A DNA stretch of 64,000 bases from Candidatus Phycosocius spiralis. Lineage in GTDB: Bacteria > Pseudomonadota > Alphaproteobacteria > Caulobacterales > Aquidulcibacteraceae. The notes below the pieces were generated by a model. The model was not told the DNA's origin and did not search any database. It worked only from the letters and a program-made list of their open reading frames with translations. A program made the position numbers and the translations under genes. Location: contig NZ_BPFZ01000001.1 in the NCBI RefSeq assembly GCF_030158815.1, positions 62,001 to 126,000 of the forward strand, read 5' to 3'. Below, one piece after another: positions 1 to 64,000 of this stretch; the stretch's first letter is position 1, and every line of letters begins with the position of its first letter.

Positions 1-1155
1 CTCATTGCGCGTGCCGCAGAAGGTTCCGCCCGCGATGGTCTTTCGCTTTTAGATCAAGCCATCGTGCAAGACCGTGGCAATGGTGTTTCAGGCGCCGATA
101 TCCGTGATATGCTGGGTCTCGCGGACCGCTCACGCACCTTGGACCTCATTGGTTCCATCCTAAAGGGTGACGCCAAATCTGCTTTAGAGCAATTTCGTGA
201 GCAATTTGATATAGGGGCCGATCCCAGCCTGATTTTGCGTGACCTCATGGACCTAACCCATGAAATCACCCGCGCTGAAGTGCTGGGTAGCGATTGGCAT
301 CCTGCTGGTGCGAGCGATCAGATTGCACGCTTGCGGGCCTTTGCCCAATCGACGTCGCCTGCGGCTTTGGCACGCTTATGGCAGATGTTGTTGCGCGGGT
401 TTGAAGAAGTAACGCGCGCGCCAGACCCCGTTCAAGCCGCTGAAATGTGTTTGTTACGGCTGTGTGCTGCCTTGAGCTTGCCACCGCCCGAGGACTTAGC
501 CCGCCTGTTGCAGGGGCAATCTGTCTCAACTCCAGCTGCGCCAGTACAGTCAAATGCGTCCTCTGCCTTGCCTCATACGCCAGAATCTGCCGCTACAGCG
601 GCTACCAACATGGCACCCGACCCAGTTATCGAACCCATTGAAGTAGCCGCCCAAGTCATAGCGGCCTTTGGGCCAAGTAGCTTTGAGATGGCTCTCGAAA
701 TGCTCGAAGAAGCCCGTGAAATCGTGCTGGTAACAGAGTTAGAGCGCTTTGTGCGACTGATCGGGTTTAAACCTGGAGAGCTGGTGATTGAGCTTCTGCC
801 CAATGCCCCCGCAGATCTTCTAAAGCGTACGGCTGAGGCCTTAACAGCGCTTACCCAATCCCAATGGCGTGTGGAATTGGGAAAAGGCGGGCGCGAAAGT
901 ATTGTTGAGCGCACCAAACGTTTGGCGCAAGAGCGTTTAGACGCCGCAACAGCCGCACCAGAAATTCAAGCGGCACTGGAAGCCTTCCCCGGCGCACGTA
1001 TTGTTGAAATTAGACCGGCACCGGTGCCCAGTGCGATCCAGCATGAGACCTCTCCAATTGATCTCGATGCAATGGAAGTGGAAGTCGATGAGGATAGCAT
1101 TGCGCCAGACAATGTTTTATCGGTGGACTTTACCCGCAAACGGGTAGGGGATTAA
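1..1155 (+). CDS. dnaX: DNA polymerase III subunit gamma/tau, 3' part
   Basis: This is the C-terminal part of the clamp-loader subunit gamma/tau, which drives beta-clamp loading and couples the polymerases to the helicase. The reading frame is open from base 1, so the ATPase N-terminus lies outside the window. The first residues (ARAAEGSARDGLSLLDQAI) match the DnaX segment that carries the sensor-2 arginine. They are followed by the helical collar domain and a long tail rich in Ala and Pro and then in acidic residues, as in alphaproteobacterial tau. It is followed by ybaB and recR on the same strand, the classic dnaX-ybaB-recR order. An apparent GTG start at 64 is internal to the gene. Confidence 0.93.
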   Translation, partial: LIARAAEGSARDGLSLLDQAIVQDRGNGVSGADIRDMLGLADRSRTLDLIGSILKGDAKSALEQFREQFDIGADPSLILRDLMDLTHEITRAEVLGSDWHPAGASDQIARLRAFAQSTSPAALARLWQMLLRGFEEVTRAPDPVQAAEMCLLRLCAALSLPPPEDLARLLQGQSVSTPAAPVQSNASSALPHTPESAATAATNMAPDPVIEPIEVAAQVIAAFGPSSFEMALEMLEEAREIVLVTELERFVRLIGFKPGELVIELLPNAPADLLKRTAEALTALTQSQWRVELGKGGRESIVERTKRLAQERLDAATAAPEIQAALEAFPGARIVEIRPAPVPSAIQHETSPIDLDAMEVEVDEDSIAPDNVLSVDFTRKRVGD

Positions 1156-1199
1156 GCTGTTTACCCCAATCGATCATGGTCAAAGGGACTGGAATAGAC

Positions 1200-1526
1200 A
1201 TGATGAAAGACCTCAGCGGGTTGATGAAAACCATGCAGCAGATGCAGACAAAGGTCGCAGATGCACAAAAGAAGATGGAAAAAATTGAAGCCGAAGGCCA
1301 ATCGGGTGGCGGCTTGGTCAAAGTAACCACCAATGGCGAGGGTAAATTGATCGCACTATCCATTGACCCAAGTTTATGTGTCCCAGAAGATGTTGAAATT
1401 CTTGAAGATTTGATCAAGGCGGCCTTTGAAGATGCCCGCAAAAAGGTAGAAGTAAGCCGTGGTGCTATGGAAAAGGATCTGATGGGGGGCTTGCCCCTAC
1501 CGCCCGGCTTTAAGATGCCATTTTAG
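1200..1526 (+). CDS. ybaB: YbaB/EbfC nucleoid-associated protein
   Basis: A small DNA-binding nucleoid-associated protein that lies next to recR in many bacteria. The product of about 108 residues begins [16 protein letters not shown], the typical N-terminal helix, then shows a [13 protein letters not shown] turn and a C-terminal [13 protein letters not shown] tail, all typical of the family. An upstream in-frame ATG at 1176 exists, but an AAAGGGA ribosome site at 1182-1188 favours the ATG at 1200 or 1203. It lies 44 bases after dnaX, and its stop is one base before the recR start, so the three genes are very probably co-transcribed. Confidence 0.93.
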
Positions 1527-1527
1527 G

Positions 1528-2154
1528 ATGGGTGAGCCAGTTTCACGCACCAAGCGGGCGGTAGCGAGCCCAGAGATTGAGCGCTTAGTATCGCTTCTGG
1601 CAAAATTGCCGGGCATGGGGCCTCGCTCTGCCCGTCGCGCCGCGTTACATCTGTTGCGAAAGCGTGAAACGCTGATGCAGCCACTGGGCGAAGCGCTTGG
1701 CGATGCGGCGCTCAAGATTAAGCAGTGTAGCCAATGCGGTAATTTGGATACGATGGATCCTTGTGCCATTTGTATCGACCCGTCGCGCGATCCCACGATC
1801 CTGTGTGTGGTTGTCGATGTCAGCGATGTATGGGCGCTGGAGCGCTCGGGCGCTTTTTCGGGTCACTATCATATCTTGGGCGGCGTGTTATCCGCCCTCG
1901 ATGGGATTAGGCCGGAGGATTTGCGTATTGGAGGCCTTTTGGCGCGCGTTGGCTTGGGCCAGATACGCGAAGTGGTCTTAGCGCTCGCCGCCACAGTAGA
2001 AGGCCAGACGACAGCCCATTATCTCGCTGATTTACTGGCAGATAGTGGCGTTAAGACCACCCGCCTTGCGCAAGGCGTACCGATGGGTGGTGAGTTGGAT
2101 CATCTCGACGACGGCACTTTACTGGCGGCCCTTAAAGCCCGCCGCACCGTTTAG
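1528..2154 (+). CDS. recR: Recombination mediator RecR
   Basis: RecR loads RecA at gaps with RecF and RecO. The 208-residue product has the helix-hairpin-helix ([17 protein letters not shown]), a Cys4 zinc finger ([16 protein letters not shown]), a Toprim domain and the C-terminal [16 protein letters not shown] motif. Length is close to the usual 200. One feature is odd: the Toprim glutamate in the conserved CVVE motif reads valine (CVVVDVSD, codon GTC). The residue is conserved in the family, although RecR is not a nuclease. The gene starts one base after ybaB stops. It converges with the next gene with only three bases between the stop codons. Confidence 0.95.
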
Positions 2155-2157
2155 TTT

Positions 2158-3327
2158 TTAAGGTACAATGACGTCAAAGGTCAGGCCTGCACTCTTGATC
2201 AGGCGGGCGCGAAGGGCAGGGCCCATGATGGCGCCGGGCGTCCAAATCCCACCTTTGGCATCCTTAGCTTCTTGGATTAGGCAAAGCGCCGCTTCTGTGA
2301 TCATCTTTGAGGTGGAACCATAGCCGGGGTCGCGGTCACCTGTCACAACGACTTGGACATCCGGCCCAGCTTCGGCCTCTGCGACGAAAAGTACGTCATA
2401 AAAGCCAGCTTCGCGTTCTTCCTTGGACGGGCCTTCGCCGGGTTTTGGGCCGCCCTCTGCGCCTAAGCTTTTGTCGCCAGCGACCGCAAAGGCAATCTCC
2501 TTTCCCTTATCACCGGGCCCCGTGACCAACATTTCTTCATAGACAAAGTCTTTGCCATATGGATGGCCAAGGAGCGCGTTTGTGCGATGGACATTACGGG
2601 TATTGATGGGTGCCATCACAAAAGGGGCAACCCACGTGCCTAATTTTTCGTCGAAATACGGCTTTTGACCATGGGGCTGAGCTGGGCCTTCAAATCCGGG
2701 AGTTAAAGCAAAAGGATTGCGTAACAAATCCATTATGCCCGGGTCTTTCATCGCGGCTGCCATCGTGGCCTTGAGGCTGGCTGCGGTTCCACCCGAAAAT
2801 GTTCCCCGCATTTTGCGCACACGGCCCTTCATGTTGCGCGCAGGCTTACCGGAACGGGTCAGCATGGCTTCTTGTGCCAATTGAACGCCTAGATCAAATG
2901 GAATGGAATCAAAGCCACACGAGAACACAATCCGCGCGCCAGAAGCTTTGGCCTTGGCTTCATGTGCATCAATCATGGCGCGCATCCACGCAGGCTCACC
3001 ACATAAATCGACATAATCGGTGCCCAGTTCGGCGCAGGCGGCAACCACTTCGCTGCCATAGGTCTGATAGGGGCCAACGGTGGTTAAAAGCACTATGGTT
3101 GAAGAAATCATCGCTTTTAAAGACGCTGCATCTTCGGTATCACAGACAATGATGGGCGTATCTTTTGGGGCACCAATTTCATCGCGCACGGCGGTAAGCT
3201 TTTGTTCATTACGCCCCCCCATCGCCCAGCGCACACCGCTTGGATAGGTTTTGGCAAGATATTCAGCGACAAGACGACCGGTAAATCCAGATGCGCCAAA
3301 TACAATGATGTCAATGTCCCGGCTCAT
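2158..3327 (-). CDS. Saccharopine dehydrogenase-like NAD(P)-binding protein
   Basis: A 389-residue protein with an N-terminal Rossmann fold (IIVFGASGFTGRLVAEYL) and a second conserved block (DYVDLCGEPAWMRAMIDAHEAKA) that mark the saccharopine dehydrogenase-like or trans-acting enoyl reductase family. Members outside lysine metabolism act on lipid or polyketide intermediates, or their substrates are unknown. The substrate cannot be read from this sequence. The start is supported by a GGGAG-type site shortly upstream. It is tail-to-tail with recR, and parE lies upstream on the same strand about 80 bases away. Confidence 0.8.
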   Translation of the reverse strand: MSRDIDIIVFGASGFTGRLVAEYLAKTYPSGVRWAMGGRNEQKLTAVRDEIGAPKDTPIIVCDTEDAASLKAMISSTIVLLTTVGPYQTYGSEVVAACAELGTDYVDLCGEPAWMRAMIDAHEAKAKASGARIVFSCGFDSIPFDLGVQLAQEAMLTRSGKPARNMKGRVRKMRGTFSGGTAASLKATMAAAMKDPGIMDLLRNPFALTPGFEGPAQPHGQKPYFDEKLGTWVAPFVMAPINTRNVHRTNALLGHPYGKDFVYEEMLVTGPGDKGKEIAFAVAGDKSLGAEGGPKPGEGPSKEEREAGFYDVLFVAEAEAGPDVQVVVTGDRDPGYGSTSKMITEAALCLIQEAKDAKGGIWTPGAIMGPALRARLIKSAGLTFDVIVP

Positions 3328-3410
3328 TCTTTAGGCTCCCAGCATGTTTTGTTTGGCTATTTGTTTGGCGCAGAAGGATGAAATGGGCAAGCCCCAAATT
3401 TGTTCCTGCC

Positions 3411-5426
3411 TCAAACGTCAAGCTCTTCTGCATAACGCGCATTTTCCTGTAGCCATTTAAACCTTAGCTCTGGCTTGCGCCCCATCAAGGTCTCAACCAA
3501 CTCGCCCACACCGGGTATATCTCCTTCCGGGATCACTAAACGCGCCAGTGTCCGTGTGGCTGGGTTCATGGTCGTAAGCTTAAGCTGTGCTGGCATCATC
3601 TCGCCAAGGCCTTTAAAGCGACCGACCTCAACCTTTGCGCGCGGGCCAAAGGCAGTTTTGAGCAATTCATCCTTATGCGCATCATTTTTGGCATAGAGTG
3701 TTTTGCCATTATGCGTGAGGCGGTAAAGAGGTGGTAAAGCCACAAATAGGCGCCCTGCATGCACCAATTGGGGCATAGCGCGGAAGAAGTAGGTCGCTAA
3801 TAGTGCCGCAATATGGGCACCGTCCACGTCCGCGTCGGTCATGATAATGATCCGCTCATAGCGTAAATCCTGCAACCGGAACTTCGCGCCCGGGGCAACT
3901 CCAAGTGCCAAAGCCAGATCCGACAATTCTTGGTTGCCCGCCAACTTATCGCCTCCTGCGCTGGCGACATTGAGGATTTTGCCACGTAGCGGCAAAATAG
4001 CTTGTGTGGTGCGATCACGCGCCTGCTTGGCGCTGCCACCAGCAGAATCGCCCTCTACAATAAAGATCTCGGTACCAATGGCGTCTTGGCGTGCACAATC
4101 GGCCAATTTTCCAGGTAGCCGCAATTTTCGCGTTGCACTTTGGCGCTGAACTTCTTTTTCCTTGCGACGTTTCATCCGGTCATCGGCTTGAGCGATGGCC
4201 CAATCCAGCAATGCGCGCGCTTCACGCGGACTGGCACCCAACCAATGATCGAAGGGATCCCGGATTGCATTTTCAACGATACGCGCAGCTTCCGCAGTCG
4301 CCAAGCGATCCTTGGTTTGACCAACAAATTCTGGTTCACGCACGAACACACTTACCAAGGCCGCAGCAGTGTTAAAGACATCCTCTGCGGTGATTTGGGC
4401 AGCCTTTTTGTCACCTACAAGTTCACCATAATTGCGCAAGCCTTTGGTGATCACACCGCGCAGGCCTTGTTCATGCGTGCCGCCCTCTGGCGTGGGAATG
4501 GTGTTGCAATAAGATAAAAGAAATCCATCGCGATCGCCAAAACCGCGCACACCCCAAGTCATCGCCCATTCAACGCCGCCATGCCCAGCGGCTTGGGTGG
4601 TTCGCCCGGCAAATACCTGGCTGGTAACGGTTAGGGCATCCCCAATTGTACTATGAAGATAATCTGCCAATCCATTGGGAAAGCATAAAATTTCCTCAAT
4701 TGGAGTGTGATCGCCGGCTTTTATGCGTTCTGGCGCACATTTCCAGCGGATCTCTACGCCACGAAACAAATAGGCTTTTGAGCGCGCCATGCGAAACAGG
4801 CGCGCAGGATCAAAGCTTGCGCCTTCTCCAAAGATTTCTGGGTCTGGATGAAACCGAACAACACTACCCCTGCGGTTATGAATCGGCCCTAAATGCTCGA
4901 TCGGGCCCTGTGGCATGCCGCGCGAGAATTGCATGCGATACAGTCGTTTGTCGCGCGCAACTTCAACTTCCAAGCGGTTTGACAGTGCATTGACAACCGA
5001 GACGCCTACGCCATGAAGACCGCCAGAGGTTTGATAGGCCTTATCAGAGAATTTACCCCCGGCATGAAGTACGGTCATAACAACTTCTAAGGCCGATTTA
5101 TCCACATATTTTGGGTGCGGATCGATCGGAATTCCGCGCCCATTATCACCGACTGCCAAAGCACCATCGGCCTCTAGCGTCACTTCGATCCATGTGGCAT
5201 GGCCAGCGACGACTTCATCCATGGCGTTATCAAGGACCTCGGCAAACAAGTGATGCATCGCGCGAGCATCGGTGCCGCCAATATACATACCAGGGCGTTT
5301 ACGAACCGGTTCTAGTCCTTCTAGAACTTCAATATCTTTTGCCGAATAGCCTAAACTTCCAGCTGAGGTCGATTCTGGCTCGAACTGATCGAAAAGATTT
5401 GAATTGGGAGCGGCATTGCTAGCCAT
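3411..5426 (-). CDS. parE: DNA topoisomerase IV subunit B
   Basis: The ATPase subunit of topoisomerase IV, which decatenates daughter chromosomes together with ParC. The 671-residue product shows the GHKL ATP site (EVLDNAMDEV, VGDNGRGIPID, TSGGLHGVGVSVVNALS), a Toprim motif (IFIVEGDSAGGSAKQARDR) and the metal-binding MTDADVDGAHI. ParE is preferred over GyrB because of the length and the RPGMYIGGTDARAMHHL N-terminal block typical of alphaproteobacterial ParE. ParC is not in the window. The gene is divergent from the cold-shock gene across a 323-base gap. Confidence 0.94.
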   Translation of the reverse strand: MASNAAPNSNLFDQFEPESTSAGSLGYSAKDIEVLEGLEPVRKRPGMYIGGTDARAMHHLFAEVLDNAMDEVVAGHATWIEVTLEADGALAVGDNGRGIPIDPHPKYVDKSALEVVMTVLHAGGKFSDKAYQTSGGLHGVGVSVVNALSNRLEVEVARDKRLYRMQFSRGMPQGPIEHLGPIHNRRGSVVRFHPDPEIFGEGASFDPARLFRMARSKAYLFRGVEIRWKCAPERIKAGDHTPIEEILCFPNGLADYLHSTIGDALTVTSQVFAGRTTQAAGHGGVEWAMTWGVRGFGDRDGFLLSYCNTIPTPEGGTHEQGLRGVITKGLRNYGELVGDKKAAQITAEDVFNTAAALVSVFVREPEFVGQTKDRLATAEAARIVENAIRDPFDHWLGASPREARALLDWAIAQADDRMKRRKEKEVQRQSATRKLRLPGKLADCARQDAIGTEIFIVEGDSAGGSAKQARDRTTQAILPLRGKILNVASAGGDKLAGNQELSDLALALGVAPGAKFRLQDLRYERIIIMTDADVDGAHIAALLATYFFRAMPQLVHAGRLFVALPPLYRLTHNGKTLYAKNDAHKDELLKTAFGPRAKVEVGRFKGLGEMMPAQLKLTTMNPATRTLARLVIPEGDIPGVGELVETLMGRKPELRFKWLQENARYAEELDV

Positions 5427-5749
5427 TCTTCTGATTTCCCTAGGATGAACTTACATATGATGACCTCCCATGACCCGCCGAAGCAGCGAATTTTAGGGAT
5501 TAGGCAATGCACAGATATGGGCTCTTGTTCGAGTGCTGGGTCAAGTGTTTCTAGTAGCAGATCATCTAGCAGTCTCAAAAATCTTAATTACCAAAAAGTG
5601 GTTGCACGTTTGTAAACCTTGTGTTTACTTACCAAAGGGTAACCTAACATCTTGTAGGCTTAGTTGCCGTCTTGTGTCATCCATCTCTTTATAAGCAGCT
5701 TAGCTTGTTGGTGGGGGCACAGAAACGGATTGAGTGAGGGATAAGCATC
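5427..5749. promoter_or_regulatory. Divergent promoter region parE / cold-shock gene
   Basis: This 323-base gap separates two divergent genes and must hold both promoters. I see two short inverted repeats: GTAAAC-N5-GTTTAC at 5612-5628 and TTACC-AAAG-GGTAA at 5629-5642, directly adjacent. They could be operators or structure in the cold-shock leader RNA. A GAGGG site at 5736-5740 precedes the GTG start at 5750. No confident -10/-35 pair was assigned. Confidence 0.4.
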
Positions 5750-6283
5750 GTGACACACCAATTACTCGAAACAATTACATCTATGGGTCCAGAGCCATTG
5801 GGGACGATGGCGGAAGGGACAGTTAAATGGTTTGACCCAGTTAAAGGCTTTGGATTTATTCAAATTAATACCAGCAGTGAGGCGAGTTATCACGAAGTTG
5901 ACGCCCTTCTCCATATTAGTGTTTTGCGCAAATATGGTACCATGATCCCAAAAGAAGGGGATGGAATTTCTGTTTTGACAGCTGAGGGTGAACGTGGGCT
6001 TCAAGTTGTTGAGATTTTAAGTGTGCGGCCAATTGTACGTCCACCGCCAGAGGATGTGGATACGTTTGAGCAAGTTACAGTCAAATGGTTCAATCGCTCC
6101 AAAGGCTATGGCTTTGCCGGTCTAACCAAGGATGGTCCGGATGCGGAAGATATCTTTGTTCATGTTGCTACCTTGCGCCGTGGCGGAATTGATCAGGTTG
6201 AAGGCGGTGAAGTGTTGCGCGCACGTGTTGAGAGGAGTGAAAAAGGGGCCATTGCAACAGCCGTCGTTCAGGCAGACGACTGA
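5750..6283 (+). CDS. Double cold-shock domain protein
   Basis: An RNA/DNA-binding protein with two cold-shock domains in 177 residues. The first is around residues 20-90 ([18 protein letters not shown]) and the second around 104-175 ([18 protein letters not shown]). Both carry the RNP1 aromatic motif (KGFGFI, KGYGFA). Two-domain CspD-like proteins of this length are standard in alphaproteobacteria, where they act in stationary-phase or cold adaptation. The GTG start is chosen for the GAGGG site upstream; an ATG at 5808 (MAEGTVKWF) is a reasonable alternative and gives the usual short N-terminus. Confidence 0.9.
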
Positions 6284-6473
6284 GGATTTCGTTTCTTTTA
6301 ATAAACCAGCATCCGATAGATTTTCAATAGCCCAAGTGGGTATAACCTAAACAGGAACGCATGATTGTATAGGTATACCCAATCATGTTCTTTCTCCTAT
6401 GTGATAGATCCAAGGGTGTAGATTTGGTAGGGTCAGCCGGCACGGCTGGTCCAAAGGGCGTGTAAGTATCATC

Positions 6474-6959
6474 ATGAGCAAATTCATAACAATCACCCTG
6501 CTTTTTTGTGTGACATTTTTAGTCACGCCAATGTTGAGTTTAGCCCAACCCGTCATGCTGAATGGGCCGCAAACTGGATTACGGGTTGAGAGTTTAAGCA
6601 TAAAAACCCCAAAAGGTGTCCGTGGGTTTAAGGTTGAGGTCGCAGATACTGCGCGCACTAGGGAAATCGGTATGATGTGGCGCACACAAGTGCCGCTTGG
6701 AACGGGTATGTTGTTCGACTTTAAAAAACCTACCCCCGCTACATTCTGGATGGAAAACACATTGGTCTCGCTCGACCTTATCTTCATTCGAGAAAATGGC
6801 ATTATTGCCAATATTGTCGCTAATGCAGCGCCGCTATCGCGTGACTTGGTGCCCTCTGATGGGCCTGTACTGGGTGTGTTAGAAATTGGAGCAGGGGAAG
6901 CCATGCGGCTTGGAATTAAACCTGGCCAGAAGGTTTCGCACAGAATTTTCCCCCCATAA
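6474..6959 (+). CDS. DUF192 family exported protein
   Basis: A 161-residue exported protein of the DUF192 family, whose function is unknown. Residues 1-25 form a signal peptide ending near LSLAQ. The mature part has the family core: an R-x-x-GMMWRTQVPLGTGMLF block, then FWMENTLVSLDLIFI, and the C-terminal GVLEIGAGEAMRLGI-PG segment. The gene stands alone between the cold-shock gene and tRNA-Pro. A perfect 8-base stem-loop begins at its stop codon. Confidence 0.88.
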   Translation: MSKFITITLLFCVTFLVTPMLSLAQPVMLNGPQTGLRVESLSIKTPKGVRGFKVEVADTARTREIGMMWRTQVPLGTGMLFDFKKPTPATFWMENTLVSLDLIFIRENGIIANIVANAAPLSRDLVPSDGPVLGVLEIGAGEAMRLGIKPGQKVSHRIFPP

Positions 6960-6990
6960 GATTTTAGGCTATTTGACTTCAGTAAAATCT
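6959..6990 (+). terminator. Stem-loop after the DUF192 gene
   Basis: AGATTTTA at 6959-6966 and TAAAATCT at 6983-6990 form a perfect 8-base stem with a 16-base loop, starting at the stop codon of the DUF192 gene. No U-tract follows, so this is only a candidate terminator or an mRNA 3'-end structure in front of tRNA-Pro. Confidence 0.35.
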
Positions 6991-7040
6991 GATCACAATG
7001 CTTGCCCTTCTAAGGTCGGTCGCGCTATAGGCGTCCCTTT

Positions 7041-7121
<81 letters not shown>

Positions 7122-7220
7122 GGTCCCTAGAATGGGTGCAGCGTGGGGTTTTACAAATGTGCCAAACGCGATCAAACTTAGGCATAAATCCAAGCTTTTG
7201 CATAAATGGTCGAGGGTCTC

Positions 7221-7529
7221 ATGGGTTTTGCTAGAATTTTTCGTCCGTCCAAATCAGCAATGCAATCTGGTCGCGCTAAGACCAATGTCTGGATGTTGGA
7301 ATTTGAGACTGATGCGGCTCGCAGCTCTGATCCTTTAATGGGTTGGACCTCAAGTGCAGATACCCAAGGCCAAGTACGCTTAAGCTTTGATACACGCGAC
7401 GAAGCTATATTTTATGCACAAAAACATGGGCTTGCGTTTCAAGTGATGGACCGAAAGGATCCAAAACGCATTCCGCGCTCCTATGGCGATAATTTTACGT
7501 TTTATCGTCGCGAACCCTGGTCACATTAG
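7221..7529 (+). CDS. ETC complex I subunit (NDUFS4-like)
   Basis: A small soluble subunit of alphaproteobacterial respiratory complex I, homologous to mitochondrial NDUFS4. The product has the family core: an N-terminal ARIFRPSKSAMQSGRAK-type segment, then WMLEFE, the MGWTSSADTQGQVRLSF block, and a C-terminal SYGDNFTFYRREPW. The ATG at 7221 is preferred over 7206 because GAGGG lies just upstream at 7212-7216. It stands apart from any nuo operon, as usual, between tRNA-Pro and tRNA-Arg. Its TAG stop shares its last G with the first base of tRNA-Arg. Confidence 0.9.
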   Translation: MGFARIFRPSKSAMQSGRAKTNVWMLEFETDAARSSDPLMGWTSSADTQGQVRLSFDTRDEAIFYAQKHGLAFQVMDRKDPKRIPRSYGDNFTFYRREPWSH

Positions 7530-7605
7530 GCCCAATAGCTCAGCTGGATAGAGCATCCGCCTTCTAAGCGGACGGTCGCAGGTTCGAATCCTGCTTGGGT
7601 CGCCA
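7529..7605 (+). tRNA. tRNA-Arg (TCT)
   Basis: A 77-base cloverleaf. The acceptor GGCCCAA pairs with TTGGGTC (one G-U pair), the anticodon arm TCCGC-CTTCTAA-GCGGA gives anticodon TCT, the T arm is normal, and CCA is encoded at 7603-7605. The first base is the G of the TAG stop of the upstream gene. An accessory region with mobile-element debris begins right after it. Confidence 0.96.
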
Positions 7606-8107
7606 CGGTCTTTTTAAGATTATTACAAGATAAAATTGTGCACCAAGTACCATCAGGTGGCTCTTATTGTCTAACTTTTCATGCTTTTTAATCTGATCAG
7701 AACCTTCATTCGGCGTACAAACCTTCCCGAGCACAAAATTTGTTTAGAGATGATGCGCTGACGGGCAGCCAGCAATGCATGCGCTTCAATTTTTGACGGC
7801 ACCAAAGATTTAGACCTAGTTGGCACCGGGTCGAAAAGCCATGAGTTACCTCTGCAAGTCGGTGGGGATTACAAATTGATCGAAGGGTTCGCTATCATCT
7901 GTCGCGTTATCCAGTATAACGGGCATTAAATATGGCAATGCAGAGGTAGACGAGTATCCAACCATCCAACAGGTTGGCTGGATTGTTTAGAATAGGAACA
8001 AAACGCGCACGCATATATATCGATGAATGTGGATAGCGGAGCAGCGTAGTCACAAAAAACTCTAGCATAAAATAGAGTCACTGGTGATAATTGCATTCGG
8101 CCGCAAT
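7606..8107. other. Gene-free region after tRNA-Arg
   Basis: I see no supported gene in these 500 bases. They hold a pair of 10-base inverted copies (TACCTCTGCA at 7847-7856, TGCAGAGGTA at 7939-7948) and a hairpin CCAACC-N8-GGTTGG at 7958-7977 that lies beyond the 3' end of the leftward glycosyltransferase gene. No U-tract supports a terminator. Confidence 0.5.
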
Positions 8108-9649
8108 TCAACGCAATGGTGTCACGCTGCAAGCACGTTCTGCCAACCAATCGTCGGTTTTGCGACGCAGCAGCGCTTCGCTTGCCGCAATCATGATTGA
8201 ATATCGTTCATTGCCGATACCCCACAGCGTCGAAGTAACCTCTTCTCGATGCCCGACGAAATACGGCAACATCACGATCACGCGCAAATCGCGGCGGCTT
8301 TCGAGATAACGATCGATGGTGTTGGTGACTGCATCTTGGTTATCAGGATTCCATTCGCACAGCAGGTGTAACGTTCGCTCGTTATATATATTGTATACCG
8401 TACTCGTCATTTTATTTACGGTGACGAACGTACGACCGTCGAACGTTTCCACCGCCGAGACAACCGTATCCGTGTGCAGGTCGGCGATCACGCCGGAAAA
8501 AACATCCCACGCATCGTTTTTCGATTGTAGAAAAGCGTCAATGCTTTTGCGTAAGGCCGCATAATCGGGCGGCAACACAACGTCGTCCTCCATCACCGTG
8601 ATCGATTTATGATCGTTTTGCAACGCGTGTCGCGCCAAGGCGGCAAAACTTAAACCGCAACCAATCCAGCCCGGGTGCCGTACGATGCCGTCAAATAGAG
8701 CACAACCTTCCGGACAAATCGTTTCAAATAGGCGCCGACGGGCAATGGTTTCGGGCATCGACAATCCGAAGGTGTTGGCACCCGTCGGCAAAGTCAACGT
8801 TAACTCTGCAACGTGAGCAACAGGTAAAAAGCCCTTCGCGATCAAAAAACGATCAAACATAAATGCGAAGCGCTTTTGCGAAGCGGCACATGCAAGTGCC
8901 GGAGCATCGTCTTCGGCAGTCAAACCCCGCTCGACGGCCGCCAACATGGCCTCGATCGACCCGGTCTCGAAAAATGTAACCCCATTACCCAACTCGGGAT
9001 ATTCCGCTTGATCGTGTGCGCTTTCCGACACCACGCGCACGCCAAGCGACAAACATTCTTGCAGCCGCGGCATTTCAAGCAGGGCGTTTTCATAATAATG
9101 GAGATTGATAACGACCCGTGATTGTTTAATCGTGCGGATCATTTCTTCGCCGAATAGGTCAGTGACCATATGTACGCGAAACCGTTTGCCCAAAGCTTCG
9201 AGCATGCGTTGCCGGCGTGGCGAACTTAGATAGTCGCCGAAGAACAAAACATCGTATTTTTTTCGTTGACCGTCACGTCACGGCCGTAATCGGCCGAAGC
9301 TCCGATGGGCAAATAATGAACATGGGGATGAGCAATGTTATTTCCTTTAAAAATTCAATATTTTTTAAAGAATAGTCAATGACAGAATGCGAGTTAATAA
9401 ATGTATCCAAGTACTCATGCGTAAACCAACGTGAGCTGACGCTTTGCTCCATTGAAATGCAAATCTGCGCTCAGGCGGTGGCAACCGATCAAACATTTGC
9501 GGAAGCGGACACAGCACCACGTACATACAATTGGTAAAATCTTGCGGCATCGATGACATAATCTGAGCAGCTATACCGTTTTTCTGTAACCGTTGGGCAA
9601 TCAGGTGCGCAACAAACAAAGTATAACCGGTCGTTACGATGCCACACAT
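8108..9649 (-). pseudogene. Glycosyltransferase broken by three -1 frameshifts
   Basis: A surface-polysaccharide type glycosyltransferase read in pieces. The 5' piece starts MCGIVTTGYTLFVAHLIAQ (9649) and includes YVVLCPLPQMFDRLPPPERR. The frame then shifts near 9452 to EQSVSSRWFTHEYLDTF, near 9346-9353 to NNIAHPHVHYLPIGASADYG, and at a T7 run (9257-9263) to YDVLFFGDYLSSPRR. Each break is explained by one missing base, and the three together restore the starting frame. The largest intact piece is 8108-9247; its apparent TTG start is just the Leu of VLFFGD. That piece holds a GT1-like region (VVINLHYYENALLEMPRLQE) and a second glycosyltransferase-like region with an EDD motif (SITVMEDDVVLPPDY). 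Sequencing error or a recent pseudogene are both possible. Confidence 0.75.
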
Positions 9650-9761
9650 CCCGTCAAACGCCGGTTCTTAACTTATTAAAAATTGATGCGTTTGCGTAAC
9701 CCTCACCAATCGCCGCGCGCAAGGTAGCCCGCAGCTTTTATAGCTCGCCACAGCACCGCCG

Positions 9762-10871
9762 TCATTTGCGAAAGCCTGTCGTTTGTCCGCGCACCAGGCG
9801 CGCAGCCGCCCGTAACGGCCGAGTAATGCGCCACGAGTTTGAGCCGATGATGCGACGGCGCTCTTCTTCCGCAAACATCGCCTGCGCTTGTACTTCGCTT
9901 AATCTGGTTTCGGTTGCGGTTAAACGTACTTCAGTCTCCACGCGTTGGGTGCGTTCTTCGTGCAATGCCCGGGCCGCCTGCGCTTGTGCTTCGCTTAATC
10001 GGTTTTCGGTTGCGGTTAGATGTGTTTCGGTTGCACTTAAACGCATCTCCGTCTCGCTTAGACGCATCTCCGTTGAAGACAAACGCGTTTCGGTTTCCGA
10101 CAAACGCGTCTCGGTTTCCGACAAACGCCCTTCCGACCATGTCGCGCGATCTTGTAGAATCAGGCAACGTGCTTCAGCCTCGCCACGATGGGTTCGTTCT
10201 TCGTGCAATGCCGAGGCGGTCGCAGCCGCTTCATCTTCCAGCCGCCGTAGCGCTTCGTACGTACGCTGCAAAGGTGCCTCGGGCAGATGAAACGAATAAT
10301 CGTCGCGCGACGGCAACACGCCGTGCTTTACGCCCCAAAAATACAAATCGTGGGTTTTGTGTTGACTTGAGAACTCGAAACACGAAAAAAATTGCTCGAT
10401 ATCGCAAACAGCCCGTATGTCGGCTTCTTCTAAATTTTTATAATAGTCGCCCCAATCCCCGAATGCCCCTGTAAACGGCGCATCCTCTGGTGTGGTGCGA
10501 CGCGTGCCGTGTTCTGGCCTACCGGTCGTAGCGCATGTAAACAAAAATAAGCCGCCGGGCTTCAGCATGCGCACGATGTTGGTGATGGTTTTGGCATAAT
10601 ATTGATCATGCTCAAAGCATTCTGTCGATATAATAACGTCAAATGTTGCATCGGGCAATTGCAGCTCGTGCCCGGTGGAAACTAAATCGACGTTTTTGCC
10701 AGGCAGCAAATCGAGGCCTAAATACCCACATTGCGTGAATAAATATTGATTATTGCCGTTGATATCGAATGAACCGATGTCTAGCACCCATTTGTCGCGA
10801 AAGAAATCTGGAAATTTTTGTTTTACCGACAAACAGAATTGTTTTTGCTCCTCATGTGCCAACGTCGTCAC
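9762..10871 (-). CDS. SAM-dependent methyltransferase with heptad-repeat tail
   Basis: A class I methyltransferase of 369 residues. Motif I is WVLDIGSFDINGNN near residue 30; then come DLVSTGHELQLPDATFDVIISTECFEH and a MLKPGGLFLF block. The C-terminal 150 residues are a predicted coiled coil containing seven consecutive heptads of RLSETET type. The tail ends IIGSNSWRITRPLRAAARL, a signature often seen at the C-terminus of O-antigen and other glycan enzymes. The start is GTG, since the frame is closed by TAG a little upstream and has no ATG. It lies upstream of the glycosyltransferase on the same strand, so a shared role in surface glycan modification is likely. Confidence 0.78.
   Translation of the reverse strand: MTTLAHEEQKQFCLSVKQKFPDFFRDKWVLDIGSFDINGNNQYLFTQCGYLGLDLLPGKNVDLVSTGHELQLPDATFDVIISTECFEHDQYYAKTITNIVRMLKPGGLFLFTCATTGRPEHGTRRTTPEDAPFTGAFGDWGDYYKNLEEADIRAVCDIEQFFSCFEFSSQHKTHDLYFWGVKHGVLPSRDDYSFHLPEAPLQRTYEALRRLEDEAAATASALHEERTHRGEAEARCLILQDRATWSEGRLSETETRLSETETRLSSTEMRLSETEMRLSATETHLTATENRLSEAQAQAARALHEERTQRVETEVRLTATETRLSEVQAQAMFAEEERRRIIGSNSWRITRPLRAAARLVRGQTTGFRK
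9981..10127 (-). repeat. 21-bp tandem repeat encoding heptads
   Basis: Seven degenerate 21-base units lie inside the methyltransferase gene and encode RLSETET-like heptads. Two adjacent units are almost identical at the DNA level. In-frame gain or loss of units would change the coiled-coil length without a frameshift. Confidence 0.8.
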
Positions 10872-11457
10872 CCTAACCGCTTCGCCATTTTCGATTGCCG
10901 TTGACTAACAAACGATTGCCCTTAAGAAAAGCAATTTACTGACATTTTTCCAAAACGTGTGGCTAGGTGCAGATAGATTAAGCTAAGATTACGTTTGAAG
11001 GACCACACATAAGCCATGGCGATAAAATGACTTGCTGTAACCGCGTGCTTTGCGTTTGGCCGCTTGCACAACCAAGATCAACCTTTAGAGAATCCCGTTG
11101 TTCAGTTTCGAACCCATCCACTAAAACACACCGGCGCGATGCTAGTCAAACGCCTACTGCGTTGTGCATCGGCTCAACCTAACAATGCAGCGTCCAAACT
11201 AGCCATCACTGCAAAACATCAAAATGCGTTTGCTTGCTGACGCCATCGCATGTTTGCTGGTATGTTTCCCGCATGCAAACGCCTCCATTGACTAAAGTTT
11301 CAGCTCCGATCATTGCAGCTTGTTCGAAGCGTGTCTGAACGTGAGTTCGAGGGTAACTTGTTGGGATTAGCAAGTGACGATAAAGTGAGCCTATATTGAC
11401 CCAACTCCTTAAAATCCGGCCATTAGTTTGTAGGATCCTCAGACGAGAGGATGACAG
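10872..11457. other. Gene-poor region with transposase remnant
   Basis: No intact gene is visible here. On the minus strand, about 10970-11077 reads VVQAAKRKARGYSKS and, after a frame change, HFIAMAYVW. This resembles the C-terminal AAKRKARGY signature of several transposase families (ISL3-like). It is a short match judged by eye. A short open minus-strand frame around 11206-11400 is not recognised. Confidence 0.35.
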
Positions 11458-12180
11458 ATGTGCAAGAGCAGATTTACGCAATTACCGATCATCGAGATGA
11501 TCAAGGAACACGAGCGCGGTGTGCCGACGGGTGATGTGTGCCGCAAGCACGGTGTGAGCAGTGCTACATTTTACAAGTGGAAGGCCAAGTATGGTGGTTT
11601 GCATGGTAAGACATGAGCCGCCATCGGTAAGAAGCCTTGCCGAACGATGCGCGTCGGCTGAAGGCTATGGAGCAAGAGAACGCAAGACTGAAGAGATTGC
11701 TGGCCGATGCGATGCTGGACAATGTTGTCTTGAAAGACTTGCTGGGGTGAGCGAGCGCCGCCATTGATAATGAGGACATTCGCGTCAAGATGCGCGAGAT
11801 TGTAGGGCAGCGCCGCCGGTTTGGCTACCGCCGGATCGGCCTGATGCTGGATCGTGTTGGCATCATGATGAACCATAAGAAGCTTCGGCGGATCTATGGC
11901 GAAGAAGGCCTGTCGGTGAAGCGCAGGCGCGGTCGCAAAAGGGCTCTGGGGACGCGTGCGCCGATGTTGGAACCATCAAGACCTTCGGTTAGATGGAGCC
12001 TCGACTTTGTCTCAGACAGCTTTGGTGATGGCCGAGGGTTCAAGATATTGGCGGTGATTGACGACTTTACCCGTGAATGTTTGGCGCTGGTTGCTGACAC
12101 ATCCTTGTCAGGTGCGCGTGTCGCACGCGAGTTGGACCGGATCATCAGGCTTTACGGGAAGCCGCAAATAATCGTGTCTA
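11450..12180 (+). mobile_element. Decayed IS3-family insertion sequence
   Basis: The left end carries orfA preceded by a GAGAGGATGACAG leader, and the right end breaks off inside orfB at about 12178. Compared with complete IS3 elements of the IS51/IS407 type, orfA is interrupted, the orfA/orfB junction has lost the N-terminal part of orfB, and the last third of the integrase domain is missing. No terminal inverted repeats or target duplication were found. The element cannot transpose by itself. Confidence 0.8.
11458..11750 (+). pseudogene. IS3 family OrfA (interrupted)
   Basis: The helix-turn-helix half of an IS3 transposase. The first frame from ATG 11458 reads SRFTQLPIIEMIKEHERG, then VCRKHGVSSATFYKWKAKYGG, and stops at TGA after LHGKT. 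About 30 bases later the family sequence resumes in another frame with DARRLKAMEQENARLKRLL and MLDNVVLKDLLG, ending at 11750. A small insertion plus frame change has therefore broken the gene. Confidence 0.75.
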
Positions 12181-12248
12181 AGCGAGCTGCTTCAGCCCAT
12201 TGGTCTGGGTTATTGATCAATATTGTCTGCTCGCCTTCTTTTTTATAA
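11751..12248 (+). pseudogene. IS3 family OrfB transposase (truncated both ends)
   Basis: The DDE integrase part of an IS3 transposase. The best-preserved stretch is 11790-12177: QRRRFGYRRIGLMLDR, then RPSVRWSLDFVSDSF with the first catalytic Asp, then ILAVIDDFTRECLALV and LYGKPQIIVS. The expected DNG-EF block with the second Asp is absent because homology stops at about 12178 and unrelated codons run to 12248. A VSERR remnant in another frame at about 11747-11762 marks the deleted N-terminal part. Confidence 0.8.
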
Positions 12249-12564
12249 TGGGTAGACAAGACCCGCTGAGTGGAGCTGTGGCGTAGCTGTGGCGAAGCGG
12301 GCTTGGATCGTTTGGCGCTTTGCAGCTGATGGTTGCGCGCGAAGATTGCTGGGGCAACCGCCGATCGACGTGTGCGGGCGCTGTGGTGGCACTGATCGAA
12401 ACATGAATAGCCAACTCATTGATCATCCTATATGTTTTAATCGTGCAACGATGATCAATCCATCCATTATAAGCTAGATCAAGGATAGAAATGTCCGAAA
12501 TCGGAGCTGGTAAATCCAACAACACGTGTTACCTTCTGGCCTTGGAGCTAGAGGAGTGAGGTTT

Positions 12565-13185
12565 ATGAACCATTCAACTGATGTTGGGAATCCTCCCCCT
12601 TCACTTGCACGGGGTATTGAAGCGCTTCGCGGCAAATGGGGGTGGATCGTTGCCCTTGGCGTTGTCTATCTGGGTGCTGGAATCATTGCGTTAGGCAGCG
12701 TTGTCACGGCAACGGTTGCAACTGTGGTGATTGTAGGGGCTATGATGATTGTCAGTGGCATTTTCGAGATCATTCATGCGTTTCAAGTTAAGACTTGGGG
12801 TCGATTTATGCTTTGGGCACTATTAGGGGTGCTTTATATAGTTGCCGGGATTATGACATTTAATAATCCGCTGTTAGCCGCGTCAGTCCTGACTTTATTT
12901 CTTGGCTTTTCACTCTTGATATCTGGTTTTGTTCGGATTTTTCTCGCTTTTCCTTTTAAGCAAGGCATTCCTTGGGTCTGGATCGCTGCATCGGGTGTGA
13001 TTACGCTTTTGCTTGGTCTAATGATTTTGTTTCGCTGGCCTTATTCAAGTGCTTATAGTCTGGGGATATTTCTGGGCGTCGATCTTGTTTTCATTGGCAT
13101 AACATGGATAACAATGGGTCTAAAGCTCAAGCACAACGACCAATTGAACCTTGATTTGCCTGCAAAAGAGGGGACTGATTTGTAG
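12565..13185 (+). CDS. HdeD/DUF308 family membrane protein
   Basis: A polytopic inner-membrane protein of about 206 residues with six hydrophobic segments, of the HdeD (DUF308) family. E. coli HdeD is linked to acid resistance at high cell density; the role here is unknown. Segments such as WGWIVALGVVYLGAGIIAL and IVAGIMTFNNPLLAASVLTL match the family. The ATG at 12565 is chosen because GAGGAG at 12551-12556 sits eight bases upstream; an earlier in-frame start at 12526 lacks this. It lies just outside the IS3 remnant and may be part of the accessory stretch. Confidence 0.82.
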   Translation: MNHSTDVGNPPPSLARGIEALRGKWGWIVALGVVYLGAGIIALGSVVTATVATVVIVGAMMIVSGIFEIIHAFQVKTWGRFMLWALLGVLYIVAGIMTFNNPLLAASVLTLFLGFSLLISGFVRIFLAFPFKQGIPWVWIAASGVITLLLGLMILFRWPYSSAYSLGIFLGVDLVFIGITWITMGLKLKHNDQLNLDLPAKEGTDL

Positions 13186-13243
13186 ATTAGGGTGATTTTT
13201 CATCTGGTCATTTTTGAGACAATAGCGAATTTGACTTGAAGTA

Positions 13244-14408
13244 TTGGCCAATGGCAAACCTTGGAATGCTTGTGGATCGAGAAAGTCTTCGATGGAAACC
13301 AAGGTGGCAGTAAATTTTGAGGTACCTAGCCCCAACCAGAAAGAGACCACAAACCCACTTTTCAAAAATCCCAACGTACCTGCCCAAAATCTCGCATGCC
13401 TTAATTGCGGCACAAGCCCTATCGGGGACTTTTGTCATGGGTGTGGACAGTAGGCGCACGTGCATCGCTCGTTTTTGCATGTGCTGGAAGAAGCGTTCCA
13501 TGGGATCACGCATTTTGATTCTAAAACTTGGCGTTCTTTCCCATGCTAGTGTTTCGACTTGGCACTTTGACAAGACGTTATGTCATGGGTCTTAGCAGCC
13601 ACTATGTACCGCCGTTTTCGATGTTTCTAGCTTCCAATTTTGCGATGTTTCTGGTGTTTGCTATCACTGGGACCAATAGTCTTGTTCACCAAACGTCCCA
13701 CAACCAAACGCCCCACAACCAATCTGCACGCACTAACTCCGACTTTGCCACTAAGCCCAAAAAACTCGAAGCAGCTAGAAAATCTTTTCAATTGGCGCTT
13801 AAAATAGAGTATCAGGCCTTAAAACAGGTAGAATTTGCCAAAAAAACTCTAACCGCCTCACTCAGTGGCGGGCCTACCTCAGCCACCAATCGTCAAAATG
13901 AGCAAACCATTGAAGTCCTAACGGAGGAAGATTGGAAGGGGTTGCTGCTAAACGCATTGTCTAAAAAAATCAAAATCAACACCCAATGATCATTATTGAA
14001 TCAGAAAATTACCAGCAAAATCGAAAATTCAGAACTATTTTGTTATAAATTTCACAATACAGTTTATAAATTTTATTTCCTTCTCATTCCTTTAAGCTTA
14101 ACTTTCATTTGGCTATTATTTATCTAAAGCGCGGTATTACACTCTATGATCATAGTGTTTTTGTTTTATATTAATAATCATTTATGTCGTTTTTTTCTCA
14201 AGCTTAGCAATCTTGGCTCATTGGTTCGTTTTTAAGGATCAAAATGTTGTCCTTTTGGGTGTATTCTTGCATCTTTTTTCCAGTTTAAAGAGGCATATGG
14301 TGTTAAGTGGTTTTCTGCATTATGGCGTACAATTGTGTTTGCTTTTTTGCTCCCATCTTAATCAGTCTGTTTTTGAGTTTAATTATTGCTTTGGGCCTCG
14401 TAGGCTGA
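13244..14408 (+). pseudogene. DUF3667 family membrane protein, heavily decayed
   Basis: A complete DUF3667 gene can be followed through several stops and frame changes. Pieces in order: the zinc-ribbon ACLNCGTSPIGDFCHGCGQ, a TAG at about 13450, then HVLEEAFHGITHFDSKTW; a frame change at about 13540, then LVFRLGTLTRRYVMGL and SHYVPPFSMFLASNF; a long charged linker to KKIKINTQ and a TGA at 13987; then KIENSELFCYKFHNTVYKF and LLIPLSLTFIWLLFI with a TAA; a frame change to KRGITLYDHSVFVLY; and finally FFQFKEAYGVKWFSALWRT and ILISLFLSLIIALGLVG, ending at TGA 14408. The later part is AT-rich. The family is of unknown function. Confidence 0.85.
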
Positions 14409-14494
14409 GTGGGTGAATTTCCCCATCATACTACTGGTGTGAAGGCTATGCCCATCCTACAAACCATGCCAATGGCTGTGAGAGGAGGGCTTGC

Positions 14495-16525
14495 GTGTTT
14501 AACACATTATTGATCGCAAATCGGGGGGAGATCGCTTGTCGTATCATGCGAACCGCGCGTCGATTAGGTATCTCGACGATCGCAGTTTATTCAGATGCCG
14601 ATCAGAATGCCAAGCATGTAAGAGAAGCCGATCACGCCATACGTTTGGGGCCTGCAGCCGCCCGTGATTCCTATCTTCGCGGAGATCTCATCCTCAAGGC
14701 TGCACAGGAATTAGGGGCCGATGCCATCCATCCTGGCTATGGATTTTTATCCGAAAATGCTGACTTCGCGCAGGCCTGTACCTCTGCTGGTATTGCTTTT
14801 GTAGGACCGCGCCCAGATGCCATACGTGACATGGGTTTGAAGGACCGGGCCAAGGCTATTGCTCAGCAGGTCGGGGCCCCGGTATTGCCAGGCTATTGGG
14901 AGGCCGAACAAAGCACTGAGCGACTAAAGACTGAAGCTGATCGCATCGGTTTCCCGCTCTTAATAAAAGCGGTTGCGGGGGGAGGGGGCCGTGGCATACG
15001 CGTGGTGGAATCCTTGGACGGTTTAGCCTTGGCTTTACAAAGTGCCAAGCGTGAGGCCGCAGCAGCGTTCGGAGATGATCGGGTGATGCTTGAACGGCTC
15101 GTTTTATGTCCCCGCCATATTGAGGTTCAAATCTTTGGTGATCTACATGGCAACCTTGTGCATTTATTTGAGCGTGATTGTTCAATCCAACGACGCCGAC
15201 AAAAACTTATCGAAGAAGCCCCAGCACCGGGCATGACAGAAGCGGTCCGAGATAGCCTAACTCAAGCGGCTCTCAAGATCGCGCGCGCCGTCCATTATTG
15301 TAATGCTGGTACTGTCGAATTTGTGTTTGACGGCCAAGGACCGCTTCGCCCTGATGGTTTTTGGTTTTTGGAAATGAATACCAGGCTTCAAGTCGAACAT
15401 CCAGTTACAGAAGCTATTGTTGGGCTTGATCTGGTCGAATGGCAATTACGCGTTGCGGCGGGTGAAAAATTGCCATTAAACCAAGCCGATATCATCATGA
15501 CAGGGGCGGCTATCGAAGCCCGCCTTGTGGCCGAAGATCCTAGCAAAGGCTTTTTGCCTTCCTCTGGCGTACTGGGCGGATTAAGCCACCAAAGCAAAAT
15601 CCGGATCGATTCGGGGTTTGATCTCGGAGATCGTTTCCCCGATACTTATGATTCTTTGATCGAAAAAGCAATTGCGCATGGGCAGGATCGTCCGCAAGCC
15701 ATAAGACTTCTGCAACAAGAATTGTCCACTCGCGTGGTTACGGGCATTAAGACCAATATTGGCTATTTGGAAAGGCTGTGTCGTTTACCCGCCTTTCTTC
15801 AAGGCGAAGTCCATACTGGCTTATTGGAAGAAGCGGCAAGTGTATTATCAAAGCCAGATGGCTATGACGCGCGCCGGCTTGCGCTTGGGGCCATTGGGGT
15901 GCAAGTGGCACGCGAATTAGAAATTGGCGATTTTCCGTCGCCATTTAACCTGGCAGACGGCTGGCGCCTTAATGCCAATGCTCATTTAGCGGTGCATTTT
16001 GAGGGCGAACCCGACACATACAGCCTAAGCATAAAGTCAGATGCAACCCAAATCAGCGCTAGTATCGCTGGCGATCACGGGGTTGTTGCGCGAAATCTCC
16101 TGCAAGTTGTCGGTCAATCAGGTGCATGGACAATGTTGATTGCCCACGACAAAAATCATCGTGCAATGGTCGATGGTGATGCAACAATTGGATCAATTGC
16201 CGCCACTTTATTCGTTGATAAAGTTGGGGTTACCTTGGTCGAAAATGGTGAGGTTTGGCATTATCGATTGACAAGTACCCATGACAACTCTGACGGATTA
16301 GACGCCAGCGATGATATTCAAGCCCCCTTGCCTGGTAAAATTGTGATGGTTTATGGCAAGCCCAATCAGCAGGTTAAGCAAGGGCAGGTCCTAGCCGTGC
16401 TTGAAGCTATGAAAATGGAACACGCGCTGACCGCCACCCGTGATGGTTTCATCCAAGAAATATATGTTCAAGATGGCCGCCAAGTTAAGGCGGGAGACAC
16501 TTTAATTCGACTTAAGCCAGAATAA
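14495..16525 (+). CDS. Acyl-CoA carboxylase biotin-carrying alpha subunit (methylcrotonyl-CoA type likely)
   Basis: A 676-residue fusion of biotin carboxylase, a linker and a biotinyl domain. It carboxylates its own biotin with ATP and bicarbonate and passes the carboxyl group to a partner beta subunit. Visible signatures: LLIANRGEIACRIMRTARRL, AIHPGYGFLSENADFA, the ATP-grasp loop GGGGRGIRVV, RDCSIQRRRQKLIEEAPAP, the EMNTRLQVEHPVTE active-site block, and EAMKMEH with biotinyl Lys640. Size fits the methylcrotonyl- or propionyl-CoA carboxylase alpha chain. The isovaleryl-CoA dehydrogenase gene at 34952 favours leucine breakdown, but this is inference, since no beta subunit is in the window. The GTG start has an AGAGGAGGG site upstream. 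Confidence 0.88.
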   Translation: MFNTLLIANRGEIACRIMRTARRLGISTIAVYSDADQNAKHVREADHAIRLGPAAARDSYLRGDLILKAAQELGADAIHPGYGFLSENADFAQACTSAGIAFVGPRPDAIRDMGLKDRAKAIAQQVGAPVLPGYWEAEQSTERLKTEADRIGFPLLIKAVAGGGGRGIRVVESLDGLALALQSAKREAAAAFGDDRVMLERLVLCPRHIEVQIFGDLHGNLVHLFERDCSIQRRRQKLIEEAPAPGMTEAVRDSLTQAALKIARAVHYCNAGTVEFVFDGQGPLRPDGFWFLEMNTRLQVEHPVTEAIVGLDLVEWQLRVAAGEKLPLNQADIIMTGAAIEARLVAEDPSKGFLPSSGVLGGLSHQSKIRIDSGFDLGDRFPDTYDSLIEKAIAHGQDRPQAIRLLQQELSTRVVTGIKTNIGYLERLCRLPAFLQGEVHTGLLEEAASVLSKPDGYDARRLALGAIGVQVARELEIGDFPSPFNLADGWRLNANAHLAVHFEGEPDTYSLSIKSDATQISASIAGDHGVVARNLLQVVGQSGAWTMLIAHDKNHRAMVDGDATIGSIAATLFVDKVGVTLVENGEVWHYRLTSTHDNSDGLDASDDIQAPLPGKIVMVYGKPNQQVKQGQVLAVLEAMKMEHALTATRDGFIQEIYVQDGRQVKAGDTLIRLKPE

Positions 16526-16534
16526 ATCAGACCA

Positions 16535-16969
16535 ATGCCCCTTCATATGATCAAACTGGCTGTTGGTGCTACCTGCCTTCAGGATTTACTGGATTGGCAT
16601 GAGCATCAAGCCTCCACACGTCAAAATTTAGGTCTTGCCCCCCGCCCGGTCTGTGACACGCGGATGACCCCAAAGCGGCGCGATGAAGTGCTCGATGGAG
16701 GATCGCTTTATTGGGTAATTAAAGGGCAGATCCTTGTGCGTCATCCTATCGAAGATATTGTGACTCTAGAAGATGGCACAGGCAAAACCAGGTGTGAAAT
16801 CCTACTCCAGCACGATCCCATTCAAACAGTGCCTCAACGGTGTAGCGCCTTTCAAGGGTGGCGTTATCTCTTGGCTAAGGATGCACCGCCCGACCATAAA
16901 AATCTAGAAGGTGGAGAAGGCTTATCTGAACCACTGCGTCAGGAATTGTTCAAATTAGGTGCGTGGTAA
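16535..16969 (+). CDS. DUF1489 family protein
   Basis: A 144-residue cytosolic protein of the DUF1489 (COG5458) family, found widely in alphaproteobacteria and without a known function. Characteristic parts are the N-terminal MIKLAVGATCLQDLLDW, RMTPKRRDEVLDGGSLYWVIKG and RCSAFQGWRYLLAKDAPPD. It lies nine bases after the carboxylase gene and is probably co-transcribed with it. Confidence 0.85.
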   Translation: MPLHMIKLAVGATCLQDLLDWHEHQASTRQNLGLAPRPVCDTRMTPKRRDEVLDGGSLYWVIKGQILVRHPIEDIVTLEDGTGKTRCEILLQHDPIQTVPQRCSAFQGWRYLLAKDAPPDHKNLEGGEGLSEPLRQELFKLGAW

Positions 16970-16997
16970 ATCTCAAAACTGACGATTATTCCTGAGT

Positions 16998-17846
16998 TTA
17001 GCTTGTGCCGATATTATCAATTAATCGCGTCTGACCAAGCCAAGCTGCAACCAAAATACGGGCAGGATCACCCAATTGCCAAGGTTCTAAGGTAAGGCTG
17101 TGACAGACCTCCAGATAGTCGATCTCCCTAAATCCTGCGGCAAGCAGGTCCTGTTTGGCTTGTCCCACAATGAAGTCCAGTCCCGCAGGATTTGTCTTCA
17201 ATTGGTGGGCTATCTTGTCTAGCGCGGATTTTAGCTTGGGAGCAAGACGGCGCTCTTCGGCATTGAGATAAGCGTTACGTGACGATAGGGCTAACCCGTC
17301 AGGATCGCGGACAGTTGGTGCGGTCAATATAGTGACGTCTAAGTCCAAATCCTTAACCATAGTGGAAACAACTTGGACCTGTTGCCAATCTTTCTCTCCA
17401 AAGATAGCTAGGTCAGGTGTAACCTGCAGCAATAGTTTAGCCACCACGGTGGCCACTCCACTAAAGAAATGAGGTCGAAACACGCCTTCTAAACGTTGCG
17501 TAATCGCCCCCAGTTCGATGCGTGTTTGAAAGCCTTGCGGATAGAGTTCCTCTAAGTTAGGCGCGTATAGAAGGTCGCAACCAATGGTGCACAATTTCGC
17601 ACGATCTTCATCCTCTTGACGCGGATATCGGGCTAAATCCTCATTGGGACCAAATTGAGTCGGGTTAACGAAAATCGAAGTGACTACATGGTCCGCGTAT
17701 TGCTTCCCAAGTTCGATGAGAGCAATATGGCCGTTATGCAAGGCACCCATCGTTGGAACCAAAGCAATTTTTTTGCCTTGATCTCGCCAAATCTTAAGGT
17801 GCTGACGCATATCATTGCGACTACGGGCCAAGATCAAATGCGACAT
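16998..17846 (-). CDS. panC: Pantothenate synthetase
   Basis: Condenses pantoate with beta-alanine, using ATP, in the last step of pantothenate (vitamin B5) synthesis. Motifs visible in order: the nucleotide-binding PTMGALHNGHIALI, then FVNPTQFGPNEDLARYPR, then the RLEGVFRPHFFSGVATVV segment, FGEKDWQQ and SSRNAYLNAEERR. The product of about 282 residues has normal length. The ATG at 17846 is preferred over a GTG at 17852, because GGAG lies five bases in front of it. It is convergent with the DUF1489 gene and divergent from the polyproline protein gene. Confidence 0.94.
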   Translation of the reverse strand: MSHLILARSRNDMRQHLKIWRDQGKKIALVPTMGALHNGHIALIELGKQYADHVVTSIFVNPTQFGPNEDLARYPRQEDEDRAKLCTIGCDLLYAPNLEELYPQGFQTRIELGAITQRLEGVFRPHFFSGVATVVAKLLLQVTPDLAIFGEKDWQQVQVVSTMVKDLDLDVTILTAPTVRDPDGLALSSRNAYLNAEERRLAPKLKSALDKIAHQLKTNPAGLDFIVGQAKQDLLAAGFREIDYLEVCHSLTLEPWQLGDPARILVAAWLGQTRLIDNIGTS

Positions 17847-17943
17847 GGGCACTCCAAAAAATACAAATGGACCAAGATAACAAGACCCTGATCGAAGATG
17901 CGTCTTAAACTCCTCTTTACCATGTCACGCTAGATTTTTTTTC

Positions 17944-19146
17944 ATGGCAAGGTCAAATCACTTCAATAAAAGACTATCCATTTGGGTTGCTTGCTTGGGC
18001 TTAACCTTGTGGTGGAGTGGATCATCGGCTTTTGCGCAATCGGCCGGCTCGTTCATGACCAGCCCCTATGTGCCACCTCCACCTCCACCTCCACCTCCGC
18101 CGCCGCCTGCCACTGAACCAGAGATTGAGGTCAACAAAGTGGCGGCACAAGCCTCATGTATTTGCCCAGAACCAAAGCCAGAATCTAAGTCGGATGGTGG
18201 CAAAAATCCTAGTAACAAACCTTCCTTGAACCACGATCAAGGAGCAAGTTCCAATTCTGGTAAACCCAATAAGCCAACCCCTCCAAGTGCAAAATCTGGT
18301 GGAAAAGCAAGCAAACGTGTCAAGCCCAAATCGGGGTCATCACCTAGCACCACCCGATCGCCTAATTCACCTGTCATTATGTTTCAACCGTCGCCAAATG
18401 TCCTATCTTCCCATCCCGATGGCACGCCTATGAAAATTGTTAGTGTGATGCCCATGACTTCTATTCTGCCCGAACCTGTTCCACCCCTTGCTGTGTCAAT
18501 TGGCGAGCCAATCAAGAAGGAATCAATGCGTAATCAATGGATATATAACTCTAATAATACGAATGAACATACTGAAAAAAAAGATAAAAAATTAAAACCT
18601 CGCAAACCACCTGGGGCTTTCACACGCATCGTGCGCGATTCAACAAAGAGCTTGTTGCATGATGCACCTGAAGCATTAGCAGACGCCTTACCATGGGTCG
18701 ACAAATCCCAAAAAGCTGAGCCGATAAGCGAGGTCCTCAGTCAAGTCGTTGATGATTTGTCGCGGGCCGCAGCGCAAGATCCTGAATGGGTTAATCCAGC
18801 GCAGCGCGAATTGCGTGATTTAGCCAAACGCTTATCTACCCTTTCACCACCTCCAATGACGGATGAAAGTGTGCCAAATTCTGGAGCTAGTAGGGCCGCA
18901 AATCTTGAAAAAACCAGAATGGAGCGTTCTTTTCGCCCCCGCCCGATCTGGCCAGGTGCCAGTGTGCAAGCAGAAGCCCAATCACGTCCAGCGACGGTTG
19001 TGACCTACACTGGCCTTGATCTTGGACCTCAATCCGAGGGTCAATCCCTGCCATTTGTTGCCGAAAAGAGGGAAGGAGAGGCAACAACTCCTAAACCAAG
19101 GCCAAAAAAATCAGCCACCAACCGTCCCAGTCGTCGATCTCCTTAA
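17944..19146 (+). CDS. Exported proline-rich protein with Pro12 tract, function unknown
   Basis: I do not recognise this 400-residue protein. Residues 1-31 look like a signal peptide (WVACLGLTLWWSGSSAFAQ). Residues 44-55 are twelve consecutive prolines, encoded by alternating CCA/CCT and then CCG codons. A ten-residue CICPEPKPES stretch follows, then a long basic, Ser/Pro/Lys-rich low-complexity region. A short helical part (about 220-300: RDSTKSLLHDAPEALADALP, VVDDLSRAAAQDPEW) may be folded, and the end is again basic (KPRPKKSATNRPSRRSP). Translation of the tract should need EF-P. A periplasmic, wall- or envelope-associated role is a guess. It is divergent from panC and precedes mipZ. Confidence 0.7.
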   Translation: MARSNHFNKRLSIWVACLGLTLWWSGSSAFAQSAGSFMTSPYVPPPPPPPPPPPPATEPEIEVNKVAAQASCICPEPKPESKSDGGKNPSNKPSLNHDQGASSNSGKPNKPTPPSAKSGGKASKRVKPKSGSSPSTTRSPNSPVIMFQPSPNVLSSHPDGTPMKIVSVMPMTSILPEPVPPLAVSIGEPIKKESMRNQWIYNSNNTNEHTEKKDKKLKPRKPPGAFTRIVRDSTKSLLHDAPEALADALPWVDKSQKAEPISEVLSQVVDDLSRAAAQDPEWVNPAQRELRDLAKRLSTLSPPPMTDESVPNSGASRAANLEKTRMERSFRPRPIWPGASVQAEAQSRPATVVTYTGLDLGPQSEGQSLPFVAEKREGEATTPKPRPKKSATNRPSRRSP

Positions 19147-19219
19147 AGTGTGCTCATTGGCTCATAGCTGTAGTTCTGATTTGGCATCAGTCCCAAACCC
19201 CTAGACAAGGTGCACGATG

Positions 19220-19236
19220 TGGCCCTGATTGGGCCA
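19220..19236 (+). terminator. Hairpin between polyproline gene and mipZ
   Basis: TGGCCC-TGATT-GGGCCA is a perfect 6-base stem with a 5-base loop, about 75 bases after the upstream stop. No U-run follows. It could be a weak terminator or a leader structure of mipZ. Confidence 0.3.
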
Positions 19237-19289
19237 AGTCCGGCACGCGTTTGGCTTGCGGTCAATGATTAAGAAGTAAGGTCATCTAT

Positions 19290-20114
19290 ATGGGACATGT
19301 CATTGTTGTTGGTAATGAAAAGGGCGGCGCTGGTAAGTCTACCATATCGGTGCATATTGCAGTCGCTTGCGTGATTTCAGGGCTTAAAGTCGCCGCATTG
19401 GATCTTGATCGCCGACAACGTACTTTTGAACGCTATTTTGAGAATCGCGCTCGCTGGGCCCATACACAAGAAATAGAACTTGCCAGCCCTGAATTTCATT
19501 TCTTAGTACCTAAGCATGCACATCAGCTCCAGGAAACAAATGGTGAGGTGCAAGATGCTACACGCACCCTGATTGACGAGATGTGCGCTGGCCATGATAT
19601 TGTGGTGATTGATGCGCCAGGGGCGGATACGCCAGCTTCTCGCGTTGCACATGCCTGTGCTGATACTTTGGTTACACCTTTAAACGATAGTTTTGTAGAT
19701 TTTGATCTTTTAGCTGAGATTGATCCAGTTACCGGCAATATCGGTAAACCTAGTGTTTATGCAGAAATGGTTTGGCAAGCCCGTAAGATCAAGGCGGCTA
19801 CCCAAGGTCAATCAATCGATTGGGTCTTGATGCGCAACCGACTTTCCCCGCTTGATGCTAAGAATAAGCGCCGGGTAGGTGATGCTTTATCTACACTGGC
19901 TCAACGCATTGGATTTCGGGTAGCACCGGGGCTTTCTGAGCGGGTTATTTACCGCGAAATGTTTACAGCAGGTTTAACCCTGCTTGATCTAAGTGACGAG
20001 GGTGCTGCAGCGGCATTTACCTTAAGCCATGTCGCCGCCCGTCAGGAATTAAGAGATTTGATCTTGGCCCTTAACATAGCGCCAATCGCTACCGCAGGTG
20101 GGATCGGCTTTTAA
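19290..20114 (+). CDS. mipZ: Division plane positioning ATPase MipZ
   Basis: A ParA/MinD-type ATPase that, in Caulobacter, forms a bipolar gradient from ParB and blocks FtsZ assembly away from midcell. The 274-residue product has the deviant Walker A (VGNEKGGAGKSTISVHIAV), the MipZ-specific DLDRRQRTFERYFENRARW block, Walker B (IVVIDAPGAD) and the MipZ-like PLNDSFVDFDLLAEIDP stretch, which separate it from plain ParA. An upstream gap of about 140 bases carries a small hairpin. The next gene converges on it. Confidence 0.93.
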   Translation: MGHVIVVGNEKGGAGKSTISVHIAVACVISGLKVAALDLDRRQRTFERYFENRARWAHTQEIELASPEFHFLVPKHAHQLQETNGEVQDATRTLIDEMCAGHDIVVIDAPGADTPASRVAHACADTLVTPLNDSFVDFDLLAEIDPVTGNIGKPSVYAEMVWQARKIKAATQGQSIDWVLMRNRLSPLDAKNKRRVGDALSTLAQRIGFRVAPGLSERVIYREMFTAGLTLLDLSDEGAAAAFTLSHVAARQELRDLILALNIAPIATAGGIGF

Positions 20115-20141
20115 TCCAAATCGAATTGTTGAGCCTGGAGG

Positions 20142-21050
20142 TTATGGCATAGGTGCCCCACGTGACGCGACTAAGATTTGGTACCACTCAATTGGCGAAA
20201 GATTAAAAGTAGATACTTGGCGGGTTTCAAGGATGCGGTCAGGGTTCTGCGTGCCGATCAAAGCAATTGGCCGACTTGGATGGGCCTTAACCCACGCATA
20301 AGCAACCGAGTTTCTACTTACTCTATGCGTTTGTGCGACATGATCAAGGGCTGCAATGACCGCCTTAGACCTTGCATCTTCCCCATTTTTAGCTAATTTC
20401 CCACCCGCCAAAGGCGACCAGGCAAGAACCGATGCACCCAGTTCAATCGCCAAATCAAGCGTACCATCGCTTAACGCATCTAGGGCGAGGGGAGAAAATT
20501 CAGGTTGGAAAGATGCAATATCAATTGACAGATAAGACACTAGGGCGCGGGTTTGCGACGGGGTAAAGTTAGAGATACCAAAAGCGCGGATTTTTCCAGC
20601 TTGCATCAAGTTATCAACGGCTTTAGCGATCTCTGCGGGATGGGTCAACAGATCAGGCCGATGAATTTGCCACAAATCGAGATAATCTGTGTTGAGTCGG
20701 CGCAGGCTAGCCTCGCAAGCCTGAACCAAATAAGCAAAGCTTGAATTATAAGGGGTAGGGGGTGTGATGCCGCTTTTGCTTGCCAATATCATGGATTGGC
20801 GTAGTGACGGTGCCTCCTTGATAACAGCCCCTAATAAGGCCTCAGCATCGCCAAACCCATGTAGACCCCTGTAGCCATAGACGTCGGCTGTATCAAATAA
20901 ATTGATGCCTGCTTCAAAAACAGTTTCAACTATCTTACGTGCGGCTAAAGGTGGTGTGCCCGCAAACCGCCACATGCCCCAACCCAAGCTGGACACCGAA
21001 ATACCAGTTTTACCAAGTGGTACAAGATCGAACACGTGTGACATCGTCAT
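20142..21050 (-). CDS. Aldo/keto reductase
   Basis: An NADPH-dependent oxidoreductase with a TIM-barrel fold. The N-terminal LVPLGKTGISVSSLGWGMWRF, NLFDTADVYG with the catalytic Asp and Tyr, SKSGI with the Lys, and YLDLWQIHRPD with the His are all present, so the catalytic tetrad looks intact. The ATG at 21050 (MTMSHVFDL) is preferred over the far upstream ATG at 21122, which would add an atypical hydrophobic leader, and GAGG precedes it. The physiological substrate is not predictable. It converges with mipZ. Confidence 0.87.
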   Translation of the reverse strand: MTMSHVFDLVPLGKTGISVSSLGWGMWRFAGTPPLAARKIVETVFEAGINLFDTADVYGYRGLHGFGDAEALLGAVIKEAPSLRQSMILASKSGITPPTPYNSSFAYLVQACEASLRRLNTDYLDLWQIHRPDLLTHPAEIAKAVDNLMQAGKIRAFGISNFTPSQTRALVSYLSIDIASFQPEFSPLALDALSDGTLDLAIELGASVLAWSPLAGGKLAKNGEDARSKAVIAALDHVAQTHRVSRNSVAYAWVKAHPSRPIALIGTQNPDRILETRQVSTFNLSPIEWYQILVASRGAPMP

Positions 21051-21369
21051 GTTAAGGGCCTCTAGCAGCAAGATGTAGCAAACAGCAATTAGATGATAAA
21101 AACAAATTGTATTCTTATGCATCCTTAAATGCGTGGATCAGATCTAAAGCTTTTCTTACCTCATTGTGAAACTTACGCGTCAGTCGCCCTAAGACCTCTT
21201 AATCATCAAAGTCCTCCATATGAAGAATGATCAAACTGTTTACGGTATCAGAGGCAGGGCACGTATCATGTTTGAGTTTTCTCCATCTTGCTTTAGAGTT
21301 TACGATTAGGATGCTGCATAAATTATTGGATCGAAACTGGTTAAGACCTTGGCGAGCAATGAAGAAGCA

Positions 21370-22323
21370 ATGATACCCACGGCTTTGATTTCCCATCCCG
21401 ATTGCTTGATGCATCAACCACCTGCCGGTCATCCCGAATCAGCACAGCGATTAGAACGTATACTTGACGCCTTAGCGCCAGAGTCCATGCCAGGTTTGAT
21501 CCGTTTGGAAGCACAAAAGTGCAGTATTGAAGACCTGACACGCTTCCACCCACGTGAGCTGGTAGAGGGCATAATGAAGCTTGAACCTCAGGCAGGCCGT
21601 CATTGTTACCAGCTTGATCCAGATACCTACCTTTCACATGGGTCAATTAATGCGGCCATGCATGCAGTTGGGGCAATCAAGGCAGGTATCGATGGCGTCA
21701 TGACTGGCGCATTTAAGCGGGCATTTTGCGCGACCCGTCCACCTGGTCATCATGCACAAGCCAAGATGCCAATGGGTTTTTGTCTGTGGAATACGGCTGC
21801 AATAGGGGCGATGTACGCCCGTCATGCTTATGGTTTGAAGCGCGTAGCCATTGTTGATTTTGATGTCCACCACGGCAATGGTTCTCAAGAATTGGCCTTA
21901 AGCGAACCCGATATATTTTATGCTTCTATTCATCAAAGCGGCATTTATCCGCAAAGCGGGTTTGAGGCAGAAACCGCTTTTGGGAATTTGGTCAATGTAC
22001 CCCTGCCAAGTGAGACAGACGGCCAAACTTGGCGCGCTGCTTTTGAAGAAAAAATCTTACCAGCATTGCAAGCTTTTGAAGCTGAGTTTGTGATTGTTTC
22101 GGCCGGCTTTGATGGGCATCGTCTTGATCCTTTGGCTGGGTTCAATCTGGAAGTGGACGATTATCGATGGGTGACGCAGCGTTTGCTCGATGCTGCAGAT
22201 GGTCAACTTGTATCATCCCTTGAGGGCGGCTACCACTTACAGGCACTGGCCGCCTGTGTCAGTGCACATGTACACATCTTACAAACCTATCAATCGCGCG
22301 GGGGCGAAAATACGGGTGTTTGA
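21370..22323 (+). CDS. Histone deacetylase family hydrolase
   Basis: A zinc-dependent deacetylase of the HDAC/acetylpolyamine amidohydrolase superfamily. Signature motifs: HPESAQRLERIL, RPPGHHAQAKMPMGFCLWN with the His pair, DFDVHHGNG with zinc ligands, SAGFDGHRLDPLAG and EGGYH. All catalytic residues appear present. In bacteria these act on acetylated small molecules or proteins. The ATG at 21370 gives a normal N-terminus; a TTG at 21349 is also possible. The gene overlaps the start of the phosphatase gene and precedes the xseB-ispA-dxs cluster, where HDAC-family genes are often found in alphaproteobacteria. Confidence 0.9.
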   Translation: MIPTALISHPDCLMHQPPAGHPESAQRLERILDALAPESMPGLIRLEAQKCSIEDLTRFHPRELVEGIMKLEPQAGRHCYQLDPDTYLSHGSINAAMHAVGAIKAGIDGVMTGAFKRAFCATRPPGHHAQAKMPMGFCLWNTAAIGAMYARHAYGLKRVAIVDFDVHHGNGSQELALSEPDIFYASIHQSGIYPQSGFEAETAFGNLVNVPLPSETDGQTWRAAFEEKILPALQAFEAEFVIVSAGFDGHRLDPLAGFNLEVDDYRWVTQRLLDAADGQLVSSLEGGYHLQALAACVSAHVHILQTYQSRGGENTGV

Positions 22324-22978
22324 AACCAAATTGGATCATCTAGTGGCAAAATTTGGGTCAACGCCTACTGCCAACTCTGAACGGAATGCTAGCATATCAA
22401 GTGATAGCCCAATGATTGTCATTGCGCGTCATGGTCGCCCTGCACTGGATCGCCACGTTTGGATCAATGCAGAACAATACCAGGATTGGTGGGCTCAATA
22501 TGATGCGGGGGGTCTGACGGCTGGGCAAAAGGTTCCCAATGCACTTATGCAAGCACTTATGGCATGTAAAATTGTAGTTTCAAGTAGTTTACGACGTGCT
22601 TTAGAAACGGCTGAACTGGCGGCCCCTGGACGTGATCTCATCATCGACCCCCGCTTTGTTGAAGCCCCACTGCCACCTCCGCCCTTGCCAAGCTTTATAC
22701 TATTCAAACCCAGGTTTTGGGGTATAATTTCGCGCATCGGCTGGTTTTTGGGTTACCACCGAGATCAGGAAAGCCGCGCTGAGGCTGAAATCAGGGCGCA
22801 AGGGGCTGCGGACTGGTTGATTGAACAGGCGCAAACCTTCGGCAGTGTCGGTCTATTGGCCCACGGTTGGTTTAACCGCATGATGCGCCCATATTTAATT
22901 GCCCGTGGCTGGGTGTGTGTCTATGATGGCCGTGATGCGCATTGGTCTCATCGCATCTACCGACCAAAACCCGACTAA
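22316..22978 (+). CDS. Histidine phosphatase family protein
   Basis: A phosphoglycerate-mutase-like phosphatase. The phosphohistidine motif is IVIARHGRPALDRH, and the second active-site His lies in LLAHGWFNRMMRP. The middle has SSSLRRALETAEL, a normal family segment. The GTG at 22316 overlaps the stop of the HDAC gene and has a GGGGG run upstream; an ATG at 22412 (MIVIARHG) is the conservative alternative. A hydrophobic, Trp-rich patch (FWGIISRIGWFLGY) is unusual and may bind membrane. The target is unknown. Confidence 0.78.
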   Translation: MFETKLDHLVAKFGSTPTANSERNASISSDSPMIVIARHGRPALDRHVWINAEQYQDWWAQYDAGGLTAGQKVPNALMQALMACKIVVSSSLRRALETAELAAPGRDLIIDPRFVEAPLPPPPLPSFILFKPRFWGIISRIGWFLGYHRDQESRAEAEIRAQGAADWLIEQAQTFGSVGLLAHGWFNRMMRPYLIARGWVCVYDGRDAHWSHRIYRPKPD

Positions 22979-23115
22979 AACCCAATTATACTTCCTGATG
23001 TTGGTAGAAGTTGTTAAAAGCGCAAGCGCTTTGAACTTGGATGCATTTCCATAAAAAGCCTCGTTGCCCCAAAGCTTGGCACAGTCTAGTAGGGATGGGG
23101 TAGAGGAATATTGCC

Positions 23116-23370
23116 ATGTCACATGAACCTAAGGCCACCTTGAGCCCAATCGCTGACTTGAGTTTTGAAGTCGCTCTTGAAGAATTAGAAAACCTCGTTG
23201 CCAAACTAGAGTCTGGCCAAGCCAGTCTGGAAGAATCAATTAGCCTTTATGAACGCGGCGCACTCCTTAAGGCCCATTGTGAAGAAAGGCTCAAACGTGC
23301 ACAAATGCGGGTCGACCAAATAGTTGAGAGCCCTCAGGGGCTTGCCCTTGAAACAGCCCATATCGGGTAA
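23116..23370 (+). CDS. xseB: Exodeoxyribonuclease VII small subunit
   Basis: The 84-residue small subunit of ExoVII, which binds the XseA catalytic chain. The core SFEVALEELENLVAKLESGQ, SLEESISLYERGALLKAHCEERL and MRVDQI are diagnostic. It is 11 bases before ispA in the common xseB-ispA-dxs operon. XseA is not in the window. Confidence 0.95.
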   Translation: MSHEPKATLSPIADLSFEVALEELENLVAKLESGQASLEESISLYERGALLKAHCEERLKRAQMRVDQIVESPQGLALETAHIG

Positions 23371-23381
23371 GGAGTGGGTCG

Positions 23382-24278
23382 ATGGACCTTGCGGTCAGTT
23401 TAGAGCAACGCTTAGAAGAAACAGCTGACCGGATCACCGTCGCACTCGATACTTTGGTGCCGCGCGTGCAAGGTCCTGAAGCGCGATTGATGAGTGCGAT
23501 GCGTTACGCCGCATTAGGTGGTGGTAAACGACTACGTCCGTTTTTGGTTCTCGAAACTGGTCGGTTATTTGGGGTGGATGAGCGGTGCCTTCTGCGCGTC
23601 GCTGCAGCTCTTGAATGTGTGCATACCTATTCCCTGATCCATGATGATTTGCCCTGTATGGATGATGATGACATGCGACGGGGCAGACCCAGTGTTCATA
23701 TTGCTTATGATGAAGCAACAGCTATCCTTGCAGGCGATGCCTTATTGACTTTAGCGTTTGAAATTCTGGCCGATCCCCAAACCCATACAGATCCTAGCAT
23801 TCGTATTCAGGTCGTAGCGCGCTTGGCAGAGGCCGCAGGTGCTCGCGGCATGGTGGGTGGTCAAATGATGGATATGATTGCAGAGAAATTGGGTGACGAT
23901 ATCGCAGCCGTCACAAGGATGCAGCGCCTCAAGACTGGTATGCTGTTCACCTTCGCCGTAGAAGTTGGTGCCTTGATGGGGCGGGCCAGTGAGGATGCGC
24001 GTCACGCTCTATCAGCTTATGCCCATGATTTGGGGTTAGCGTTTCAAATCACCGACGATATTTTGGACGCTGAGGGCAGTGTTGAGCTGGTCGGCAAAGC
24101 GGTAGGCAAAGATAGGCATAAAGGTAAAGCCTCCTTTGTCAGCCTCTTGGGTCTTGCGGGGGCAAAACAAAGGGTTAAACTGTTGGCAGATCAAGCACAC
24201 GCCCATCTTGCTCTATTTGGTGCCCGGGCCCACTATTTGAATACCATCATTGATACGATTATTGAGCGCAAATCCTAA
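23382..24278 (+). CDS. ispA: Farnesyl diphosphate synthase
   Basis: A trans-prenyltransferase making the C15 precursor for quinone and undecaprenyl synthesis. The first Asp-rich motif is HDDLPCMDDDDMRRGRPSVH and the second is FQITDDILDAEGS. GGGKRLRPFLVLETG and the FKKTG-like RLKTGMLF segment are also present. Its 298 residues are a normal length. It follows xseB closely and precedes dxs by 70 bases, so the operon supplies and extends isoprenoid units. Confidence 0.94.
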   Translation: MDLAVSLEQRLEETADRITVALDTLVPRVQGPEARLMSAMRYAALGGGKRLRPFLVLETGRLFGVDERCLLRVAAALECVHTYSLIHDDLPCMDDDDMRRGRPSVHIAYDEATAILAGDALLTLAFEILADPQTHTDPSIRIQVVARLAEAAGARGMVGGQMMDMIAEKLGDDIAAVTRMQRLKTGMLFTFAVEVGALMGRASEDARHALSAYAHDLGLAFQITDDILDAEGSVELVGKAVGKDRHKGKASFVSLLGLAGAKQRVKLLADQAHAHLALFGARAHYLNTIIDTIIERKS

Positions 24279-24348
24279 AGCAATCCAACCAAATGATCCA
24301 ACCATTTTCGGGCAATGCTTCCCATTCAACCCAAACGAATAGACGATA

Positions 24349-26262
24349 ATGCCGCCACTGACCCCTGCACTTGATGCTATCCAATCCCCCAAAGACCTAA
24401 AAGGACTTTCGATTAAGGCCTTGCGACAGGTCGCCGATGATTTGCGCGCTGAAACCATTGATGCGGTTTCGGTGACTGGCGGGCATTTAGGGGCTGGTCT
24501 TGGGGTGGTAGAGCTCACTGTGGCGCTGCACCATGTGCTTGATACGCCCAAAGATATTTTGATCTGGGATGTTGGACATCAAGCCTATCCCCATAAAATC
24601 TTAACTGGGCGGCGCAACCGGATTCGCACGTTGCGGCAAGGTGGGGGCTTATCTGGTTTCACAAAGCGCAGCGAAAGTGTTTTTGATCCTTTTGGTGCAG
24701 CCCATGCCGCAACATCAATTTCAGCAGCGCTTGGATTTTGTGCCAGCCGCGACTTGCAAGGCGATAATCACATTGTCATGGCGGTCATTGGCGATGGTTC
24801 CATCACCGCTGGAATGGCATATGAGGCTATGAATAAAGCTGCTGAGACGACAAGCCGTTTAACCGTCATCCTCAACGATAATGATATGTCAATCGCCCCA
24901 CCCGTAGGCGGTATGAGCCATTATCTTGCACGTTTGGTTTCAGGCACGGGGTATCGCACCTTACGCAAAGTTGGTAAACAGGCTGCCAGCGTGTTTCCTA
25001 AGCCGATCCAAGAAGCTGCACGTAAAGCGGAAGAATATGCACGTGGCATGGCCACAGGAGGCACGTTTTTTGAGGAATTGGGCTTTTACTACGTCGGCCC
25101 AATCGATGGTCATGATCTTGAGGCCTTGGTTGGTGTTCTTGAAAACGCCAAGAAAATTGAAGACCGCCCAGTTTTGGTCCATGTCGTAACCCAAAAGGGC
25201 AAGGGCTATACACCTGCCGAGGCTGCCGAAGATAAATATCATGGTGTTTCAAAATTCAATGTGATTACCGGCGAACAGGCCAAAGGTAAACCCAATGCCC
25301 CCAGCTATACCCGCGTGTTCGCCGATACGCTGGTCAAGCTTGCTCATTTCGATCCCAAAATAGTTGCCATCACGGCGGCCATGCCATCTGGTACAGGCCT
25401 AGACTTGTTTGGGGAATCCTTTCCTGAGCGAACATTTGATGTAGGAATCGCTGAACAACATGCAGTGACTTTTGCGGCTGGATTGGCCGCCGATGGCATG
25501 AAGCCATTTGCCGCAATTTATTCAACCTTTCTCCAACGCGGTTATGATCAAGTCGTCCATGATGTTGCCATTCAATCCTTACCGGTACGCTTTGCCATTG
25601 ATCGCGCAGGGTTGGTCGGCGCTGACGGTCAAACCCATGCCGGGACGTTTGATATCGGCTTTATGGGTTCGTTGCCAGGAATGGTCATGATGGCTGCAGC
25701 CGATGAGGCAGAATTAGCGCTCATGACCGCTACAGCAGCCGCAATTGACGATCGGCCAAGCGCCTTTCGCTATCCACGCGGGGAGGGGACAGGTGCGATG
25801 ATCCCATCCGATTTGACCCCACTTGAAATTGGGAAAGGCCGGATTGTTAGAGAAGGTGGGGTGATAGCGATTTTGTCCTTTGGGACACGTTTGCATGAAT
25901 GCTTGCTCGCAGCTGATCAACTTGCTGCCATGGGTCTGCCGACGACCGTTGCTGATGCCCGCTTCGCTAAGCCGTTAGATCATGAATTGATCCGTCAATT
26001 GGTACGCCATCACCAGGTTCTCCTGACCATAGAGGAAGGCAGCGTGGGGGGCTTTGGTGGGTTTGTTTTGCATTTCTTGGCGGGCGAGGGTTTACTGGAT
26101 CAAGGGCTAAAGGTTCGCACATTGACCCTGCCTGACCTCTTCCAAGATCAAGACAAGCCAGATATTCAATATCAGCAAGCAGGCTTGGATGCAGGAGGCA
26201 TAATTGCCCAGGCTCTACAGGCTTTAGGCCAAGGCCTAGGTGGTGGTAGTCTGCGAGCCTGA
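24349..26262 (+). CDS. dxs: 1-deoxy-D-xylulose-5-phosphate synthase
   Basis: The first enzyme of the MEP isoprenoid pathway, joining pyruvate and glyceraldehyde 3-phosphate with thiamine diphosphate. The 637-residue product shows [20 protein letters not shown], the ThDP site [15 protein letters not shown] followed by [34 protein letters not shown] with the catalytic Glu, and [13 protein letters not shown]. The ATG at 24349 gives the standard N-terminus. It is the last gene of the xseB-ispA-dxs group. Confidence 0.96.
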
Positions 26263-26284
26263 CTCCATTTATCAAGCTCAAGAT

Positions 26285-26320
26285 GGTGTAGAAGGTTTGC
26301 CCTAAACTTGTACCTACACC
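26285..26320 (+). terminator. Inverted repeat after dxs
   Basis: GGTGTAG at 26285-26291 pairs with CTACACC at 26314-26320 across a 22-base loop, about 25 bases after the dxs stop. It is not followed by a U-run, so a terminator role is only possible. Confidence 0.25.
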
Positions 26321-26465
26321 AAAACCTGAACTGCCAAAGTCACTAGATCGAAACTTAGCACTATGTGCTTTTTTGCCTTAGTTGCTTGATCCAAGCCCAT
26401 GACACACTATGATCGAATGGGGGGAGGTGCCAAATAAATAAGGTACCCCCAAACGGGAGTGTTCA

Positions 26466-27656
26466 ATGAACCTTGCTTTTACCGATGAAGATATCGCCTT
26501 TCGTGACACAATTCGAACTTTTATCGCAACAAATTATCCCTCTCGTTTACGTGCAATTGCCGATCGCGATGATTTGGGCAAGGAAGATTTTCTTGAATGG
26601 CATCGTATTTTAGGGGCCCGTGGCTGGTCCGCACCAGCTTGGCCGACCCAATATGGCGGCCCCGGCTGGGGGCCCACACAGCGCTACATATTTAGCGAAG
26701 AATTAGCACGCGCGCAAACCATACCGATCTTGCCATTTGGCATCAATATGGTCGGCCCAGTTATCTATACATTTGGTAACCAAGCGCAAAAGGACCGCTT
26801 CTTGCCGCCAATCCTAAAAGGGGAAGAATGGTGGTGTCAAGGTTATTCAGAACCAGGTGCTGGCTCTGACCTTGCCAGCCTGAAAACAAAAGCAGAGCGC
26901 GATGGTGATAACTATATTGTCAATGGCCAAAAGACTTGGACGACCTTGGCCCAACATGCCGATTGGGGCTTCTTTCTGGTGCGCACGAAGGCTGATGGTA
27001 AACCACAAGAAGGCATTTCTTTCTTGTTGATCGATATGAAGACACCAGGGATCACCGTGCGTCCCATTATTACCATTGATGGCGGCCATGAAGTCAATGA
27101 AGTTTGGCTTGAAAATGTCCGTGTACCCGTTTCCAATCTGGTTGGAGAAGAGAATATGGGTTGGACATGTGCGAAATTCCTGTTAGCGCACGAACGCTCT
27201 GGTATTGCTGGTGTGGCGCGCTCCAAAGTTGGCGTGAAGCGCTTGAAGGAATTAGCGCGCGCGGAGACTATGGACGGGGCTAGCCTGATTGAAGACCCTG
27301 ACTTCGCGCGTAAAATCGCCGAGCTTGAAATCGACCTGACCACGCTTGAAATGACAGAATTGCGGACTTTGGCGCGCGAGCAGGCTGGTGAAGGACCGGG
27401 CCCTGAATCCTCCATCCTGAAGATCAAGGGTACAGAAATTCAACAACGTTTGACCGAGCTTGCGATGGAAGCGGTCGGAAACTATGCCGCCCCCTATGTC
27501 CGTGGTTTCCGCGACTATGGCGATAATATGGGTGTTGGGCCTGATTATGCCCATTGGACCGCACCAACTTATTTTAATACGCGCAAAACCTCCATCTATG
27601 GCGGGTCGAATGAAATTCAGCGCAACATCATCGCCAAGATGGTGCTTGGTCTCTAG
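26466..27656 (+). CDS. Acyl-CoA dehydrogenase
   Basis: An FAD-dependent acyl-CoA dehydrogenase of 396 residues. Recognisable parts: GWSAPAWPTQYGGPGWGPTQ near the N-terminus, WCQGYSEPGAGSDLASLKT, YIVNGQKTWTTLAQHADW, and the C-terminal YGGSNEIQRNIIAKMVLGL. The YSEPGAGSDL-WTT type is common in proteins acting on branched, aromatic or sterol-like CoA esters, but the substrate is not determined. A CGGGAG site precedes the start. It stands alone between dxs and rnpB. Confidence 0.9.
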   Translation: MNLAFTDEDIAFRDTIRTFIATNYPSRLRAIADRDDLGKEDFLEWHRILGARGWSAPAWPTQYGGPGWGPTQRYIFSEELARAQTIPILPFGINMVGPVIYTFGNQAQKDRFLPPILKGEEWWCQGYSEPGAGSDLASLKTKAERDGDNYIVNGQKTWTTLAQHADWGFFLVRTKADGKPQEGISFLLIDMKTPGITVRPIITIDGGHEVNEVWLENVRVPVSNLVGEENMGWTCAKFLLAHERSGIAGVARSKVGVKRLKELARAETMDGASLIEDPDFARKIAELEIDLTTLEMTELRTLAREQAGEGPGPESSILKIKGTEIQQRLTELAMEAVGNYAAPYVRGFRDYGDNMGVGPDYAHWTAPTYFNTRKTSIYGGSNEIQRNIIAKMVLGL

Positions 27657-27709
27657 CGCCTATTGTGCCTATGCCTATAAGGGATAGGAAATTATGATCG
27701 AAAGAATGT

Positions 27710-28137
27710 GTCAGACGGTCTATAAGCCGGGTTCTGTCCCAGGGGTGATCCCCTATGTGCGACCATTCATCTGGGACTATGTTCACACATAGCCTCGTGC
27801 GACCTACCCGGACACGCCAACCCACAAACAAGCCGCCAGGATGCATACCCCAAGAGGTAAACCCTGACTTGGTGTCCCTATTCGGTCTTGCTCCTGGTGG
27901 GGCTTGCCATGCCTCCTTCCTTACGGTTAGAGCGGTGGGCTCTTACCCCACCGTTTCACCCTTACCCCGTCCCAGCAAGCTGGTTGAGGCGGTCTGTTCT
28001 CTGTGGCGCTATCCCTAAAACCGCACCTTATGTGCGCTCTCGGCGGGCATTACCCGCCACCATATTTGTGTGGAGCCCGGACTTTCCTCTCTTGCGCCCT
28101 TTCAAGCCTTGCAAGAGCGGCCGCCCAACCGCCTGAC
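27710..28137 (-). ncRNA. rnpB: RNase P RNA, type A
   Basis: The catalytic RNA of RNase P, which trims tRNA 5' ends. On the minus strand the 5' region has the universal GAGGAAAGTCCGGGCTCC element, and the 3' region ends with GAACCCGGCTTATAGACC. The helix P1 is visible: GTCAGGCGGT at the 5' end pairs with ACCGTCTGAC at the 3' end, ten pairs with one wobble. This sets the ends at about 28137 and 27710. The length of about 428 bases is normal for alphaproteobacteria. Several short open frames across this region are chance. Confidence 0.95.
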
Positions 28138-28160
28138 CAGCCCTTATGGCACCAATAGAC

Positions 28161-29030
28161 CTATGGACGCAATATGGAAGCGACACGCCCAACCAGTGAT
28201 TTGGTTTCGATATCGATCATACCATCCACTTTATTTGGTCGAAACCGGCGCTGAAAGGCAGTTAGAACTGCACGTGTATGAGCATCTAATCTGCCATTGA
28301 CAGGAATGCCATACCCAATCGTGTCAAGCCCAGTCTGAACCGCAGCAATCCCATGATCCATCTGATCGGCTTCATCGAACAAAGGTCGCTGATCACCATC
28401 TTCAAGGGCAGGGGCTGGCCAAATGGATAAACCGGCTTCTGCAAAGCGTTTCCACGGAAATTTCTCACCGGGATCAGGCTTCCGCGCTGGCGCTACATCG
28501 GAATGGCCAATGACATGGTGCTTGTCCAAGCCATGGCGCTGCAAGATATGCTTCACCAATTGCATGACTGCGACAATTTGAGATTCTGCGAATTCTGGTA
28601 AGCCAAAATCATGGCCGCCATTGGCGATCTCGATCCCGATTGAAGCTGAGTTGACATCAGTCTCGCCATCCCAAAAGCCTTTGCCAGCGTGCCAAGCCCG
28701 CTTCGATTCATCTACGAGTTGGTGGATTGTGCCGTCCTGTAGTGCCAGATAATGGCTGGATACCCGGCTCATCGATTCTGGGATAGATTCAGTATTTTGG
28801 GGTGTCCTTGGCAAATCATCTTGATAAGCGGATCGGGTAGGAGCCGGGTCGGTCAAAATCCGCAGTGCTGATTGTTCGCTTTGCATGCCTGTATAATGGA
28901 GCACAATCAAGCGGATGGGCCGTGTTCTTTCATCAAAATTGGGTGATGGCGATTGCAGAATGGTGAGCGGCGTCAAGGTCTTTATCCGGCTTTGCAGTGG
29001 CTTAGGTGAAGCAATTGAACGGGCAAGCAT
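28161..29030 (-). CDS. N-acetylmuramoyl-L-alanine amidase (AmiD-like)
   Basis: A zinc amidase that removes the peptide from cell-wall muramic acid. Zinc-site segments are IRLIVLHYTGM, WHAGKGFWDGETDVNSASIG, IEIANGGHD and HHVIGHSDVAPARKPDPGEKF. A C-terminal peptidoglycan-binding domain follows (IGYGIPVNGRLDAHTRAVLTAFQRRF). This is the Amidase_2 plus PG-binding layout of AmiD-type enzymes. No clear signal peptide is seen, so it may act in cytoplasmic muropeptide recycling like AmpD. The start is eight bases after the stop of the EamA transporter gene, which suggests an operon. Confidence 0.9.
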   Translation of the reverse strand: MLARSIASPKPLQSRIKTLTPLTILQSPSPNFDERTRPIRLIVLHYTGMQSEQSALRILTDPAPTRSAYQDDLPRTPQNTESIPESMSRVSSHYLALQDGTIHQLVDESKRAWHAGKGFWDGETDVNSASIGIEIANGGHDFGLPEFAESQIVAVMQLVKHILQRHGLDKHHVIGHSDVAPARKPDPGEKFPWKRFAEAGLSIWPAPALEDGDQRPLFDEADQMDHGIAAVQTGLDTIGYGIPVNGRLDAHTRAVLTAFQRRFRPNKVDGMIDIETKSLVGRVASILRP

Positions 29031-29038
29031 CGGCTTTT

Positions 29039-29926
29039 CTAGCCGGTTTTGACTTGCGCGACAGCATGATCGGGTAAAGTTTTATTTTCCCGCACTGCGA
29101 CAAGGAAGACGCCTGCCAAAGTTAGGCCACCACCCAAAATGAGTTTAAGCGTAACTGGTTCATGCAGCAAGAAAATACCAGTTGTTACAGCGATAATCGG
29201 CGACATCAAGGTCAGTGGGGCAAGCAAAGTTATATCATATTTTTTGACCAATTGATAATAGACTGAATGGCCAAAAATGGAGACAAAAATCACGGAAAAA
29301 GCAATACCACCCCACAAGTGAAGATCGCCCTGTCTTATAGCTTCAAGTTGACCATTCTCGGTAAAGAAAGATACGCCAAAAAGGGGTATAATGGACATTA
29401 ATCCAACCCAAGCTTGCAGGTTTAGGGCGGGAATTGGCTGGAGGCGCTTCATCAAGATCGATCCTATCGCCCCGACAAAGGCTGCTGCTGCTACATAAAC
29501 AAGGCCGATCTCAAAACTGAACTTGCCTGGCTGGTACAACATGGCGATCACGCCCGCAAAAGCTAAGCACATGCCTAAGCTGCGCCGCCAGCGCACTTTT
29601 TCATGCAGAAAAAAGATAGAGAGCACGGTAATAATCGGCAGGCCAATTTGCCCAACAATCGTTACTGCCGATGCTGGAGCGGCTCGAAGCCCCAAAAACA
29701 GCAAAGCAAAATGAACCCCGCCTATACACATAGCAATAGCCAATACGAGACCAAATTGCTTGGGGACGGGAGGCAAGAATGGCGATAGCAAAACGGCTAA
29801 GCCTAAAAATCTTAAACCCGCAAGAAAAATGGGTGGTACATCTTGAATCATCCAGCGCGTTAGGGGAAGATTCACTCCCCATGCTAAGCAGCAGGCACAC
29901 AAAAGGATAAAGTCATACAAGCGCAT
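29039..29926 (-). CDS. EamA-family (DMT) transporter
   Basis: A ten-helix inner-membrane exporter of the drug/metabolite transporter superfamily with two EamA repeats. Repeat 1 begins LCACCLAWGVNLPLTRW, and the second ends LILGGGLTLAGVFLVAV. The cargo is unknown; members export amino acids or other metabolites. The ATG at 29926 is chosen because the longer TTG-initiated form (MERTNMRLYD) lacks a good ribosome site. It is upstream of the amidase gene and probably co-transcribed with it. Confidence 0.86.
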   Translation of the reverse strand: MRLYDFILLCACCLAWGVNLPLTRWMIQDVPPIFLAGLRFLGLAVLLSPFLPPVPKQFGLVLAIAMCIGGVHFALLFLGLRAAPASAVTIVGQIGLPIITVLSIFFLHEKVRWRRSLGMCLAFAGVIAMLYQPGKFSFEIGLVYVAAAAFVGAIGSILMKRLQPIPALNLQAWVGLMSIIPLFGVSFFTENGQLEAIRQGDLHLWGGIAFSVIFVSIFGHSVYYQLVKKYDITLLAPLTLMSPIIAVTTGIFLLHEPVTLKLILGGGLTLAGVFLVAVRENKTLPDHAVAQVKTG

Positions 29927-30029
29927 ATTTGTTCGTTCCAAGTTGGCTGGTGGTCAAGTTTCAGCACAGCTGATAATCCATGCTGTGGCTGATTATTCCA
30001 CAGCGGGGCGCCATTATTGATCGATAAGC

Positions 30030-30743
30030 CTAAATCGGCGGCGAAACACTTTGCACCGGCCCAAATTGGCGTTGGAAGGATTGTCTGAGTACTTCATCCA
30101 CCTCAGCCAGCGTAATTGGCAATCCCAGATCAACCAGCGAGGTGACGCCTAAGCCCTGTTCTCGAATTCCACAAGGAACAATTGCGTCGAAATGGTGTAA
30201 ATCAGGTTCAACATTCAAGCTAATTCCATGCAAGGAGATCCATTTTTTTACCCGCAAGCCAATGGCCGCAATCTTATCTTCATGGCGGGGCCCACCAATT
30301 AGGGTACGATCCACCCAAACACCTACGCGCCCATCGCGTATAACGCCCTTAACATTGAACGCATCGAGTGCATCGATCAGCCAATGCTCTATAGATTGGA
30401 CAAAGGCGCGAACATCACGGCCTAGTTCACGTAGATCCAACATCAAATAAACCACACGTTGTCCAGGTCCATGATAGGTGAATTGCCCGCCCCGACCACT
30501 CTTATAGACTGGATAAAGGGCATTAGGAGAAAGGTCACCCGGTTTGGCACTGGTTCCGGCTGTATAAAGGGCAGGGTGTTCTACAAGCCAAACCAACTGA
30601 TTCTGAGTTTTCGCGGCTATGGCGGCTGCGCGCGCTTCCATCACGGCGACACCTTGTTGATAATCCACCAATTCGGAGGAGATCGCCCACTCAATCACAG
30701 CAATTATCCTTTTTTGTGCAGTATCTTTATCGGCGTTAACCAA
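30030..30743 (-). CDS. lipB: Octanoyl-ACP:protein N-octanoyltransferase
   Basis: Transfers octanoate from ACP to lipoyl domains of 2-oxoacid dehydrogenases and the glycine cleavage H protein. Visible: the substrate tunnel block [20 protein letters not shown], the catalytic Lys in [19 protein letters not shown], and the catalytic Cys in [16 protein letters not shown]. The frame begins with TTG at 30743, and no ATG is available at a normal distance, so the exact start is uncertain. LipA is not nearby. It is divergent from the FliN-like gene. Confidence 0.92.
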
Positions 30744-30774
30744 GTTCCAACACTCCAGGGTCCAATGTAGCCAA

Positions 30775-31047
30775 GTGACAGATGATAGTGAACACCCTCC
30801 TTCGCAGATCGAAAAGGTCTTGGTCGAAATTTCGGTCTTGGTCGGGCGATCTACCTTGCCGATGCATCAGCTTTTGCGCATGGGTCGGGGTGCTGTGATT
30901 CCCTTAACGGCTTCACCCAATGATCCAGTTTGGGTCTTGGTGAATAATCACCCAGTGGCGCGAGGCGATATCCAACTTGATGATGACCGCATATCGGTTG
31001 AGATTGTCGGTGAAGCCGATGTCTTTGATTATTTGGCAGGCCCATGA
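30775..31047 (+). CDS. fliN: FliN/FliM-type motor switch (SpoA) protein
   Basis: A 90-residue protein made of one SpoA domain, the building block of the flagellar C-ring and of type III secretion sorting platforms. The sequence [39 protein letters not shown] and [19 protein letters not shown] is typical of FliN. The GTG start lacks a strong ribosome site. No other flagellar or secretion gene is in the window, so this is a lone copy. FliN is the likeliest identity, but a non-flagellar SpoA protein is not excluded. Confidence 0.8.
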
Positions 31048-31165
31048 TCCTTATCCAAGAAATCTCTCCTCATAACACCCTTGAACTGCGGGCGACTGGT
31101 TTCGACAGCTTAAAAGGGCTTCACAAGAATGTCGGCTTCTACTAAAAGCGCGCTCTTTCTGGGAC

Positions 31166-31250
31166 GTGCTCATGGCGGAACTGGTAGACGCGCTAGCTTG
31201 AGGTGCTAGTGGGGAGACCCGTGGAGGTTCGAGTCCTCTTGGGCACACCA
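31166..31250 (+). tRNA. tRNA-Leu (GAG)
   Basis: An 85-base class II tRNA. The acceptor GTGCTCA pairs with TGGGCAC, the anticodon arm CTAGC-TTGAGGT-GCTAG gives anticodon GAG, a long variable arm (GGGGAGACCC) is present, and ACCA ends the gene. Confidence 0.96.
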
Positions 31251-31343
31251 AAGGAAAGACAATTTGGCTTATCTCTGCTGCCAGCGATGAGATAGGTCGT
31301 TACACTAACAGATGGGCCTTAGACATGACGGAAAGTGACAGTC

Positions 31344-32729
31344 ATGGACGATCTACAAGCCCTAGGGTCGGACCCTACACATTCTGAACATGGTGTTGAC
31401 CGGTCGTTAACAGTTAAAGTCATTGGTGCGGCTGGAGATCATGACGGGCCTTTGTTGCGCCGTCTGCTTTTACCAATGCACCCCGCTGATATTGCGGAAC
31501 TTCTGCAAAATGCACCCAAGGAAACCGCGCGCACCATCTTTAACTTGATCGGGGAAGATTTAGACGCTGAAGTCTATGCCGAACTTGAAGATGAATTGCG
31601 TGAATTTGCTCTTGAGTTCATTCCAGCCACCAAATTGGCGCAAAAACTTGAAGATTTAGACACCGATGATGCTGCCGCCATTGTGGCAGAATTGGATGAT
31701 GAAGATCGCGCGGAAGTTCTGGCGGCAGCCTCCAATGATGTGCGCGTGGCGGTTGAAGGGGCCTTGTCGTTTGATGAGGAAACCGCTGGCCGATTGATGC
31801 AGCGGGAGTTTGTAGCCGCCCCACTCCATTGGAATGTTGGGCAAACCATCGATTTCATGCGTAAAACGGGTGAGGACCTACCAGACCTCTTTTTTGATAT
31901 TTATGTGGTCGATCCAACCATGGCACCGATCGGGGCGATACCGGTATCAAAACTGATGCGCGCACGGCGAACCATCTTATTAAAAGACTTGATGGAAGCC
32001 CCTGAAATCATTGTTGATCCTGAAACCGATCAAGAAGTGGTTGCCCATGCATTCCAGAAATATCATTTGATTTCCGCCCCGGTGGTCGATCGCGCGGGCC
32101 GTTTAACCGGGATGATCACGGTTGATGATATTGTGCGGGTGATACAAGAAGAAAACGAAGAAGATTTGTTGGCACTCGCCGGGGTTCGGGATGCCTCAAC
32201 AGCCGATTCGGTGTGGTCATCGGTTAAGTCGCGTCTGCCATGGTTATGCGTCAATCTGGTTACAGCGCTTGTGGCTTCGTTTTTGATTAGCACCTTTCAG
32301 CATTCAATTGAAAAAATTGTGGCTTTGGCCGTTATGATGCCTATGGTGGCTTCCATGGGTGGAAATGCCGGTACCCAAACCTTGGCTGTAGCGGTGCGTG
32401 CCTTAGCAGCGCGTGAACTTACCCCCGGCAATTCCGCGCGAATCATTGCCCGTGAAGTTGGTACAGGTATCGTCAATGGAGCTGTGTTCGCGATGCTTTT
32501 ATCCACTGTAGCGATCGTATGGTTTAAGAGCGTGCTGTTAGCTGTCACCATCGCGCTGGCGATTTTACTCAATCTATCCATAGCAGGTTTTGCCGGGATA
32601 TTGATTCCATTGGCGCTCAAACACGCGGGCCAAGACCCTGCGGTATCTTCAGGCGTGTTGGTAACTTTTGTAACTGACCTTGTTGGCTTTGTTGCCTTTT
32701 TAGGGCTTGCAACTTTGATCATTTTATAG
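31344..32729 (+). CDS. mgtE: Magnesium transporter MgtE
   Basis: A homodimeric magnesium channel. Order of domains: cytosolic N domain (MHPADIAELLQNAPKETA), a CBS pair (about residues 140-260: VVDPTMAPIGAIPVSKLM, LISAPVVDRAGRLTGMITVDD), then five membrane helices with the conserved pore motif MPMVASMGGNAGTQTLAV. The acidic helices of the N domain sense cytosolic magnesium in homologues. The ATG at 31344 is preferred over GTG 31335, with GGAAA upstream. Its 3' end overlaps the convergent PPIase gene by 11 bases. Confidence 0.95.
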   Translation: MDDLQALGSDPTHSEHGVDRSLTVKVIGAAGDHDGPLLRRLLLPMHPADIAELLQNAPKETARTIFNLIGEDLDAEVYAELEDELREFALEFIPATKLAQKLEDLDTDDAAAIVAELDDEDRAEVLAAASNDVRVAVEGALSFDEETAGRLMQREFVAAPLHWNVGQTIDFMRKTGEDLPDLFFDIYVVDPTMAPIGAIPVSKLMRARRTILLKDLMEAPEIIVDPETDQEVVAHAFQKYHLISAPVVDRAGRLTGMITVDDIVRVIQEENEEDLLALAGVRDASTADSVWSSVKSRLPWLCVNLVTALVASFLISTFQHSIEKIVALAVMMPMVASMGGNAGTQTLAVAVRALAARELTPGNSARIIAREVGTGIVNGAVFAMLLSTVAIVWFKSVLLAVTIALAILLNLSIAGFAGILIPLALKHAGQDPAVSSGVLVTFVTDLVGFVAFLGLATLIIL

Positions 32730-33702
32730 GGTTTTTACGAACAGGCAGAGGGGCGTTACATATCTCAAGCTTGCCGGCTTTATATTTGGTCCAGCTATCT
32801 CGACGGTTCCTGCGGCTTTCCAGCACCTCTGTATAGATGGGATGATCGCTTCGCAGGGCTTGGAGTGCTACTTGTTGTTCGATGGGCATAGCGCTACCCA
32901 GTTTCATGGTGATGATTTTGGGCTTTTGCTGTAACCCACTATAAAATCCCATGGGTTCACTGCCGCGCGGTAAGCTGGTCAGCTGGTCCATACCGTCCAC
33001 CACCCGGCCTAACAGCGTCACATTGCGGTCTAAGGCACGTGGGCTATGACCTGTTACAGCATAAAGCTCTGCAGGTCCGCCTGAATCAGCGGCTTCATCT
33101 CGACCAGCTCCGACCATGCCATAGCAATGGGGCAACCAGTAGCGGTTTTCCTTCGGGCTCCAAGCAACCGGCCAGTTTTTCCAAAACCCAACTTTGGGTG
33201 CATAGACATCACCGTCTTTCAATAGGATGGCCTTAAATTGAGCATGGATTTTTTGCTCAAATTCGCTTGCCATCTTGGCACCCTTATACCCTAACGCCAA
33301 AGCTGCCGCACCATCGCCCCATTGAACGACATAATTGTCCTGATTGCGCACAATCTCGCGCCCTTTAAAAAAGTCCTTTGTGACCAATTCCTGTAAGGCG
33401 GCGACATGGTCTGGGGCAAAATCAGGGGCCAACAAAATTATAACACGCGCTGGCATACTTTGCGCGGTATCTTTGGCAAAAAAAAGATATAGCAGGCGCC
33501 CTTGATCCAAGTTTTCCCAGGCTGTATCAGGAGCTCTCTCAACCAACTCTGCGGTGGTCAATTGTGACCATGCTTTGGTAACGTTGTCCGGTGCGGGGGC
33601 AGATTGGGTGAAACCGGGCACAGGCAATGCCATGAGAACTATCATGAGTGCCTTCAGCCTCGCTCCTAAATCGTCATATCCCAAACAGCATGGTATGCGC
33701 AT
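32719..33702 (-). CDS. Periplasmic cyclophilin-type peptidylprolyl isomerase
   Basis: A 327-residue protein with an N-terminal hydrophobic export segment (ALMIVLMALPVPGFTQSAPA) and a divergent cyclophilin core: CYGMVGAGRDEAADSGGPAELYAV followed by RALDRNVTLLGRVVDGMDQL and the conserved SLPRGSEP. The first 150 residues form an additional family-specific region. A role in folding envelope proteins is likely from family and location. The exact start is uncertain: ATG 33702 gives a 19-residue lead before the hydrophobic stretch, and ATG 33645 gives a very short signal. It converges on mgtE with overlapping stops. Confidence 0.82.
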   Translation of the reverse strand: MRIPCCLGYDDLGARLKALMIVLMALPVPGFTQSAPAPDNVTKAWSQLTTAELVERAPDTAWENLDQGRLLYLFFAKDTAQSMPARVIILLAPDFAPDHVAALQELVTKDFFKGREIVRNQDNYVVQWGDGAAALALGYKGAKMASEFEQKIHAQFKAILLKDGDVYAPKVGFWKNWPVAWSPKENRYWLPHCYGMVGAGRDEAADSGGPAELYAVTGHSPRALDRNVTLLGRVVDGMDQLTSLPRGSEPMGFYSGLQQKPKIITMKLGSAMPIEQQVALQALRSDHPIYTEVLESRRNRRDSWTKYKAGKLEICNAPLPVRKNPIK

Positions 33703-33712
33703 GAGGCCTCAT
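33701..33712. promoter_or_regulatory. 12-bp perfect palindrome between PPIase and spmX
   Basis: ATGAGGCCTCAT is a perfect palindrome lying at the start codon of the PPIase gene and about 135 bases upstream of the spmX-like gene. It may be a regulator site for the divergent pair, or chance. Confidence 0.3.
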
Positions 33713-33845
33713 CCTTGTGTTTCGATCAGGGTAAACAAGGTGCAAGAAACCATAGCCCTTGTCGAGGGGGACAGGAACAATTGGCGGCCCCAATCCTGCA
33801 AGAAGTGTATCACTAGGCGAAATCCGTCTCTTTTTGGAACGACTT

Positions 33846-34892
33846 ATGTCCAGATTAACTGCGTCACGTGCCGCATTGGACCTTATAGCCAGTTTTGAAG
33901 GCTTCCGTGCCCGTGCGGCCAAAACCCCTGATGGGCGGTGGACGCTTGGCTTTGGTCACGTCAAGACCGCGCGCGAAGGCTTGTCGGTATCGCGATCTGA
34001 GGCTGAGGATTTGTTGCGTTGGGATTTGCGAACCATTGAAGATGCGGTGCGACAGTCGGCCTTAATGCCATTGTCTCAAAATGAGTTTGACGCACTGGTT
34101 TCTTTTGCTTTTAACATCGGCTTGGTTAACTTCGCAAAGTCTGACGTCCTGCGCTATCTCAATCAAGGTCAACCCGTGGCGGCAGCTTTGGCGATGCACG
34201 CTTGGCGGCGCGCTAAGGTCAATGGTCGTATCATAGTGATTGATGCGCTGGTACGACGTCGTGCTGCCGAAGCGGCGATGTTTTTAGAGCCCGTTGGCCC
34301 ACGTCCTGCGGCCCCAAGCTCCGTTGTGCGTCCGCAGGTTGATCCTTCGGCAGGGCTGATTGTCCAACCACCAGAGCAAAGACCACCAGAGCAAAGACCA
34401 CCAGAACCGCGCCTTGATGAGACTACTCCCAGTTTAACCAAACCAGACATGATGAATGAAACATCCGTGGCAATCCCCCCGCGGGTCATGATACAAACTG
34501 AAAGCCTAATCAATCCGGTCGTGCGCGAAACCACAAGTTCGACCCATCAACCCAAAGCAGATCAGGCCGATGACCTGATGAATGAACCCAATCAATTGCC
34601 GCTTGATTTAGACGAAACTGTGTTTGGTGAGGATGGTGTTCAAGAGGGTTTGTGGTCACCAGTACCGAGTAAGAAACTGGCTTTGATGCTTTTAGTGTTC
34701 AGCATAGCTTTGATGGGTGGAAGTATTTGGTATGGTTTGGCGGTAAAGGCGATTAGTTTTCAACCTTTGCATGTGGTGCAAGGCTTGCAAGCAACCCTAG
34801 CGTTGATCGTTGCCGGCATCGGCTTAGTGACCTTTGTTACCTCTGCCTTATCGTTAGGGCGAAGCCAAGTTGATGGGGTTGAGGAGAAATAA
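33846..34892 (+). CDS. spmX: SpmX-like muramidase-domain polar protein
   Basis: A 348-residue protein with a T4-lysozyme-like (GH24) domain (residues 1-150: AALDLIASFEGFRARAAKT, DGRWTLGFGHVKTAREG, FDALVSFAFNIGLVNF, IVIDALVRRRAAEAAMFLEP), a proline-rich acidic middle with a PPEQR repeat, and two C-terminal membrane helices (about 277-300 and 310-337). This is exactly the layout of Caulobacter SpmX, which localises and activates the kinase DivJ at the stalked pole and in Asticcacaulis places the stalk. The GRWTLGFGH and IVIDALVRRRAAE blocks closely resemble SpmX. ATG 33846 with GGA upstream matches its N-terminus. Whether it is catalytic is not known from the sequence. Confidence 0.85.
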   Translation: MSRLTASRAALDLIASFEGFRARAAKTPDGRWTLGFGHVKTAREGLSVSRSEAEDLLRWDLRTIEDAVRQSALMPLSQNEFDALVSFAFNIGLVNFAKSDVLRYLNQGQPVAAALAMHAWRRAKVNGRIIVIDALVRRRAAEAAMFLEPVGPRPAAPSSVVRPQVDPSAGLIVQPPEQRPPEQRPPEPRLDETTPSLTKPDMMNETSVAIPPRVMIQTESLINPVVRETTSSTHQPKADQADDLMNEPNQLPLDLDETVFGEDGVQEGLWSPVPSKKLALMLLVFSIALMGGSIWYGLAVKAISFQPLHVVQGLQATLALIVAGIGLVTFVTSALSLGRSQVDGVEEK

Positions 34893-34951
34893 CTGCCTTA
34901 GCATTCCATTTGCACTCTTGCGCTCGACATTAACCTCGCGCATGAAAACTT

Positions 34952-36124
34952 ATGCTAAAAAATTCCTATCCCCGCCTTGATTTTGACCTTGGTGAGAGTG
35001 CGGATGCCATCCGCGAAACCATAGAGCGGTTTGCAGCGATACATATCGCGCCCCGCGCTGCCGAAATTGATAAAACCGATGAGTTTCCTCGTGATTTATG
35101 GCCTCAACTCGGGGAATTAGGCCTTCTGGGAATTACGGTAAGCGAGGAAGATGGCGGATCTGGTTTTGGTTATCTAGAGCATGTTGTGGCGATGGAAGAA
35201 ATCAGTCGCGCTTCTGCTTCTGTTGGCCTTTCCTATGGCGCGCATTCGAATCTTTGCGTCAATCAATTGCGGCGCTGGGGCACGCCAGAACAAAAGGCGA
35301 AATATCTGCCAAAATTGATCTCTGGCGCGCATGTAGGTTCGCTTGCAATGTCTGAAAGCGGATCAGGGTCAGACGTCATGTCCATGCGCCTGCGTGCGGA
35401 CAGAAAAGGCGATCGTTATGTTCTTAATGGCGGCAAATTCTGGATCACCAATGCCAAGCATGCCGACACTTTAATCGTTTACGCCAAAACCGAACCCGAA
35501 GCCGCTTCTCGCGGGATTAGTGCCTTTCTAATTGAAAAGGATTTTAAGGGATTTTCGGTAGCCCAAAGTCTCGACAAATTGGGTATGCGGGGATCTCCAA
35601 CTGGTGAATTGGTGTTTGAAGATTGTGAAGTTCCCGCTGAAAACTTGATGGGCCCACTTAATAAGGGTGCGCAGGTTTTGATGTCAGGCCTTGATTATGA
35701 GCGCGCGGTTCTGGCCGCAGGGCCTATCGGGATCATGCAGGCTTGCCTCGATATCGTCTTACCTTATTTGCATGAACGCAAACAGTTTGGTCAAGCCATA
35801 GGTGAGTTCCAGCTGATGCAAGCCAAGATTGCCGACATGTATGTGACCCTTTCGACAACGCGCGCATATGTCTATGCTGTCGCAAAGGCCTGCGACCGTG
35901 GCCAGACGACACGCAAGGATGCCGCCGGTGCGATACTCTATGCCGCTGAGAAAGCAACTTGGATGGCTTTAGAGGCCATTCAATGCTTAGGGGGCAATGG
36001 CTATATCAATGATTACCCAACCGGCAGGTTGTTACGCGATGCTAAGCTCTATGAAATTGGAGCCGGGACAAGTGAAATTCGCCGCTGGTTGATTGGTCGC
36101 GAATTGTTCGGTGAGACGGGCTAG
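34952..36124 (+). CDS. ivd: Isovaleryl-CoA dehydrogenase
   Basis: The FAD enzyme that oxidises isovaleryl-CoA to 3-methylcrotonyl-CoA in leucine breakdown. The 390-residue product has [72 protein letters not shown] and the C-terminal [19 protein letters not shown], a pattern typical of IVD rather than general acyl-CoA dehydrogenases. The expected neighbour genes for methylcrotonyl-CoA carboxylase beta and methylglutaconyl-CoA hydratase are not adjacent; an acyl-CoA carboxylase alpha subunit lies 18 kb away. Confidence 0.9.
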
Positions 36125-36264
36125 TTGAAAGTCTTTAGTGCTTTAATCACCGATATCGGGTAGCGGGCCAATTTGTCTCTTTCAGCAAGCTGTCAGGATG
36201 TTGTTTGGTCACCCTTTAATGCCTCTAAAACAATTTGTGCTTTAAAATCAGATGCTTGCCTTTT
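36121..36264 (-). pseudogene. IS3-family OrfA remnant
   Basis: The minus strand reads RKRQASDFKAQIVLEALKGD, then QTTS, a stop, then QLAERDKLARYPISVIKALK and a stop at 36121. This matches the start of IS3-type OrfA (FKAKVALEALKG, then LA-x-HP-x-I-x-x-WK). No OrfB was found, so this is a stump left by an old insertion directly behind ivd. The rest of the gap to 36668 holds only a weak hydrophobic open frame at 36252-36452 without a ribosome site. Confidence 0.6.
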
Positions 36265-36668
36265 TCTTATTATGGGCATTCTTTCTACCTTCTCGTTTCA
36301 TCGCTAAGCGATCATGTCGGCTTTTACTCATGCTTGTCACAACTATAACTTTAAGTTACATAACCATATCGACACTACTAAAAAAATTGTCAAGCCGTTT
36401 TCTTAGCGCTCTTTTTGCCGCTCTTTTGGTGGGTTTAGCCGGTGGGATGTGAACGGATTAGTGGGCGATCGCTGGCGGGAAAAGGTATAAAAGCCAAGCG
36501 AGATCACCACCAAACTCATCATCCAGTAAGGTCAGACACAGATGGCATTTGGATCTGCCACTGAAGGTGAAGGGAAAAATTTTCACAAAGGCCCTAAATC
36601 TTTGGCAGCTTTGGTCGATCTGGACATCTCGATCAAGCTTGAACGAATTAAACTTGTCGTGCTGGCGC

Positions 36669-37751
36669 TCAGGGAACCAGAAGCATGAATAGGAATACGG
36701 CAAATAACACCAAGTGCACGGCACCTTGCATAATCGTTGTCCTACCAGTTGAGAGGGAAAGGGTCGAGACAAGTAAGGTTAAGACTAAAAGCACCATATT
36801 CGTCTGATTGACACCAAGCAGCAATTTCCAGTCAAAGATAAGCGCAAGCGCCGCAACAACAGGAATAGTCAGGCCGATTGTCGCAAGTGCAGAACCAAGT
36901 GCAAGATTAAGGCTGGTTTGTAAGCGATTGGCGCGTGCAGCACGGACAGCAGCAATACCCTCGGGTAAGAGAACAACACCTGCGATGATGACTCCAACAA
37001 TCGCTTTGGGTGCACCCGCACTGGCCACGATCAGTTCCACCGTGGGTGCCAGCGTTTTTGCAATCCAAACAATAGCAACCAGCGACATCATCAAGAATGC
37101 CCCGCTGGTTAAAGTCAAACGATTTGAAGGTAATGGTACATCTGTTGTTTCATCTATTGTTTCATCTCTCATGACCTGCTTATCATCGGACATGAAGTAA
37201 GCACGGTGGCGGATGGTCTGTATCATAACAAAACTGGCATAAAGGACGAATGAGACAACTCCAACAAATGCTAATTGGGCCGGAGCAAATACTGGACCAG
37301 GTAGGGTGGTGACATGGTTAGGCAAGATCAGTGTGATTATCGACAAGGTTGCAAGTGTCGCCAATGCTGCACTTACCCCTGTTTGCATATAGGTTTGTTC
37401 ACCATGACGAAGCCCGCCCAAAAATAAGCAGCTTCCAATAACCCCATTTAGAATAATCATAATAGCGGCCATTACCGTGTCGCGGGCAAGGGTTTCGGCA
37501 GCTGGGCCCCCAGCAAGCATGATCGATACGATCAGCCCCACTTCAATAATGGTCACGGCAACTGCAAACAGGAACGTACCAAATGGTTCACCAACCTTAT
37601 GGGCGATGACTTCAGCATGATGCACCGCTGCGAGCACGCAGACAAATAAAGCCAACCCAAGACCTACAAGAATGATGGGCGATTGCGTTACGTAATAAAC
37701 GGCGAAGAATATCCAGCCCGTCAGTGGTGCAATCAGTGTCCAAGACGGCAT
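36669..37751 (-). CDS. chaA: Calcium/proton (sodium) antiporter ChaA
   Basis: A cation/H+ exchanger of the CaCA superfamily with about eleven membrane helices in 360 residues. The two alpha-repeat motifs are visible: HHAEVIAHKVGEPFGTFLFA with VTIIEVGLIVSIML, and GVVLLPEGIAAVRAARANR with SLNLALGSALATIGLTIP. It expels calcium, sodium or potassium in homologues and is usually active at alkaline pH. It stands alone, reading away from umuDC. Confidence 0.92.
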   Translation of the reverse strand: MPSWTLIAPLTGWIFFAVYYVTQSPIILVGLGLALFVCVLAAVHHAEVIAHKVGEPFGTFLFAVAVTIIEVGLIVSIMLAGGPAAETLARDTVMAAIMIILNGVIGSCLFLGGLRHGEQTYMQTGVSAALATLATLSIITLILPNHVTTLPGPVFAPAQLAFVGVVSFVLYASFVMIQTIRHRAYFMSDDKQVMRDETIDETTDVPLPSNRLTLTSGAFLMMSLVAIVWIAKTLAPTVELIVASAGAPKAIVGVIIAGVVLLPEGIAAVRAARANRLQTSLNLALGSALATIGLTIPVVAALALIFDWKLLLGVNQTNMVLLVLTLLVSTLSLSTGRTTIMQGAVHLVLFAVFLFMLLVP

Positions 37752-38124
37752 AAAAGCGAGGGTTTTTTATCATTCATATCCCATCATCTGTTTCCATACA
37801 TGTGTAGACCCTTAACCACTTTTTGGACTGAAGTTTTAAACGACGCCTTCTGATTTTATAAACGTCGGTTTTCAAACTGTATTCCAGATCAGAACCAGAT
37901 TAGAGGATGTGCGTTCGATTTTGCCTTTTTTCTTAGTTCATCTGGCTCTGTCTCATTAGGGATACGATTTCATATAGGAGTTGCGCGGCATCAAACAACT
38001 TAAATGCTGCCCTTGACTTTCCTTTCTACCATGGCTTTGCAGGCAATTTGCTCACTTAACCAATCCATGAATTGGCACGTCGTCACTGAAACCGTGGGCT
38101 CTTGCCCTGAAACATTGGTCATGA
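37752..38124. other. Long gap upstream of umuDC
   Basis: This holds the chaA promoter on one side and leads into the umuD promoter on the other. I see no gene; small open frames lack ribosome sites and homology. Confidence 0.5.
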
Positions 38125-38160
38125 TTGACAAGTTGCCGTTAAAATGTTCTTATTATGTTC
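38125..38160 (+). promoter_or_regulatory. SOS promoter of umuDC with LexA box
   Basis: A perfect -35 hexamer TTGACA lies at 38125-38130. GTTC-N7-GTTC at 38146-38160 is the direct-repeat LexA box of alphaproteobacteria, and it sits where the -10 element should be, so LexA would block polymerase directly. The box ends 21 bases upstream of the GTG start of umuD. Confidence 0.9.
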
Positions 38161-38181
38161 TCATTTCACCGGAGCTGTGTT

Positions 38182-38601
38182 GTGTTGCGCCTTGTTAATT
38201 CGCCGCCCAAACTCGAAACCTTATTGTTCAGTACGCATGTATCAGCTGGTTTCCCAAGTCCTGCGGATGACCATATTGAAGGCAAGCTTGACTTGAATGA
38301 GCATCTGGTCAGGCGACCGGCGGCTACATTTTTCGTGCGCGCATCAGGGGAATCCATGCGTGATGCAGGAATTTTCAATGGTGATCTTTTGATTATTGAC
38401 CGCAGCGTCACCCCACAATTAGGTGACATTGTGCTTGCCATTCTCGATGGTGAACTTACGGTAAAGCGGCTGAAAAAGGCTGATGGCGTGTGGCATCTGG
38501 CGGCTGAGAACAAGAATTATCCATCCATACCGATCGGTGAAGGTGATTGCGCGTTTTGGGGCGTCGTGACCTATACGATCCACCAGCATTGTGGACGCTG
38601 A
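38182..38601 (+). CDS. umuD: UmuD, SOS mutagenesis protease-like subunit
   Basis: RecA-stimulated self-cleavage turns UmuD into UmuD', the partner of UmuC in DNA polymerase V. The cleavage site corresponds to Ala22-Gly23 (VSAGFPSP; Cys-Gly in E. coli). Catalytic Ser58 is in ASGESMRD and Lys95 in TVKRL, each offset by two from E. coli Ser60 and Lys97. GTG 38182 is chosen because GGAG is seven bases upstream and the product is 139 residues, the same as E. coli UmuD; the ATG at 38155 lies inside the LexA box. The stop overlaps the umuC start as TGATG. Confidence 0.95.
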   Translation: MLRLVNSPPKLETLLFSTHVSAGFPSPADDHIEGKLDLNEHLVRRPAATFFVRASGESMRDAGIFNGDLLIIDRSVTPQLGDIVLAILDGELTVKRLKKADGVWHLAAENKNYPSIPIGEGDCAFWGVVTYTIHQHCGR

Positions 38602-39872
38602 TGGCTATTTTTGCATTGGTTGACTGCAACAATTTTTATGCATCTTGTGAGCGGCTGTTCCAGCCCCACCTGCGTGGTCGCCCAGTTGTGATCCTGTCTA
38701 ATAATGATGGATGTGTGATTGCCAGATCCGATGAAGCCAAGTCGCTTGGTATTCTCATGGGCACCCCTGCATTCAAGATACGTCAGCTGATTAAGGCGCA
38801 TGACATTGCAGTCTGCTCGTCTAATTATGCGCTTTATGGTGATATTTCTGAGCGTGTGATGCGTGTGCTGGGCGAAAGCGCGCCTAACCAAGAAATCTAC
38901 AGCATCGACGAATGCTTTCTCGATCTTGATCGGCTCAGCGTTCCTAATCTTACACAATGGTGTCGAAATCTGCGTCACCAAACTATGCAATGGACCGGCA
39001 TTCCAGTGTCGATTGGCATAGGACCAACCAAGACTTTGGCGAAGCTGGCCAATCGTTTGGCGAAAAAATCAGTCAGAGAGAGCGGCGTACTGAATTTTAT
39101 GGATGACCCAATTAGAATTGATACGGCCTTGCGTGAAACATCGATAGGCGATGTCTGGGGTATAGGTCGCCGCTGGACCCAAAAACTTGAAGAGCGCGGT
39201 ATTCACACGGCCCATGATTTTGCCAATGCCCCTGATGCTTGGGTGCGACAATGTATGGGTGTTGTGGGTCTGCGTACTGTTCATGAATTACGTGGCATTG
39301 CTTGCCATGCGCTTGCGGATCAGCCGGCGCCAAAGCAGACAACCTGCTATACGCGCACGTTTGGGACAGCGATCTACGATAAAATGCAGATCCAAGATGC
39401 TGTCACGTGCTTTACCGAGCAGGCAGCAGCAAAGCTACGCAAAACCGGTCAAGTTGCTGGTGCGGTACAGCTGTTCATCCAAACCGACCCGTTCGCTCGG
39501 AACGTACCCAAAAAGTCGGTATCTGGCTTGACGACATTGGATCGGCCCACCTCCAACACCCGCGCTATTGCCACCGCTGTAACACAGATATTCGACCGAA
39601 TTTGGCAGGATGGTTATGGCTGGAGAAAGGCTGGTGTGCATCTGTTCGATCTAAGCGCACCCGACCAAATAGCACCATCACTATTGGATGTGATCGAAAC
39701 ACCCAACGATAGCCTCATGAAAGCCGTCGATCACATCAATACGCGCTATGGCCGCGGCGCGGCGCGGATGGGTTTCGCCTCAAAAAATGCAGCATGGCAG
39801 ATGCAACAGGCGCATGTTTCACCCCGCTTTACAACCAAATGGGCCGAAATTCCCGCTGTTCGGATGATGTAG
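38601..39872 (+). CDS. umuC: UmuC, catalytic subunit of DNA polymerase V
   Basis: A Y-family translesion polymerase of 423 residues. Visible: ALVDCNNFYASCERLFQP with the first catalytic Asp, VILSNNDGCVIARSDEAKSL, YSIDECFLDLDRL with the Asp-Glu pair, PVSIGIGPTKTLAKLANRLAK, a helix-hairpin-helix (DVWGIGRRWTQKLEERGI) and the little-finger domain. Length equals the E. coli enzyme within one residue. Translation is coupled to umuD by a one-base overlap, and both are under the LexA box. Confidence 0.96.
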   Translation: MAIFALVDCNNFYASCERLFQPHLRGRPVVILSNNDGCVIARSDEAKSLGILMGTPAFKIRQLIKAHDIAVCSSNYALYGDISERVMRVLGESAPNQEIYSIDECFLDLDRLSVPNLTQWCRNLRHQTMQWTGIPVSIGIGPTKTLAKLANRLAKKSVRESGVLNFMDDPIRIDTALRETSIGDVWGIGRRWTQKLEERGIHTAHDFANAPDAWVRQCMGVVGLRTVHELRGIACHALADQPAPKQTTCYTRTFGTAIYDKMQIQDAVTCFTEQAAAKLRKTGQVAGAVQLFIQTDPFARNVPKKSVSGLTTLDRPTSNTRAIATAVTQIFDRIWQDGYGWRKAGVHLFDLSAPDQIAPSLLDVIETPNDSLMKAVDHINTRYGRGAARMGFASKNAAWQMQQAHVSPRFTTKWAEIPAVRMM

Positions 39873-40461
39873 TTTCAAAGATAATGAGCTTAAATGTTTG
39901 GTTTGAAATCTTGATCGCTATAATAAGAGGGCGAATGGCCCGTCAGGGCGATACGCGTCAAGGATGAATGTCTTGGCGGGGAAAGATATTCGTCGCTGAA
40001 TCAGAACGTAAAGCTCGATCGATAAGGGCGATCGGCGTTACCCAACCGCGCTGCACGTCACACATGTAGCTTGCACCTAGATAGGAACTGGCGCGTAGCG
40101 CCAAGCCTTAACTTCAGACGATGGATACGCTGAACTAGGTCTGCAGAATGGATCTGTTGCGAGTACAAGCAAAACGGGCTGGATCATTTGGCGCATTGGG
40201 TTTGGTGGATGCCAAGACGGCTGAGCTAGTCCCTGCCAGACGCATGGCTGAGCAAGTCAAGGTGCCAGGTCTTTGCTCGCTCACGAAAATAACAATCAAG
40301 GCAGCAAAATGGTAGCATGTCGCTGGCTAAAGCTCACCAACTGGGTCACCGATTGAATAGATGAAACGGGAACATGGATGAATTGCAAATCTGCACCCAA
40401 AGCCTTGCGCTTTAGGTCTAGCTCAGAGCAAAGGGTCCTATAGAATGAGATAAGGGGCAAG
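39873..40461. other. Gene-poor gap after umuC
   Basis: No supported gene is visible in about 590 bases. It contains a perfect hairpin TGGCGC-GTA-GCGCCA at 40089-40103. A short open frame at 40148-40312 includes AKRAGSFGALGLVDAKTAEL; a similar reading (KRAGSFGAL) is found at about 12295-12330 next to the IS3 remnant, so both may be leftovers of one repeated element. Confidence 0.4.
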
Positions 40462-41865
40462 TTGGATCCAAGAGTGCCTGTGCATGATCTACTGATTATT
40501 GGTGGCGGCTTTGGAGCTTGCTCGGCATTGGCTTGGCTGGCGCGACTGGCTCCTAAAGCAATGCGCGTAGCTGTCATGATTGGATCACGGACACCGGCAG
40601 ACGGCGCGGACAATTTCTATGGTTGCGGACTGGCTTATGGTGCTCAAGATCCTACTCATTTGCTGAACTCAGCACATTGGAATATGGGTCTTTTATTGGA
40701 TGAGCCAGATGGCTTTACACATTGGCTTTCAGCTCAATCGCCAACAAAGAAACTGTCAGATTTTGTACCGCGTGCGGAGTATGGCGCTTTCTTGCAATCC
40801 AAATGGCATGAAAATCTTAAACTGCTGACCCTAAAGGGTGTAGAAGTTCATGTGATTCAGCAAAGCGCAATTTCTATCCTTGAACTGACCGATCGGTTTG
40901 TCACCATTGTTGACGATGCAGGCACCAACCATTCATGCGCTGCTGTGTTGGTTTGTATGGGCCCAACTTTAATCTCTGAAACAGGCCTAAGGCATGAAAA
41001 GCTCATCTCGCCCATATGGCCACATGGATTGCAATGTCTTAAGGGTGCTTGCGGTCAGGTGGTTATAATCGGCACTGGGCTATCTGGTATTGATGCAGCA
41101 ATCAGTGCGCTGGCAGAGCCTGAGGTGACAAAGCTTACCATGATCTCGCGTGATGGACGCTTACCCTTGGCTCATGACGCAGCAGCACGAGAAAGACTGG
41201 ACGTGCAATTCAAGGGTTGCCCATTAGAAGTGTTAAAAACCATCCGCACTGCCGCAAGCAGGGTACCATGGCAGGCTGTGATGAATGCACTGCGCGACCA
41301 GTCTAACATAATCTGGCATGATTGGACGACGATTGAACGACGCTTAGCGCTGAGGCATTTGAGCGGCATGTGGACCGCCCATCGCAACCGCTTACCCCCC
41401 GATGTGCTAAGGCAAGTAGAAACAGCAATCGACCACGGTCGGCTTGAAATCATTAAAAGCTTTACTCGACTTCATTTTGATAACGATGGTCATGTTTGTG
41501 TCCAATTGATCGGCTCTGGTGGAATTATCAAGCCTGACTGGGTTGTTGACGCGCGCGGCTTCGCGCGCATAAACATGAACATGAACTCCTTTTTTGGCCA
41601 AGCTTTGCGGGATGGTCACTTTAATACATCCGGTCTTGGCTATGGCATTGCGGGGGATAAATCGCATCGAGTAACCCCACTTGGGCTTGCCCCAATCCAT
41701 GTCGTCGGCGCTGCCCGGATAGGCGATTTAATCGAAACAACAGGTGCACCGGAGGTGCGGACTCAAGTACACCAAAGTCTTGAGGCACTTCTTAAACCAA
41801 ATCACCCAGTCAAGGTTTCACGACATATGAATTGCCAAGAAAATGGCTCATCTGCGATCGATTGA
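40462..41865 (+). CDS. FAD/NAD(P)-binding protein
   Basis: A 467-residue flavoprotein of the FAD-NAD(P)-binding (PF13454-like) family. The N-terminal dinucleotide site is DLLIIGGGFGACSALAWLARL, and a second Rossmann motif lies mid-protein (VVIIGTGLSGIDAAISALA). LNSAHWNMGLLLDEPDGFTHWL is typical of the family (HxxxM around a conserved active-site region). The reaction is unknown; relatives act in hydroxylation or in redox cycles with partner enzymes. The TTG start at 40462 has GGGG four bases upstream; a GTG at 40474 is possible. It stands isolated. Confidence 0.8.
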   Translation: MDPRVPVHDLLIIGGGFGACSALAWLARLAPKAMRVAVMIGSRTPADGADNFYGCGLAYGAQDPTHLLNSAHWNMGLLLDEPDGFTHWLSAQSPTKKLSDFVPRAEYGAFLQSKWHENLKLLTLKGVEVHVIQQSAISILELTDRFVTIVDDAGTNHSCAAVLVCMGPTLISETGLRHEKLISPIWPHGLQCLKGACGQVVIIGTGLSGIDAAISALAEPEVTKLTMISRDGRLPLAHDAAARERLDVQFKGCPLEVLKTIRTAASRVPWQAVMNALRDQSNIIWHDWTTIERRLALRHLSGMWTAHRNRLPPDVLRQVETAIDHGRLEIIKSFTRLHFDNDGHVCVQLIGSGGIIKPDWVVDARGFARINMNMNSFFGQALRDGHFNTSGLGYGIAGDKSHRVTPLGLAPIHVVGAARIGDLIETTGAPEVRTQVHQSLEALLKPNHPVKVSRHMNCQENGSSAID

Positions 41866-42302
41866 ATTCTAACAATCGAAATGGTCTAGCAAACGCAGGA
41901 TCAAAATCGATCTTATCGCATACTCAAACTCAAATCTGGCTGGCATTTAGAGTAGTTAAACAAGTAGCAATTGCCCTCTCAATCGTAAGTACTGGCGGAA
42001 GGGATGGGCCTGCAGTCCAATCTTTCTGGTCTATCGTATTGAGATCGATAAGATGGGTCGTAACTTGTCGCCAATGATGGCCAAGGCCTTACTTACTTGC
42101 GAATGGGCTTGGAGGCGAACTCGTTCGACAGGCACACGATGTTTTTTTTCACAACCCGCAATCGGATGCAGTGTAAAACTTACATGCGGTCCCTTGGTCT
42201 TCTCTCGAACTTTCTCTGCCGGATCATGTGGAACTTAGCTCCACGCAGTAGCTCTGCCGCGTTCGCGATCAGCAAGGAAATCAATTCTCCCGGTCTCATT
42301 GA
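41866..42302. other. Gene-free gap before LysR remnant
   Basis: No supported gene. The minus strand has an open stretch at about 42040-42240 (EKTKGPHVSFTLHPIAGCEK and VERVRLQAHSQVSKALAIIG) without a start or recognisable family. Confidence 0.4.
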
Positions 42303-42653
42303 CTACTCTGGGATCGTCCGTTCTATCTTGCGCACCAGGTCCATGAAAACCAGTACGGCAGGTGAGAGTGCCCTTCAGCGGTGCCAGATGAAGTCGTAGT
42401 TCAGTCAAAAATGCGGCAGTGGTAGCGACAGCAAATGGAGTTGCCCTCGTTCCAACTTCGACTGGATTTGTTCAGACATGATCGCCGAGACCGCATCGCT
42501 TACCGCCACAATATTGATGAGACCCGCGACCGCACTCAATGATCGTGAAAGAGACCGTTGTGCTATTTCCAAGGCCTTGGAAGCCTTCTGAAATTTACCG
42601 TGGCCGGCAAGCGCGCTGATGATGTCTATCTGACGCAAAGAGTCCAATGCCAT
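42303..42653 (-). pseudogene. LysR-family regulator remnant
   Basis: The N-terminal helix-turn-helix (SLRQIDIISALAGHGKFQKA, ALEIAQRSLSRSLSA) jumps directly to the C-terminal end of the effector domain (GLINIVAVSDAVSAIMSEQI, ERGQLHLLSL), so roughly 180 residues are missing. After a TGA the family tail continues in the same frame (LNYDFIWHR, stop, RALSPAVLVFMDLVRKIE) and ends at 42303. A deletion plus two nonsense changes have inactivated it. It is divergent from the DUF1214 gene, which it may once have regulated. Confidence 0.8.
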
Positions 42654-42980
42654 ACCGGCCTCCTATGATCCAGTCTTGATCAAGACGATAAACAAGATGG
42701 TACCGATTGCAGCGACTCTTGACAAAATCAACTAAAATGCTTTTTATGCAAGGCAGTGTTGTTATGGGCGCAAGCCGATAATGGAAGCAATGAATTCATA
42801 GAGTAACTGAATTCTTAGGGTAATCAGAGTATCAGGAGGCCGCAGCGTTGGCAATCTTGGCGCGGTCGGTCTTCTTGCCGTTATTTTGAGACATGCGGTG
42901 CTGCAAGATGGAAGCAGTGGCTTGGATATCGGGGAGGATTATAACGAGGCACAATCAGGAAATGGTAATGAGGAGTTGGC
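42654..42980. other. Upstream region of the DUF1214 gene
   Basis: No gene seen. It includes two TGAATTC copies 17 bases apart (about 42790-42813) and GAGGAG just before the ATG at 42981, which is a good ribosome site. Confidence 0.45.
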
Positions 42981-44438
42981 ATGACATTCACAAAGCGGTT
43001 GATTCTCTTGTCCGCAGGGGCCGTTGCTACAGCGCTTGCCATCACTTGCCCTCTGGCGGTTTTTAGCCAAACTACACAGCAGTCGTTTCCGTCCGATAGC
43101 GATGCTAATGGCATACGCACTCAAAAAGTTGAGCGCCTCGCGCTTCAAATTCTGGAGACGGCACAAGTCAAGGAGGCAATTGAGAAAGGCATCGCAACAT
43201 ATGCGGCCAGTGCCATCGCATCTAAACCCGACGCCATGCGCTACGCGAGGTCAGCGGTTGAGGAGGCGGCAACCTTCGCGGCTCTCAATGCAGCCATGGG
43301 CGGGGTGTCCGATCCGACATTTGTATGGCTTTATGCGGCACCGCGTCGGTGGCACGGTTACAGCCTTCCAGGCTCGCGTTGGTACGCTGACAACGTGGAT
43401 ACGTTTTATAGGGCGGTGAGGGTCGACGAAACGTCAAGTTATGAGATCACGGTGCTTCCGGGTAAAGTCCTGCCTTCGCAACTGTCATTCATGCTCTACA
43501 ATTGGCTGATTCACGACGGCACTGATCCTCGCAACGATGTGCCGTTGGGGACCCTGACTATCACTGAGGCGACGCCGCGCAATCCAGACGGCTCGATAAC
43601 CCTGACCGTCGGTCCCGAACTGGCCAACGGTCGTCCTACGCATTTGCAATTGAAGCCGGGGGCAAAGCAAGTACTGGTTCGAGAGATTCGGGGAGACGAA
43701 ACTCTCCCTGCGGTTCGCCTTTCTGTTAGGCGCACGAGAGGGAATCCTCCCCCGAAAAAGACGATCAACGATCTGGCGGCAGAAACCGCCGCCTATATCG
43801 CCGCCGGGACATTCGGCTCAACCAACATTAGCGTCGGTTTTGGAAAAATGGCCGAGAACCAGCTAGGCGCACCCCGCGTTCGCTGGCTCGAAGAGGGCAA
43901 TCAGAAACTGACCACTGACGAGCCTGTGGGACCCGATCAGGCGCTCGGCTTTCTGTCGCCGTTCGTGTTCAACATCAAAGAGGACGAAGCGTTAATCGTC
44001 ACCCTGAACATGATGGGCGCAGAGTATCTCAGTGTCAGTTCGTACCGGCCCTTCCTCGTCAGCCCGGAACATGTCTTCGGAACCAGTAGCCTGAACAACT
44101 ATCAGTCAAAGAAAAACCCGGATGGATCCATCACCTTCGTCTTCGCACGAAAGGACCCGGGCGTTTACAACTGGATCGACGTCGGCGGCATTCCTTACGG
44201 GAGCGTTGGAGTGCGTTGGCAAACGCTCACCAAACCAGTCGCGCCAACCCTGCAGAACGCCGTGCAAACCGCGAAAGTCGTCAAGCTCGCAGACCTGCGG
44301 AAAGAGCTTCCCGCGACCACGGCGTGGGTTTCCGCACAGGAGCGCCGCGAGCAACGTGCGAACCGCGCTAGAAACTTCCTGCTCCGGTGCCTCGGCGACC
44401 CCTGCGAGGTGGGCGGCGAACTGGACAAGCCTCATTGA
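42981..44438 (+). CDS. Exported DUF1214 domain protein
   Basis: A 485-residue exported protein: signal peptide at residues 1-30 (LILLSAGAVATALAITCPLA), a helical region, then beta-rich DUF1214-type parts (SRWYADNVDTFYRAVRVDETSS, then LTLTVGPE and QLKPGAKQVLVREIRGDE). The family is of unknown function and commonly travels with DUF1254 proteins, as here. GAGGAGTTGGC precedes the ATG. The sequence is clearly GC-richer than the core genes, with many GCG/CGC codons, which suggests acquisition by transfer. Confidence 0.8.
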   Translation: MTFTKRLILLSAGAVATALAITCPLAVFSQTTQQSFPSDSDANGIRTQKVERLALQILETAQVKEAIEKGIATYAASAIASKPDAMRYARSAVEEAATFAALNAAMGGVSDPTFVWLYAAPRRWHGYSLPGSRWYADNVDTFYRAVRVDETSSYEITVLPGKVLPSQLSFMLYNWLIHDGTDPRNDVPLGTLTITEATPRNPDGSITLTVGPELANGRPTHLQLKPGAKQVLVREIRGDETLPAVRLSVRRTRGNPPPKKTINDLAAETAAYIAAGTFGSTNISVGFGKMAENQLGAPRVRWLEEGNQKLTTDEPVGPDQALGFLSPFVFNIKEDEALIVTLNMMGAEYLSVSSYRPFLVSPEHVFGTSSLNNYQSKKNPDGSITFVFARKDPGVYNWIDVGGIPYGSVGVRWQTLTKPVAPTLQNAVQTAKVVKLADLRKELPATTAWVSAQERREQRANRARNFLLRCLGDPCEVGGELDKPH

Positions 44439-44606
44439 AGGCGGCGTAGAGATCGACAACGCCATCGAGCGTATTGAATGATCCATTGCGCATGATCGTA
44501 AGATCTAGCCCGTAGATGGTTTTGTTCAAGCGAAGGCAAGATCATGACCAATGAATTGCAGAACGAATTTGGTGAACTGGTTCTATAGCCTGGCGAAGAG
44601 AAGATC

Positions 44607-46028
44607 ATGAAACAGACAGACGTTAAGCTAACCAAACGTGAAGCCATCCTGTTGGCGAGCGCTTCGCTGGTGCCGCTGGTTGCCTCCACCGTTGAAGCCC
44701 ACAACAAGGCCACACTGACGCCAGAAGTCGCGCGCTCTCTCGCTCAGGAAGCCTGGCTGTTTGGTGTACCACTGGTCTACATTGCGACCCAAGTCGATGT
44801 CCTGACTCATGTTTTGAAACCGGAAGGGTCGGCCGCACCGATCAACCAATTTGTGCATTATCGGGAGTTTCCAGATCCTACAAACAGACTGGTTGTCGGC
44901 TTCAATGTCGACACACTTTATTCGCTGGCGTCACTGGACTTGTCGCAGGAGCCAATCGTGTTGACCGTGCCTAACATGGGCACCAGGTACTGGGTGATGC
45001 AGTTGGTCGATGGATGGAACAACGTTTCCCATGCTCCGGGCTCGCGCACGGTTGGCGGTAAAGGCGGAGATTTCGCCATCGTCGGACCGGACTGGCAAGG
45101 CACCCTTCCCCCGGGTTTGACCGAGTTACGCATGCCCACCAGTATCGCAATGGTAGGCGGCCGCACCTACACGGCAGACAAGGACGATTATTCTGCGGTG
45201 CATGTGTTGCAAGATAAGTACAAGCTGATACCGCTTCATGCGTGGGGCAAGCCCTATGCACCGCCGGATGATGTGCCCCTCAAGTCGGGCGTTGACAGCA
45301 AGACCCCTGTTCCGGAACAAGTCCTGGGCATGACGTCTGTCGCGTTTTTTGGGCGCCTGAACGCTTTATTAGTCGACAACCCACCCGAACCGGCAGATCC
45401 AACATTTATGGCGCGCATCGCCCAACTCGGCATAACGCCGGGGGCTGCATTCAGCACGGCCGAGTTCAGCCCCGAAGTCCTCAAGGCCATCGAGGAAGGC
45501 GTTGCGGCTGGCGTGAAGCAGATGCGCGAAACGGTACCCGGCAAGAAGGTGAACGGTTGGGTCATCACCCTCGACATGGGGCGTTACGGCACCAATTACC
45601 CATATCGGGCATATTGGACCTTCTTCGGGGTGGGCGGCAATTTGGCCGAGGATGCAGTCTATCCGCTTGCGCAGACAGACGGCGATGGTGTACCGCTGGA
45701 CGGTGCCAACAAATACATCCTGCATTTCGCCAAATCCGAAATCCCGCCCGTCAACGCATTCTGGTCGGTCACGATGTACGATATCGACGGCTACCTCGTG
45801 GCGAACCCGATCAACCGCAATGCGCTTGGCGATCGCAGCGCGATGACGTTTGGCAGCGACGGGTCACTGTCCATCTATGTCCAAAACGAATCTCCAGGTC
45901 CTGATAAGGAGGCAAATTGGCTTCCGGCTCCCGGTTCCGGCAAGTTCAAACTGGCATTGCGTCTTTACGCGCCAAGGAAAGAAGTCATGGATGGCAAGTG
46001 GGCTCCGCCGCCTGTCATGCGCGTTTAG
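44607..46028 (+). CDS. Exported DUF1254/DUF1214 protein
   Basis: A 473-residue protein with a short signal-like N-terminus (AILLASASLVPLVASTVEA), an N-terminal DUF1254 domain (AQEAWLFGVPLVYIATQVDV, RLVVGFNVDTLYSLASLDLS, YWVMQLVDGWNNV) and a C-terminal DUF1214 domain (LHFAKSEIPPVNAFWSVTMY, LSIYVQNESPG). Function unknown. It is about 170 bases after the DUF1214 gene, with a tiny open frame MTNELQNEFGELVL (44543-44587) between them that may be a remnant or leader. The same GC-rich composition indicates they arrived together. Confidence 0.85.
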   Translation: MKQTDVKLTKREAILLASASLVPLVASTVEAHNKATLTPEVARSLAQEAWLFGVPLVYIATQVDVLTHVLKPEGSAAPINQFVHYREFPDPTNRLVVGFNVDTLYSLASLDLSQEPIVLTVPNMGTRYWVMQLVDGWNNVSHAPGSRTVGGKGGDFAIVGPDWQGTLPPGLTELRMPTSIAMVGGRTYTADKDDYSAVHVLQDKYKLIPLHAWGKPYAPPDDVPLKSGVDSKTPVPEQVLGMTSVAFFGRLNALLVDNPPEPADPTFMARIAQLGITPGAAFSTAEFSPEVLKAIEEGVAAGVKQMRETVPGKKVNGWVITLDMGRYGTNYPYRAYWTFFGVGGNLAEDAVYPLAQTDGDGVPLDGANKYILHFAKSEIPPVNAFWSVTMYDIDGYLVANPINRNALGDRSAMTFGSDGSLSIYVQNESPGPDKEANWLPAPGSGKFKLALRLYAPRKEVMDGKWAPPPVMRV

Positions 46029-46058
46029 CCCATCCTGTTTGATGTGCCCCACCGTTGC

Positions 46059-46160
46059 TCACTCAGCTGAGGTTAGCCCCGCTATCCATTCTGGGCCGGT
46101 GTCAGCGCAGTACAGGATGATTTCAGTGACGCGATAGCGGAAACTGCTTAGGTAGATCAT
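46059..46160 (-). CDS. Possible 33-residue small protein
   Basis: An open frame starting MIYLSSFRYRVTEIILYCAD with GAAAGGA upstream of its ATG. Together with the next micro-ORF it may be a small prophage- or plasmid-type gene pair. No family is recognised. Confidence 0.3.
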   Translation of the reverse strand: MIYLSSFRYRVTEIILYCADTGPEWIAGLTSAE

Positions 46161-46178
46161 GGGATGTCCTTTCGAGGA

Positions 46179-46274
46179 TCAAAGGCAGATGATGAAGTGA
46201 AAGCAGACCAGCATCGCCATGCCCCAGAACAGTGGCTTGCGGCGGACGTGGTGGAAGCGGTCAGCCTTGCGCAT
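46179..46274 (-). CDS. Possible 31-residue membrane micro-protein
   Basis: Starts MRKADRFHHVRRKPLFWGMA and ends in one hydrophobic segment (MLVCFHFIICL), with a strong AAGGAAG site seven bases before the ATG. The basic N-terminus plus single helix is a plausible small membrane protein. It reads in the same direction as the 33-residue frame 18 bases further on. Confidence 0.35.
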   Translation of the reverse strand: MRKADRFHHVRRKPLFWGMAMLVCFHFIICL

Positions 46275-46283
46275 TGCTGTCTT

Positions 46284-46393
46284 CCTTGACCTTGGAGGCG
46301 CTGGAACGGATGAAAGAGATCGGGACGCCTATTGACGATGTTGTGTTGCATTCCCTTCGCCATACCTGGGGGCATCGCAGAATCTGGTCGTAA
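46284..46393 (+). pseudogene. Tyrosine recombinase fragment (possible)
   Basis: A short frame reading LTLEALERMKEIGTP and IDDVVLHSLRHTWGHRR. HSLRHT is the box II signature (H-x-L-R-H-T) of tyrosine recombinases. Nothing else of an integrase is seen, so this would be a leftover of the element that brought in this region. Confidence 0.35.
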
Positions 46394-46474
46394 ACGTTCG
46401 CTAAGCTTGTCGCAAGGTTGACTGCATGGCGACTGGCACTTTCTGGCAGGCGGGAAAGGTTATACATGTAGCGC

Positions 46475-47185
46475 ATGTCGCGCTCCGAACGTCTCTTCGA
46501 TTTGTTACATGTGTTGCGCAGCCATCGCCGCCCCATCAGCGGGAAGAAGCTGGCAGATGAGATCGGCGTTAGCATCCGAACGCTTTACCGGGATATCGCC
46601 AGCCTTCAGGCCTTGGGAGCCGCAATCGAAGGAGAGGCAGGTGTCGGTTATGTCTTGAAGCCCGGATTTCTATTGCCGCCGCTCATGTTCACGCCGGAGG
46701 AGATCGAGGCGCTTGTACTCGGCTCGCGATGGGTCGCTGGTCGCACCGATGATCCGTTGCGCGATGCGGCGCGGAGCGCGCTGGCACGGATCGCAGCTGT
46801 ACTACCGGCCAATCTTCGCGACGAACTCGACACATCGGCGTTGCTGATCGGGCCAGGTGTGGAGGTTCCAACTGACGGCGTCGATCCGGAGTTGTTGCGC
46901 AGGGCAATTCGTACCGAACGCAAGTTGGCGCTGGTCTATCGTGATGGCAGCGGCGCGGCGTCGGAGCGCATCATCTGGCCATTCGCGCTCGCATTCTTTG
47001 ACAACGTACGGGTGTTGCTGGGTTGGTGCGAGCTGCGGCAAGGCTTTCGCCATTTTCGCAGCGACCGGATTGTCTCTGCTACGCCGATCGAAACGCGCTA
47101 TCCCAAGCATCGACAAGCTCTGCTGAAGGAATGGCGTGAGGCCGAAGGTATCATCGGAACGTCGAAACCTACTGCCGGAAACTGA
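46475..47185 (+). CDS. YafY-type HTH/WYL transcriptional regulator
   Basis: A 236-residue regulator with an N-terminal winged helix (RSERLFDLLHVLRSHRRPIS, then LADEIGVSIRTLYRDIASLQ) and a WYL ligand-sensing domain in the C-terminal half (ERKLALVYRDGSG, WPFALAFFDNVRVLLGWCEL, FRHFRSDRI). YafY-family genes often lie next to VOC or EVE genes and probably control them. The VOC gene follows 52 bases downstream on the same strand. Composition is GC-rich, like the rest of the island. Confidence 0.88.
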   Translation: MSRSERLFDLLHVLRSHRRPISGKKLADEIGVSIRTLYRDIASLQALGAAIEGEAGVGYVLKPGFLLPPLMFTPEEIEALVLGSRWVAGRTDDPLRDAARSALARIAAVLPANLRDELDTSALLIGPGVEVPTDGVDPELLRRAIRTERKLALVYRDGSGAASERIIWPFALAFFDNVRVLLGWCELRQGFRHFRSDRIVSATPIETRYPKHRQALLKEWREAEGIIGTSKPTAGN

Positions 47186-47237
47186 CAGCATGCCGGTGTA
47201 GTATCCGCTCAATCCATTTCTGGATTGGAGCATCTTC

Positions 47238-47612
47238 ATGACCGACACCAATACCATTTTCCTCTATGTCGCCGCCCCATTGGCAAGCGCGAGCTTCTAC
47301 ACTGATCTGTTTGGCATCGAGCCGGTCGATGCCAGCCCAACGTTCGCGCTATTCATTTTGCCCTCCGGACTGGCACTCGGCCTGTGGGAAAAGGAACGCG
47401 TGCAACCGGCACCGGCCGCCGGAGGGGGCGGAAGCGAGATCGGTTTCAAGGTGCAAGGCACCGCGGAGATCGACAGCACACATGCGGATTGGCAAGCCAA
47501 AGGCGCAACCATCGCATTTCCGCCGACCGATCTCGACTTCGGACGCAGCTTCGTCGCGCTCGATCCGGATGGACACCGGCTGCGCGTCTATACGGTCGCG
47601 GAGGAAATATGA
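47238..47612 (+). CDS. VOC (glyoxalase-like) family protein
   Basis: A 124-residue vicinal-oxygen-chelate fold protein. Visible segments are [20 protein letters not shown] and the family end [20 protein letters not shown] with a metal-ligand Asp/His pattern. The substrate is unknown; close relatives include drug-binding and dioxygenase-like proteins. It overlaps the EVE gene start as ATGA, so the two are translationally coupled. Confidence 0.86.
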
Positions 47613-48130
47613 GCAACGCGGCGCGACACTGGATCGCCGTTGCTTCGGCCGAGCATGTTTTGCTCGGCCAAACGCTCGGCATCATGCAGGTCTGTCATGG
47701 TAAGGCGGCACCCCTCCGACGGATCACGCCCGGCGATCAGGTCATCTACTACTCGCCCGTGTCGCGTTTCGGCGGAAAGGATCGTCTCCAGGCGTTCACC
47801 GCGATCGGCACAGTCATCGACACAATGCCTTATCAGGTCGAGATAACACCAGGATTCAAGCCTTGGCGGCGCAAGGTGCAATGGCATGCCGCACATGCAA
47901 CTCCGATCAGGCCGTTGATCGGCCGGCTCGCATTCACCGCGAAGGGGACGAACTGGGGATATCGGTTCCGGTTCGGCCTATTTGATATCACCGGCGAGGA
48001 TGCTGCGCTGATCGCCACGGCGATGTTGGCAGACGTCACGGGATCTACGCCACTTTCGCGTCAGGAGCTTGTCGCCGTCGAGCCTGATCTCCCCCTTTGG
48101 CGTGACGTGTCGGCAGAGGGTCTGTCGTAA
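47609..48130 (+). CDS. EVE-domain protein with replaced C-terminus
   Basis: A 173-residue protein with an EVE domain, a PUA-like fold that binds modified nucleobases. [39 protein letters not shown] and [20 protein letters not shown] match the family. After about residue 140 ([10 protein letters not shown]) the coding sequence is antisense to a Tn3-type resolvase remnant, so the last 25 or so residues are not native. GAGGAAAT precedes the ATG, which overlaps the VOC stop. Confidence 0.85.
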
Positions 48131-48256
48131 AAGGCCGAGTTTGGCGCATAGTTCGGCGACTATCGTCTCTGGTTTGCCCATCGCCGCCTGGGAGAAGCGC
48201 AGTTTGGCGGGCGTCATCTTGAACGGACGCCCGCCTTGTCGACCGCGTGCCCGCAC
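48053..48256 (-). pseudogene. Tn3-type serine resolvase, C-terminal remnant
   Basis: Reads ARGRQGGRPFKMTPAKLRFS, then [20 protein letters not shown] and [20 protein letters not shown] ending LLTRK. This is the C-terminal DNA-binding part of Tn3-family resolvases (GRKGGRPFKMT...LYRHVSPTGELRPDG). The catalytic N-terminal domain is absent. At its 3' end it runs into the EVE gene on the other strand. Confidence 0.8.
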
Positions 48257-48344
48257 TTATCCCAAGCCTGCGCGGTGCACTCGAACTCGGCGAGGCCGAC
48301 GAAAATCGCGAAGATCAGTCAGCCGTTGGTGGTGGCCTGCCAAC

Positions 48345-49371
48345 CGGATCGGCTTCGACGTACAGCTTTGCTATTTGCGCCAGCGACTGGCCTTGGGGGC
48401 GATCTGGTTCGAAGGTAGCCGGGCCTATAGAACCTTGAGCGATTGACTTCTCCCCAAGCCCGCCTTCGAGGAGATGCTGGCCGAGCGGACTGTTCCGGTT
48501 GCGGATGATGTTTCGTTCGCACCCTGGCTTGGTGAACGGCGGCAAAGGCTCAATGCCCGCGTGGCCGAGGTGAACCAGAAAGCGGTGAGCGGCCCACGTC
48601 ATCGACGGCCTGCTCGACTACAAGAGCCAACTTGACATCGATTAACATGCAACCGACTCCGCAGGCGCTGTCGATCATGTGTTCGGGTAGTGCCTTCTGA
48701 TTGGATTTTTGTTCGCGCCGCGCATTCGTGATCTCAGCTAGAGACAACTCAACACCCTGATGCCTGCGGCTGTATATGCTCCTCTGGAGTAACTGATCGG
48801 CAGCTCCATCAATGTGAAAGCCATTGAGGACGACTGGAAAGAGGATTTGCATCTGGCGGCTTCGATCCGCACCGGGACGGTCAACGCCTTAGTCATACTG
48901 AAGAAGCTGGCAGGGTATTCCCAGCAAAATTCCCTATCACCGGCTTTGCAGGAAATCGGGCGGATCGAGCGGTCGTTGTTCATGCTGGACTGGCTTGACG
49001 ACATTGATCTGCGCCGCCGCACCAACGCCAATCTTAACAAGGGTGAAGCCCGAAACGCCCTAGCCCGCGCCGTTATCTTTAACCGGCTCGACGAACTGCG
49101 CGATTAAACATTTGAAAATCAGCGTCACCGGACCTCGGGCCTCAATCAAGTATCCGCGGGGATCCTCCTGTAGAATAGGGTCTATCTTGGCCGGGCCGCC
49201 GAACATCTCCGGTATCAGGGCCGTGACATTGACGATAAGCTGGTCAACCACGCCGCACAACTTGGCTGAGAGCACATCGGCCTGACAGGCGACTATCTCT
49301 GGAGCGACATGAAATTGCCGGAGGACGGTTTTCGTTCGCTAGGTACGAAATCCCGTCATTTTGAGGCTTAG
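48345..49371 (+). pseudogene. Tn3-family transposase TnpA, deleted and nonsense-ridden
   Basis: Three parts can be followed. First, LRQRLALGAIWFEGSRAYRT, a TGA in place of Tyr, then LLPKPAFEEMLAERTVPVAD. Second, after a large deletion, HVIDGLLDYKSQLDI and LFAPRIRDLS with stops. Third, INVKAIEDDWKEDLHLAASI, LSPALQEIGRIERSLFMLDW, LNKGEARNALARAVIFNRLD, a TAA, then FENQRHRTSGLN and GLTGDYLW-like pieces to 49371. The best open part is 48814-49107. Much of the central catalytic region is missing. Confidence 0.82.
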
Positions 49372-49475
49372 CGTGCGTTTACGAACAGACTCTGCGATGC
49401 CACCAATACGGTGTTATAGGTAACTGGATAGTCACAGTCTGATCTAGTAAGTGCTTTGTTTTTATATGAAAATAA

Positions 49476-49565
49476 TGGCGGACAGGGTGGGATTCGAACC
49501 CACGGTAGACTTTCACCTACGGCGGTTTTCAAGACCGCTGCCTTAAACCACTCGGCCACCTGTCC
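49476..49565 (-). tRNA. tRNA-Ser (TGA)
   Basis: A 90-base class II tRNA. The acceptor GGACAGG pairs with CCTGTCC, the anticodon arm GCGGT-CTTGAAA-ACCGC gives anticodon TGA, a long variable arm is present, and GCCA ends the gene. Its 3' end faces the GC-rich accessory region, the usual orientation for island integration. Confidence 0.96.
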
Positions 49566-49754
49566 GCATTTTGAAATGTCCAGTCGAAATCGAGCACGAA
49601 ATCGGGTGAGAAAATCGGAAATTAGATAAAAGTTGATCTAAAATCCAAGCATTCATTTCAAACTTTGCTTCTAAAGTGCATTAGGTCTTCGGATCAACTG
49701 GCGTACGACAAGAGTCTGCAAAAACTACTGCATTGAACTCAGGTGGGACAAAGC

Positions 49755-50855
49755 ATGATTCAGAATATGGTGATCAAACCCTTTGAAGCTCCGATTGTGC
49801 GTAGGCATAAAGAAAGATCAGGTTTAGGTATTATGCGAAGTTTTGCTGGTCTTGTGTTGTTTTTTTCTGGTGTATGTAACCAGCCTGTGCTGGCGGCATC
49901 GCAAGAACGCGCCACCTTGTCTAACACCATGGCCAACGTAGTTAATAACGAAGCTGCCTCACCTGATCGTACGTCTCTGATTGCCCGACGTCCTAGTACC
50001 AAATCAACATCCTTCAGCACACAGTCCGCCGCGAAAGCGGGAATGGGCATTGTAGACAATCCAAGCCTACATCCACACTCGCCGATCACCATTGCTGCCT
50101 CTGAGCCTCCTCTAGCCCCATCTGTACGGCCAATGGATGTCCAGGATTTTCAAAAAATCGGTGCGCCTTATCAGGCCAATGGTACTTGGTATATTCCCGC
50201 CCATGAGCCCGATTATAATGAGATTGGGACTGCTTCATGGTATGGTCGTGATTTTCACGGCCGAACAACTGCCAATGGGGAAGTGTTTGATATGAATGTT
50301 GTCTCCGCTGCCCATCCAACATTACCAATCCCCAGTCTTGTTGAAGTCACCAATCTGGCCAATGGACGATCCATGATTGTGCGGGTCAATGATCGTGGTC
50401 CGTTTGTTGGCAATCGGTTGATAGATCTATCTGCCCGCGGTGCTTATTTATTGGGGTTCCAAGATCAAGGCTCAACCCAAGTGCGGGTGCGTTACGTTGG
50501 CCCAGCCGATCCAAAACCGCTGGTTAGTCTTGCCACACTGTCGCCAGCCAGCGAGGAGAAAAAATCATCTAAACCCATGGCACTTGGAGAAGTCACTCAA
50601 GCAACCAACCGGGCATCTCGAGCTCTATATGTGCAAGCAGGGGCCTTTTTAAGTCGCTCTAATGCGCAGCGCGCGCTCAGCCAACTGGGCGGTATAGGGT
50701 CAGCAAGTATTGTAAAGAGCCAAAATAAAGATGGCATCACCTTGTATAGGCTGGTGATTGGACCAGTAATGAACCCTGAAGAAGCTCGTCAAACAGCCCA
50801 GACAATCTCAACTTTTGGCTTAGGTGGTGCCCATGTGATGGCTTCAATCGATTAG
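49755..50855 (+). CDS. rlpA: RlpA-like lytic transglycosylase with SPOR domain
   Basis: An exported septal protein. A signal segment (SFAGLVLFFSGVCNQPVLA) follows an N-terminal extension of about 30 residues. The central double-psi beta-barrel has GTASWYGRDFHGRTTANGEV and IVRVNDRGPFVGNRLIDLS, including the Glu and Asp that correspond to the catalytic pair of Pseudomonas RlpA. The last 75 residues form a SPOR domain (ALYVQAGAFLSRSNAQRAL, LYRLVIGPV), which binds denuded septal peptidoglycan. ATG 49755 with AGGTGGG upstream is preferred over GTG 49743. ATG 49833 would give a conventional signal peptide. Confidence 0.9.
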   Translation: MIQNMVIKPFEAPIVRRHKERSGLGIMRSFAGLVLFFSGVCNQPVLAASQERATLSNTMANVVNNEAASPDRTSLIARRPSTKSTSFSTQSAAKAGMGIVDNPSLHPHSPITIAASEPPLAPSVRPMDVQDFQKIGAPYQANGTWYIPAHEPDYNEIGTASWYGRDFHGRTTANGEVFDMNVVSAAHPTLPIPSLVEVTNLANGRSMIVRVNDRGPFVGNRLIDLSARGAYLLGFQDQGSTQVRVRYVGPADPKPLVSLATLSPASEEKKSSKPMALGEVTQATNRASRALYVQAGAFLSRSNAQRALSQLGGIGSASIVKSQNKDGITLYRLVIGPVMNPEEARQTAQTISTFGLGGAHVMASID

Positions 50856-51046
50856 AGGTCTCACAGAGAAGTAGGTTCACATTGTGCAAGCCGTGCCTTC
50901 GATCCTTAGAGTGTTCTCGGCATATGGCTGGTTACATCATTGTTATCCCAATACATACGGACCAGATATATGGGTTCCCTTTAGACCTCGCCGAAACTTG
51001 CCTGCCGCCAGCCGATACTCTAACTGGAACATAAAGGGCTCATCCA

Positions 51047-51679
51047 ATGCAGGCTGGAAGGTTTATCACGTTAGAGGGGGGTGAGGGGGCAGGTAAAACC
51101 ACCCTTTTGACCACCCTCCAATCCAAACTGTTGGCTAAAGGCTATGAAGTGGTGGTGACGCGTGAACCCGGTGGAACCCCAGGGGCTGAGGCTATTCGTA
51201 ATCTGTTGGTGACAGGCTCTGCCGAACGATGGTCAGCTTTGTCTGAATTGTGTCTGTTTTTTGCAGCACGCGAGGATCATTTAAACCGCTTGATCCGGCC
51301 TGCTTTAGCCCGAGGGGCATTTGTCTTATGTGACCGATTTACAGATTCTACTAGGGTCTACCAAGGCCAAGCGGGTGGGGCAGGGCTTGAAGCCGTTGAA
51401 CTCTTAGATCGTTTGATTGTTGGTCACACCCAACCCGATTTGACCATGATTTTGGATCTTGATCCTGCCATCGGACTTAAACGTGCAGCCGCGAGACATG
51501 GCAATGAAGATCGCTTTGAAAGCAAGACCTTAGACTTTCATAATGCTCTACGGACCGCCTATCTTGGACTGGCTAATCACTTTCCTACTCGTTGTGTCGT
51601 GTTAGATGCGCAAACCAAGCCCGAGGCGTTGGGGCATGTTGCATGGGAATTGCTCACCAAAAGATTTGTGTTGGCATGA
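51047..51679 (+). CDS. tmk: Thymidylate kinase
   Basis: Phosphorylates dTMP to dTDP. P-loop: FITLEGGEGAGKTTLLTTLQ. The DR(Y/H) region is FVLCDRFTDSTRVYQGQAGG, and TREPGGTPGAEAIRNLL is also present. Its 210 residues are a normal length. The ATG overlaps the holB start at its 3' end (ATGA), giving the conserved tmk-holB pair. The metG gene usually found after holB in related genomes is missing here. Confidence 0.95.
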   Translation: MQAGRFITLEGGEGAGKTTLLTTLQSKLLAKGYEVVVTREPGGTPGAEAIRNLLVTGSAERWSALSELCLFFAAREDHLNRLIRPALARGAFVLCDRFTDSTRVYQGQAGGAGLEAVELLDRLIVGHTQPDLTMILDLDPAIGLKRAAARHGNEDRFESKTLDFHNALRTAYLGLANHFPTRCVVLDAQTKPEALGHVAWELLTKRFVLA

Positions 51680-52731
51680 CCCAGGATATTCAATTGCCTG
51701 ACCAAGAGACTGGATCACAGCATCCACGAGCAGTTTTTGACCTTTTTGGACATGCACATGCTGAAAATGAACTTGCCTCCAGTCTTCAAAACGGCAGATC
51801 GCACCACGCGTGGCTGATCACGGGGCCAAAAGGGGTTGGCAAAGCGACTTTGGCCTATCGGTTTGCCCGTCGTCTCTTGGGCGCTAAACCTGCTTCGGGC
51901 AGTCCCTTAGCAAGCGACCGCGATGATCCTTGTGTGCGTAAAATAGCGCAAGGGTCCCACTCAGATTTGCGAACGGCAACCCGTTTTGATCCTGAGAAGC
52001 ACGAGATCAAGCGCGATGTCAGTGTCGCCGCCATTCGTGAGTTGACCGCGTTTTTCACCATGACGGCAGATGGCGCAAACGGTGCACGGGTTGGTATTGT
52101 GGATTGCGCCGATGATATGAGCGTCAGCGCGGCCAACGCACTCCTTAAAACGCTCGAAGAGCCGCCACCGGGTGCAACAATAATCCTGATCGCCCATGCC
52201 CCTGGGCGTTTGCTACCGACTTTGAGGTCGAGGTGTCGGCGTTTGGATTTGTTGCCATTATCAGATCAAGAGATGGCAATGGCGTTGCCGAGCATGGATG
52301 CAACGACATTGGCACTGAGCGGAGGTAGACTTGGCCGGGCTTATGCTTTGGTTCATGTGCAGGGGGCCAAGCTTTATCGTCTGTTGACACGCCATTTAGC
52401 AGGCTTGCCCCGTGCCCCCTTAGACGAAGCTTTGGCATTGGCTGATACGACTGGTGATGCTGATACCTTCCATGCTGTTTTTGATATGTTGGAAGACTGG
52501 CTCGCCCGCGCTGGCCGAGCTGGGCTTGGATTATCCATCCGTGAAGTGGAGCCAGGTGAGAGTGCTGTTTTGGCCCGTCTGGCCGCCAATGCTGGCCAAG
52601 ATAGCTGTGCACGCGCTTGGAGCAAGGTTCGAGATGTTCGGTTACGCGTCGAATCCTTAAATTTGGATCGCAGCCTAGCCACGCTTGATGTTTTACGCAC
52701 CATTCGTGAAGACCTGTCTCCAATCCACTAA
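51676..52731 (+). CDS. holB: DNA polymerase III subunit delta'
   Basis: The delta' subunit of the clamp loader. The 351-residue product has an AAA+ fold: HHAWLITGPKGVGKATLAYR, VSVAAIRELTAFFTM, GIVDCADDMSVSAANALLKT, LEEPPPGATIILIAHAPGRL and LPTLRSRCRRLDL with the SRC arginine finger motif. ATG 51676 overlaps the tmk stop. A longer in-frame start at 51592 would run through tmk and is not needed. Confidence 0.93.
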   Translation: MTQDIQLPDQETGSQHPRAVFDLFGHAHAENELASSLQNGRSHHAWLITGPKGVGKATLAYRFARRLLGAKPASGSPLASDRDDPCVRKIAQGSHSDLRTATRFDPEKHEIKRDVSVAAIRELTAFFTMTADGANGARVGIVDCADDMSVSAANALLKTLEEPPPGATIILIAHAPGRLLPTLRSRCRRLDLLPLSDQEMAMALPSMDATTLALSGGRLGRAYALVHVQGAKLYRLLTRHLAGLPRAPLDEALALADTTGDADTFHAVFDMLEDWLARAGRAGLGLSIREVEPGESAVLARLAANAGQDSCARAWSKVRDVRLRVESLNLDRSLATLDVLRTIREDLSPIH

Positions 52732-52740
52732 AGAGCTCGC

Positions 52741-53514
52741 ATGATCGACAGCCATGTCAATTTACACCATGAAGCATTTCGCGTCGATTTTGACGATGTT
52801 ATGCGTCGCGCGCAGGGAGCAGGTATTGATGGTATGCTCACCATTTGCGATCAAATGAGTTCATTGCCCCAGATTGCAGCCCTTGCGGCCGCCCATAATC
52901 ATGTATGGCACAGTGTAGGGGCCCACCCCCATTTTGCCGATGACCATCTTGATTTGACGTCGGATCAGCTGGTAGCGGCAAGTCATTCTAGCAAAGCCAT
53001 CGGAATTGGCGAGACGGGCCTAGATTTTCATTATAATTACAGTAAATTGGAAGCACAAATTCAAGTATTTACCACCCATATTCATGCCGCGCGCGTGACA
53101 GGACTGCCCCTGATTGTTCATACACGAGAAGCCGATGAACTTATGGCGGACCTCTTAGAGCAAGAGACGCTAAAAGGCGCTTTCCCGATTCTTTTACATT
53201 GTTATACCAGCGGGCTTGAATTGTTACGTCGCGGGCTTGATCTTGGCGCTTATGTATCGTTTTCAGGGATTGCGACATTCAAAAATGCAGGTGCCGTCCG
53301 AGATGCTGCACGTTTGGTGCCCTTGGATAGACTGTTGATCGAAACCGATTGCCCGTATTTGGCACCCATACCAAAGCGTGGGCAGCGCAATGAGCCTGCA
53401 TTTTTACCCTATATCAACGCATTTTTGGCCGATTTTTATGGCGTTGAGGCTGCTGCCTTAGCGGCGCGAACCGATCAGAACTTTTTTGACCTGTTTAAAA
53501 AGGCCCAGCCATGA
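52741..53514 (+). CDS. tatD: TatD family metal-dependent hydrolase
   Basis: A TIM-barrel hydrolase of the TatD DNase family. Metal-site motifs: DSHVNLHHEAF (family DxHxHL variant), IGIGETGLDFHYNY, LPLIVHTREADEL, FPILLHCYTSGLELL and IETDCPYLAP. The first His pair reads HVNL rather than HCHL, so His is followed by Val, and the second metal His of the usual HxHL appears replaced by Asn; this may weaken metal binding. It lies nine bases after holB and overlaps the MBL gene by four bases. Confidence 0.92.
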   Translation: MIDSHVNLHHEAFRVDFDDVMRRAQGAGIDGMLTICDQMSSLPQIAALAAAHNHVWHSVGAHPHFADDHLDLTSDQLVAASHSSKAIGIGETGLDFHYNYSKLEAQIQVFTTHIHAARVTGLPLIVHTREADELMADLLEQETLKGAFPILLHCYTSGLELLRRGLDLGAYVSFSGIATFKNAGAVRDAARLVPLDRLLIETDCPYLAPIPKRGQRNEPAFLPYINAFLADFYGVEAAALAARTDQNFFDLFKKAQP

Positions 53515-54350
53515 CGGGAAACGGGCAAGCCCGCGTCCGGGTTACGATCTTGGGCTGTGGGTCTTCTGGGGGTGTTCCCCGCGTTGGTGGGGCTTGGGGG
53601 GTCTGTGATCCAAGCGAACCGCGCAATCGCCGCACCCGTTGCAGCCTATTGGTTGAAGCCTATCAGGGCACTTATAGCCACGAGACCTCAACGGTTGTTT
53701 TGATCGACACCTCGCCGGATTTACGAGCGCAATTACTGGCCGCCAAAGTAACCCATATTGACGCTGTGTTGTATACGCACGACCATGCCGACCAAAGCCA
53801 TGGGATCGACGATGTGCGGGCGATTGTGTATCATCAACGCCACCGTATCCCGGCTTATATGGATGAGGTTACCTCGCATAGCTTGATCAATCGGTTTGGC
53901 TATATTTTTGAAACACCAATTGGCAGTCATTATCCAGCACTTCTAGATGCCCAAATCATGCCAGAGCCAGGCGAAGTGTTACAAATCAACGGGGCAGGGG
54001 GATGGATTGGCTTTAGGGTCCTTAACCAAAACCACGGTGAAATGAACAGTTTGGGCTTTCGTTTTGGACCTGTTGCCTATTGTAATGATTGCAAACTCTT
54101 GCCGGAAGCCAGTTTAGCTGCCTGTTATGGGTTAGACTTATTCATTGTTGATGCGTTGCGCTATGCACCCCATCCAAGCCACGCCCATCTGGATCAAAGT
54201 CTCGCTTGGATTAATACGCTTAAACCAAAACAAGCCGTGCTGACCAATATGCATTTGGACTTAGACTACAAGACCTTGTGCGAAACATTGCCCGAAGGTG
54301 TCATTCCAGCCTATGATGGGCTCTACTTTGATCTGAACTTAGATCAATAG
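53511..54350 (+). CDS. MBL-fold metallo-hydrolase (PhnP-like)
   Basis: A metallo-beta-lactamase fold phosphodiesterase of 279 residues. Motifs: LGCGSSGGVPRVGGAWG and CDPSEPRNRRTRCSLLVE at the N-terminus, VLYTHDHADQSHGIDDVRAI with the zinc ligands, and LNQNHGEMNSLGFRFG. It is consistently encoded after tatD in alphaproteobacteria. It overlaps tatD by the four bases ATGA, so it is the last gene of tmk-holB-tatD-MBL. Confidence 0.92.
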   Translation: MTGNGQARVRVTILGCGSSGGVPRVGGAWGVCDPSEPRNRRTRCSLLVEAYQGTYSHETSTVVLIDTSPDLRAQLLAAKVTHIDAVLYTHDHADQSHGIDDVRAIVYHQRHRIPAYMDEVTSHSLINRFGYIFETPIGSHYPALLDAQIMPEPGEVLQINGAGGWIGFRVLNQNHGEMNSLGFRFGPVAYCNDCKLLPEASLAACYGLDLFIVDALRYAPHPSHAHLDQSLAWINTLKPKQAVLTNMHLDLDYKTLCETLPEGVIPAYDGLYFDLNLDQ

Positions 54351-54359
54351 AACAATAAT

Positions 54360-55688
54360 TTAATTATTAAATATCCAAATCGACAGACTATGGATAATCA
54401 GGCCCACAAGGCCCCCAATCACGGTGCCGCTGATGCGGATATATTGTAAATCACGGCCAACTGCGGCTTCAATCTGATCGACCACGGTTCGCGCGTCCCA
54501 GCTCTGGATGGTTTCAGCGACCATGGTACCGACACCTGCACCTTGCGCGCCCGCCAATTCAACAGCCCAAGCCTTTAGGCGCTTATTCAAGCTTTCGCGA
54601 AGCTCTGGGTCTTGCTCTATCGCCCGTGCAAGATCTTCTAGGCCCGCTGCAATGGCGGTACTTAGGCGCTCAGTTTCCTGTGGGGTTTGATCGCGCAAGG
54701 ATTTTTTGAGGTCATTCCATACTTGGGTCACATAATTGCGCACGACTTGGTGGTCAGACACCTCATAGACCCAACGCTGTAATTGATCGCGCAGATTAGG
54801 GTCGTGGCGTAAATCGCGGGCAAAATGGGCTAAAGCCTCATCAATTCTGGTGCGTATCGAATGGTTTGGGTCTTTTGAAGCCGCTTTCAACGTGTCCTTG
54901 ATGGCGGTGAGAAGCGCGTCAGAGGCGGCCGCATCAACCGAAAATAGCTTTGGTAACCAATCCATCTTGTCGGACACGCGGGTTCTAAATTCGGTTTCTT
55001 CTGAATGAATGGCAAGGTCCGCATGAAACAGGATCAAGTCCACAATGGCTGTGTGACGCCCGCCACGGATCAAAATATCGAGCCCCTCGGCCAATAACTG
55101 GGCGATATCGGCATGGCGCAAACGCTCAGTTAAGGTCGATTGCAGCCATTGGGCAATCTTGCCTTCATTGAGTAAGCCCAAGATACGCGGTACGGCCCCA
55201 GCTATCCCATGCCCAATGCGGCGCGCACGATCGCCTTCAGTGAGCCAATGCGCGCTCCCGCCCGCTAAATCCATGTCCTTGAGGCGGCGTTGCACTTGAT
55301 CGGGCTGGAGGAAGTTGCGGGAGATAAATCGGCCAAGGCCCGCGCCAATGCGGTCCTTCGACCGGGGAATAATGGCGGTGTGGGGAATAGGTAGACCCAA
55401 TGGGCGGCGAAACAGGGCCGTCACCGCAAACCAATCGGCCAACGCCCCAACCATAGCCGCCTCTGCAAAAGCGCGGATAAAGGGAACCGCCGGGTGGCTG
55501 GCCTCAAAAAACTTGGCCACCACAAACAAAGCCGTCATACCCAGAAACAAGCCCGTCGCGACCCGCTTCATCCGGCGATAGGCAATCATAGGATCTTCGG
55601 TCAGTGCCGGATTAAGGCCCATGGGCGTCGGTGGCTTAACATCAATCATCGGAATTTGGCGAAGTCCTGTTTGCACGTGGTCGCGCAT
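54360..55688 (-). CDS. DUF445 family membrane protein
   Basis: A protein of about 442 residues, with an N-terminal membrane segment (VATGLFLGMTALFVVAKFFE), the conserved AEAAMVGALADWFAVTALFR and GLPIPHTAIIPRSKDRIGAG blocks, a long helical cytosolic or periplasmic middle, and a final membrane helix (GTVIGGLVGLIIHSLSIWIF). The family is widespread and of unknown function. Several in-frame starts exist (55745, 55688, 55649); none has a strong ribosome site, and 55649 gives the most usual N-terminus. It converges on the MBL gene. Confidence 0.88.
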   Translation of the reverse strand: MRDHVQTGLRQIPMIDVKPPTPMGLNPALTEDPMIAYRRMKRVATGLFLGMTALFVVAKFFEASHPAVPFIRAFAEAAMVGALADWFAVTALFRRPLGLPIPHTAIIPRSKDRIGAGLGRFISRNFLQPDQVQRRLKDMDLAGGSAHWLTEGDRARRIGHGIAGAVPRILGLLNEGKIAQWLQSTLTERLRHADIAQLLAEGLDILIRGGRHTAIVDLILFHADLAIHSEETEFRTRVSDKMDWLPKLFSVDAAASDALLTAIKDTLKAASKDPNHSIRTRIDEALAHFARDLRHDPNLRDQLQRWVYEVSDHQVVRNYVTQVWNDLKKSLRDQTPQETERLSTAIAAGLEDLARAIEQDPELRESLNKRLKAWAVELAGAQGAGVGTMVAETIQSWDARTVVDQIEAAVGRDLQYIRISGTVIGGLVGLIIHSLSIWIFNN

Positions 55689-55866
55689 GTGTAGCGATAA
55701 AGCTATCAACTTATACCAGATGGCGATGCAAAGGGCATCCGGCAAGGCATTGCGGCTAAATGCTTGCGCATCAATCCTGCTAGCCGATTAAGAATTCCTG
55801 CACGGGTTACGATTGTTTTTCCATGCAACTTGGGTAAGCTTATCGAACAAAGATGGGTGAGTTTAC

Positions 55867-56724
55867 GTGAGAAAATGGCTTGGTTTCGCAGTCGCGTTTA
55901 TGCTTTTGGCACTCAGCGGCACGGTGCCTAGCGTGGCCCAAGATGAGGTGGACATCAGTTCCTCCTTTCCCGGTCTAAACGACGTTTCGCTCAAAAATTT
56001 AGGGCAACCGACCTCGTTTGCCGTGCCCACGGGATCCAGCACGGCCGTTGAATACCTGTTCTCCTTCACGAGGAAACCCGAAGTTGAGATTATATATCCA
56101 ACAAGGCAAATCTCATTTATGATGAGCTTTGGTGCTTCAGACCCTTCTTTTAGTAGCGCGGGGTGGAAAGAACACTGCGACTCTGGGCGCATGAAGTGCG
56201 TAGACAGCGATCGTGGTGAAGTTCGAAATTTCTGGGTAATGAGTTTTTACGAGTATAATTATCGTTATTTAACTTGTGATGAAGCGCTGGCTTTAGCCAA
56301 GATTGGCGCGCGGATGAATGGCTATCAAGTCATTGGTCTAGGGTCATATAGGTGCTGGCCATTCGATTGGGCGGCAGGCGAGCTCAATCTCGCCCCGAAA
56401 AAGGCGATCGTTGCCGGTCAATGCACCGCCAAAAGCTATGCGGGTCCTTGGTCGCGCCCGGGGAAGGGTGCGCAGCGCCCACAGGTGCGTTTACAATTTG
56501 ATGACGCCTCCGCCACCAAACAACCCATGGGCCGTGTTTCAGGCTTCAATGCGTCGCCTTATGGGGAAGGTGAGGTGGTGGTATCCCAAATTCAGGCATC
56601 TAAAACCTGCGAATACCGCGCCCAATGCACATCTCCCTTAGGCAGCGCAAACCCCTGCACCTTAAATGTTGATCCTGCAAAAGGGACGCTAAAAAAATCC
56701 TTGGCGGACCAAAGATATTTGTAA
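55867..56724 (+). CDS. Exported protein, 5' part of a two-module gene
   Basis: Not recognised. Residues 1-24 are a signal peptide ending SVAQ. Residues 30-180 form a domain with WKEHCDSGRMKCVDSD and YLTCDEALALAKIGARM. A first Cys-containing module starts at GQCTAKSYAGPWSRPG and ends KTCEYRAQCTSPLG with NPCTLNVDPAKGTLKK. The frame then stops at 56724, but the next bases in the +1 frame continue with a second copy of the same module. A seven-A run at 56691-56697 sits exactly at the junction, so one missing A explains the break. The GTG start has GGGTGAG upstream. Confidence 0.6.
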   Translation: MRKWLGFAVAFMLLALSGTVPSVAQDEVDISSSFPGLNDVSLKNLGQPTSFAVPTGSSTAVEYLFSFTRKPEVEIIYPTRQISFMMSFGASDPSFSSAGWKEHCDSGRMKCVDSDRGEVRNFWVMSFYEYNYRYLTCDEALALAKIGARMNGYQVIGLGSYRCWPFDWAAGELNLAPKKAIVAGQCTAKSYAGPWSRPGKGAQRPQVRLQFDDASATKQPMGRVSGFNASPYGEGEVVVSQIQASKTCEYRAQCTSPLGSANPCTLNVDPAKGTLKKSLADQRYL

Positions 56725-57086
56725 CCAACGTCGAATGGACGCGTGCAGGACCGGCACCTCAAGAAAAGACCTGTGGCGCAGCCGACATTGAGGGTAATTG
56801 GACGCGAACCGACGGCGCACAAGTCACGGTGGCTGGGGTGCGGTTTAAGGATGGCGGCAACGCGCTTTTGTATAATCATCCAACCGGCGGATGGCCCCAA
56901 GGCGCGTTTAAATTCAGTCAGATTAAGTCAACGGGTTCGTGCAATTGGGAAGCCCAATGTGCGACCGTTTATCGCGACTCCAGCAAAGGCGGCTTCAACA
57001 CGGTTCGTGGCGCTTGTACCCTGACCGTTGATCCTGAAACCAAAACAATGACGGCAAGTGGTACCCATGGCTCATTCAAACGCTAA
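56718..57086 (+). pseudogene. 3' part of the two-module exported protein, out of frame
   Basis: In this frame the sequence runs VTNVEWTRAGPAPQEKTCGA, then GNWTRTDGAQVTVAGVRFKD, KFSQIKSTGSCNWEAQC and ACTLTVDPETKTMTASGTHG. It mirrors the first module position by position: GxW-R, RF-D, SQI, C-x-x-x-A-QC and CTL-VDP-x-x-x-T. It has no ribosome site of its own, so it should be read as the end of the upstream gene, giving about 406 residues in total. Confidence 0.6.
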
Positions 57087-57525
57087 GAAGATCATTTTCG
57101 CTGGACTTGCTGTCGCCAGCATGGCAGCGCCAGCATCAGTGCAGGCACAAGACTTTTTGATAAAACGGGCAGATCCGGCAAAAATTGCTGCGGCTTATCC
57201 ACCAAAAGCGCTACGTGCAGGTATAGACGGCTGGGTCATGCTTCAGTGCAGCGTGCGCAAGACCGGGCAATTTGAGAAATGCACAATTTTGGAAGAAAAA
57301 CCGTTAGGCTACGGCTTTGGCGCTGCCGCACTTGCCTTTGGACCCGACTATTGGATCAATTTGAAAGACCCAAGAGCGGGAGCATTGCTGGGCGACCGTG
57401 TTCCTCAGGATATCGTGTTCAGGGTTGACGATGCACTCAAGTTGCCCGCCAAACCAATTAAGCCGCCCGCTAAACCCGTGCCACCGCTATGCCCGAGCAA
57501 AAAGGACTGCATGGAGGTAAATTGA
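57067..57525 (+). CDS. Exported TonB C-terminal-like protein
   Basis: A protein of about 152 residues with a signal peptide (IIFAGLAVASMAAPASVQAQ) and one TonB-C-like domain: AAAYPPKALRAGIDGWVMLQ, CSVRKTGQFEKCTILEEKP and GYGFGAAALAFG. Unlike TonB it has no N-terminal membrane anchor or long Pro-rich spacer in front, but its tail is proline-rich (KPIKPPAKPVPPLCP) with Cys residues. It overlaps the end of the upstream two-module gene by 20 bases, implying coupled translation. The function is not known. Confidence 0.72.
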   Translation: MAHSNAKKIIFAGLAVASMAAPASVQAQDFLIKRADPAKIAAAYPPKALRAGIDGWVMLQCSVRKTGQFEKCTILEEKPLGYGFGAAALAFGPDYWINLKDPRAGALLGDRVPQDIVFRVDDALKLPAKPIKPPAKPVPPLCPSKKDCMEVN

Positions 57526-57747
57526 AGTGCGCATCCCAATGCGCGCTTGAATCAGTTTGGTTATGGCGGTCGTTCGACCAGACAATCATGTTAAATTGAA
57601 GTTTAGACCATTTTGTCCCATAATACATATTATGCGAATTACGGATGAGGCGATTGATGAGTATAATGGCGCCTAATGCCTTCTAAAGATCATTGACGAG
57701 CGCGAACTCCCCTATTAGCTTCTGACGATTAGAGTTGGAGATATTCG

Positions 57748-58497
57748 ATGCGCTATTGGGTTATTGGTTTAGCTTTTTGTTTTGTGGGTTGTGCGTCTGT
57801 ACCAGTGTCGCCGGAGGAGCAAGTTCGCTTTGATACGATAGCAAGTCGCCTTAAGCCGCCTGCAACACTCTCTGGCGCGTTTTCAATAGTCGACCAGCGA
57901 AAGCCCGACGCTACTCAGGTCAAGGTCAATTTGACCGGTTTGGCTGGGGGGTTTTCATGTTTTATTGGTATTTCGCAGCTTGGGGATTCCAAATTTGCCG
58001 CCGACCGTATTGCGCGACTTGAGAATGCGCTGGCTGAGGCATTTCCAGGACGTTCAGGCCAACTAATTGTCAGACGGTACGACATCTATCTCAACCAAGG
58101 AAGCGAAGTCAGCACTATGGTCTGGTCAGTGGCCATCGGAGGCGCTTTGGGGGCCGCCGCGGCAAGCGGTGGCTTGGTTGGGTCTGGAGATGTTAATGCA
58201 CCAACCGTCTGGCGTAAGCCTAGATGTGATCGAGAACGCATGCATAGTGGATGGTTCGACCCCAGCGACCTAACCAGTAATTACCCTCCCGTTACGGTCG
58301 AGCTTGACGTTTCGGTGTTTGGACAGAATTATTCTATAAACGCTGCGCACTCGTCAGAGATAGTTATAGAAACTTACGGTGTAATACCGATGCAAAAGTC
58401 ACCCGTATTCAACGCAATTTTACAGACGACTATGGACAAAGCGAATGCGCGGTTGGTTAAGGCTATCCAAGCAAACTCGCCCCCAAAGACGGATTAG
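57748..58497 (+). CDS. Putative lipoprotein, unknown function
   Basis: A 249-residue protein with a lipobox at the N-terminus (LAFCFVGC, Cys15 the acylation site). The mature part has no family I recognise. A central glycine/alanine-rich hydrophobic segment (WSVAIGGALGAAAASGGLVG) could be a membrane-inserting or flexible region, and a Cys pair is possible at C72 and in PRCDRERM. It stands behind the TonB-like gene after a 220-base gap and belongs to a run of exported proteins. Confidence 0.65.
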   Translation: MRYWVIGLAFCFVGCASVPVSPEEQVRFDTIASRLKPPATLSGAFSIVDQRKPDATQVKVNLTGLAGGFSCFIGISQLGDSKFAADRIARLENALAEAFPGRSGQLIVRRYDIYLNQGSEVSTMVWSVAIGGALGAAAASGGLVGSGDVNAPTVWRKPRCDRERMHSGWFDPSDLTSNYPPVTVELDVSVFGQNYSINAAHSSEIVIETYGVIPMQKSPVFNAILQTTMDKANARLVKAIQANSPPKTD

Positions 58498-58654
58498 AGT
58501 TTGTTAGCAAGCTTTCCTGCAACCAGCCTCAATAGATGCCAGCTTTGGGCTGACATGCCCTTCCGCCGTCGCATCGTATCATGATGTGTGGCGGTTGCCT
58601 TTCCCTGTAATCGCTCTACTTCTGACTGGGTAGATATTTAATCGGAGTTTGGTG

Positions 58655-59266
58655 ATGCCAAAAACGAACGCTCGTGGTTTAGCAGGCCTCTTTAGCCTCA
58701 GTGGCGCCTTCGCGTGCTTGATCGCCTCTGTGACTGTCACACCGAGTTTGGCGGACAAGTTACCCATGCCAGCGAAATCAACCACCTCTAGCCAGCAATT
58801 TGAAGGCTTAATGGGCGGTCAGATCGATTTATCGGCTTATAGAGGCAAAGTCGTTTTGGTCGTGAATACCGCTTCAGAATGCGGCTATACCGGCCAATAT
58901 GCGGGCCTAGAGCGTTTATGGAAAGCGCGACGCGGCGATGGATTGGTTGTTGTTGGTGTGCCCTCTAATGATTTTGGTGGTCAAGAGCCTGGCAGTGCTG
59001 CCCAGATCAAAAAATTCTGTGAGCTCAATTACGGCGTAAGTTTCCCGATGGCTGCGAAATATAGCGTTAGAGGTCCTAACGCCCATCCATTTTATCGCAA
59101 TAGTTTGAAAGTGTTGGGCGCCAAAGCTGAACCAAAATGGAACTTCCATAAAATCTTGATTGGCAAGGATGGGCGCCCTGTAGACGCCTTCCCTTCGGCC
59201 GTCACGCCTGATGCTAAAGAGCTGACCCGGGCCATCAATGCAGCGTTGGCCGCACCAACAACCTAA
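58655..59266 (+). CDS. Exported glutathione peroxidase family protein
   Basis: A thiol peroxidase of the GPx fold, here with an export segment (SGAFACLIASVTVTPSLA) that most bacterial GPx lack. The catalytic set is present: peroxidatic Cys in VNTASECGYTGQYAGLE, Gln in VPSNDFGGQEPG and Trp in PKWNFHKILIG. The active site uses Cys, not selenocysteine. It probably detoxifies peroxides in the periplasm with thioredoxin-like reductants. CGGAG lies seven bases before ATG 58655. Confidence 0.9.
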   Translation: MPKTNARGLAGLFSLSGAFACLIASVTVTPSLADKLPMPAKSTTSSQQFEGLMGGQIDLSAYRGKVVLVVNTASECGYTGQYAGLERLWKARRGDGLVVVGVPSNDFGGQEPGSAAQIKKFCELNYGVSFPMAAKYSVRGPNAHPFYRNSLKVLGAKAEPKWNFHKILIGKDGRPVDAFPSAVTPDAKELTRAINAALAAPTT

Positions 59267-59331
59267 ATCAATTTGAGTTTCAAGGACTTCTGAGCTTTCA
59301 AGCCGCGCAAAGGCGTGTAAGCTAACCCTGA

Positions 59332-59670
59332 TCGTCCCATTGCCGCGCCATTACGCCGGCTTATTTGTTGCGCGCAATGATGGCCGATGTGGGCGATGAG
59401 GATTTGCTTCAAACTGGGCAAGACCGCACAGGCTTCTTCTACGCTTTGGTGACCTTAATCGGTAAAGCAGTCTCTGCGGTCGCTGTAGGGGTCACCTATA
59501 TTGGCCTGGGTCTGATCGGATTTGACTCTAACCTCGGTACCCAAAACAGTTCGCTCGCTTTGACGGGGTTAACCTTTCTATTTATCGGCGTGCCAATAAT
59601 CGTCAGTTTGATTGGCACTGCATTACTTTTATGCTACCTAATTGATTTTAATAGAACTATTAAGCTGTAA
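59332..59670 (+). pseudogene. C-terminal stump of an MFS (GPH-type) transporter
   Basis: The frame from a TGA at 59329 to 59670 encodes only the end of a sugar/cation symporter: AYLLRAMMADVGDEDLLQTG, QDRTGFFYALVTLIGKAVSA, YIGLGLIGFDSNLG and two further helices. It corresponds to the family motif AD-x-x-D-x-D-x-x-x-TG-x-R-x-x-G-x-FFA-x-x-T. The roughly 300 N-terminal residues are gone. A product starting at 59365 could be made, but it would not be a transporter. Confidence 0.7.
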
Positions 59671-59762
59671 AGTGAAATCAAGGCCAAGCGGGATACAGGC
59701 TTGATTGAACGATTATAATCGGTTTTTGGTTTTGGGCCTCAAGAATCACCCCATAAGGCCAC

Positions 59763-60560
59763 ATGACCGACCAAACTGCCTTAGAGCGCCTGCTTTCCAT
59801 TATGGCCGCCTTGCGCACCCCCGGTACAGGATGTTCCTGGGACCTAGAGCAAACCTTTGAAACCATTGCACCTTATACGATTGAAGAAGCTTATGAGGTG
59901 GCCGAAGCCATCGCGCAAAAGAACATGGCGGCCCTAAAAGAAGAATTGGGTGATTTGCTGTTTCAGGTGGTTTTTCATGCCCGTTTGGCTGAGGAGCAAG
60001 GCGCTTTTGGATTCGACGATGTCGTAAAAGCGCTATGTGAAAAAATGATGGCCCGCCATCCCCATGTTTTTGGCGATCAGATTATCGAAAGCGCTCAGGA
60101 GCAAACGCAAAATTGGGAAACGATCAAAGCTCACGAACGGACGCAAAAACTTGTTTCAGACTCTAGCGTATTGGCCGATGTCCCCCTCGCCTTACCTGCA
60201 CTGACGCGGGCTTTCAAATTGTCGAAACGGGCAGCGCGCGTCGGGTTTGATTGGCCTAATGTGGAGGAGGTTTTTGTTAAGTTGGCAGAAGAAACTGCTG
60301 AGGCCCGTGAGGCTTTAACTGAAGGTGTTTCGACGCATGTAGAAGAGGAAATCGGAGATATGCTATTTGTGCTCGCCAATCTGGCCCGCAAGGCAAACAT
60401 TGATCCAGAGCTTGCGTTACGGGGTGCCAATAGCAAGTTTGAGCGTCGGTTTCGTTGGATAGAGGCTGCATTAAAACGCCAAGGCAGCAGTCCAAATCAG
60501 TCCAGTCTCGAAGAAATGGAACAATTATGGCTTGAGGCCAAAGCGTATGAGCGGGCATAG
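59763..60560 (+). CDS. mazG: Nucleoside triphosphate pyrophosphohydrolase MazG
   Basis: Hydrolyses (d)NTPs to monophosphates and pyrophosphate as a house-cleaning enzyme. The 265-residue product has two MazG modules: EEAYEVAEAIAQKNMAALKE with ELGDLLFQVVFHARLA, and KLAEETAEAREALTEG with EEEIGDMLFVLANLARKA. The EExxE and ExxD metal motifs are kept in the first. The CPWD-like entry is CSWDLEQTFETIAPY. It converges with hflX, a frequent neighbour. Confidence 0.94.
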   Translation: MTDQTALERLLSIMAALRTPGTGCSWDLEQTFETIAPYTIEEAYEVAEAIAQKNMAALKEELGDLLFQVVFHARLAEEQGAFGFDDVVKALCEKMMARHPHVFGDQIIESAQEQTQNWETIKAHERTQKLVSDSSVLADVPLALPALTRAFKLSKRAARVGFDWPNVEEVFVKLAEETAEAREALTEGVSTHVEEEIGDMLFVLANLARKANIDPELALRGANSKFERRFRWIEAALKRQGSSPNQSSLEEMEQLWLEAKAYERA

Positions 60561-60616
60561 GCTTAATTCTATCTCGATTCTCGCTCCCTTCCCTTTCTAT
60601 TTCCCATAAGTCATGC

Positions 60617-62005
60617 TCAGATTTCTGTATCACAATTACCTATAGACTTCTGTTTCATCGATGTGCTGACATAGGTCTTAGGGAGGGCTTGGGAATCCAA
60701 AGCTTGCGGCCATTGCGCGACAAAGCGAGCGGCATCGTGCTCATTGAGGCGCACTTGAAGGTGGATTGCGCCATCTTCATCGGTTATCTCGTGGCGTACG
60801 GCCCCTTTACGAAACAGCCAAGCACGTGCCGCTCCTTGATCAGGGCCAATCATCACATTAAGAGGTTTGGCATCAAGTGCGAGTTCATGATCGATCAAGT
60901 CAAAAAGCTCTTTAACCCCTTCCCCAGTTAAGGCAGACACACATACACTTTGTGTCGTGCCGTCTCGTCCCGATGCGGCTGCGCGTCCACGCACGTAAGT
61001 GCGGGCTTGATCATCAAGTGTGTCCACTTTATTCCATACCTCAATCAAAGGCGGGCGAACGGGCATGTCTTTAACAATACGGTCAAGAACCAACTCAACA
61101 TCGCGCTTTTGATTGTCACTTTCGGCGTGGGAAATGTCGCGTACATGGACCAAGAGATCGGCTTGAGCCACTTCTTCTAATGTGGCGCGAAAAGCTGCGA
61201 CCAGCTCTGTCGGCAAATCAGTAATAAATCCAACGGTATCAGATAGGATCACGTCGCGCCCGCTCGGAGTGCGCACAGCGCGCAAGGTGGTATCTAAAGT
61301 GGCAAAGGGCATATCTTTAGCCAAGACATCGGCCGAAGCTGTTAGATTAAAAAGAGTGGATTTGCCTGCATTGGTGTAGCCAACTAAAGCGATCACAGGA
61401 TAAGGTACGCGCTTTCTACTGGCACGTTGAAGTGCGCGGGTGCGCTTAACATCTTCAAGTTCTTTTTTGAGTTTCAATATCTTATCGGCAATCATCCGAC
61501 GGTCTAGTTCGATCTGACGTTCACCCGGCCCCCCGGTCTTGCCCGTTCCACCCCGTTGCCGCTCCAAATGGGTCCAGGTTTTGACAAGGCGCGATTTTTC
61601 ATAACTCAGCCGAGCTAACTCGACTTGCAGTACGCCTTCACGTGTTCTGGCTCGGCGTGCAAAGATTTCGAGGATCAGACCGGTGCGATCGATCACCTTA
61701 ATTTGTAGTGCTTTTTCCAGATTGCGTTGTTGAATTGGTGATAATTGATCGTCTAAGATCAAAACATCCGCATTTAAACTCTCTGCGAGGGCTTTGAGTT
61801 CTTCGATTTTGCCGATGCCAAAATAAGCCCCCGGCCTGATTTTCCGCACAGGCTCATGGTGCGAATCAACAACAATCAGATCAAGTGCCTCTGCCAAGCC
61901 TTGCGCTTCAATTAACCTGAGGTCGGGGTCACGATAATCCAAGCCTTCATATCGCATGGTATGGATAAGTATGGCACGTTGAACTTGATCCTGCTGGTCG
62001 ATCAA
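60617..62005 (-). CDS. hflX: Ribosome-associated GTPase HflX
   Basis: A GTPase that splits stalled or heat-damaged ribosomes. The 462-residue product has the HflX N-domain (RPGAYFGIGKIEELKALAE), a Gly-rich linker (GGTGKTGGPGERQIELDRR), and G motifs G1 VGYTNAGKSTLFN, G3 SDTVGFITDLPTELVAAFRA and G4 NKVD. The TTG start is preferred because the frame closes a few codons upstream at TAG and CAGGA precedes it. The order is hfq then hflX, as in many proteobacteria. Confidence 0.93.
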   Translation of the reverse strand: MIDQQDQVQRAILIHTMRYEGLDYRDPDLRLIEAQGLAEALDLIVVDSHHEPVRKIRPGAYFGIGKIEELKALAESLNADVLILDDQLSPIQQRNLEKALQIKVIDRTGLILEIFARRARTREGVLQVELARLSYEKSRLVKTWTHLERQRGGTGKTGGPGERQIELDRRMIADKILKLKKELEDVKRTRALQRASRKRVPYPVIALVGYTNAGKSTLFNLTASADVLAKDMPFATLDTTLRAVRTPSGRDVILSDTVGFITDLPTELVAAFRATLEEVAQADLLVHVRDISHAESDNQKRDVELVLDRIVKDMPVRPPLIEVWNKVDTLDDQARTYVRGRAAASGRDGTTQSVCVSALTGEGVKELFDLIDHELALDAKPLNVMIGPDQGAARAWLFRKGAVRHEITDEDGAIHLQVRLNEHDAARFVAQWPQALDSQALPKTYVSTSMKQKSIGNCDTEI

Positions 62006-62180
62006 ATCAATAAGTCCTGACCAAGGCTAAGTTGGATGTCAATTTATATATCTTTTTTTCATCTGTAAGACTTGAAGCCTGATTTTTAGCAGACTTAAAA
62101 TCTGGTATATGGTCATGTTCCGCGCCACAACAAAATATCATCCAACCTGTAATATTTAACCATTTGGCGAACAATCGTGT

Positions 62181-62429
62181 TTAGTCAGGTTCAGCTGGGT
62201 CACCTTCAAACATTTGGACAGGCGCGCCCGGCATAATGGTTGAGATAGCATGCTTATAGACAAGTTGGACTTGGCCATCTCGCCGCAATAACACACAAAA
62301 ATTATCAAACCACGTGACAACACCTTGAAGCTTGACCCCATTTACAAGAAATATGGTTAAAGGTGTTCGTGCTTTGCGAACGGCATTCAGGAAAGTGTCT
62401 TGTAGATTCTGTTTTTTGTCTGCAGACAT
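62181..62429 (-). CDS. hfq: RNA chaperone Hfq
   Basis: A hexameric Sm-like RNA chaperone for small RNA regulation. The 82-residue product has the N-terminal [20 protein letters not shown], the Sm1 motif and the Sm2 signature [10 protein letters not shown]. The usual distal-face LQ and the KH pair are present. It lies between dat and hflX on the same strand. Confidence 0.96.
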
Positions 62430-62512
62430 TGTAAACCCTGTCTTTTAGTAGGTATCGTTGGTCTCTACCTTTTTTCTCAATACGCAGGACTTGGTACAAA
62501 ATTCAATCGAGA

Positions 62513-63385
62513 TTAATGCTTAGAATTGATTTTTACTGATGTTTGTTGCGAAATATATGCAGTTCGCAATGATAAAGCTATTTTTCCAGGCTTTCCATCA
62601 CCGATTATGCACCCATTGATGGCAATGATTGGGGTCACAAAACTGGTCGCGGAGGTCATAAATGCTTCTTGTGCTTTTAAGGCTTCGGGCACACTAAAAG
62701 CTCTTTCCTCAAATGGATAACCCAGCCTACTGGCGATTTCAATAATCTTGTCGCGGGTAACCCCCCGCAAAATCGCTGGTGACGCCTTGGTTGTGCGAAG
62801 CCTGCCTACTTGATCAAGAATCCAAGCATTTTGCGCAGTACCTTCGGTAATCATGCCTTGGTCGTCTACAAACCAAGCATCGTCAAACCCCGCATCCAGT
62901 GCGGTTTGCTTGGCTAAGACATTCGCTAAAAGATTGACAGTCTTGATATCTACCCGACCCCAACGATTGTCTGGACAGGTTGTAATTCGGATACCCTTTT
63001 GTGCGCGTTCATCTGCTTTGGCTTGGTTAAGGCTGCGGGCAGTCAAAATGATACTGGGATTGGTGTGGGGCGGAAAGGGATGATCCCGCCGCGCAACCCC
63101 GCGTGAGATTTGCAGATAGATGAGCCCATTTTTTAGCTTATTGCGGGCTATAAGCTCCCGAATCACCACCATCAGACTGCTATAGTGTAAGGGTGGCTTG
63201 ATCGAAAGAGCCGCTAAAGATCGACCCAAGCGCGCTAAATGGCCGTCGCGGTCAAACACATAGCCGTCTCGGACGGCCCAGACTTCATACACAGCATCAC
63301 CAAACTGTAAACCACGATCTTCAACATGAATGCAAGCTTGACTGTGTTGGACAAATTGACCATCGACATAGGCAATTCTGGGCAC
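62513..63385 (-). CDS. dat: D-amino-acid transaminase (class IV)
   Basis: A PLP enzyme of fold type IV, 290 residues. Motifs: YVDGQFVQHSQACIHVEDRG, LQFGDAVYEVW, the PLP lysine in RVDIKTVNLLANVLAKQTA, and ITEGTAQNAWI. The best match is D-alanine aminotransferase, which supplies D-Glu for peptidoglycan; a branched-chain or aminodeoxychorismate lyase role cannot be ruled out by eye. It starts two bases after the ntrX stop and precedes hfq, a conserved alphaproteobacterial order. Confidence 0.88.
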   Translation of the reverse strand: MPRIAYVDGQFVQHSQACIHVEDRGLQFGDAVYEVWAVRDGYVFDRDGHLARLGRSLAALSIKPPLHYSSLMVVIRELIARNKLKNGLIYLQISRGVARRDHPFPPHTNPSIILTARSLNQAKADERAQKGIRITTCPDNRWGRVDIKTVNLLANVLAKQTALDAGFDDAWFVDDQGMITEGTAQNAWILDQVGRLRTTKASPAILRGVTRDKIIEIASRLGYPFEERAFSVPEALKAQEAFMTSATSFVTPIIAINGCIIGDGKPGKIALSLRTAYISQQTSVKINSKH

Positions 63386-63387
63386 AA

Positions 63388-64000
63388 CTAACCCTCCAAA
63401 TCAAAACCACGGGTTCCTTCAACCCCTAGGCTCTTTAGCTTACGATGCAGGGCGGAACGTTCCATCCCGATAAATCCTGCCGTACGTGAAATATTACCGC
63501 CGAAACGGGTGATTTGAGCCGACAGATACTCGCGTTCAAAGAGTTCTCGAGCTTCTCGCAAAGGTAGTGATACCAATTGGTGAAGACCTGTTCGGTCTGC
63601 AAGTTCACCTACGCCAACGCCATCGAGTGCTAAAGCGGCAGCATCGATGGGCTCATCGGGGTCGCCAGAAGCCAGAATCAACATGCGCTCAACCAAATTG
63701 CGCAATTCTCGGACATTGCCTGGCCAGCTTGCGGCTTGAAGGGCGGCAACCGCCTCAGGACTGAACTGACGTATGGTGACGCCATTGGCTTCAGCCACCC
63801 TTTTTGTAAAATGTGCCACCAAGCGTGGAACATCATCGCGTCGCTCCGCTAAAGCAGGCGCGCGAATCGGAACAACATTTAATCGGTGAAAGAGATCTTC
63901 GCGAAACCGACCCGTGACAATTGCATCGCGTAGATCACGGGTAGTAGAAGAAATAACGCGCACATTGACAGTAACGTCGCGGGTACCACCAAGGCGGCGA
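63388..64000 (-). CDS. ntrX: NtrX response regulator, 3' part
   Basis: The C-terminal half of a sigma-54-dependent response regulator that pairs with NtrY in nitrogen and envelope control. Seen here: the end of the AAA+ domain (RVISSTTRDLRDAIVTGRFR, EDLFHRLNVVPIRAPALAER, WPGNVRELRNLVERML) and the Fis-like helix-turn-helix FGGNISRTAGFIGMERSALH. The last block is the NtrX hallmark. The gene runs past base 64000, so its receiver domain is not in the window. Confidence 0.94.
   Translation of the reverse strand, partial: RRLGGTRDVTVNVRVISSTTRDLRDAIVTGRFREDLFHRLNVVPIRAPALAERRDDVPRLVAHFTKRVAEANGVTIRQFSPEAVAALQAASWPGNVRELRNLVERMLILASGDPDEPIDAAALALDGVGVGELADRTGLHQLVSLPLREARELFEREYLSAQITRFGGNISRTAGFIGMERSALHRKLKSLGVEGTRGFDLEG

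Follow-up and report, generated by a model that had tools for sequence, protein, structure and literature searches.

Genes and features of the locus

The window, a stretch of 64,000 nucleotides from Candidatus Phycosocius spiralis that was analysed as a whole, carries a gene known to date from a single bacterial genome. Its first part is a frame-0 ORF of 285 aa (55867..56724, + strand), which ranked top of the six frames by codon preference. It starts with a signal-peptide-like segment, followed by an N-terminal domain (about residues 26–178, four Cys), a cysteine module (module A, about residues 179–277, four Cys) and an eight-residue tail, SLADQRYL. A second module, module B (56697..57086, +), lies in the −1 frame, which stays open for 129 codons up to the stop ending at 57086. 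Joined, the two frames give 277 + 129 = 406 residues, in agreement with the protein of about 406 residues proposed by an earlier reading of the letters alone (the sequence-only reading). That reading had also called the protein exported. From the signal-peptide-like residues 1–25, judged by eye, the 285-aa product is probably exported and carries a putative signal peptide. The N-terminal domain was tried as a third copy of the module and rejected, 703 and 1178 of 2000 shuffles reaching its score.

Downstream there is a gene for a small protein with a TonB_C domain and a signal-peptide-like start (57064..57525, +; Pfam PF03544, E 1.7e-6, from a run on 57058–57522). Module B and this gene share 23 nt, the end of the one overlapping the start of the other, so the module gene and the TonB_C-like gene probably form one operon. 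A dif-like XerCD site, recognized by BLASTN to congener loci and by pattern search, follows at 57612..57638 (+), 0.5–1.7 kb from the module gene. On its other side there is a lipoprotein-like ORF of 249 aa (57748..58497, +). The outer neighbours, both conserved in the genus, are a DUF445 gene (54363–55745, present in 9/9 genomes) and a glutathione peroxidase gene (58649–59266).

A second copy of the lipoprotein-like gene, 68% identical to it, lies on contig C11 of this genome, next to a short, 46% identical fragment (L091, L092). Among 60 other genomes, the gene gave one weak match (G025, E 0.006). The MFS gene at 59365–59667 is a remnant, which aligns only to residues 356–467 of the 476-aa protein of the congeners, that is to its C-terminal quarter.

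Two homologous cysteine modules in different frames

Module A (56389..56691, +) was recognized by its motifs, by alignment to module B and by codon preference. Its motifs come in the order C186, GPWSR, SQI, CEYRAQC and CTLNVDP, and those of module B, read from 56697, in the order C26, GNWTR, SQI, CNWEAQC and CTLTVDP. On re-reading the sequence, the coordinates and motifs previously given for both modules were right. The claim that they are homologous was borne out by local alignment across the two frames, which scored 83, the best of 2000 shuffles reaching 56. The trimmed modules scored 81 against each other (maximum 50 in 2000 shuffles), with 31 identities among 82 aligned residue pairs, and module B read in its two incorrect forward frames scored 24 and 18 against module A. 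By these alignments the duplication is statistically real, and among the three forward frames only the −1 frame is homologous to module A. At the DNA level the likeness of the two modules is slight (local score 23, a value without a shuffle control), so the duplication is probably old.

The two modules had been described as having the same spacing, which holds around the Cys and GxW motifs: the distances from the first Cys to the W (9), from SQI to the Cys (8) and from the second to the third Cys (6) are equal. Two loops differ in length, with 45 residues in A versus 39 in B between the W and SQI, and 10 versus 19 between the third and fourth Cys.

The change of frame at the A run

The frames meet at a run of seven A (A7, 56691..56697, +), read in the phase CTA_AAA_AAA, which gives an A_AAA_AAA heptamer. 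A Shine-Dalgarno (SD)-like element seen in the sequence, AAAAGGGA (56679..56686, +), ends 4 nt before the run. Since the −1 frame is closed by the TGA at 56670–56672 and open from just past it, and frame 0 is closed by its stop at 56722–56724, the shift is confined to about 50 nt, with the A7 mid-way.

Codon preference, for which 9,898 codons in 29 gene stretches across the window supplied the frequencies, switched once. In sliding segments of 90 nt, frame 0 was ahead as far as the segment centred at 56710, and the −1 frame took over at 56725. In their own frames, module A reached 0.133, module B 0.163 and the TonB_C-like gene 0.169 bits/codon, and for each of the two modules the five other frames were negative. 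The N-terminal part scored about zero in frame 0 (−0.005 bits/codon) and −0.347 or less in the other frames. With a single switch beside the run and an overlap of the two open frames of only about 50 nt around it, the frame change that the sequence-only reading had placed at the A7 is supported.

In the frame of module B, the first ATG, GTG or TTG comes at 56829, well within the module, and there is no separate signal peptide. A module B exported independently is therefore unlikely. The two adjacent frames jointly encode one ancestral protein, the second without a start, as in a disrupted gene. No second lesion or stop was found in the 129 codons of module B, which suggests that the frame break is recent, or absent from the organism, or functional.

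Search for relatives and family assignment

In 1,371 genome look-ups, which come from overlapping samples and are not distinct species, no credible relative of the module gene was found. The samples comprised 101 relatives (searched with the 285-aa protein and module B), 398 genomes of the order (two-module profile) and 385 genomes of the class (profile and protein). The 285-aa protein matched two of the 101 relatives at E ≤ 1e-3, its own genome and G008. The G008 match (6.8e-4) was rejected as a homologue, since it contains four stops and shares its place with a flagellin-like ORF of the opposite strand. Among the class genomes, the protein matched its own genome only (1/385).

The two-module profile gave matches in 3/398 genomes of the order at E ≤ 0.01 (its own, G122 and G396) and in 2/385 genomes of the class at E ≤ 1e-3 (its own and G615). 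Those in G122 and G396 lie opposite longer ORFs, and the one in G615 has stops inside and overlaps longer ORFs of other frames; all three were taken as chance.

Module B matched 34 of the 101 relatives at E ≤ 1, its own genome included. A phmmer search in all frames of 30 loci from relatives kept five for module B, all of which were rejected. One (L004, in G081) looks by its motif like a thermonuclease-type protein. Another (L006, in G011) shares GGWP, SQI and CNW over 29 residues, in a wrong frame of a 266-aa ORF. The alignments of the remaining three (L007, L013 and L031) are without the Cys pattern. The collections of genome contigs, viral contigs, plasmids and phages, from which records very near the genome of the window may be left out, yielded no confirmed relative.

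The sequence-only reading had not recognized a family, and the family searches are in line with this. Pfam, NCBIfam, PHROGs, PADLOC and the PDB sequences gave nothing, or weak matches far under the curated cut-off where one exists, and none that was credible. We regard as chance the best rows obtained with the two parts of the protein, namely PHROG 19625 (E 0.3), mandelonitrile lyase in NCBIfam (E 0.042; 13.7 bits, cut-off 140) and MsrA_helical in Pfam (E 0.19; 12, cut-off 23.7). The PDB search by sequence returned 11 distinct sequences at E ≤ 1. The best row, Ika8 (6g6o, 7.3e-6), presumably a repeat protein, had no stretch that passes alone, and was taken as a chance match to such a protein.

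With mean pLDDT values of 36 and 50, the structure models were of too low a quality for use, and Foldseek with them gave a best E of 0.2 and no hit at E ≤ 0.001. The module, of roughly 100 residues, is apparently beta-rich, and the models offer at most a hint that it is all-beta. At its first predicted strand there is a C-x(n)-G-x-W, which we take to be a motif of avidin- and lipocalin-like small beta-barrels, and weak avidin-type rows were present among the Foldseek results (E 1.2 or worse). However, the modules have no sequence match to these barrels, the model is of low confidence and PilZ domains rank higher (E 0.2), and we make no claim of such a relationship.

Gene turnover beside the dif-like site

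The site at 57612–57638 (reverse complement TTCGCATAATATGTATTATGGGACAAA) shows the proteobacterial dif form of about 28 bp, with two 11-bp arms, the inner CATAA...TTATG and a 6-bp centre. It was compared by eye with the alphaproteobacterial rows in Table 1 of PMC2731167. The pattern search found the site in 9/9 genomes of the genus, and in eight of them, including this one, DUF445 shares a contig with the site and is no more than about 3 kb away; in G008, the contigs break within the permease gene neighbouring the site. A chromosome dimer resolution (dif) site would be expected at the replication terminus; the site keeps its place throughout the genus, and G004, whose genome is a single contig, has it one time.

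Further dif-like sites (up to three mismatches, other 6-bp centres) were seen in 5/9 genomes, one or two in each (L051, L052, L061, L062, L063 and L064, in G002, G005, G006, G007 and G008), those of L052 and L061 being close to a contig end. This would be in keeping with elements that XerCD had inserted at dif.

When positions 55746–58648 were compared by BLASTN with 14 congener loci, all 13 hits (26–46 bp) fell on the dif-like spot, the only DNA in common there. The genes of the window between DUF445 and glutathione peroxidase had no match in the four congener stretches that span both borders (L042 from G004, L045 from G006, L048 from G002 and L049 from G003). In all eight congeners, the ATPase and permease genes of an ABC exporter lie between DUF445 and dif, on one contig in seven and over two in G008, so the module gene and the TonB_C-like gene stand in the place of the exporter. 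The permease gave no match in the genome studied here at E ≤ 1e-3, in a search without its own positive control; the same permease, taken from G007, matched seven other congeners at 66–98%. The flank of dif has been swapped between this species and its congeners, with the outer neighbours kept, which marks it as a place of gene turnover.

The TonB_C-like gene has matches at E ≤ 1e-3 in 61/101 genomes, in its family and two others of the order. Among 19 fetched loci, of the matches in the 61 genomes, none had a module-like ORF beside the TonB_C-like relative. Within the genus, 6/8 congeners matched, weakly.

Explanations for the split gene

In a GeneTack survey, orphan frame transitions are put down to gene overlaps, sequencing errors and indels, and a recoding orphan is regarded as possible (PMC3711429). 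For the module gene, we give somewhat better than even chances to a real, recent one-base indel at the A run, a loss-of-function change that splits a lineage-specific orphan gene. The parent would have been an orphan, probably exported disulphide-type protein, made of the N-terminal domain and two four-Cys modules. The gene would have been split by a recent one-base change in the length of the A run at the junction of A and B, present in the organism's own DNA as well as in the assembled sequence. The present product would consist of the N-terminal domain, module A and a short random tail, with module B, possibly a binding module, left untranslated for want of a start. The stretch in which the gene sits is specific to the species and lies beside dif, and genes next to it have likewise been lost or truncated.

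Several findings are consistent with the indel. Module B is as coding-like as module A and the TonB_C-like gene. The start of the TonB_C-like gene (57064) overlaps the end of module B, which suggests that the parent gene was once read through. Nearby losses are the truncated MFS gene and the absent ABC exporter. Against it, the phase of the break, A_AAA_AAA, is exactly the one required for recoding, no intact homologue, and indeed no homologue at all, intact or broken, was found in the genomes searched, and the data come from the assembly of one strain, in which an indel and an assembly error look alike.

An error of the assembly or consensus, the organism having an intact gene for the 406-residue two-module protein, is the next best explanation and a serious one, although we consider it clearly less probable. 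It would account for a break at a homopolymer, for a module B with no other decay and, the parent being intact, for the overlap with the next gene. However, of the window's 12 homopolymers of at least seven bases that lie in ORFs of 80 aa or more, the A7 at 56691 alone lies at a visible split, a count in which most of the other 11 ORFs have no homologue comparison across the run. Four of these 11 runs (3214, 17768, 30243 and 33478) are crossed in one frame by alignments with congeners. A comparison of the window with stretches of G003, G004 and G006, covering all but roughly 7.5–14.5, 17.9–19.3 and 36.1–49.4 kb, which have no homologues in those stretches, flagged one frameshift candidate (49468–49777). 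It covers a tRNA-Ser gene and the start of the next gene and was judged spurious. From these comparisons a general homopolymer fault in the assembly is not evident, and there may be one isolated error.

The sequence-only reading had offered two explanations, an assembly error or an on/off switch of the second module. The first is possible, as described above, whereas nothing positive was found for a switch, and an ordinary recent indel in a lineage-specific gene, which we find likeliest, had been left out. Recoding and phase switching taken together are unlikely.

Programmed −1 frameshifting, or transcriptional slippage, on A_AAA_AAA would yield two forms, the N-terminal domain with module A and the same with both modules. 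The junction would then be a functional recoding site in an envelope protein, setting a fixed ratio between the forms with one module and with two, and the gene family, seated beside dif, would belong to a single species. We hold this to be improbable, even though module B looks coding and the A7 at 56691–56697 is an X_XXY_YYZ heptamer in the required phase, as in the dnaX and insertion sequence (IS) −1 sites with their A_AAA_AAN heptamers. The chance of an A7 falling in this phase is 1 in 3. Among the IS1- and IS3-family heptamers surveyed in PMC4066793, A_AAA_AAG and A_AAA_AAA make up 72%.

Unlike those sites, the A7 has neither an SD-like element at the described distance nor a 3′ structure. 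The SD-like AAAAGGGA is badly spaced, 4 nt upstream against 10 nt 5′ for the stimulatory element described in PMC5009743. Four downstream RNA folds, computed with pseudoknots left out, were no better than shuffles (z 0.22, 0.45, 0.71 and −0.35). According to PMC4066793, a stimulator is not always present at bacterial −1 sites. A second A7 occurs in the same phase near the 3′ end of an unsplit 400-aa ORF (19104), and the genomes searched held no homologue that could show conservation of the site. For slippage, the transcriptional cases described in PMC5009743 and PMC4256274 use runs of 9 and 11 A. One of them, tssM1 of C. rodentium, resembles the module gene in having a poly-A shortly before a stop and its C-terminal part in another frame (PMC4256274). 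It differs in having an A11 instead of an A7, with slippage shown by experiment (PMC4256274).

Phase variation, with mixtures of A7 and A8 turning module B on and off, is very improbable. It would fit a homopolymer at the junction of a probably exported protein, but other ORFs carry A or T runs of 7–8 without a visible split, and an A7 is short for a phase-variation switch.

That the modules are two separate adjacent genes that were never one can practically be dismissed: they do lie in different frames, and gene overlap is a common source of orphan frame transitions, with 33% expected (PMC3711429), but module B lacks both a signal peptide and any ATG, GTG or TTG upstream of the one at 56829 in its interior, and codon preference changes beside the A run. 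Like the singletons of the GeneTack survey (PMC3711429), the module gene combines one frame transition with a lack of homologues. It differs from the singletons described there in that an internal duplication shows the right frame on both sides of the transition. The value of the case lies mostly in annotation, as the duplication ties together the two frames of an orphan gene.
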